A DNA stretch of 40,148 nucleotides from Bdellovibrio sp. (GCA_013360185.1 JABWCO010000015.1:1-40148), one strand, 5' to 3'; positions 1-40,148 are shown, counted from the stretch's first letter. Notes: generated from the sequence alone by a model not told the origin. Made by a program: numbers and translations.

Positions 1-9
1 TAATGGCCT

Positions 10-783
10 ATGGAAGAAATGAACCTCCCCCACTTTGAAAATGCGACTCAGCTGTTACAGGATGAACTGGCGCAACGGAAACAGCGCAACCCGCGCTATT
101 CGCTGCGGGCCTTTGCTCAGAACTTGAGCATCAGCCCTGCGCAACTGTCCCAGCTACTTTCTGGAAAAAGAACTTACACCCCAGAAATGGTGAGTCAAAT
201 CGCCAAGGGCCTGCATCTTTCACCGGAACAAGAACGTTATCTTTTAACGCAAACAATTTTAGGCAAGTCCCAGCCCCTCCCGAGTGAAGTGGACAAGCGC
301 CAACTGATCGAAGACGAATTCCGCCTGATTTCAGATTGGTATCACTTTGCAATTTTAAGTCTGAGTAAAATTAAAAATGCCAAGACAGATCCCTTCTGGA
401 TTTCTGATCGTTTGGGTATCACTGTGGTTGAAGCCCGCGAAGCTTTAGATCGTCTGCGCCGTTTAAAGATCATTGATGATGGAAAGGTATTAAAACAGAT
501 CGCAGCGCCACTAAATGCTGCTTCAGAAGTACCTTCCCGGGCTATTCAGGGTTATCACCATCAGGTTTTGAATATGGCGATGGAAAAGTTGCCAGTGACA
601 CCGCTTAATAAACGCGATTATTCAGCGATCACATTTGCCGCTGATGCCACAAAGATTCCCGAAGCGCGCAAGATGATTGAAAGTTTTCAAGATCGTCTTT
701 CGGAGTTTTTGCAAACTCCGAATGCCAAAGAAGTTTTTATTATGTCATGTCAGTTATTTTCCTTAGAGAGGAACTCCCTGTGA
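10..783 (+). CDS. TIGR02147-family putative transcriptional regulator (N-terminal HTH)
   Basis: Intact ORF; N-terminal XRE-like helix-turn-helix (SLRAFAQNLSISPAQLSQLLSGKRTYTPEMVSQIAKGL) followed by an all-helical region typical of the TIGR02147 family. Confidence 0.8.
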   Translation: MEEMNLPHFENATQLLQDELAQRKQRNPRYSLRAFAQNLSISPAQLSQLLSGKRTYTPEMVSQIAKGLHLSPEQERYLLTQTILGKSQPLPSEVDKRQLIEDEFRLISDWYHFAILSLSKIKNAKTDPFWISDRLGITVVEAREALDRLRRLKIIDDGKVLKQIAAPLNAASEVPSRAIQGYHHQVLNMAMEKLPVTPLNKRDYSAITFAADATKIPEARKMIESFQDRLSEFLQTPNAKEVFIMSCQLFSLERNSL

Positions 784-1457
784 AAAAGTCACTCTTAGCT
801 TTATGCCTTATGGTCTCTGCTTGCGCATCCAAAGAACTGCCCGTCAACGGGCGTTTAATTTCTAAAACAAGCTCGGCGAACATGACGGCCACCGCTCAAG
901 TCATTAACGAATACTCGGATGACTATAACATTCTTTTACAAATTAATTTCCAAAGCCATGATGGCCGCTGGGTCCGCGTGGAAAAAGCAGAGCTGGATCT
1001 TTCAAGCTCTGATGGTGCTCCTTTTAATATTATTGTGGGCAAAGACCTGGTGACCTGGGCCGAAGCGAAAGCTGAAGAAAAACGTATGAAGACACACACC
1101 CAAAGTGTCACCACCATGGGTGTTGCCCTGGCCGGAGGTGCTTTAGCTATTGCCGGGATTCTTAGTGACAGCAAAGAGCTGACCGCCGCGGGAGCTGCGA
1201 CTTATGCCGGTGCTGCGGGATACTCGACCTATGCAGGATATAAAGAAATGCAAGGGAACGCCCAAGGAGTTAAGAAAGTTCCGGAAACACACCTGTATTC
1301 ACCTTTCAGTGTGCCATCTATGGCTTTAGTAAAACGTTGGGTTTTAGTGAATGCACCTACAGGCCGCATTGGTCGAATAGCAAAATTAAATTTAACAACA
1401 GTTGAAGGCGAAACTTTCACCTATCATCTGAACTTAACCCCTTCTGTGGCGAACTAA
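780..1457 (+). CDS. Putative lipoprotein
   Basis: GTG start at 780 overlaps the stop of the previous CDS by 4 bp and is preceded by AGAGAGGA; signal peptide MKKSLLALCLMVSAC with lipobox (VSAC). The ORF-track start at 747 is less likely. Confidence 0.7.
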   Translation: MKKSLLALCLMVSACASKELPVNGRLISKTSSANMTATAQVINEYSDDYNILLQINFQSHDGRWVRVEKAELDLSSSDGAPFNIIVGKDLVTWAEAKAEEKRMKTHTQSVTTMGVALAGGALAIAGILSDSKELTAAGAATYAGAAGYSTYAGYKEMQGNAQGVKKVPETHLYSPFSVPSMALVKRWVLVNAPTGRIGRIAKLNLTTVEGETFTYHLNLTPSVAN

Positions 1458-1458
1458 T

Positions 1459-2076
1459 ATGAAACGACTTGTACTGCTTACTTTTCTTTTCAGCACCTAT
1501 ACATTGGCCAGCGGCAATCGCGTGGGTAACGGCGGCAACGTCGTCACCTGCGCAGACAAAACAGAACTTTTAGATTTTGTGGAGTCTAATTTACCTTTGA
1601 TGGCCGCGAAACCTGAGCACTCGTACAAAGAAATCATTGCGGAGGTTTTAACGAATTTAAAACGCTTAAGCCCTTTGCAAGCAGAACAGTACACCCGCAG
1701 AGCCACCCTTTTTGCTGACGATACAGAATTTAAAAATGGAATTTCTTTGGTCAACGTGCCTGACTCTAAACACGTCTTTAAACCTGAAGATAAGACTTGC
1801 GAAGTACGCCAGATTGCCATTCGTCGCAATGAGGCCTCGGTGGTTACGAAAAGATTCGTGATCGATGAAAAGTTATGGAAGAAACTTTCAGAACGCGACA
1901 AGGCTGGTTTGATTTTACACGAAATTATCTATGAACACTTGTTCAAACTGGGCGAAGAAGATTCCGTTAAAGCCCGCTCCATCAATGCTTATATCTTTAG
2001 CGATAAAGCCTTTCAAGACGGGCCAGAAACATATTGGAAAATGATTAAAGACTTTAAGCTGCCAATTTATCGTTAA
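1459..2076 (+). CDS. Secreted hypothetical protein with GNRVGNGGNVVTC motif and HEIIYEH motif
   Basis: ORF directly follows the previous CDS; N-terminal signal peptide (MKRLVLLTFLFSTYTLASG). Confidence 0.65.
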   Translation: MKRLVLLTFLFSTYTLASGNRVGNGGNVVTCADKTELLDFVESNLPLMAAKPEHSYKEIIAEVLTNLKRLSPLQAEQYTRRATLFADDTEFKNGISLVNVPDSKHVFKPEDKTCEVRQIAIRRNEASVVTKRFVIDEKLWKKLSERDKAGLILHEIIYEHLFKLGEEDSVKARSINAYIFSDKAFQDGPETYWKMIKDFKLPIYR

Positions 2077-2114
2077 GATATCAGGGGGGAGCCCCAAAAT
2101 AGCGCAATGTTTTT

Positions 2115-2546
2115 CTATTTAATTCGTGCAGTGAGTTCAGAAAGACAGATGTTCGACATGTAGTTCATTGAGTTGTTTTCAATTCCATTAACCACATCAT
2201 CTAATAGCTTCCCCATGTTGCAGCTGACAACACATTGTTTCGAAGCCTCTTTATCCGGAGTCGCAATTAATTTTTTATCGCAGCAAACAGCCGCATAGAT
2301 ATCTTTTAAGGAAATCTCTTTCGGTGATTTTGCTAGCTTCACGCCGCCGGATTTTCCTTTGAAGGACTCTAGAAGACCTGCCTCTACAAGCTTCGCCAAT
2401 AAGCGGCGAATCACCGTCGGGTTGGTACGAATACTTCCCGCCAATTGCTCTGACGTCATCAGCTCACCTTTGTGGAAAGCTAAGGCTGTCATAATATGAA
2501 TAGATACAGAGAACCTTTGGTCGACCATATCGAGATTATAACCCAT
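2115..2546 (-). CDS. Rrf2-family transcriptional regulator
   Basis: 143 aa with Rrf2 winged-helix pattern (FSVSIHIMTALAFHKGELMTSEQLAGSIRTNPTVIRRLLAKLVEAGLLESFKGKSGGVKLAKSPKEISLKDIYAAV). Confidence 0.85.
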   Translation of the reverse strand: MGYNLDMVDQRFSVSIHIMTALAFHKGELMTSEQLAGSIRTNPTVIRRLLAKLVEAGLLESFKGKSGGVKLAKSPKEISLKDIYAAVCCDKKLIATPDKEASKQCVVSCNMGKLLDDVVNGIENNSMNYMSNICLSELTARIK

Positions 2547-2704
2547 CCTCGAAAAATAAACAATCTTAAGGACTTGGCCATATGACAGCCAGTTGTAAGT
2601 TAATTTCGGCTTAATTGTGCTTTTTACTGTTGCAATTAGATTCCAGATCTCTTATATTGTACCTATATCTGTTACATTAACTTTTAGAATAGGAGTGGAT
2701 TCCA

Positions 2705-3346
2705 ATGAGCCACGCACAGATTAAAGACGCCCTTGATTGGCGTTATGCCACTAAGAAATACGATGCGACTAAAAAGATCTCTGCCCAAGACTGGGAGACG
2801 TTGGAACGGTCCCTTCACCTCGCACCCTCTTCTTATGGCATCCAGCCGTGGAGGTTCCTGGTCATTGAAAATCCCGAGGTCCGCGAAAAACTCAAGCCGG
2901 TCTCTTGGGGGCAAAGCCAGGTGACCGATGCCAGTCATTACGTCGTCTTTTTATATAAACCAGAAATCGATACGGCCTTCGTGCAGAAATATCTGGATCG
3001 TATCGTCGAAGTGCGCCAGATCCCGGCTCAGGGCTTGGATGGATTAAAAAACATGCTCATCGAGAATCTGGTCAAAGCTCCCGAAGAAAAAATTCGCACC
3101 TGGTCGCAACGACAAGCCTATATCGCTATGGGCTTTTTGTTACAAACAGCGGCGATGTTAAAAATCGATAGCACTCCCATGGAGGGCTTCGACCCGGCCG
3201 CCTATGATAAAATCCTAGGCCTTGAAGGTTCGGGCTGGAAGTCCGTCGCATCTGTGGCTTTGGGATACCGACATCCTGAAGACACCTTTCAAAGTCTCAA
3301 AAAAGTCCGCTTCCCTGAAGACACGGTCATTCAGTACGTGAAGTAG
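2705..3346 (+). CDS. NAD(P)H-dependent oxidoreductase, nitroreductase family
   Basis: DWRYATKKYDATKKIS..SSYGIQPWRFLVI...AYIAMGFLLQTAAMLKIDSTPMEGFD is typical of NfsB/YfkO-like nitroreductases. Confidence 0.9.
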   Translation: MSHAQIKDALDWRYATKKYDATKKISAQDWETLERSLHLAPSSYGIQPWRFLVIENPEVREKLKPVSWGQSQVTDASHYVVFLYKPEIDTAFVQKYLDRIVEVRQIPAQGLDGLKNMLIENLVKAPEEKIRTWSQRQAYIAMGFLLQTAAMLKIDSTPMEGFDPAAYDKILGLEGSGWKSVASVALGYRHPEDTFQSLKKVRFPEDTVIQYVK

Positions 3347-3354
3347 GTCCCTTC

Positions 3355-3390
3355 AAAGCCTCGGTGCTACCCTCCTGCGCCGAGGCTTTT
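3355..3390. terminator. Bidirectional rho-independent terminator
   Basis: AAAGCCTCGG (3355-3364) pairs with CCGAGGCTTT (3380-3389), followed by T-rich sequence; lies between convergent genes. Confidence 0.8.
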
Positions 3391-3392
3391 CT

Positions 3393-4829
3393 TTATGCCG
3401 CTTTTTCACCGTGCACAACCTTAGTTAATTCACTGACCAGATGATAAAGCTCGACACTCTGATGGCTTAGCTGTTCGGCTGTGGCTGAGGTTTCTTCTGC
3501 CGCCGCCGCATTGGACTGTGTGGCGGTATCTATTTGATTTGTGGCCGTCGAAATTTGTTTTAATCCCTGAGCCTGTTCGTTAGAAGAAGCAGAGATTTCT
3601 TGGTTCAACGCCGCAAGCTTCTGAATAACTTCAAAAACTTCTAGCATCGTTTTTTGACTAGTACCGACTAAGTGAACTCCCTTAGAAGTTTTTTCCGCAC
3701 TTTCTTTAATCAACTGACTAATTTCTTTCGCCGACTGTGCACTTCTTTGCGAAAGACTGCGCACGGCCTCTGCGACCACCGCAAAACCACGGCCCTGTTC
3801 CCCAGCTCGCGCAGCCTCTACAGCCGCATTTAACGCCAAAAGATTTGTCTGAAAGGCAATGTCATCAATCAAGCCAATTATGTTTTGAATATGCTGAGAG
3901 CTTTGGTCGATTTCTTGAATCGAACTTTGCAGTTCTTGCAGGCGCTCAGCCCACTGCTTGGAACTTTGAATGGCGACGGAACTTAAACTTTGAGCTTCCG
4001 AGGCACGAGCCGAATTCAAAGACACCTGACTGTTAATTTCTTCCAGCGACGCCACCGTTTCTTGCAACGAGGCCGCCCCTTGCATTGAGGCACTAGACAG
4101 CGCATGACTAGATTTTGACATCTCTTGGGAAGCGGAAGCCACATTTTGACCAGCCAAAGTAAGACTGTCAGAAATCTGCGTAAACGTTTTTTTAAGATTG
4201 CGACTTAAAAAGGCGGCGATAGCCACAGAGGCAAGAATCAAAAGCCCTGACAGGCCCAGAACCGTGCGATGCATTTTTTGGGAAAACATTTTTGCGTCAC
4301 TAACGGCCTTTTTGTTCGCTTCATTAAGAACGTTGCCCATATCCAACAGAATCTGGGTTAAATGATTCGATTGATCGACAGTCGCCGCCATCTTTTTAAT
4401 TAACTGGTCGTCTGGCTCAACCCCAATCTTTGCAACAATATTTAGGTATTGCTCGCGTAAGGGATGCCAAACTTTTACGAACTGGTTCAGATTCTTTTTA
4501 TTTGCTTCCACGAGTCCGATCGCTTCTAAATTTGCCAAACTTTTTTCCATCTCCGTAAAGCGTGTGCTAATTTCACCTGCCAATCGAGTTCGTTCCTGGG
4601 GGTCATTCACAGAAATATCCTGCCAAATCAAACGAACCAGAGCATTGGTGTGAATACGCGCCTCACCGATTAGCTGGGTAATTGGAATACGCTTTTCACT
4701 CAACCCCTTGATCGTGACATCGGCCGAAGAAATCCCGTGCAACGCCAAGAAACTTGCCATCACCAAACCTAAAAGAGGAACTCCAGCTAAAATCGCAAGT
4801 TTGGCGCTCATACTCGTAAAGAGTTTCAT
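3393..4829 (-). CDS. Methyl-accepting chemotaxis protein
   Basis: Two TM segments, 4-helix-bundle-like periplasmic region, conserved signalling tip ([53 protein letters not shown]). Confidence 0.95.
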
Positions 4830-5057
4830 ATTTCACCTTCTCAATAAAATTTCGTTTTCTGGGGAGTATATCGGCGGGGCTGAACAACTTTAGAGCTTCA
4901 TTTGGCGGAATAATGCGAGAATATGATCCCGATCAAGAAAAAAATAATAGATAAGAGGTAAAAACTTATTTTTGTTTCATTTAATACAAACGATAATGCC
5001 ACGTCCTGGAACAGTTCAATTTTTCCCGACAAAGAAATCACCTTTGTCCTGAACCGG

Positions 5058-5498
5058 TCAAAGTCTTAACATGCACAAAAAACTCTCAGGCTTTTTGCGG
5101 TACTCTTTGAGTCGTTCCTGCAAAAACTTAGGCGCAAAAGACTCGTCGATGGTTTTAAATCCGATCGCTCCGTAGAACGCTCCAAGATGTCCATATGGCA
5201 GGCAATAGGTATCTCGGATATGATTTTTATTCAGATAGCTTTGAAACTCTTGCAGCAAAAGACGACCAATTCCGTGGCGACGCTGATCTTCGCGAATCAT
5301 CATACTTCTTAACATCGAGGTATTTTCTTCTTCGCAGAATCTTACGGCCCCGACCACTTCCGTATTTTTAAAGGCGATGAAAAAAAGATCTGTGTCGCGA
5401 GCCAAGGCTTTGCCAGACTGACTTTGATAAAAAGGATTCACAATAGCAGAGGCTTCGTGGCCGGGAATAGTTTTGATTTCTATAGGTATTGCCGCCAC
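5058..5498 (-). CDS. GNAT-family N-acetyltransferase
   Basis: Acetyl-CoA site pattern REDQRRHGIGRLLLQEF. GTG start at 5498 chosen because AAAGGGG precedes it; the ORF-track start (5534) lies in the loop of a terminator hairpin. Confidence 0.8.
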   Translation of the reverse strand: MAAIPIEIKTIPGHEASAIVNPFYQSQSGKALARDTDLFFIAFKNTEVVGAVRFCEEENTSMLRSMMIREDQRRHGIGRLLLQEFQSYLNKNHIRDTYCLPYGHLGAFYGAIGFKTIDESFAPKFLQERLKEYRKKPESFLCMLRL

Positions 5499-5516
5499 TT
5501 TCGCCCCTTTAAAATA

Positions 5517-5545
5517 AAAACCCCGAATTTTCACTCGGGGTTTTC
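5517..5545. terminator. Rho-independent terminator downstream of smc
   Basis: AAACCCCGA-attttcac-TCGGGGTTTT hairpin, with T-rich/A-rich flanks, just after the smc stop codon. Confidence 0.75.
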
Positions 5546-5572
5546 GTTATTAAGACTATTTTTTCAAAAAGA

Positions 5573-8500
5573 TTACTTAATGTCTTCTAAAGAAACAGAA
5601 ACCATCGTCGATACACCACGCTCTTGCATAGTCACGCCGTAAAGTTTCTTCGCCACTTCCATCGTGTGTTTGTTATGCGTAACTACGATGATTTGTGAAC
5701 GTTTTGCCATCTCACGAACAAGGTCGTTGAAACGGAATACGTTGGCATCATCAAGTGGCGCATCAACCTCATCCAGTAAGCAATACGGAGAAGGTTTCAC
5801 TAGGAAGATCGAGAACACAAGGGCTACCGCTGTTAACGCTTTTTCGCCACCTGACATCAAAGACACGTTTTGCGTCTTTTTGCCCGGAGGACGTGCAATA
5901 ATTTCGATACCCGCTTCGTTCTTTTCAGTTTCTTCAACAAGCTCTAACCAAGCTTCACCGCCACCGAATAGAACCGGGAATACGCGAGTGAAACGGTCAT
6001 TAACCAAGTCGAATGTTTCTTTGAAACGTTTAGAACAAATTCTGTTAATACGATCGATCACTTTACGAAGCTGCTCTTTGGCTTCCGTCAAATCAGCGTG
6101 CTGTTTCGTTAAGAACTCATAACGCTGAGCTGTTTCTTCGTACTCTTCAATCGCAGACAAGTTCACTTCACCGATCTTCGCCAATTTTTCACGAAGTTCT
6201 TTAAGTTCTGTGTCTGCTGCTGCAAAGTCACCTTCCCGGTCCGCGTATTTTTCAACAACGTCCGGAAGATTCAGCATGTAACGTTCACGCACTTGATCGA
6301 TCAAGTACTGTTCTTTCATCTTAGCTTGTTCAAGCTTCAATTGAGAATCGTTCATTTTGTGCTGACGTTCATTGCGTGCACGTTGTGAAGACATAGCTTG
6401 GTCTTCGATTTCGCGTGCTGTTTCTGACATCAACTCGTAATCATTTTTCGTACGCGCGACTTGAAGTTTCAAACCTTCGACTTCATTCACTAAACGTTCG
6501 AATTCGATTTTCTTTTCTTCCAAAGTCATTTGGCTCTCAGTCATCTGAGAGTTATAACCTTGGGCTTCTTCAGACATTCTGGTCAATTGGCTTTCCAAAT
6601 CACCTAGTGATTTCGTCACCATTTCAAGCTGTCTTAGAACGCCTTGGTATTCTTGCGTTTTTGAAGCGGACTTCACTTGCAGATCTGTCACTTCCGCTTG
6701 CAAGCCATCAAAGCCTTGGCGGATTGTATTGAACTCAGACGTTAAAGTTTCTACTTCCATTTCTAGAAGAGTTTTCTTTTCGCGAGCTTCCAATAAAGCC
6801 GTATTTAGTTCTTCAAGTTTTTGTTCTTGAAGTTCTACTTGTTCAGTAATTTTTTTAAGTTCACGTTCTTGACGTTCAACCGCTTGCTGAGCATTGGCTA
6901 ATTCATTTTCACCACGCTCAAGATCCTTACGCAATTCTGTGACTTTGATTTCTTGTTCGATTTTGCGTTTTTGCGCGCCTTCGAAATCGTTCACAACGTT
7001 GTTCAATTGCTCTTCCGTTTTTTTCAACGAAGCTTGAGCCAATGCCAACTTACCAGCGAACTCTTGTTTTTTGTCTGACAATTCTTTGATTTCACGGCGA
7101 CGTTTTAAAACGCCAGAATCCGCAGATTCAGAAGAACCACCTGTCAAAACGCCGTCAGCCGTTAAAGTGTCCCCGTCTTGAGTTACGAAAGTCCAACCTT
7201 CGTAACGTGGGCGCAGAGCCAAGGCTGTGCGGATTGAGTCAACGATGACAACGCCATCTAAAAGATAAGCCACTGTGTTTTGGAATTTATCAGCTGCTTT
7301 AACAACGTCTTTTAAGATCGCCTGCACGCCCGACTCATTAGACGGAGCCTCAGAACGATGGAAGGAAAGACCTTTGTCGTTTGCTGATAAGAAGCTAGAA
7401 CGGCCGGATTTGTTTTCTTTCAAATGAGAAACGGCATCCACCGCAATGTTTGAATCAGAAGAAAGAAGCATTTGCAGGCGTGAACCCAAAGCAGCTTCCA
7501 TCGCCACTTCGTATTCAGCTGGAACTTCGACAACTTCAGAAACCGGCTGGAAGTGGTTCACCACAGAACCATCGGCCATCAATTCCTGAGTGCGAGTCTT
7601 TTGCCACAACATCACTTGCTTCACGCCTTCTTGGAAACCCTCGAAGTTGTTTTGCAAGTTTTCTAGACCGTACAAACGAGAAGCGACTTCGTTCAAAGAA
7701 TCTTTGAATTGATCGACTTCCAGTTTTTTCGTCGCGGCAGATTCCATCAAGACTTTCTTGTTGGCCTCAAATGAATCCACGTCGTTCGCCAAATCCAATT
7801 GCATTTGGCGTTCTTTTTCTAGTTCATTGAATACTTTTTTACGACGACCTTCGAACTCGACTTGTTTTTCACGCAATTCGTTTAAAACCAGTTGTTCGTT
7901 GTCTTGGCGTTCTGTGATGTCAGCGATTTGTGACGTCAAAGAATTGACTCGAGCATCTAAAGAAGACTCCGATTGTCCCACCGCGAACAATTCACGACGT
8001 TTTGTCGTCAAATCTTCGTCTACTTGAGAAATGCGAGAGTTGAAGTTTTGGTAGATGTCATTTTTTGTTGTGAATTGCGAAGTCAACGTTTCCGCTTCGT
8101 CTTTTAATTCTGCAACTTGCTCTTCTAAGCTGGCTTTATCACGAGCTAACAATTCTTGACGAGCTTGCTGCTCTTGCAAGATCGAACCCGTCATTTGTTC
8201 ATTACGACGAGCTTGTTCGATTTCGAAACGAAGTTCTTGGATCTCCATCTCTTTTTTCTGAACAGAAGATTGCTTTGTGAAGAACTCAGTTTGTTGTTCT
8301 TCCACCGCTTTTTCTTTTTCTAAGATTTGCAATTTCAGAACTTCAAGCTGCCCTTGCAAAGTCGATAGGTTCGATTCACCTTCGATTTCCATGCTTTGCG
8401 CTTCGTCAAAGATCGCTTGCGCTTCATCAGCCGCACGCTTTAATTCGATGTACTGAGCCGACGACAACCACAAATCCAAATCTTCGATTTGGTTTTTAAT

Positions 8501-9160
8501 ATTGCGGTAACGTTCGGCACGCTGTGCTTGTCTTTGCAAAGAATCAATTTGGCGTTTTAACTCGCCGATGATGTCTTGCAAACGCACCAAGTTTTGATCT
8601 GTCGAGATCAACTTACGTTGTGATTCTTTTTTGCGTGCTTTGAACTTTGTGATACCCGCCGCTTCTTCGATCAACATACGGCGGTCTTCAGGTTTCGAAG
8701 TAATGATTTTACCGATCATCCCTTGCGCGATGATCGAGAAACCTTTAGAGCCCGCGCCCGTATCCATGAAGATCTCTTGCAGATCTTTCAAACGAGCTGG
8801 TTCCTTATTGATGAAGTATTCACCCTCGCCGCTTCTGTGCAGGCGACGTGTGACCATGATCTCTGAATGTTTGATGTATTTAACTGGGAAGGCGCCGCCG
8901 TCATTTTCTAACGTCAACGACACTTCACACATACCCAATGGAGCGTAACCTTCAGCACCGCCAAAGATAACGTCTGTCATTTGCGATGCGCGCAAGTCTT
9001 TAGCTGATTGGTCACCCATGACCCACATCAAAGCGTCGACGATATTCGACTTACCGCAACCGTTCGGCCCCACGATACCCGTGATGCCTGCGTCAAAGTG
9101 GATGACGGTGCGATCTTTAAAAGACTTAAAACCGATCAGTTCAATTTTTTTAATTCTCAC
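5573..9160 (-). CDS. smc: Chromosome segregation protein SMC
   Basis: Walker A GPNGCGKSNIVDALMWVMGDQSAKDLRASQMTDVIFGG, long coiled coils with hinge, signature LMSGGEKALTAVALVFSIF and Walker B YCLLDEVDAPLDDANV. GTG start at 9160 preferred (RBS GAGGGGA upstream). Confidence 0.97.
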   Translation of the reverse strand: MRIKKIELIGFKSFKDRTVIHFDAGITGIVGPNGCGKSNIVDALMWVMGDQSAKDLRASQMTDVIFGGAEGYAPLGMCEVSLTLENDGGAFPVKYIKHSEIMVTRRLHRSGEGEYFINKEPARLKDLQEIFMDTGAGSKGFSIIAQGMIGKIITSKPEDRRMLIEEAAGITKFKARKKESQRKLISTDQNLVRLQDIIGELKRQIDSLQRQAQRAERYRNIKNQIEDLDLWLSSAQYIELKRAADEAQAIFDEAQSMEIEGESNLSTLQGQLEVLKLQILEKEKAVEEQQTEFFTKQSSVQKKEMEIQELRFEIEQARRNEQMTGSILQEQQARQELLARDKASLEEQVAELKDEAETLTSQFTTKNDIYQNFNSRISQVDEDLTTKRRELFAVGQSESSLDARVNSLTSQIADITERQDNEQLVLNELREKQVEFEGRRKKVFNELEKERQMQLDLANDVDSFEANKKVLMESAATKKLEVDQFKDSLNEVASRLYGLENLQNNFEGFQEGVKQVMLWQKTRTQELMADGSVVNHFQPVSEVVEVPAEYEVAMEAALGSRLQMLLSSDSNIAVDAVSHLKENKSGRSSFLSANDKGLSFHRSEAPSNESGVQAILKDVVKAADKFQNTVAYLLDGVVIVDSIRTALALRPRYEGWTFVTQDGDTLTADGVLTGGSSESADSGVLKRRREIKELSDKKQEFAGKLALAQASLKKTEEQLNNVVNDFEGAQKRKIEQEIKVTELRKDLERGENELANAQQAVERQERELKKITEQVELQEQKLEELNTALLEAREKKTLLEMEVETLTSEFNTIRQGFDGLQAEVTDLQVKSASKTQEYQGVLRQLEMVTKSLGDLESQLTRMSEEAQGYNSQMTESQMTLEEKKIEFERLVNEVEGLKLQVARTKNDYELMSETAREIEDQAMSSQRARNERQHKMNDSQLKLEQAKMKEQYLIDQVRERYMLNLPDVVEKYADREGDFAAADTELKELREKLAKIGEVNLSAIEEYEETAQRYEFLTKQHADLTEAKEQLRKVIDRINRICSKRFKETFDLVNDRFTRVFPVLFGGGEAWLELVEETEKNEAGIEIIARPPGKKTQNVSLMSGGEKALTAVALVFSIFLVKPSPYCLLDEVDAPLDDANVFRFNDLVREMAKRSQIIVVTHNKHTMEVAKKLYGVTMQERGVSTMVSVSLEDIK

Positions 9161-9455
9161 TGGAGTTCCCCTCAAATACCGCCCTTGGTCTAGCTAGACC
9201 AAAGGCCATTTCACTCTCGCGAGTGTTGGGAACTATGTCAACAAGACGGTGTGAAAAGAAAGGCGGAAGCTGAAAAGTTAAGCAGAGTTTTACAGAGAAT
9301 TATCGCATCGCGAAATTAAAAAACCCTTTTGCTGATCTCTTACGCAAACAGAGGGGGTCTGCATATCCATCAACAAAAGGGCCTAAATTTTATAAATTCT
9401 TTTTCAGGAGGCGACGCACTCTTTGTGCGCCGCATTTTTTAATTTTAACAGAGGA

Positions 9456-10097
9456 CTATTGGCAGCGAACAACTTGATTAGCTTGGCTGTAAAGTGTGTA
9501 ACCAGAGCAATCCATCACTAGGTAGTTACCGCTGTAAGTTTGACCTGTTGCACCTTCAGTACAAAGAGCCCAGCGAGAACCATCTGTGAAGTAACCGTTG
9601 CAAAGCTGAGTTGCACCGTTTGTGTTGTTCATGCAAAGTGCTGTGTTTGGCTGTTGCACATAGGCACCGTTCACGATTTGGAAACAGATATTTCCCTGCA
9701 TAACATAGTTGCCAGTGTTTGAACAAAGAGCTGTATTAGATTGCGGCACCAATTGGCCATTCACAGTTTGGTAACAAACACCGTTAACATATTGATAGGT
9801 TCCCGCAGAGCTAGAGCACAAAGCCGTGTTAGCTTGCTGGATCATCTGTCCATTCGCGTTTTGATAACAGATGCCATTGATAAGTTGATAGGTACCTGCT
9901 GTCGTGCACAGAGACGTATTCGCTTGTTGCACCAATTGGCCGTTCACGTTTTGATAACAGACACCATTTAATAATTGGTAGGTGCTTGCCGGCGCAGTTG
10001 AATTATTGCCACCCTTGCTACAATTCGCAAGAAAAGCGGTCATCGTAATCAGACACAAGATCTTAAATGTTTTAGTAACTAGATTTAATGTTTTCAT
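9456..10097 (-). CDS. Tandem-repeat (Cys-containing) putative lipoprotein
   Basis: Start MKTLNLVTKTFKILCLITMTAFLANC; followed by about four ~31-aa repeats of type TYQLxNGxCYQxxNGQxxxQxNTALC. Confidence 0.7.
   Translation of the reverse strand: MKTLNLVTKTFKILCLITMTAFLANCSKGGNNSTAPASTYQLLNGVCYQNVNGQLVQQANTSLCTTAGTYQLINGICYQNANGQMIQQANTALCSSSAGTYQYVNGVCYQTVNGQLVPQSNTALCSNTGNYVMQGNICFQIVNGAYVQQPNTALCMNNTNGATQLCNGYFTDGSRWALCTEGATGQTYSGNYLVMDCSGYTLYSQANQVVRCQ
9600..9985 (-). repeat. In-gene tandem repeats, about 93-bp units
   Basis: Repeated DNA and protein units (YQLLNGVCYQNVNGQLVQQANTSLC / YQLINGICYQNANGQMIQQANTALC / YQYVNGVCYQTVNGQLVPQSNTALC / YVMQGNICFQIVNGAYVQQPNTALC). Confidence 0.85.
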
Positions 10098-10552
10098 AAA
10101 TTTGTTTCCCTCTATGCCAAGGTATAAAGCAAGAGCACGGCCAACCTCTGCCAACAAAAAAATATCCTGACCTTTCAGCAAGTTACATGACCATGGAATC
10201 ATTATGAAACACCCCTTATTCGTCTGCTCCGTTGACAGTGCCGCCAATTGGCATACCCAAAAGTGTCACATCGTCTGAAAACGTTTCACCCCGAGACAAT
10301 CTTCTTGAGCACTTTGCACGTGAAAACAAACACATAAATCAAAAGTAAATTTCCCAGAATGAAACAGACCATTCAGGCAACACCCAAACACTCACAACAC
10401 ATCGATTCACACCAGATATATGAAGATAAAGATCGCAAGCCCCAGCGAAGCCAGTGCCCATTCAAGACGCAATGAACACCCACTTGAGGCAAGGCTAAAG
10501 AGTCAACCTGCCACGAATAGAAGCTAGCGATGAAGACGACGAAAATTTGAGA

Positions 10553-10697
10553 CTGGGGATTTTAAAGAAGTCCGTGGTCGAAGGTCGGCCTTTGTGGGCG
10601 CCACGATGGCGCGAACTCGACGGCGAAGCCGGCGAGCCACAACCGAGCCCGGAAGGCGTGCCGACCGCAGCGCCAGGGACTTCTTTAAAATCCCCAG
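10553..10697. repeat. Inverted-repeat-bounded GC-rich element (possible MITE/REP-like element or structured RNA)
   Basis: Perfect 21-bp inverted repeat: CTGGGGATTTTAAAGAAGTCC (10553-10573) and GGACTTCTTTAAAATCCCCAG (10677-10697); interior contains further complementary segments (GGTCGGC / GCCGACC). Confidence 0.8.
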
Positions 10698-10747
10698 CCG
10701 CAAATTCCCCGCGCTCGACCCTCACCCAATAACATATCAAAGCAAAA

Positions 10748-13159
10748 TTACTTAACCCGCAAAATACTAGGCCCATGTAACAAAGGCAGGATCTCAATCG
10801 ATGAGTTTAAAAACACATCATCGAAGTAATAAACGAATTCGCCTGGCGACATCACGGCGATCTCGGCAATGATGGTACCGCGGAAAACATCGTTATAACG
10901 ACTGTGCACTTGCGGAGCATTCAACAATAAACGCGAGAACTGCACTCGACGCGATGAATGCCTCATCGCATCTTGAATCGTGGCCGCTCCGATATTCGCA
11001 GCCTCAGCCGCGACCGTATTCATCACACCATGGCCTGATGTATCACCACGAGTCGGCAGGCTGTATCCTTGGCGCACACCAATGGCCTCCATCCCCACAC
11101 CCATCATGATAGCCACAGCACTTGAAAGCTGCACATTTGATAAAGAATTGTTCCCTGTCGGAGACGAGATGTTTAATGGTCCTTGAACGAATATTGGTCC
11201 CGTCGCATAGATACGACAACCCGAAATCGTTTGAATATTCGCGGAACTCAAAAGCACCGTGCCTTTGACTACGATATCACCTTCACACACAACAGTTGAA
11301 GTGTTGGTGAAGTAAGTCTTGGCACTGCCTGATCTCCATCCCAGCCCTTGTAACGATCCTTGCACATCATGAGTGGCCGCTTTATTAGTCATACGATTTA
11401 TAATTTCTGCCGCCGTGGGCGCACCGATGTATACATCACTATAACTGCTGACGGCACCGAACGTTCCAGCCGCTGGAATCACTGCTCCCGCCAAAGTTCC
11501 TGACAAGAGGTCACCACTGTCACCGAAAGGAAAGGTCACCAAACTGTATGTTTTGGGACGAAGACTTTGCAGCATCGCTTTATAACTTTGCCCAGAAACT
11601 GGATCGACGCCATTAGGCACATGCATGGTCTGCAGAACACGTCCGGATTCCCACACCTTTATGTTATCTAAAACTTGTGCATTCTCCGGAGTGACCGGAA
11701 ACTTTTTATCGGCAATTGCCATCTCTAAGTTTAAGTACGGCTCCACACTCCAATTCGAGCTGGGGCGCACAAAAGTGGAGCCATGACCGAAGTCGGAGAT
11801 AACGTTGGCATTAATCTGAGCATGACAAATCGTGCACGACAGACCCCGCGCCGCAAGGCCAGGCTTTAAATCCACAATCGGATTAGAGAGAATATTAATT
11901 TTGACCGTCACAGTGACGGGCTGCTGAGAACTGTCGTAAAGGTAAAACTTAATTTGATCCGTCACGTTCTTTAAACCACGTGGCGGAACATAGCGATATT
12001 CATTTCGTCCAGATAAAGTGTCCATCGTCGCGCCCAAGTTGGTGGTAATTTGCGTGCCCTTGGACGGAGTTAAAAATGATTGCACCACCGCATCGTCAGG
12101 ATCATTGATGTCTAAATTAAACGTCAAAGAACCATTTTGATAAACTTCATAAGTATCTTTATTCAAGCTGGGCAGTTTGTTGACTTTAGTAATCGTAAAG
12201 TTGACTACGACACTTTTTTGAAAGCTACCATTCGTAACTGAAAAGGTTGCAGAGTCTGCACCTGAATATCCACTGTTAGGACGATAGGTATAAGAAAGCT
12301 GACCTGGGTTTAAGTTTGAAATACTGCCACGGGAAGGGGCCCCCGTTGTTACCATATTATTGCTTGCCCCCAACTCAATACAACGCCCGATCAAAAGACG
12401 GAAGTTATCATCAAGAGACGTGTCCTGAGCCAAAGTTCTATTTAATGTGATCGTTCCCGTTTCCGCCGTGACACGCAAGGTGACCACGCCTTCGTCAGAA
12501 GCTCCATGCGAATCTGCTACACGCACGTTCACGGATTCCACACCATTGAAACCACACTGAGGATAATAGGCAAACTTACCATCACCTAAGGGGTCTAAGC
12601 GCCCCCCGTTAGACATACTTAAAATGTCATACGTTAAATTTTTATCGTCGACGTCAATCGCTGAAATGGTGATGTCAGTCGTCCCGTTTTCACTAGCGAC
12701 ACCCACTTCTTTTTCTTCCAAAATGGGCGCGTCGTTAATAGGTAAAACATTGATACTCGCCGCCTGAGAAATCACGATCGGTGATTCTTTACTAGGATCT
12801 TTAATCGTAAGAGAAAAGCGGAAGGTATCTTCACCAAAAAAATCTTGATTGGGCTTGTACTCAAAAGCTCCGGAGCTGGAATCAAGAGACACCAACTTTC
12901 CATTACCTGGCTGTGCCGTGAGTTTGAATTCTACCGTGGAACCTGTTTGTTTTAGTTCCGCCAAAATACTTTCGACATTGAGCTTATCTTTAAGCAGCGT
13001 ATCTTCATCGACTTGATAAGTGGAAGCGTAACCACTTTTAGAAAAAGACGACATGTCTTGAGAAAAAATAACTTGGGAACAGTTAACATAAAAAACAGAG
13101 ATGAGGAATCCCACAGGAATAACAAACAGCAGAGCCCTGCCCTTGCCAATAAAAGCCAT
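10748..13159 (-). CDS. Large cell-surface lipoprotein with cadherin/Ig-like repeats and one CxxCH heme-binding motif
   Basis: N-terminal signal with lipobox-like FYVNC; repeated beta domains (e.g. DVDDKNLTYDILSMSNGGRLDPLGDGKFAYYPQCGFNGVESVNVRVADSHGASDEGVVTLRV); CTICH motif; beta-rich C-terminus. Confidence 0.75.
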   Translation of the reverse strand: MAFIGKGRALLFVIPVGFLISVFYVNCSQVIFSQDMSSFSKSGYASTYQVDEDTLLKDKLNVESILAELKQTGSTVEFKLTAQPGNGKLVSLDSSSGAFEYKPNQDFFGEDTFRFSLTIKDPSKESPIVISQAASINVLPINDAPILEEKEVGVASENGTTDITISAIDVDDKNLTYDILSMSNGGRLDPLGDGKFAYYPQCGFNGVESVNVRVADSHGASDEGVVTLRVTAETGTITLNRTLAQDTSLDDNFRLLIGRCIELGASNNMVTTGAPSRGSISNLNPGQLSYTYRPNSGYSGADSATFSVTNGSFQKSVVVNFTITKVNKLPSLNKDTYEVYQNGSLTFNLDINDPDDAVVQSFLTPSKGTQITTNLGATMDTLSGRNEYRYVPPRGLKNVTDQIKFYLYDSSQQPVTVTVKINILSNPIVDLKPGLAARGLSCTICHAQINANVISDFGHGSTFVRPSSNWSVEPYLNLEMAIADKKFPVTPENAQVLDNIKVWESGRVLQTMHVPNGVDPVSGQSYKAMLQSLRPKTYSLVTFPFGDSGDLLSGTLAGAVIPAAGTFGAVSSYSDVYIGAPTAAEIINRMTNKAATHDVQGSLQGLGWRSGSAKTYFTNTSTVVCEGDIVVKGTVLLSSANIQTISGCRIYATGPIFVQGPLNISSPTGNNSLSNVQLSSAVAIMMGVGMEAIGVRQGYSLPTRGDTSGHGVMNTVAAEAANIGAATIQDAMRHSSRRVQFSRLLLNAPQVHSRYNDVFRGTIIAEIAVMSPGEFVYYFDDVFLNSSIEILPLLHGPSILRVK

Positions 13160-13296
13160 CTTTCCCCCAAACTGTGTTCCCAGAACACAGAAACTCTATC
13201 GGGTTTACGCGTACTGGACTTTAGGCAAAGCCGGAAACATTCTCAGTTTGAGACATTGATTTTACTAAGATGAAACTAATGAGGTTTTAAGGCGAC

Positions 13297-13710
13297 TTAC
13301 TTCTTACAAACCTGGGTCCACTGTCCGGTCAGCTTTAATGTGGCCTGAGAAGGAATCACACTATAGGTGCCTTCAGCCTTGCCAGTCAGGTCATAACTTT
13401 TTGCGGTCACTCGTCCCTTAATCGTACCCTGGGCGTTTAACTCGTCTTTTTTGCAGCTTAACGACGCCTCTAGATTTTGCCCTTTCATCTTCCAATGCTC
13501 TAAGCTGCAACCACTTTTCTTTAGCTCTTTGCTAATAGCTTCCTTAACGTTTTTCGCTTGAGCATCCGTGATGCACTCCTCACCTTCTGAGGTCGGTAAC
13601 GGAATATTATTTAGAACCAAGATGCTTTTCGTTTTCCATAAACCTGAGCGTAAATTTTGCGCCATAGCAGTCGAAGAAAGCAAAAGAAGGAAGATCACGG
13701 TTTTTTTCAT
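13297..13710 (-). CDS. DUF3617-like secreted protein
   Basis: Signal peptide plus LRSGLWKTKSI...C...GQNLEASLSCKK...GKAEGTYSV, pattern of DUF3617 proteins. Confidence 0.7.
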   Translation of the reverse strand: MKKTVIFLLLLSSTAMAQNLRSGLWKTKSILVLNNIPLPTSEGEECITDAQAKNVKEAISKELKKSGCSLEHWKMKGQNLEASLSCKKDELNAQGTIKGRVTAKSYDLTGKAEGTYSVIPSQATLKLTGQWTQVCKK

Positions 13711-13790
13711 GGATTCTCCAGGACCACAGCCCTAATAAGTGACGTTATTATTTTGTGCCTTAAGGAACCGAAAAGAAGATAGATGAGAGA

Positions 13791-13829
13791 ATTAAGGACG
13801 CTTCTATTTTTCGTAAAAGCGTCCTTAAT
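13791..13829. terminator. Stem-loop, possible ppdK terminator
   Basis: ATTAAGGACGCTT (13791-13803) pairs perfectly with AAGCGTCCTTAAT (13817-13829), immediately downstream of the ppdK stop; T-tract is weak. Confidence 0.55.
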
Positions 13830-13831
13830 GT

Positions 13832-16546
<2,715 letters not shown>

Positions 16547-16811
16547 AAGTCTCCCTCCAGAAATGTAAAATTATTGTCTTTATATGCCTGTATAAAACAC
16601 TTCTAAGTGCCTAATATCAATGAAATATTTAAAGATGCCTTTGCAATGAGTTATAGAGCCTCTGCTCAAACCCCAGCAACACTCAGAAAAGAACGAATTC
16701 ACTTTATTTTTTACATACTTAGCGGTCGAAATTGCATCTTAACAATTTCTTGAATCTCTTTCATTGCAACCTGTGCTAGAACGCCAGCATTCGCTTGCGA
16801 AGGAGAATTCC

Positions 16812-17132
16812 ATGAAAATAGCCCTTTTGGCTCTTGTCTTTTTGTCTACTAATTCAGCATTTGCGGCAGCTCCTCTTTGCCCGTATTTGGAAGGTCAAAT
16901 TTTTGCGGTGGTTCGCTCCGTGACTCCGGTCAGCGAAAAAAAATGCCGTGTGACTTTTGCGTGGGGACCTAAAGCTGTTTACGCTCCAGCTTATTCTTGC
17001 CCTTTAGATATCGATGAAGTCAGCTCATTCGGTGCTGAAACTGCTTATTGCGATGTTAAAGTGGGTGAAGAGATTTCTGGCGTCGTCATTCGTCCAACAG
17101 AAGGCACTCCACAAGATATTTTTCTTTACTAA
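16812..17132 (+). CDS. Secreted hypothetical protein
   Basis: ATG at 16812 with RBS GAAGGAG; signal peptide MKIALLALVFLSTNSAFAA. Confidence 0.65.
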   Translation: MKIALLALVFLSTNSAFAAAPLCPYLEGQIFAVVRSVTPVSEKKCRVTFAWGPKAVYAPAYSCPLDIDEVSSFGAETAYCDVKVGEEISGVVIRPTEGTPQDIFLY

Positions 17133-17198
17133 TTTTCGTAGGTACGTTGGGGGATTTGTCTGAATCAAAGACCTTGATCTGATATTTCCCCAACCTGA

Positions 17199-17232
17199 TA
17201 AAAAAAGGCTTCATTTCTGAAGCCTTTTTTTA
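17199..17232. terminator. Bidirectional rho-independent terminator
   Basis: AAAAAAGGCTTCA (17201-17213) / TGAAGCCTTTTTT (17218-17230) between convergent genes. Confidence 0.85.
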
Positions 17233-17235
17233 TGT

Positions 17236-18264
17236 TTAGTCTTTTTCTAGATCAATCACTTCAAAGTCGATCTTCAGTCCGACGTTTAACCCCTGGTCTT
17301 CCCAGTCGATTTCATCACCTAACAAAATAGAATTCGTAGAAGCTTGGAAAACCCAACCTTTCTTAGGATCGTTGGGAATTTCTTGGCTGCCGTAAAAAAC
17401 CTTAATCGTTTTTGGATTTGGGACGCGTGAAAGCTTCACGGAACCGGTCGCCCGTTTTACGATATCTGCCGCAAAACCTGCTAACTTAGAACCGAAGTTC
17501 GTGTCACACAAACTAAGAACATTGTTTTGGTTGGCATCAGCATTGACGACTTTTGCTAAGAAGTCTTCGATTTGTCCATCCAAAGGCTCTACGTCTTTAA
17601 AGCAAATATCCTTTTCTTTCAGCTTACGAATAACTCCGTAAGCCAAAACACGCTTAGGATCCACTTTTTTAGTTTTCAAAAACTGCATCAATTCTTCACC
17701 TGAAATGCGTGACTGATCCATAGCATCAGTAATGAAAATCACAGCTAAAAAAGCATCCTGGCGATAAAAACCATTATTAAATGTGTTTTCTAAACCGGGG
17801 CCCAACGCAGCTTGCACCGGTCCGAAAAGAGCCTCTGTACCACTGCCATTAATACCGACTTCCATTCTGTTTGATAAAACCTCAACAAAATCAGGTGTCG
17901 ATTTATCTAGATAGCGAGGCAGACCCGTCAGGCGTCCACAATGCATACTGCAGCTATCCATATCCGTAGTAACAACCCCAATATGATAATTGAGGATCGA
18001 CACTTTAGAAATCGCATCGGCAAACATGAAGGCGTTACGACTGACGTTTTCTTGAGCGTCCATCATACTGCCAGAGTTATCGATCACAAATAAGATATCC
18101 ACCTTCGGATTGAAAGCTTCAAAGTCTTTTGGTTTTTCGCTGACTTCTTCTTTGGTAATCGTTTCTTTCGGCACTAACAGGTTTCCTGAGGTGTAGGAGC
18201 TTCCACAACCCGAAAAAACCATGAAGGCAGAGACAAAACAGAATGCTTGAGTAATTTTATTCAC
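17236..18264 (-). CDS. VWA-domain lipoprotein (CglB-like candidate)
   Basis: Lipobox VFSGC; VWA MIDAS DILFVIDNSGSMMDAQ; last gene of the Agl/Glt-like operon. Confidence 0.8.
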   Translation of the reverse strand: MNKITQAFCFVSAFMVFSGCGSSYTSGNLLVPKETITKEEVSEKPKDFEAFNPKVDILFVIDNSGSMMDAQENVSRNAFMFADAISKVSILNYHIGVVTTDMDSCSMHCGRLTGLPRYLDKSTPDFVEVLSNRMEVGINGSGTEALFGPVQAALGPGLENTFNNGFYRQDAFLAVIFITDAMDQSRISGEELMQFLKTKKVDPKRVLAYGVIRKLKEKDICFKDVEPLDGQIEDFLAKVVNADANQNNVLSLCDTNFGSKLAGFAADIVKRATGSVKLSRVPNPKTIKVFYGSQEIPNDPKKGWVFQASTNSILLGDEIDWEDQGLNVGLKIDFEVIDLEKD

Positions 18265-18267
18265 TTC

Positions 18268-19866
18268 TTACTCCTTTTTCGCCGCAGCAGAGCAACCTTT
18301 TTTGACGTCCACTTTAAAATTAGAAAGTTCGTCAAACCAAAGTTCTTTGTCTTTTGCAAAATTCATCGCGTGTTTAACAGAGGTGCCTGTTGTGCCTTTT
18401 TTTACTTCGGCACTTGCGTTTTTAAATATTTTTCCAGAAGAGTCCACTTGTTGAATCATTTCCACTTCGACAATGCGCAAGCGTTGCATGACTTGTTTTG
18501 AATCTTCTAGCTCAGCCTTTGCCAGCTCTTGAACGCGTTGATAGCCAGAGCTTTTCACCATTTCAGCACGTGTGCGGATTTGGTTCTTTAAGGTTTCAAA
18601 CTGACCTTGCAGATTTCCATAAGACAAAGACTTACCAAAAAGCTTTTCAGCCAAGTCAGATTCCGCCTGCAAGGATTGCTCTCGCTTCACTAACAAGGTC
18701 AAAACTTCGTCTTTAGAAATATTTAATGGCAATGCGTGGGCTTCTTTACCCAATTTTGCAACTGGCACAGGACCGTTCTGAAGTGCCGTCATTAAATTTG
18801 CAACTGCTGGCTGACGGGGATCTGCACTTAGTTTTTCTAGAGCTACCAAGTGTTCGCCGAACTGAGACTTGATGGATTTCATCGTCGTCATCACGCCAGC
18901 GTAATCACACACTTTCAAGCTGCTGAAAGAGCCTAAAAGGTAAGATTCAATACCCACCCACCCTTTAAAATGTGGGTAAGTTAAAGTCTTGGTCAAAGCC
19001 ATTGCATTCTGCGGTTCGCCTTTACGCATGTAAGCCCAAGCCATTTCTTCTTGTGCTTGAAACCAGTAATCAGATTTTTTACCGATTTTTTCGTAATATT
19101 TTAACGCCGCATCTAGGAAACCATTTTGATAAAGTAAGCGACCCGCTGTGATCGTCATTAGATCTTTATCAATCGGATTGTTCTTAGACTTCATCAAGTG
19201 GGCTAACACTTGTGCTGCTTTACCGGCATCACCGCGGATACCCAAATTAAGGACCAACTGCCATTGCAAAATATTTCTTTGCACGGAATCGACGGGAGTT
19301 TTTTTGATCAGCTCCGTCAATGCTGTGATGTCTTCAGTCACATAGCTTTTTTGCAAAGCCACAGACATTTCAGCACCCAAACCAAAAGTTTCGGTCCAGA
19401 ACGGGGCCCAAGTCACATCAACAACGCCCCAGACAGGGTCCTTGTCATTGAGGTTTTCTTTCCAAAGACTGATCACAGTGCTATCAATTTTCGCAGGCTC
19501 TGTGATGCTTAAAAGTCCTTCAAAGCCGGTGATCTTTAAACCATTTTTAAAATTTAAAAAGGCTTGTAAAGCTTTACCAGTTTCAGAAGTTTGAAAAGCA
19601 GACCCGGTGAAAGCTGTGCTCCACTGGAACAAAGCCTTTTCATAGTTCTTTTCAACTAACGATTGGAAAAACAAATTTTGTTCTGCAGAAGACGGGTTCA
19701 CAACTTTTTTAAGTTTTGCGACTTCTTCACTTTCTACGAACTGAGCCGCAGATTGCGAAGACTTGCCCTCAAGAATACTCATGAGGTCGTCTTCGGCGTG
19801 GGCTGCCGTCGCGCCCACAAGTAACGAAGTTACGACAAGGGATTTTACTAACATCATAACATCCAA
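18268..19866 (-). CDS. Periplasmic TPR-like helical protein
   Basis: Signal peptide, helical repeat regions (ALKYYEKIGKKSDYWFQAQEEMAWAYMRKGEPQNAMALTKTL). Confidence 0.65.
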   Translation of the reverse strand: MDVMMLVKSLVVTSLLVGATAAHAEDDLMSILEGKSSQSAAQFVESEEVAKLKKVVNPSSAEQNLFFQSLVEKNYEKALFQWSTAFTGSAFQTSETGKALQAFLNFKNGLKITGFEGLLSITEPAKIDSTVISLWKENLNDKDPVWGVVDVTWAPFWTETFGLGAEMSVALQKSYVTEDITALTELIKKTPVDSVQRNILQWQLVLNLGIRGDAGKAAQVLAHLMKSKNNPIDKDLMTITAGRLLYQNGFLDAALKYYEKIGKKSDYWFQAQEEMAWAYMRKGEPQNAMALTKTLTYPHFKGWVGIESYLLGSFSSLKVCDYAGVMTTMKSIKSQFGEHLVALEKLSADPRQPAVANLMTALQNGPVPVAKLGKEAHALPLNISKDEVLTLLVKREQSLQAESDLAEKLFGKSLSYGNLQGQFETLKNQIRTRAEMVKSSGYQRVQELAKAELEDSKQVMQRLRIVEVEMIQQVDSSGKIFKNASAEVKKGTTGTSVKHAMNFAKDKELWFDELSNFKVDVKKGCSAAAKKE

Positions 19867-20561
19867 CCCATTTGTACTGAGGCAACACCTGTTAAGATGT
19901 CCTCATTACGGCTATAATATTCAGCTTTATACTGCTGAGCACGGTATTCAAAACGCGTCGTAAGATTTTGGTTCATCCAGAAGCCAATCCCCACACCGGC
20001 TGTCATCACAGGCACAGAAGCATTTGATAACTCAAGCGTTCCGTATCCGCCCATTAAGTACGTGTCAAAGTGAGCAACACCCCAGCTGCCAAAGCTTAAT
20101 TTACCAACGATAGGATACCAGTTGATAAGTCCCAACATCTCGCTTTTTTGGTAAATAACTTGCGGGAAAAGATAATTTGGATCTTTCGGATTTGCTTCCG
20201 CCGCGGCAGAGGCCCGCGCGACCATGTTCTTACCTTCTGGTGTCAAATTATTGAAAGAGTAGTTGTACTTCGCGCCCACGCTCCATTTTGGCGTGATGTG
20301 ATAGTGCACATTCAACCCTGCATTGGTCGTGCGGTTGTATGAGTCACCGCCAAAAACGCCAGAGAACTCGGGTGCAAATTCAAAACGATTCGTGCGGTCT
20401 GAAAAGCGGTTTTGCACCACTTCGCTTTCGACCTCAGGATTTAAAGCTTTCGCCTTCATATATAGGGCTTCATTGCCGCCGAAAGAATCTAGTTCCTGTT
20501 CAACTTGAGCAAAGGCAATAGAAGATAAAAATAATGCTGTAATTAAAGTTACTGATCTCAT
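19854..20561 (-). CDS. Outer-membrane beta-barrel protein
   Basis: Signal peptide; alternating amphipathic strands (YHITPKWSVGAKYNYSFNNL; GIGFWMNQNLTTRFEYRAQQYKAEYYSRNEDILTGVASVQMGWML). Confidence 0.75.
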   Translation of the reverse strand: MRSVTLITALFLSSIAFAQVEQELDSFGGNEALYMKAKALNPEVESEVVQNRFSDRTNRFEFAPEFSGVFGGDSYNRTTNAGLNVHYHITPKWSVGAKYNYSFNNLTPEGKNMVARASAAAEANPKDPNYLFPQVIYQKSEMLGLINWYPIVGKLSFGSWGVAHFDTYLMGGYGTLELSNASVPVMTAGVGIGFWMNQNLTTRFEYRAQQYKAEYYSRNEDILTGVASVQMGWML

Positions 20562-21715
20562 GGATTTGCCGCCTTTACTGTAAAGGAAACTACGTGTTCT
20601 GTAGTTGATTTAACCATTCTATATCCGCCGACATTGTCGACTTTGTATTTTAAAGAGTACGTCCCTGGAATCGCCGTTGTCGCATCAAAAATACCTGAAC
20701 AATCAATTTGATATTTTGTGCTATAGAAACGATTGCAGGTAAAATTACTGCCCGGCAAAATTAACGTCACGTCGTCTTGGGAAATCATTTCTAAAGTTCC
20801 CAAGCTTGACGGATCATAAATCGTGAAGCTTACCTGCATTCTTTCGCCCACAGTCAAATCTGGCAAATTCTGAAGTGTCATTTTCGTCGGACGCATGCGA
20901 CCTTCAGCTTCAAATTCCACGTCGTAGACATCTGACATCACACCGTGTTTAGAAACTGTCGAAATTCCGAAACAAAAGCGCCCGCCCACAAGATTGACGG
21001 CTTTACTTAGATCCACAGAAACTTCGCCTTGATATTTACCCGGAGCATTCGGCACGTTTGTCACTTTGCCTGCTTTTGCTAGGTAAACTGCAGTTTCACC
21101 GTAATAGCTCTTTGTACACTCACTGATAAGAACTTTGACGTCTACGAGAGCCATAGCATCGATGTCCTCAATCGTGAAAGGAAACTTGTAAGTTGCCCCA
21201 ACAACAATTTTACCTGTTGGTTTCGTGACAGAGTTCACAATCGGCTGAGTGTAAGTGTTAGCAATTGTCATTGGGATCGTTTTTTTCTCGATCATTCTGA
21301 CTGGATATTTTTCAGAGGGACGAGTCACCAATGTCGCTTGCAAAGTCAGCAAAACAGAATTGGCACTGCCAACTTTTACTTTGGTCGGAGTCCATACGAA
21401 ATCGCCTGTGACAGGATCATACTTCGCGTCTGGGAACTCGCCCAAGTTATCAATCGTCAAATCAAAATCAAGACCTTCAACCATCACGCGACCTTGAATT
21501 TTGAATCCTAAGGATGAACCCACGCGGCCGTTGATAAAGTCTGGAGCATCAATTTGTAAAGCCTCTTTATCAAATGGATCTTCGGGCTTTGGCTTTTGCG
21601 CCTCTGGGGGTTTGCCGTTGACGATCGTGTCTGGAGCTCCCTTAATGGGGTTTTGCTCCATTTCGCAACCTGATAAAAGCATCATGCCTGCTAAAATAAC
21701 AATTAGAAATTTCAT
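20558..21715 (-). CDS. Putative lipoprotein with Ig-like beta domains
   Basis: Lipobox MLLSGC; beta-rich domain DFINGRVGSSLGFKIQGRVMVEGLDFDLTIDNLGEFPDAKYDPVTGDFVWTPT. Confidence 0.7.
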   Translation of the reverse strand: MKFLIVILAGMMLLSGCEMEQNPIKGAPDTIVNGKPPEAQKPKPEDPFDKEALQIDAPDFINGRVGSSLGFKIQGRVMVEGLDFDLTIDNLGEFPDAKYDPVTGDFVWTPTKVKVGSANSVLLTLQATLVTRPSEKYPVRMIEKKTIPMTIANTYTQPIVNSVTKPTGKIVVGATYKFPFTIEDIDAMALVDVKVLISECTKSYYGETAVYLAKAGKVTNVPNAPGKYQGEVSVDLSKAVNLVGGRFCFGISTVSKHGVMSDVYDVEFEAEGRMRPTKMTLQNLPDLTVGERMQVSFTIYDPSSLGTLEMISQDDVTLILPGSNFTCNRFYSTKYQIDCSGIFDATTAIPGTYSLKYKVDNVGGYRMVKSTTEHVVSFTVKAANP

Positions 21716-21717
21716 TT

Positions 21718-22857
21718 TTACCCCTGACCTTGTCTACGTAGAACAAATGGATAAGTTACTTTCACGTCCACACCACCTTGCGGTAATGGGAACTTCCATG
21801 TTTTTAAACGCATCGTAATACAATCTTCCACGCCCTTATTGGCCATCGAAGAACTTTCAACCGCTGCGGACTTCACTAAACCGTTACCGCCAATAGTGAA
21901 ACCCATTGCCACGCGACCGTTTAGATTAGGTGTGCCTTGCAGAGCTTGCTCATAACAAAAACGCACTTGACCTAAGTTACGACGGATCACTTCATCGATC
22001 GCTGATTTATCAAGACCTTGCGCCACCTCAGCTTCTGCACCTAGTGGCACCGGAGCACCACCGGCCGCGCCGACTAAAGATAAACTGCCATAGCCTGCTT
22101 GGCCGCCGCCTTTACCTTTCGTACCGTAACCGCCACCGCCATTGATATTTGCGCCTGTTCCCAACGGAGCTGAGGTAATACCTTTTCCGTACAAAGACGT
22201 CTGCACGCCACCGCTGCCCGCAGTACCGCCAAGACCGATTCCTGCTGTGGTGTTAGCAGCGCCCAGATTTAAGCCGCCGCGCTGTTTGCCTGAACGCAAA
22301 CTGCCTAAAGCTGATAATGCTCCAGAACGTTTCACAAGTTCAGCGCGTTTCGTCGGGGCTTTCACCGCGGTTGGATCCGCTAAATTTGTATTCACCGTGG
22401 TTGGCAAAGTCTGCTGTTGCAGCTTTTGCGCTTTGGTGTTCACGATTTTTACGACTTGCTGTTTTAATTCTTCATTCACTTTCGCGTTTTCGCGCGGAGC
22501 AAACTGGATAATAGAAAGGATGACCAAAAAGATCCCAGCCGCCATCACCATGGAAGCTTTTAAATCTTTTTTGCCGTCTTCTTTAACTGATCCATCCGTT
22601 TGTACCGATGTGACTTCATTTACAACACGTAAAGATCCGAAATTGCCTAATGGCAGCTTTTTCGATGCCAATTCTTCAAAATCCAAATCCGCGATCGTCG
22701 AAAATTTAATTTTATTTTTTTCCAGTGCCGCAGTGTCCGTCACGACCTCTAGACGGCGCGTATCCATTCGCTGAATCACCACAGCCTTTTTTTCCGTGAC
22801 CGGAATTTGCCGTGTGATGTTTCCCGCTTTATCTTCAATAATTAAGCTTAAACTCAT
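21718..22857 (-). CDS. AgmX/PglI C-terminal domain protein (TonB-like, GltG/GltJ-type candidate)
   Basis: Cytosolic N-terminus, single TM (VMAAGIFLVILSIIQFA), Gly-rich linker, C-terminal IDEVIRRNLGQVRFCYEQALQGTPNLNGRVAMGFTIGGNGLVKSAAVESSSMANKGVEDCITMRLKTWKFPLPQGG. Confidence 0.85.
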   Translation of the reverse strand: MSLSLIIEDKAGNITRQIPVTEKKAVVIQRMDTRRLEVVTDTAALEKNKIKFSTIADLDFEELASKKLPLGNFGSLRVVNEVTSVQTDGSVKEDGKKDLKASMVMAAGIFLVILSIIQFAPRENAKVNEELKQQVVKIVNTKAQKLQQQTLPTTVNTNLADPTAVKAPTKRAELVKRSGALSALGSLRSGKQRGGLNLGAANTTAGIGLGGTAGSGGVQTSLYGKGITSAPLGTGANINGGGGYGTKGKGGGQAGYGSLSLVGAAGGAPVPLGAEAEVAQGLDKSAIDEVIRRNLGQVRFCYEQALQGTPNLNGRVAMGFTIGGNGLVKSAAVESSSMANKGVEDCITMRLKTWKFPLPQGGVDVKVTYPFVLRRQGQG

Positions 22858-23117
22858 TGTGCTTTTACCTCACCTAAAGTCGCTGATTGTTTCATGCGAT
22901 CTTTAAAGTCCGTGCGGACGCCAATTAAGCTGTTTAATACTTTGTCTTCTTCGACTGTTGTCACAGCCTCGTCAGAGAAGTGATATTGACCGCTGACCAA
23001 AAGGTCCTCGAAGTTCATATCTTGAGATTTTTTTGCAGGAGCTTTTGCCGCTTCTGGAGCTGCCCAAGCCATCCCTGCCGTCATCCCTATCATAAGCACC
23101 AACATATATTTCATCAT
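22854..23117 (-). CDS. Small periplasmic hypothetical protein
   Basis: Signal peptide; 4-bp start/stop overlaps on both sides with operon neighbours. Confidence 0.7.
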   Translation of the reverse strand: MMKYMLVLMIGMTAGMAWAAPEAAKAPAKKSQDMNFEDLLVSGQYHFSDEAVTTVEEDKVLNSLIGVRTDFKDRMKQSATLGEVKAQ

Positions 23118-26104
23118 TGCTGGATCCCTTTCACTTCACTGTCTTTTTTTGCCAGATTTGCTAAGCGGCCTTCAAGGTATTCCACCATGCTTTTACGCTG
23201 AGCTTTTCTTTCCAAAGCAATCACGTCTTGGATTGCACCTGGGGCAAATGGATTTTGTTTCAAATGCGTGCGCGCTTTTTCGAGTTCGGCCAAAGAAGGT
23301 CTTTGCACCGTTCCGTTCATTCCCTGCATTTCAGCCAGCGCACCTGACCAAGTTGCTTTTTGCTCTGCTGGCGCAATGGCCGCCAAGGCTTCAACTTCTT
23401 CTGTTGTAAATTTAGACCAAGCAAAGTTTTGTGCCGCAAAAGTCTTGTAAGAATCTAAGGCTGCTTTTTGCTCCCAGAATTCTTTCACTTTTGCCTCTGC
23501 CATGGTCGCCGTATTTTGGTTCGGCGTTACTTGTTGCGAAAGAATCGACAAGTATTCATTTTCTTGATCTGGAGTTAAGCCTGTCGGCATTGGCAAGGCT
23601 AAAGCTTCGTTGTAAAAGCGCCTATTTTCTTTAGCAACCAAGTCCAAACTTAATAATTGAGAAGCCCAATCGCCGGAAGCAATCGCTCGGTTGGCCAAAG
23701 CATCTGCTTTTTCTAAGAGTTTCACGCGGGCTTTAAGACCTGTGGCGATGGTCTTTTGGTTTTTCGTATCGATTTGATGAGCTGCCAATTGCGCCGCTAA
23801 AGCCTTAGCGTCACCCAAAGTCAGGATCTTTTCGATCATCACGAAAGCGTCTTGTTTTGAAGTGCCTTTGTCTTTGAGGGCTCTTTCTAAAACCTTCTGA
23901 TCTCGAGTTGCCGCATAGACATCTAAAGACGCGCGTGCAAAAAGACCCGCGTTATTTTTGAAGTACGGTTTGTAAGCTTCTAAATCTTTCACAGGGTTTT
24001 TAGACAAGCGGATCAACTGAGTCGCAATCAACGCTTTCTTTTCATCGTCTTTAGATTGTTTTAGATACTGAGAATAATAAACCGCAGGGCTTTTATCCGC
24101 CAACTCAGAATAAAGTGCTAGTTTCAAGACTCTTTCATCCTGTGACAAAGTTCCAAACTTCATTTGCTCTGCCGCCGCGAGAGCTGTGGCGAAATCAAGT
24201 TCAAGTTCTGCAAACCAAACCTTGCGGCCCAGTGCAAACTCTTTGTCTTCTGCCGTTAAGCCAGGTTCGCGTAAAAGATCTTCTGTGGCGATACGTGCTT
24301 CAGTGATCTTACTTACTTTTTCACTAAGAAGGATTTTGTTCTTTAAAAAAGTCTTACGATCTTCAGAGGTCGCTCCAGCCATGTTAAAGCCAGCTAAGGT
24401 CGCTAAAGCTTGATCTGGCTGCGCTTCGGCAAGTTTTGCAGACTGAGTTAAGATCGACTTTTGTTGAATATGCTGGAAATCTGCTTTCTTTTCAGCAAAC
24501 TTCGTTGAAAATTCTGCCGACCAGCTTTGAATGCGCGCGTCGTCCTTTAGTAATGCCAAAGCATCCAAAGACAATTCCGCCGCCTGCAATTTGATTTGCG
24601 CAGAGCCCTTGCCATTTACGGCAAGATCTTTTAACTGCTCAGCCGCAACTGAATAGTCCCCTTTTTGATAAATCGCATAGGCTTTTTGATACTGAACATC
24701 GAAGGTTTTTTGCTTTAGGATAGAAGTTGTTAGGTACACGTCTTGAGCCGCTAGCAACAATTTTTCATCTTTTGCTTTTTCAGCATTTTCAATTCCCAAC
24801 AACAAATTTTTCTCTAGCTTTTCAGTCTGTAACTTTTGTTGCGCAGAATCTTTTTCAACAGCGTGTTTAGCTAAGATGACTTTATTTGCGGAAGAGGTCC
24901 ATTTGTAAGCCAGAGCATAGTTGCCCGCTGTGGCCGCGGCTTGTGCGCCCCATACATACATGTCTTCATCACTTGTGAATACACGGAAGTATTCCTCATA
25001 AGCATTTAGTAATTCAGGACTGGCCTTGCTGCCTTCCAAACGATTCCAACCAACGACGAATTGGCGAAGACCTTTGGCAGATTCATCACAGCTTAACATC
25101 GTGCAATCCGTTGCCGCCCAAAGGTTGATCGCCCCTTGATAAGATTTCGCAGCAGCCGGTGTATTTTTTAAATCAAATTGCAGCTGTGCCATACGCACAA
25201 GTGCTTCTAAGCGAGCTTTCGGATCTGTTTGTTTTTGATAAACAAAATCCCAAGTTTTTAAAGCTTGATCTTTTTGTCCTAAACGCAAGCCCTCGCGAGC
25301 AAGCATGGTGATTTGTTGGATCTTGAAAGCTTCTGGAGTCAAATTATAAAGAGTTTCCGCATCACCCTCTTTGATTCCCCGGGTCGCCATAAAGGTGGCC
25401 ATATCACGGGAAACTTCTTCCAAGAACTGCACATCGGCAACGCCGCGGTTTGAGGCCATACGTGACTGCAGTTTTGGGTTTTTAAGAACTTCTTGAAGTT
25501 GCACAATCGCGCCGTCGATATCTGACAAACGGAAAGCGCACCAAGCTTTGCGATAAGCGGCAAGTCCAAGGGATGTCCCTTGACCTGCGCTCAGCATTTT
25601 TTCGTAAAGACCTTCGGCAGTTTTAAAGTCCGCTTTTCTAAAGGCCATTTCTGCTAAAGACAATTGCGCTTCGGCGATCTCAATTGGTGAAGCTGACACA
25701 GCTAACATGGCATGATAGCTTTTATCAGCCTGCTCAAGGTTGCCTTGCAGTTCGTACAAGCGACCCATTTGTAAATGAATCTTTGCCACAGAGCCTGCTG
25801 GCATTTTTGTGATCGCTTCAGAATAAAAATTCAACGCTTTTTCGCGGTCTTTTTCGCCGGCTTTGCAAACCATGCAGCCGTCAGCGATTTCTTTCATAGA
25901 AAGTTGGCGTGCACGTTCAGCGTGCAAGTCAGCAAGACGCAAAAGAACGGCTGCGCGCGCTGGATCTGCCGGAGCCAGACCCAGTTGAACTTGAGTTAAC
26001 TTTTGAATTAGGAGGTCTTGTGTGGACCCAGCCGACGACGGCGATTGCGCGTGCGCCGCTGCTGCCATAGATAAGGAAATTGCTATTATTTTCTTTTTCA
26101 TCAT
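23114..26104 (-). CDS. Large tetratricopeptide-repeat protein
   Basis: 996 aa, signal peptide, many TPR-like helical pairs (AVAKIHLQMGRLYELQGNLEQADKSYHAMLAVSASPIEIAEAQLSLAEMAFRKADFKTAEGLYEKML). Confidence 0.8.
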   Translation of the reverse strand: MMKKKIIAISLSMAAAAHAQSPSSAGSTQDLLIQKLTQVQLGLAPADPARAAVLLRLADLHAERARQLSMKEIADGCMVCKAGEKDREKALNFYSEAITKMPAGSVAKIHLQMGRLYELQGNLEQADKSYHAMLAVSASPIEIAEAQLSLAEMAFRKADFKTAEGLYEKMLSAGQGTSLGLAAYRKAWCAFRLSDIDGAIVQLQEVLKNPKLQSRMASNRGVADVQFLEEVSRDMATFMATRGIKEGDAETLYNLTPEAFKIQQITMLAREGLRLGQKDQALKTWDFVYQKQTDPKARLEALVRMAQLQFDLKNTPAAAKSYQGAINLWAATDCTMLSCDESAKGLRQFVVGWNRLEGSKASPELLNAYEEYFRVFTSDEDMYVWGAQAAATAGNYALAYKWTSSANKVILAKHAVEKDSAQQKLQTEKLEKNLLLGIENAEKAKDEKLLLAAQDVYLTTSILKQKTFDVQYQKAYAIYQKGDYSVAAEQLKDLAVNGKGSAQIKLQAAELSLDALALLKDDARIQSWSAEFSTKFAEKKADFQHIQQKSILTQSAKLAEAQPDQALATLAGFNMAGATSEDRKTFLKNKILLSEKVSKITEARIATEDLLREPGLTAEDKEFALGRKVWFAELELDFATALAAAEQMKFGTLSQDERVLKLALYSELADKSPAVYYSQYLKQSKDDEKKALIATQLIRLSKNPVKDLEAYKPYFKNNAGLFARASLDVYAATRDQKVLERALKDKGTSKQDAFVMIEKILTLGDAKALAAQLAAHQIDTKNQKTIATGLKARVKLLEKADALANRAIASGDWASQLLSLDLVAKENRRFYNEALALPMPTGLTPDQENEYLSILSQQVTPNQNTATMAEAKVKEFWEQKAALDSYKTFAAQNFAWSKFTTEEVEALAAIAPAEQKATWSGALAEMQGMNGTVQRPSLAELEKARTHLKQNPFAPGAIQDVIALERKAQRKSMVEYLEGRLANLAKKDSEVKGIQQ

Positions 26105-26128
26105 CGAGACCCCCTCTGTCCCTACTTA

Positions 26129-26626
26129 CTACTTCAATACGACGGCAAATTTAATATCGCTATACCCAGCCTGGTTCATCCCCAGTATCACCTGGTTCAG
26201 AAACTCGTATTTCACTCGGCGATCCGCTTGGATGGTTGCCACCCCTGGGAACGCTTCGTTCGGATGAAGCTCTTGATATTTTTTGCGCAGCTCTAAAAGC
26301 TCAGCAGTGATCGTATTGGCGTCCACCAATTTATCTTCGACATAAAGTTTACCTTCGTCGATTTTAATAACTGGATTGCGCTCTAAAACAGCGGCCAAAC
26401 TTGCTTTTGGCAACTCTTGATTTTTACCAATCATCAGGATTTCTCCTGTGCTGGAAAAGTTCATTAAAAGGAAGATCACCAGAATTGAAAAGGCATCAAT
26501 CAGCGCCGTCAAAAGAAGGTCCGCTGCCACTTGCCTTTTCATCTTTGCTCCGCGCGGACTAATAATAGAGTGTCCCTCTAAAGTCCCCGTCAGAACTGAT
26601 GTTTTTAAAATACCATCAGAAATCAC
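26129..26626 (-). CDS. ExbD/TolR-family protein (AglQ/AglS-like)
   Basis: Single N-terminal TM with Asp (LLLTALIDAFSILVIFLLMNFS) and periplasmic domain VTIQADRRVKYEFLNQVILGMNQAGYSDIKFAV-type. Confidence 0.88.
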   Translation of the reverse strand: MISDGILKTSVLTGTLEGHSIISPRGAKMKRQVAADLLLTALIDAFSILVIFLLMNFSSTGEILMIGKNQELPKASLAAVLERNPVIKIDEGKLYVEDKLVDANTITAELLELRKKYQELHPNEAFPGVATIQADRRVKYEFLNQVILGMNQAGYSDIKFAVVLK

Positions 26627-26636
26627 AAATCACCCC

Positions 26637-27092
26637 CTATAAAGGAGAAACGCCCAGATCTGTCATCCCGCTTTTTTTCAACTTGTCCATCACGTCGATA
26701 ATTTCTTCGTACGCAGTGGAAGCTGTCGGCTGAATCAGACCCGTGTTAATAGATGGATCCGCTTGGCGTAAGTTCACCAAAGCTTTTTCCAACTCTTCCC
26801 AATTCACTTTACTGTCTTGCTGAGCCACGCGAAATTTACGCAAAGTCGCCGGGATCAAGGAGCTCTGTTGAACTTCAAGATCGAGGTCCCCTTGAGCTGT
26901 CATGCGCACCCACACCAAAGGACTTTTTTTCGTGTCCTCTTGGGCTTGGCCGCCGACAGCTTGTTTCACGTCCATCGATCCGACATTCAACCACACTGCT
27001 GTGATCAAAAGAAAACAGATCGACACTGACAACAAGTCAATGAACGGGATCAGGTTTACTTCAAAATCTAAATGCTTTTTCGAGTGTTTCAT
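26637..27092 (-). CDS. ExbD/TolR-family protein (AglQ/AglS-like)
   Basis: FEVNLIPFIDLLSVSICFLLITAVWLNVG TM with conserved Asp; periplasmic C-terminus. Confidence 0.9.
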   Translation of the reverse strand: MKHSKKHLDFEVNLIPFIDLLSVSICFLLITAVWLNVGSMDVKQAVGGQAQEDTKKSPLVWVRMTAQGDLDLEVQQSSLIPATLRKFRVAQQDSKVNWEELEKALVNLRQADPSINTGLIQPTASTAYEEIIDVMDKLKKSGMTDLGVSPL

Positions 27093-27108
27093 TAAAACCT
27101 CTTAAAGC

Positions 27109-27813
27109 TTACGCGTTTACTTCGTGTTGGCGCTCTGATTTAGAAGTCTTGATTTGGTAAGAAGTGATTGGCTCGTAAGCGTAGCTCAACCAGTTGTAAA
27201 CTTTCAATCCACCTTGATTCAAATCTTCTGCCAAACGATTGGCGCGATTTTGCAAGATAGCGTAAGCCACCAAGGCTGGAATCGCTGCGATCAAACCGTA
27301 AGCCGTCGCATTCATCGCCTCAGAGATACCAGCAGAAAGCAAAGATGCTTTTTCTGCGGGATTCGCAAAAGCCACCGCTGCGAATGATTTGATCATACCT
27401 GTGATCGTACCCAAAAGACCCGTTAGAGTCGCAACGTTACCCAACATAGATAGGAACGCTGTTCGGTGATCAAGGTGTGCGTTTTCTTCTAAAAGAACTT
27501 CATCCATTTTGCCTTGGATTTCTTCTTTACCACCCAAGTTACGAGCTGCTAAAGCACCCGCTGCAATGGCACGTGCCACTGGATTTACCATCGCTGCTGC
27601 TTGCGCTTTGGCGATAACGCCATCCATGTCGCCGCGGCGAATAGACTCTTCAAAGCCCAGAGCAAAATTAGTTTGTGTGATCTTACGACGAACGAAAAGC
27701 GCGTACGCTCTTTCGATCATGATTGCGATAGATACAACTTGGATAAGCAAAATTGGCCACATCCAAAATCCACCGTGTTGAAATGCTTGTGCTACTTTTG
27801 TTAGAAATTCCAT
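27109..27813 (-). CDS. MotA/TolQ/ExbB proton-channel family protein (AglR-like)
   Basis: Start MEFLTKVAQAF at 27813; LSMLGNVATLTGLLGTITGMIKSFAAVA...ISEAMNATAYGLIAAIPALVAYAIL. Confidence 0.93.
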   Translation of the reverse strand: MEFLTKVAQAFQHGGFWMWPILLIQVVSIAIMIERAYALFVRRKITQTNFALGFEESIRRGDMDGVIAKAQAAAMVNPVARAIAAGALAARNLGGKEEIQGKMDEVLLEENAHLDHRTAFLSMLGNVATLTGLLGTITGMIKSFAAVAFANPAEKASLLSAGISEAMNATAYGLIAAIPALVAYAILQNRANRLAEDLNQGGLKVYNWLSYAYEPITSYQIKTSKSERQHEVNA

Positions 27814-28001
27814 TGTGATTCCCCCCACATGCGAAATATTACAGACCAAGGTCTGGAGCTTGGGCAAGGCAAATGCTTAATGACACGGACCGGTATTAAC
27901 AAAAACTTAAAAGAAACCTGTCGAAAAGCGCATCAGATGGGAAGAATTTGGGAATGAAAAGCCCATAAAACTTTATTTTTTATGGGCTACAGAAATAAAG
28001 A

Positions 28002-29342
28002 CTATTTACTAAAATTTTTTAAATTTTTTGCGACATAAGTGTTCAATTCACTCATCGGAACGCGATCTTGGGTCATTTTATCGCGATGACGTACGGTCAC
28101 TGCTTGATCGTTGATTGTGTCAAAATCAATGGTCACGCAGTACGGCGTCCCGATTTCATCCTGACGACGATAACGCTTACCAATAGACGCGGCCTCATCA
28201 TAGGTAACATCAAAGTCTTCGGCCAGCATGTCCCGAACTTTATCCGCAATCGAAGTCAGCTCGACCTTTTTTGAAAGAGGCAGCACGGCCACTTTATAAG
28301 GAGCAATTTCCGGATGAAGTCCCAAAACAACGCGAGTATCCTCTTTGCCCGCCTCATCTGTCGTGATTTCTTCGCGATAAGCGTCGCACAGGAATGCCAA
28401 GAACAAACGGTCACAACCTACGGCTGTTTCAATCACGTAAGGAATATATTTTTCTTTGTTCGCTTCATCAAAATACTCCAGATTTTTACCTGAAAATTTT
28501 GAATGCTGAGTTAAGTCAAAGTCCGTGCGATTATGAATACCTTCAAGTTCTGAAAAACCCATCGGGAATTTGTATTCCACGTCGACCGCGGCGCGGGCAT
28601 AGTGCGCCAACTTGTCATGGTCTTTGAATTTCAAATTATCTGGCTTGATGCCGTACTTAATATAGAAATTCCAGCGGGTTCCTTTCCACTCTTTAAAGTA
28701 CTGATCATCAGTGCCTGGCTTCACAAAATATTGCATCTCCATTTGTTCGAATTCACGGGTGCGGAAAATGAAATTTCCTGGCGTGATTTCATTACGGAAG
28801 GACTTACCAATCGCCGCGATACCGAACGGGATTTTATAGCGCGAAGCCTGCTGACAGTTTTGGAAATTCACGAAGTGACCTTGCGCTGTTTCCGGACGCA
28901 AGTACACCACGCTGGCAGAGTCTTCCAAGGGTCCCATGTGGGTTTTAAACATGAGGTTGAAATTGCGCTCTTCAGAAAGGTTTTTGCTGCCGCAATTAGG
29001 GCATTTTTTTTCGTTGATATAAGAGTCTGTGTTGTCAGCTCTGAAGCGAGTTTTACACTCTTTGCAATCCACTAAAGGATCACTGAAACCATCGACGTGA
29101 CCTGAGGCTTTCCACACTGTCGGATGCATCAAGATCGCGGCGTCTATACCTACGATGTCGGATCGACGAGTCATTGCATTCCACCACGCACGCTTCACGT
29201 TCAGCTTCATCAATGAGCCCAAAGGACCATAATCCCAACAACTTCCAAGACCGCCATAGATCTCGCTGGATTGAAATACAAAACCACGACGTTTGCTGAG
29301 GGAAACTAGAGTATTTAGATCCTCACAATGCTTAATTTTCAT
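28002..29342 (-). CDS. glyS: Glycine--tRNA ligase (single-chain alpha2 type)
   Basis: [41 protein letters not shown]; motif-2 region [36 protein letters not shown]-terminal anticodon-binding domain. Confidence 0.96.
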
Positions 29343-29458
29343 GCTCGCGCTCCAAAGGTGAAAAAATGACCCTCTGTATGGTTACACTTGGGTCTAGAAC
29401 CAGTCAAGAAAAGGGGTTCTGACTTGATCTCCGACGGGGCCTCACAGAGGATATATTT

Positions 29459-29842
29459 ATGCAGTGCAACCGAAACAAAAAAAGCCCCTGCTTTTCAGGG
29501 TTCCACTTTGTCAGTGTCCTTTTTTCTTTGGCGCTTCTTTTGCCCCAAGCCTTGGCAGAATCCGTCACAAACTTCGTTACCAAAGAAGATCAAATTCGGG
29601 AAGAAATGATCTCCATTTCCCGACAAATCGGCGTGACTTGCACGGAATGCCATAACGTTCAGAACTTTAGCAATGACTCTAAAAAATCATTTCGCGTCGG
29701 CAAAGAACATTTGAAGCTGACTCAAATGCTGAAAGAAAATGGTTTTGACGGCAAGAAGGGACCAGAAGCCACTTGCTATATGTGTCACCGCGGAAAACTT
29801 CGCCCCGACTTTAAAGAACCTGAATCGGAAAAAACGCACTAG
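29459..29842 (+). CDS. Small secreted diheme c-type cytochrome
   Basis: Signal peptide and two CxxCH motifs (CTECH, CYMCH). Confidence 0.8.
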   Translation: MQCNRNKKSPCFSGFHFVSVLFSLALLLPQALAESVTNFVTKEDQIREEMISISRQIGVTCTECHNVQNFSNDSKKSFRVGKEHLKLTQMLKENGFDGKKGPEATCYMCHRGKLRPDFKEPESEKTH

Positions 29843-29920
29843 AACTCAGTCCTCCCAAAAATCCAAAGATTGACTCCTCTTCGGTTTGCGTAAAAATACA
29901 TTCTCGCAGAGAGGACTCCT

Positions 29921-32900
29921 ATGAATTTGATCGACCTTTCAATTCGCCGCCCCGTCTTTGCCTGGGTTTTGATGTTCGCCTTGATCGTCTTTGGCGCGAT
30001 CTGCATGAATCGCATGGGAATCAGTCAGTTGCCCGATGTGGACTTCCCTATTGTCAGTGTCTCTGTCGCCTACGAGGGCGCGGCGCCCGAAGTGGTCGAA
30101 TCTGAACTCATTGACCCCATCGAAGAGCGCCTTCTGGCCATCGAAGGCATCAAAGAAATGCGCTCTTCGGCCCGCCAAGGCTCTGGCACCGTGACCTTAG
30201 AATTTGACATCAACCGCAACGTCGATGTGGTCCTGCAAGAAGTTCAAACGGCCCTGGGACAAATGCGCATGCCCCCCGGCGTGGACCCCGCTACTGTCAG
30301 AAAACAAAATCCGGAAGAAGACCCCATCGTAATTGTCTCTGTCTTTGGAGATGCCCCACTGAAGGACATGCTGATTTGGACGGAAAACTTTCTTTTGGAT
30401 CAAGTTCGCTTTCTTCCCGGCGTGGGCGAGGTCAGCATCGGAGGATTCAGTCAGCGCAATCTGCGCATCTGGCTGGATACGAAAAAACTTTCGGACTTGT
30501 ATCTCACCGTGCGGGACGTGGTCGAAGCCCTAAATACCCAACACTTGGAAAGTGCCGCCGGTCAATTTACCGAAGGAAAGCGCGAGTTGCGAGTCCGCTG
30601 GCTCGGCGAGGCCTCTTCCGTGCAACAGGTGCAGAACATTCAGATTCTCCGCCGGGGCGGACAACGCATTCATGATCGACAAATTTATCTGCGAGATATT
30701 GCGACAGTCGAAGACGGCCTCTCAGATGTGCGCCGGGTCGCCCGCGTGGATGGACAACAAGCGGTCTCGATGCAAATTCGCAAACAACGTGGGACCAACG
30801 AAGTCACCGTCGCAAAAACTGTTCGTGCAAAAATGGAGGAAATCAAAGATCGTTTCCCTCCGGGGTTCAATTATCGTGTGAATGTGGACTTCACCCGCTC
30901 CACCGAAGCCACCGTGAATCTCACGATTGAAAAATTGTGGGTGGCAGCCCTGATCACTATTTTGGTCTGCTTCATTTTCCTGGGCAGCATTCCCGCCGCT
31001 ATCAACATTCTCTTTTCCATTCCCACCTCTATCGTGGGAACTTTTATTATTCTCTATTTTTCAGGCTTTACCCTTAATCTTTTCACCTTGTTGGCTTTAA
31101 CTCTGTCGATCTCCATCGTCGTGGACGACGCCATCATGCTGCTGGAAAATATTGTGCGCCACTATCGCATGGGAAAAGGCTCGGCCCGCGCCGCCTCTGA
31201 TGGGTCGAAAGAAGTCCTCCCCGCTGCCATCGCGGCAACTTTGGCGGTCGTCGCCGTTTTCCTGCCGGTCGTTTTCATGGGTGGCATTATCGGAAAGTTC
31301 TTCTTCCAATTCGGCGTCACCATGAGTGCGGCGGTTTTGATTTCACTGCTAGAGGCAGTCACAATCACTCCCATGCGGGCGGCCGCCTTCTTAAGTAGCG
31401 AACCCAAGGTCTCTAAGCTCGAACATGCCTTGGACGCAGTCTTTGAAAAACTCTCTCACGTCTATCAAAAGATTTTGAAGGGCACCCTGCGCTGGAAATA
31501 CGTCGTCGTATTTGTTTCCTTAGTTTTCTTTACCGTTTCCCTTTTCTTGATTTCAAAAGTTCGTCAAGAGTTCGTACCGGCGCAAGATCAGGATTTGATT
31601 ATTGTGACGGCACAAACTCCCCCGGGCACGTCTCTGGAAACAACCAGTGGAAGGGCGAAAGAACTTGAAGCTATTCTGGGAAAAAATAACTCTGTGGCGG
31701 GCTTCTTCGTCTCCGTAGGCGGCGGTGGGGGCGGGGGCGGCTCCAACGTCAATCAAATCTTTATGCCGGTGACGTTGGTGTCTCGGGACAAACGCACTTT
31801 GCATCACACGGAAGTTATGAGCGAACTCCGCCAAGAGTTCAAAAAACTCAAAGGTCTTCGCGTCACCATGCGAGATATCTCTGCACGTAATTTATCCTCT
31901 GGGCGACAAAATCCGTTAGCAATCAATTTACGCGGACCCGATCTTAAGGTTCTTCAACAAAAATCAGAAGAACTGATGGAACGACTGCAAAAAGAAAATC
32001 TGGCGGTGGATTTGGATACGGATTTCCGCACGGGAATCCCCGAGTTGGTCTTGACTCCCAATCGCCAGGCCATGGCGGAACGGGGTGTGTCCGTTGAAGA
32101 TGTGGGACAAATTCTTTCAGCCGGAGTCGGCGGACTGCGCCAGGGTCGTTACACCGCCGACGGTCGACGTTACGACATCCGCTTTAAAATCAAAGAAGAT
32201 CAGATTCGCACCGCCGCCGACTTTAAAAGACTTTACGTCCGCAACAACTTTGGCAATTTAATTCCTCTTTCGCAACTGGTTCACATCAAAGAAGACAATG
32301 CCATTCAAAGCATCAGTCGCGTGAATCGCCAAAGAGCGATTTCTGTCTTTGGCAACCTGGCGCCAGGACAATCTCAAGCCAAAGTTTTAGATCGAGCGGG
32401 CGCTATCGCTAAGGAAATTTTGCCCTCGGGTTATTCTTTTGCCCTGGAAGGAGCTTCAGCAGGCTTCGCGGAATCCTTCAAGAGCCTGTACTCAGCACTC
32501 TTGGTGGGGATTCTGGTCGCGTACTTAATTCTGGCGGTGCAGTTTAATTCCTTCATCCATCCCGTGTCTGTTCTTGTGGCCCTGCCTTTTAGCGTGAGTG
32601 GAGCTTTGGTGGCCCTTTGGATGTTTGACGTCTCATTGAATCTTTTTAGTTTCATCGGGTTGATTGTTTTGATGGGGATTGCGAAAATGAATTCCATCTT
32701 ACTGGTGGAGTTCACGAACCAAGTGCGACGTCATGGTCAAAGTGATATTCAAAAATCTTTAATCGAGGCCTGCCCCGTGCGCCTTCGCCCGATTCTGATG
32801 ACCTCGGTGGCAACAATTGCGGCGGCGGCTCCGTTGGTGTTGGGGGCCGGCATCGGCGCGGAAACTCGCTTACCCATGGGACTTGCGATCATTGGGGGAA

Positions 32901-32995
32901 CACTGGTTTCCACATTGCTGACTCTCTTTGTAGTTCCAGCGCTGTATCTGGCACTTTCACCTTTGGAAAGTAAGCAGAAGGAAATTCTGCTTTAG
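29921..32995 (+). CDS. RND-family efflux transporter permease (AcrB/MexB-like)
   Basis: MNLIDLSIRRPVFAWVLM..., TM4 SISIVVDDAIMLLENIVRH, PTSIVGTFIILYFSGFTLNLFTLLAL, C-terminal GIAKMNSILLVEFTNQVR. Confidence 0.95.
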   Translation: MNLIDLSIRRPVFAWVLMFALIVFGAICMNRMGISQLPDVDFPIVSVSVAYEGAAPEVVESELIDPIEERLLAIEGIKEMRSSARQGSGTVTLEFDINRNVDVVLQEVQTALGQMRMPPGVDPATVRKQNPEEDPIVIVSVFGDAPLKDMLIWTENFLLDQVRFLPGVGEVSIGGFSQRNLRIWLDTKKLSDLYLTVRDVVEALNTQHLESAAGQFTEGKRELRVRWLGEASSVQQVQNIQILRRGGQRIHDRQIYLRDIATVEDGLSDVRRVARVDGQQAVSMQIRKQRGTNEVTVAKTVRAKMEEIKDRFPPGFNYRVNVDFTRSTEATVNLTIEKLWVAALITILVCFIFLGSIPAAINILFSIPTSIVGTFIILYFSGFTLNLFTLLALTLSISIVVDDAIMLLENIVRHYRMGKGSARAASDGSKEVLPAAIAATLAVVAVFLPVVFMGGIIGKFFFQFGVTMSAAVLISLLEAVTITPMRAAAFLSSEPKVSKLEHALDAVFEKLSHVYQKILKGTLRWKYVVVFVSLVFFTVSLFLISKVRQEFVPAQDQDLIIVTAQTPPGTSLETTSGRAKELEAILGKNNSVAGFFVSVGGGGGGGGSNVNQIFMPVTLVSRDKRTLHHTEVMSELRQEFKKLKGLRVTMRDISARNLSSGRQNPLAINLRGPDLKVLQQKSEELMERLQKENLAVDLDTDFRTGIPELVLTPNRQAMAERGVSVEDVGQILSAGVGGLRQGRYTADGRRYDIRFKIKEDQIRTAADFKRLYVRNNFGNLIPLSQLVHIKEDNAIQSISRVNRQRAISVFGNLAPGQSQAKVLDRAGAIAKEILPSGYSFALEGASAGFAESFKSLYSALLVGILVAYLILAVQFNSFIHPVSVLVALPFSVSGALVALWMFDVSLNLFSFIGLIVLMGIAKMNSILLVEFTNQVRRHGQSDIQKSLIEACPVRLRPILMTSVATIAAAAPLVLGAGIGAETRLPMGLAIIGGTLVSTLLTLFVVPALYLALSPLESKQKEILL

Positions 32996-33042
32996 GTGTT
33001 GGCCCCCCCCCCCGGTTTTTTTCAGTATGAGCTCAACTGCCC

Positions 33043-33759
33043 TTAGGTAATCTTCCCTGGGTAAACTTCCGACCAGGGAACTCGCACTTGCTCTGAAGGG
33101 TTTGTTTCGGAACGAAGAACTAAGTGTGTCCATTTAAGGTCCGTAATCGTTCCGGAAATCAATTCTTTTTCCGTTTGGATCTTTACCGTCTGGCCGATCT
33201 CTAAATGCAAAGACTGCAGTAAGCTCCAACCTAATACAATGTCCCGACTCACTGGAAATAGCGCCACATTGACGGAAATTAAAATAATAAAAAAAGACCA
33301 TGAACTTAAAAAGGCCACGGGTAGATATTCAGTTCCATACAAAGTTAATGCCCATACGACCACAAAAATACCCAAAACATTCTTCCAGCGTTGTCGAAGA
33401 GCGGAGGGCCAATTAGGGAAAAGGGTCTTACTTTCAAAACAGAGACTACCAATCGCATAGATATGGCGAAAAACTAGCAGAATAAAAAATAACTTTAAGA
33501 AATAAGTGAACAGGGGATTCCCATAAATGGGAGCCGGAATGTTGTTCGAGAAACTCAGTAACAGGGTACTCAGGATGATAGCATCTAAATGCCATCCTGC
33601 TTTTTTAAAGGCCTCGATCTTTCGCAAGGTGGACCATGAGAACCAGATCAGTTGGCGCAGAACCAAAGTCCCCACCACCGCAAAAAGCAAACTGACAATC
33701 CATTCCGTCCACGGCCCTGGAGTCAAACCTAGATAAATCACAATCGCTGGTCCCAACAT
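33043..33759 (-). CDS. Membrane protein with MscS-like beta domain
   Basis: Several TM helices followed by LEIGQTVKIQTEKELISGTITDLKWTHLVLRSETNPSEQVRVPWSEV, resembling the MscS beta domain. Confidence 0.6.
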   Translation of the reverse strand: MLGPAIVIYLGLTPGPWTEWIVSLLFAVVGTLVLRQLIWFSWSTLRKIEAFKKAGWHLDAIILSTLLLSFSNNIPAPIYGNPLFTYFLKLFFILLVFRHIYAIGSLCFESKTLFPNWPSALRQRWKNVLGIFVVVWALTLYGTEYLPVAFLSSWSFFIILISVNVALFPVSRDIVLGWSLLQSLHLEIGQTVKIQTEKELISGTITDLKWTHLVLRSETNPSEQVRVPWSEVYPGKIT

Positions 33760-33782
33760 GATGTCACCTCAAACAAAAACTT

Positions 33783-34721
33783 TTATAAATCACAAATGGG
33801 TGCAGAGTAGGAAAGAATGATCAAACCGGCGTTGCCGCCTTTTCCTGGGCCCCCACCTTGCCCCGCTAACGGTGACAACGAAGGCGTTGTCGGCGCCCAG
33901 TTATTGGCGCCGAGTCCTTTCGATCCTGTAGGCAGCCCATCGCTTCCACTGGACCCGCCACTCGAAGTAGAACCATTGGAGTTCCCGCCACCACCGCTAC
34001 CGAATCCGCCGCCGCCACCAGCATAGTAGCTACCAGCACATGGGGTCCCCTGACTCCCCCCGGTCAAGGAACTGCCTCCCGCGCCACCAATGTAAAAGCT
34101 GCCGCAAGTAGATGTCCCATTACCGCCACTAAAGGACGCTCCTGATGTTGCGGGACTTGCTCCGCTATTACCTGCGCTACCTCCAGAATTAGTTCCTCCG
34201 CCACCACCTGTTGATAGTCCACCACCGCCGCCTCCAAAGTATCCAGCGCCGCCACCGCCACCATAATGATTGCCACCGTCAGAGATGCCAGCACCTCCAC
34301 CCCCACCAACATAGGCCGCAAAGGTCTGTCCGGCGAGGATGGTGAACGTTCCATTCTTCTGAATTCCCGCACTGCCAGCCGCAGATGAACCGCCACCGCC
34401 TCCACCACTGGCGACGATGGGTGTTCCAGCAACAACAAGGGCAGAGCTCCCGCCCCCACCGCCTCCACCTGCAGCAGCACCGCCCCCACCGCCTCCGCCG
34501 CCAGCCATAATATAAGCCACTGTGAGGTTACGAGATGCCGTAATGGATTTTGTGGTAGGAATGATAGATACACAATTAAAGTTCGTGGGGTTAGAAGTCG
34601 TACCCGCCCCAGTGCTCACTTTTCGCCAAGTCGGGGCGCCATAGGACACGGAACTTAGTCCAAACCCCAAACTAAAGACAAGCAGACTGGATATTTTAAA
34701 AGTTTTAATTAAGGCAGACAT
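33783..34721 (-). CDS. Secreted glycine-rich protein (putative fibre-tip/adhesin-like)
   Basis: ATG at 34721 with RBS GGAGG; signal peptide; multiple poly-Gly runs and C-terminal GQGGGPGKGGNAGLIILSYS, similar to phage-type glycine-rich tail-fibre domains. Confidence 0.75.
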   Translation of the reverse strand: MSALIKTFKISSLLVFSLGFGLSSVSYGAPTWRKVSTGAGTTSNPTNFNCVSIIPTTKSITASRNLTVAYIMAGGGGGGGGAAAGGGGGGGSSALVVAGTPIVASGGGGGGSSAAGSAGIQKNGTFTILAGQTFAAYVGGGGGAGISDGGNHYGGGGGAGYFGGGGGGLSTGGGGGTNSGGSAGNSGASPATSGASFSGGNGTSTCGSFYIGGAGGSSLTGGSQGTPCAGSYYAGGGGGFGSGGGGNSNGSTSSGGSSGSDGLPTGSKGLGANNWAPTTPSLSPLAGQGGGPGKGGNAGLIILSYSAPICDL

Positions 34722-37596
34722 ATAGATTTCCTCCTTCATCCACGGTGAGAGCTCCGACTCCTAAGGTTGAGCACACGGATCCTTCAAGTTGAGTTGGTAC
34801 GTCATCACAAACTAACAAATCGCCATCGACATTAGTTGCTAATTGGCCGATGGTTGTACAAGCCGTCCCCAGTGTCGCCAACAACGTCACGGGGGATTGA
34901 ATCCCGCCCGCGGCTCCTGAGGCAGAGATTGTCAGCGCTCCGTCTGAAGGGCTTAGCGAAATCCCCGAACCCGCCACTAGAGTTTTATATTCGATAGAGG
35001 AGCCGGCATTGTTGACACTTAAAAATTGATGGGAAGATCCTATGGCAGTGAGTCCCGTCCCCCCTTTGGAAACAGGAACGGTATTCAACGTCACTGCTGT
35101 AGAACCTGCCGTGGACGTTACATCCCCACTCAAAGCTGGCATCCTCGCCGCACTTATGGTTCCTGTTGAACCACTATTAAAGGTGCTCCAATCCGCCGAG
35201 GATAAATATCCATCCGTTGTCGCATTCGCTTTAGACAGGGAAATATTCGGGGTTGTGCCTCCACTTGAAGTGAGCGGCGCCGTCGCCGTTACACTTGTCA
35301 CAGTTCCAGAGCTCATGTTTGCACAAACCCAGCCTGTTCCAGGAGTGTAACTTAACGTCTGACCGCTGGAACAAGCGACATTGTTCGGGCGGTAGTCGAA
35401 GTATTTTGTTGCCGCGTTCGTGATCTTATCGATCGTTGTCGTGATATTAAGTAAAGCAGAGCCATCCACATTTGGTAATTTGCTGGTACCGTCCAATTTG
35501 ACGATTTGATTAGGCCCCGTACCTGAATTCAAAGTGAGCACCGGAGCGGTTGTTCCGTTGGCCACATCAATATCTGCGTTGGCAGAAGAAACACCGCCAA
35601 TGCCACCAGCACTTGCTTCAGCCAACGGCTCCCAAGCAGTACCACTGTCACGATAAATCTTTTTCGTATCACCGGCGATATATAGACGTCCTGGTATCCC
35701 GAAGGCTGGCTTCGCCAGATCGTCCCCAGTTTCAATACTAGGAGTATTGCCCGCGTTTTGAATCGCGCCCACAATTCGCGCATCGTCACCTGCAGCAACT
35801 GTCCCCACACCGGTTCCTATGTTCCGAGTCGATGCATTACCTAATCCTAAATTAGTTCGAGCAGTGGCGGAGTTCGCCACATCACTGAGGTTGTTGGCAG
35901 GATTAAGTGGCGTAAAGCCCAAAGCGGCTTGTTTACTATTGAAGGTATTCCAATCTGTTGACGTAATATATCCATCTGTCGTCGAGTTTGCTTGTGACAT
36001 GCGAATATCCAGACCACTCACACTTAATGGAGCTGCCAAACCTAATCCCGCATAGGTGTTAGACCCGGTTTTTTGCAAAATTCCCAGCGTCGCTAAACCC
36101 GCTAACGCCGTCAATTCTGAATTTGCTGCCTGCTTCCCGTTAAAGGTATTCCAATCCGCCGAAGATAAATATCCATCCGTTGTCGCATTTGCTTTAGACA
36201 CGGAAATATTCGGGGTCGAGCCTCCACTTGAGGTGAGCGGCGCCGTCGCCGTCACATCAGTAACGGTGCCACCACCGGCCGCCACAGTATCCCAAACCAA
36301 CTGAGCGTTATCCCCTGTCACACTTGCTATTTTTAAAACTTGGTTGGCAGTCCCAATGGATAGTGGCATGGTCAACGTGTATCGATCACCGCTGGTCATA
36401 GAATTAGAGGCGGTGATTCCAACATAGTCCGGCCCCACTCCCCCGTTGTTATAAAGAAAAAGACGATTGGCAGTAATATCCTTAGTCGTTTGGATATTGT
36501 TTGTCGTCGAGATGGCTCCCGAGGTCGAGATGCTGGCCGTATTACTTAATCCGCTCGCCAGGACTCCTGTTAGTTTTGAACCATCAAGGGCTGGCAGTTT
36601 CCCGTCAGAACCTATTTGCACAATCTGATTTGCTCCCGTACCGACATCGACAGATAACTCACCAGAGGTCGTGATCGCAGCATTACCCGCTTGATCCGTC
36701 TTTAAACCAAGTCCGGCCGCTACACTGGTCATCGTCGCCGCATTTCCGGCAGGCAAATTGATACAGTCAAAGCCACTGCCGTCACCTTTTGGTTTCAAGT
36801 ATTGATTAGCGCCACAACTTGGAAGATCTGATTTGGCAAAGGACTTCACACTGGGATCTGATTCTGAAGTCAGGGGCGTGTACTTGGTCCAAGCACCACC
36901 GCTCCAGCGCAAAGCTTCCCCATTTGCAAGACCTGCTGGTAAAGCGCCACCCGCAAGCTCTCCCGTTTTTGTATACTGGGAAGTAGTTCCATTGAGAACT
37001 TTTAGTAACTCTACAAAGTTTCCGGCAGTCAACGCCGTGGGAGTTGTGCCGTCGACTCTTAAGTACTGCGCAGCAGCCGTGCCACCTAAATTTTGTGCAT
37101 CATAGGAGTTCACGGAAAATGGAACAAAGTTAATATCCATGTTGGGAAGAGTTTGGACACCATTCGCACTATTATTATCTTTAAACGAAACCACCAACTG
37201 ACGTTGATCCAGGACCTGCGGCGTAAATACGTTGCCGCCACTATTGCAGTTGAATTTTGGATATTTACTGACATTGAACTGAAAATTAGGATCGTTGGAA
37301 AAAACTTTTTCTATGGAAATATTGGGATCGCTATTAGATCTGGCGCCGTTACCATCCCCAATCGGAATAACAAAAATCCCATCCGTACCCACCATCGAAA
37401 TAGTCCGTACTTCTTCGTACATCAAACACTTTCCAGGATTCGGACTTAATATCTGAATTTTAAAAGTAACACTGCTACTTTCCAGGGGGCTCCCCGTATT
37501 GTCTAAAATACGGCCATGATACGTAATAACCGCCCCGGCGTGGGCCCACGAGGATATAAATAAACTTATCAAAAGAAAAAACGTACTGCATTTCAC
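34705..37596 (-). CDS. Repeat-rich fibre protein, candidate mosaic adhesive trimer (MAT)-like/tail-fibre-like surface protein
   Basis: GTG at 37596 with AAGGAG upstream; signal peptide VKCSTFFLLISLFISSWAHA; repeats TSSGGSTPNISVSKANATTDGYLSSADWNTFNGKQ and variants, typical of phage and Bdellovibrio fibre proteins. Confidence 0.75.
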   Translation of the reverse strand: MKCSTFFLLISLFISSWAHAGAVITYHGRILDNTGSPLESSSVTFKIQILSPNPGKCLMYEEVRTISMVGTDGIFVIPIGDGNGARSNSDPNISIEKVFSNDPNFQFNVSKYPKFNCNSGGNVFTPQVLDQRQLVVSFKDNNSANGVQTLPNMDINFVPFSVNSYDAQNLGGTAAAQYLRVDGTTPTALTAGNFVELLKVLNGTTSQYTKTGELAGGALPAGLANGEALRWSGGAWTKYTPLTSESDPSVKSFAKSDLPSCGANQYLKPKGDGSGFDCINLPAGNAATMTSVAAGLGLKTDQAGNAAITTSGELSVDVGTGANQIVQIGSDGKLPALDGSKLTGVLASGLSNTASISTSGAISTTNNIQTTKDITANRLFLYNNGGVGPDYVGITASNSMTSGDRYTLTMPLSIGTANQVLKIASVTGDNAQLVWDTVAAGGGTVTDVTATAPLTSSGGSTPNISVSKANATTDGYLSSADWNTFNGKQAANSELTALAGLATLGILQKTGSNTYAGLGLAAPLSVSGLDIRMSQANSTTDGYITSTDWNTFNSKQAALGFTPLNPANNLSDVANSATARTNLGLGNASTRNIGTGVGTVAAGDDARIVGAIQNAGNTPSIETGDDLAKPAFGIPGRLYIAGDTKKIYRDSGTAWEPLAEASAGGIGGVSSANADIDVANGTTAPVLTLNSGTGPNQIVKLDGTSKLPNVDGSALLNITTTIDKITNAATKYFDYRPNNVACSSGQTLSYTPGTGWVCANMSSGTVTSVTATAPLTSSGGTTPNISLSKANATTDGYLSSADWSTFNSGSTGTISAARMPALSGDVTSTAGSTAVTLNTVPVSKGGTGLTAIGSSHQFLSVNNAGSSIEYKTLVAGSGISLSPSDGALTISASGAAGGIQSPVTLLATLGTACTTIGQLATNVDGDLLVCDDVPTQLEGSVCSTLGVGALTVDEGGNLYVCLN
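35181..36265 (-). repeat. In-frame direct repeats inside the fibre gene (copies at about 35181-35305, 35943-35990 partial, 36144-36265)
   Basis: Near-identical ~120-bp copies offset by 963 bp (321 codons), plus a diverged partial copy offset by 201 bp (67 codons). Confidence 0.8.
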
Positions 37597-37600
37597 TGAG

Positions 37601-37900
37601 CTACTCCTTTTTAAAGAGTGTGGACTGAACTCCGGATTCGGCCCGATACCCATCTAATGTCGTTGTCTTCTTACCCCCGGAATGAAAATTGACGGAAGAC
37701 TGCACAAAATATCCGTCAGTCGTAACCACGTTCTGATTACTTGCAGGAAGAATTTCTTTATTAGACATCTTCGTTTGAAGCACTTCGTCTATCGCCGACT
37801 GCAAAGTATCAATAGAGGCATCCATGGAACATCCCACAGAACCAAGACAAATTACCAATGTGATTGTCAGTGTCTTAAAAAGAGTCATTTCTCTAACCAT
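37601..37900 (-). CDS. Small putative lipoprotein
   Basis: Start near MVREMTLFKTLTITLVICLGSVGC; lipobox GSVGC; stop directly precedes the fibre-gene start. Confidence 0.6.
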   Translation of the reverse strand: MVREMTLFKTLTITLVICLGSVGCSMDASIDTLQSAIDEVLQTKMSNKEILPASNQNVVTTDGYFVQSSVNFHSGGKKTTTLDGYRAESGVQSTLFKKE

Positions 37901-38236
37901 ACTCCCGTGCAACAACTTTAAGGGCGCACCCCACTGACGTTTCGGAATCTGCAAGCCGATCCTTAAGGAATCTTCACAAAATGCGCTCCCAAATCCCCCC
38001 TCCGAGGAGCATCTACATTTCCCTGTTGATTCGACTACCTACACTGCGAATAAAAAATGAATCAGACGGATGGGAGCAATTTTTCAAAAACAGGCATAAA
38101 TAATATCTTTTTTTAATCCGTTATATGTTTGCAGGTGTTGTGGCCGTCGGATGAATCCGTGAGCCAAAATGAAACATACAGACCGCCAAATGGATTTGGG
38201 TTTGTAGAAACCACTCTAAAGGAATATTCTCAATAT

Positions 38237-40108
38237 ATGGGGAAACTAAAAATCAATTCACGCGTTGTTCAACGAGCCTCGTTTGTCGGTGTTCCTATTC
38301 TATTGAGTTTACTCTTCTTTCAAAATTGCCAACCAGGATTTCAAGCCTTGGACTCGCACTCATTTTTAAGTGCAAGCTCTTCATCCTTGGAATTTACCAA
38401 TAGCTCAAATGCCGATGATCGCAGTCAACTGTGTCACCGCTGGGTGAACGGAAATGATCAGAATGGAGTTCCCACATGGGGACCGCCCATTGGTAATTGC
38501 GACAACAAATCCTTGCCCCTTCTTTTTAGTGTGACTCACGAAAATGAATGCAATACGCATATGCCGTGCAAGGGATACTCCTATGACCTCAACTACAAGG
38601 ACAATATTCTTGCCTACATGGCAGACTATGATCCGAAAGATATCGGTCAGTGGATAAAATATTCGGCTGTAGGTAACTCCACAGCAAACCAAATCGAATT
38701 CGCTCTGGATACCATCAACTATGCCAACAACAAGTCCCCCACAGGACGACCCGTTTCAAATGGATATATCTTTTTTGGGATGGCCAATCTTGAGTTTAAC
38801 GGAAAAGTTAATCTCAATGAAGAACTCTGGGTGGAGTTTGAGTACAATGTCGCCGCCTCCGAAACCGGGGACCCGATAAAAGCCGGTAATCGCTTAATGC
38901 TTGCCGCCGCTCTCAACTGGGATGAACCCGGAAGAGCCAATAAAGCCCACTATTTTGAGGTCAATCTTTATAAAACTAAGGACTATCACAAAGCGCACTT
39001 CGATATTAATCAGTGTACCAAGGACGCGAATTACGATCACTGCTACTATGACTCAAATGGAAAATGGGCTGAAGGAAAATATATTTCTGCGGCCATGGCA
39101 TTTGGCGAACCGGGGCCCACGGTGCCTGATGGTCAATGGCGCAAAGTACGGATAGATCTTTTTAAACTGGCAAAAAAATTTCAATGGTTCCATCCACCAA
39201 GTGATTGGAGCCAAGCGAAAACAGATGGACTCTATATAGGCTTAGAATCCAAGGACCTTTCTCGTATTTACGCAAAAATACGCAATCTTCGCATCTGGAA
39301 AGGTTCAACTCCGCCATCACCTTCCGAAACTCCTATCGCTGTAAATGGAGGATGGTCTTCTTGGAATGACCAAGGTTCCTGCTCAAAAAGTTGTGGCGGT
39401 GGCCTGATCACTCAATTTCGCACTTGCACAAATCCGGCTCCGGCCAATGGTGGTGCATCTTGTACTGGAGCCTCCACACAACAGGTGGCCTGCAATACGA
39501 TGGCCTGCCCAACAAATCAAGGCCCGCTCCCGGTCAATGGGGGATGGTCTGCTTGGAAAGATCAAGGTTCCTGCTCAAAAAGTTGTGGCGGTGGCTTGAT
39601 CACTCAAATTCGCACTTGCACAAATCCGGCTCCGGCCAACGGAGGCGCATCTTGTTCTGGAGCCTCCAGCCAACAGGTGGCTTGCAATACGATGGCCTGC
39701 CCAACAAACTCAAACAACAACATAAGTACTATAAACTCGACAACTCATCCCATCGGTCTATTCCGAGATGGGTACAGTGGATTTAAAAGTAACGGAGTCA
39801 GTTACTGCGTGTTTAATAGCGGTTCAGACATGATCGCCAGTGGTTACTCTCAGGCGGACTATGATAGTGCTCGGCAAATCACTCAAAGTAAAATTACCTT
39901 GCCCTTTGCCGGAGCCTGCTCCGACACAACAAGAATGGGAATCCTACGCCAAGGCTCTGCGGGACTAATACGTCACCAAAATGGATTCTGTGTCCTGGCG
40001 TCTGGCGAACATTTGCAGAAGTGTGGATATCGCCAACAGGACTATGATACAGCTCCGCAAGGAAATATTGGGGATCTGGCTAACTTGCCTTTGTGCCCAT
40101 GCGAATGA
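38237..40108 (+). CDS. Lipoprotein with lectin/lyase-like beta domain, two thrombospondin type-1 repeats and a duplicated C-terminal module
   Basis: ATG at 38237 (AAAGGA upstream); signal with FFQNC; two copies of NGGWSxWxDQGSCSKSCGGGLITQxRTCTNPAPANGGASCxGASxQQVACNTMACP. Confidence 0.8.
   Translation: MGKLKINSRVVQRASFVGVPILLSLLFFQNCQPGFQALDSHSFLSASSSSLEFTNSSNADDRSQLCHRWVNGNDQNGVPTWGPPIGNCDNKSLPLLFSVTHENECNTHMPCKGYSYDLNYKDNILAYMADYDPKDIGQWIKYSAVGNSTANQIEFALDTINYANNKSPTGRPVSNGYIFFGMANLEFNGKVNLNEELWVEFEYNVAASETGDPIKAGNRLMLAAALNWDEPGRANKAHYFEVNLYKTKDYHKAHFDINQCTKDANYDHCYYDSNGKWAEGKYISAAMAFGEPGPTVPDGQWRKVRIDLFKLAKKFQWFHPPSDWSQAKTDGLYIGLESKDLSRIYAKIRNLRIWKGSTPPSPSETPIAVNGGWSSWNDQGSCSKSCGGGLITQFRTCTNPAPANGGASCTGASTQQVACNTMACPTNQGPLPVNGGWSAWKDQGSCSKSCGGGLITQIRTCTNPAPANGGASCSGASSQQVACNTMACPTNSNNNISTINSTTHPIGLFRDGYSGFKSNGVSYCVFNSGSDMIASGYSQADYDSARQITQSKITLPFAGACSDTTRMGILRQGSAGLIRHQNGFCVLASGEHLQKCGYRQQDYDTAPQGNIGDLANLPLCPCE
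39341..39710 (+). repeat. Tandem TSP1-encoding direct repeat (192-bp offset)
   Basis: Two nearly identical ~175-bp units starting at about 39341 and 39533; offset 192 bp = 64 codons, in frame. Confidence 0.9.
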
Positions 40109-40148
40109 TCACTTGCTGAATTTGAGAATTTTTAAGTATTGTAGAAGT

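Follow-up and report, generated by a model that had tools for sequence, protein, structure and literature searches.

The window, a 40,148-nucleotide stretch of DNA from Bdellovibrio sp. (GCA_013360185.1 JABWCO010000015.1:1-40148), contains three consecutive genes that, on balance, probably form an operon for one surface fibre, made up of a lipoprotein anchor, a shaft of the mosaic adhesive trimer (MAT) family, and a separate glycine-rich tip. In order of transcription on the minus strand (37900 to 33783), they encode a small lipoprotein, a 963-amino-acid fibre, and a 312-amino-acid Gly-rich secreted protein. An earlier, sequence-only reading had described this layout, and all three open reading frames are indeed present. 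The features of the locus are as follows.

37601 to 37900, minus strand: small lipoprotein gene (99 amino acids, or 95 from the ATG at 37888), proposed outer-membrane anchor of the MAT
37604 to 37609, minus strand: ribosome-binding site of the fibre gene, AAGGAG, lying across the final codons of the lipoprotein gene
34705 to 37596, minus strand: MAT-family fibre gene (GTG start at 37596, stop at 34705; 963 amino acids including a signal peptide ending in SSWAHA)
37051 to 37572, minus strand: conserved MAT N-terminal domain, a profile match to NF053851 (Bdello_MAT_N)
35162 to 36209, minus strand: phage tail-fibre-like shaft region with three ATTDGYLSSADWNTFN-type repeats (35162-35246, 35924-36008, and 36125-36209)
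34736-34730, minus strand: ribosome-binding site of the Gly-rich gene, AAGGAGG, inside the fibre gene
34705 to 34782, minus strand: C-terminal end of the fibre, GSVCSTLGVGALTVDEGGNLYVCLN (C..G.GA..D..GN...C), proposed tip-docking element
33783 to 34721, minus strand: secreted Gly-rich protein (ATG at 34721, stop at 33783; 312 amino acids with its own signal peptide), proposed separate tip
34617 to 34637, minus strand: APTWRKV, mature N terminus of the Gly-rich protein, an xWKK[VI]-type motif and proposed docking peptide

The previously noted 17-bp overlap of the fibre and Gly-rich genes (34705-34721) is correct, given the signal peptide and the AAGGAGG preceding the ATG at 34721; an in-frame ATG upstream, at 34739, is a less likely start. 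For the lipoprotein, the start that gives 99 residues and the in-frame ATG at 37888 are equally likely. Because the downstream ribosome-binding sites sit inside the preceding genes, translation through the lipoprotein, fibre, and Gly-rich genes is probably coupled. A promoter and terminator scan stayed below the shuffle level and was uninformative. The trio is flanked on one side by glycine--tRNA ligase and RND pump genes and on the other by a divergent gene for a thrombospondin-repeat protein; a prophage origin was rejected, as the glycine--tRNA ligase and RND pump genes are ordinary chromosomal genes. Co-occurrence, on which the earlier proposal depended, is conserved in relatives, and because the same trio recurs there, as do variants of it, its arrangement is more than chance.

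MATs are trimeric, surface-displayed proteins with a conserved N-terminal domain and variable tips, 21 of which have been described in HD100 (Caulton et al. 2024, PMC10769870). By its sequence, the window fibre is a member of this family, already known from Bdellovibrio, matching NCBIfam NF053851 at 5.6e-35 (120 bits; cut-off, 60). Its three ATTDGYLSSADWNTFN repeats are 47-65% identical to stretches of roughly 60 residues in phage tail fibres. A Pfam search found no S74 domain, placing the fibre in the non-S74 group of MATs. The source genome has 12 MAT loci, several of them cut by contig ends. A scan of genome contigs with class-A MAT motifs found only 2 loci. MATs are present in 59 of the 61 genomes of the taxonomic family, and their N-domains sort into sequence classes (GAVITYHGRILD, QHKGISFQA, SYQGR, and others). 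One genome with 21 MATs (G003) we take to be that of B. bacteriovorus HD100. MATs of 843, 627, and 922 amino acids in this genome (L082, L134, and L136) agree in length with Bd2734, Bd2740, and Bd3182 in PMC10769870.

Read from the ATG at 37888, the lipoprotein has Cys20 after ...CLGSVG, a weak lipobox. The lipobox is weak in the window copy (SVGC) and good in other copies (LSAC and LSSC), all seven source-genome homologues have the Cys that closes the signal peptide, and an outer-membrane location is proposed. The mature window protein begins with CSMDASID and finishes with a tandem pair of TTxGYxVQSSV repeats; common to the mature sequences of the family are CSxDASI, a linker, and a tandem pair of short repeats. 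Searches of the window lipoprotein against Pfam, PHROG, and NCBIfam gave no meaningful match.

All seven lipoprotein homologues in the source genome lie directly 5' of MAT genes. In other genomes of the family, a MAT is directly preceded by 40 of 61 homologues (23/29 among the strongest), compared with an expected rate of a MAT after a random gene of roughly 0.3%, our estimate, which takes about 12 MATs among approximately 3,600 genes. The remaining homologues are followed in 8 cases by a gene beginning with VDVRRNIT and in 13 were scored as neither; among the 13, L055 stands ahead of a MAT whose reading frame is disrupted in the N-terminal part, and L072 ahead of a VDVRRNIT-like gene missed by the automatic pattern. 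Some homologues are solitary or stand ahead of another, non-MAT gene. In the presumed HD100 genome, 6 of the 21 MATs have a lipoprotein directly upstream, including those matching Bd2734, Bd2740, and Bd3182, and 15 of the 21 canonical MATs, the majority class, have none there. At the presumed Bd3182 locus (L136) the upstream lipoprotein is longer and of the CSDASPEV type, and at L123 a homologous lipoprotein lies directly behind a majority-class MAT pair.

The lipoprotein classes match the sequence classes of the MAT N-domains. In a Mantel test of the lipoprotein against the MAT N-domain over 47 pairs, for one of which (L136) the input was a mis-set fragment of its longer CSDASPEV lipoprotein, the Spearman correlation was 0.73 (permutations: mean, 0; standard deviation, 0.03; 0/5000). 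When shuffles were confined to the paralogues within each genome, the mean was 0.13 (standard deviation, 0.07; 0/5000), and within-genome distances alone gave r = 0.58 (1/5000). These within-genome shuffles and distances rule out mere species relatedness as the source of the covariation, which joint inheritance of linked genes, without contact, could yield. At two loci, the lipoprotein and MAT share one frame with a TAA between them, and we predicted the fold of a read-through chain (the lipoprotein joined to the MAT N-domain, with Gly in place of the stop) from 22 aligned sequences. Core parts of the MAT reached about 90 or above and the second lipoprotein repeat a pLDDT of 76-89, while the first part was disordered and the pTM was 0.56. 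The model gives a weak indication that lipoprotein strand 64-76, which needs a partner, could find it in the first strand of the MAT (100-111).

According to PMC10769870, the surface element to which the MAT N-domain binds awaits identification, and its main text mentions neither lipoprotein, glycine, nor operon. We found no mention of the lipoprotein family in the main texts of the open-licence literature, and its occurrence beside MATs appears to be undescribed. We propose the lipoprotein as the strongest candidate for the anchor of MATs at the surface, a role already suggested by the sequence-only reading and strengthened here by the conserved adjacency and the covariation with the MAT N-domain. 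It is rather unlikely that the lipoprotein is not the final anchor but a co-transcribed helper in assembly or export, for instance in MAT passage across the outer membrane. Adjacency and covariation fit such a helper equally, and the MAT literature searched names no MAT export machinery; however, a small lipid-anchored protein with a pair of short beta repeats looks more like a scaffold than a machine, and the confidence of the second repeat in the predicted read-through chain weighs slightly in the same direction.

The Gly-rich protein, whose mature part is 34% Gly, contains nine Gly runs of at least 4 residues, whereas 2000 shuffles averaged 2.4 such runs and never exceeded 7. It had no meaningful match in Pfam, PHROG, or NCBIfam, including none to PF21722 (Gly_rich_2) at an E value of 0.1, although it aligns with paralogues that do match PF21722; among the latter is L029 of the source genome (5.9e-9), and separate and fused relatives match as well. 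At 1e-8, an HMM made from the Gly-rich alignment matched the source genome only, probably owing to composition-bias correction, and PF21722 was the better profile. A PDB sequence search found no relative. The AlphaFold model (pLDDT, 47; Gly-rich half, below 40) is too poor for a judgement of the core, although the nine Gly runs are compatible with a polyglycine-II sandwich, and a Foldseek search with this low-confidence model gave a best E value of 0.12, TNF/C1q-like folds being among the top matches at nonsignificant levels.

In the source genome, Gly-rich paralogues lie behind MATs at L029, L024, and L021, the last with two further Gly-rich genes 5' of its MAT; the paralogue at L031 is not beside a MAT. 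Elsewhere, separate PF21722 genes lie directly behind MATs at L103 (twice), L113, and L117, and unlinked or otherwise fused copies also occur across the family. In four MATs (L046, L102, L104, and L105), PF21722 is fused to the C terminus (1e-10 to 3e-26), and these natural fusions are the strongest evidence that the Gly-rich domain serves as a MAT tip.

In a survey of 110 MATs, the gene behind the MAT varied with how the MAT ends. Behind the C..G.GA..D..GN...C end, a secreted Gly-rich gene comes next in 4/4 cases with room to see. Behind a second end type (HTIYSF..G..VYVSW), a secreted protein usually comes next, often overlapping: an NHL propeller (L044 and L081), an RCC1 propeller (L080 and L139), a LamG lectin (L049 and L161), a DUF7483 protein (L028), a Gly-rich protein (L024 and L113), or a small unknown protein (L152); two MATs with this end (L051 and L067) have no partner. 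At L081, in the presumed HD100 genome, the MAT is 1959 amino acids long and the NHL propeller 711. With ends defined by fixed regular expressions, a secreted gene lies within 70 bp in 11/15 cases versus 10/73 other MATs (Fisher p = 9e-6, an optimistic value, as the end classes were framed after inspection of the data). When ends assigned by eye are added, the counts are 14/17 versus 8/71 other MATs. The Gly-rich gene occupies a variable slot, apparently undescribed, whose partners carry adhesion-type domains. Its proposed role as a tip gains support both from its tie to a specific MAT end and from the four MAT-Gly_rich_2 fusions.

It is improbable that the three genes are adjacent only because adhesin genes gather and recombine, with each product acting alone and the Gly-rich protein being a free secreted adhesin or matrix protein. 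In favour of this view, Gly-rich relatives are solitary at L031, L107, L109, L110, and L111 and fused to pilin-like or lipoprotein signals at L106, L112, and L108. Against it, the neighbours share a strand, overlap or lie no more than about 60 bp apart, and go with the MAT end type; natural MAT fusions exist; and the lipoprotein and MAT subclasses match. It is very doubtful that the Gly-rich protein is a fibre assembly factor absent from the finished fibre, in the manner of T4 gp38, the chaperone for gp37. A position right after, and overlapping, the fibre gene is also typical of fibre chaperones, and other MATs end in S74 chaperone domains (PMC10769870), but the Gly-rich domain is the permanent C terminus of four MATs and the other slot proteins, nearly all with export signals, are lectin-like or propeller adhesion domains.

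The mature N termini of the slot proteins suggest how a separate tip could attach. The xWKK[VI] motif is common to the separate Gly-rich proteins of the source genome except that of L024, which follows the other MAT end type; paralogues with the motif follow MATs with the window-type end, and MAT-fused versions lack it. A loose WKK pattern gave noise, and with a tighter pattern 6/8 matches in the source genome belong to the Gly-rich family. Partners of the second end type at L113 and L152 start with IPF-type motifs. As a DNA pattern, [IML]PFxFWK had 37 matches in the 61 genomes versus 4 for the reversed control. Fifteen matches of this second proposed plug are in one relative. Right after signal peptides, the motif precedes Gly-rich, RCC1, C-type lectin-like, propeller, and Ig-like domains (assigned by eye); these matches are mostly away from MATs, and several matches in other genomes are clearly due to chance. 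As a lead only, [IML]PFxFWK resembles a docking peptide of interchangeable tips.

In the proposed surface fibre, the lipoprotein in the outer membrane would hold the N-terminal domain of the MAT trimer, which would end in a docking element rather than in a tip of the lectin or S74 type. Exported separately, the Gly-rich protein would cap the fibre via its N-terminal xWKK segment and present a Gly-rich surface to prey. More tentatively, MATs in general could be modular three-part devices with class-specific lipoprotein anchors, some with standard sockets that take interchangeable separate tips through N-terminal plugs (xWKK for one socket and [IL]PFxFWK for another) and allow tips to be swapped in trans. 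With the genes for some tips lying at a distance from every fibre gene, a single predator could make such exchanges. PMC10769870 raises the question of what keeps dozens of recognition fibres on the surface of the predator. The covarying lipoprotein is a concrete candidate anchor, and the MAT genes that it accompanies apparently include those for the crystallised Bd2734, Bd2740, and Bd3182. The recurring cassette suggests a dedicated membrane anchor and, sometimes, a separately made, exchangeable prey-touching tip; a separate tip slot, if true, would explain rapid diversification of prey recognition, as in phages.

The closest analogy is the distal fibre of phage S16, in which gp38 caps the trimeric fibre, attaches to it via Trp residues, and contains a polyglycine sandwich made up of 10 Gly-rich motifs (PMC6851490). 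As in S16 gp37-gp38 (PDB 6F45), a fibre gene is followed by that of a separate Gly-rich protein, here a proposed cap, and the 10 Gly-rich motifs and Trp docking of gp38 have counterparts in the nine Gly runs and conserved N-terminal Trp of the window protein. Homology to phage gp38 did not hold up, with no Pfam, PHROG, NCBIfam, or PDB match, and membership of the gp38 family was rejected as failing on sequence; a phage tblastn search with the Gly-rich protein, limited by the low-complexity filter, had no match. Unlike S16 gp38, the window protein is bacterial, has a signal peptide, and shares its slot with other partner folds. The comparison holds as one of working alike: the whole would function as an S16-type distal fibre with a bacterial anchor added at the opposite end. 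In the open-licence literature, we found this three-part arrangement of a known fibre family described nowhere. The window fibre resembles described MATs in its signal peptide, conserved N-domain, phage-like shaft, and variable C terminus. However, each MAT described so far consists of one polypeptide that includes its own tip (S74, beta-sandwich, TNF-like, or C-type lectin; PMC10769870), whereas the window fibre has its proposed tip as a separate gene and a lipoprotein gene ahead.

Two genes flank the trio of lipoprotein, mosaic adhesive trimer (MAT) fibre and Gly-rich genes in the window:

38129-40108, divergent from the adjoining trio: encodes two thrombospondin type-1 domains in what is probably a lipoprotein or a secreted protein
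33043-33759, downstream of the Gly-rich gene: membrane protein with a borderline DUF2642 match (1.5e-4, marginally below the cut-off)

The product of the former is a candidate for another adhesin, and that of the latter, judged by eye, looks like an MscS-type channel.

At L131 (presumed HD100, 2492500-2500500), a MAT ending in an S74 domain is followed, after a gap of 4 bp, by the gene for a secreted protein with Fibrinogen_C domains, possibly an extra type of MAT partner. Relatives of the trio's lipoprotein were also found just upstream of genes for an unassigned secreted protein family starting '(V/I)VDVRRNITL...KDFYI' (L065, L071, L076, L078, L083, L089, and L123); a Pfam search of one member of this family gave no match.

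Secreted proteins with unrelated C-terminal domains share an N-terminal motif, [IML]PFxFWK, directly after the signal peptide (L169, L173-L175, L177, and L183-L191, from genome G032 and its relatives, as well as L107 and L109-L111). The pattern matched 15 times within a single genome, and MAT genes are mostly absent beside the genes encoding these proteins. The motif looks like a docking peptide carried by interchangeable tips.

The proteins at L106 and L112 join a type IV prepilin-like N-terminus to a C-terminal Gly_rich_2 domain (PF21722), and this architecture suggests that pili, too, may bear Gly-rich tips.
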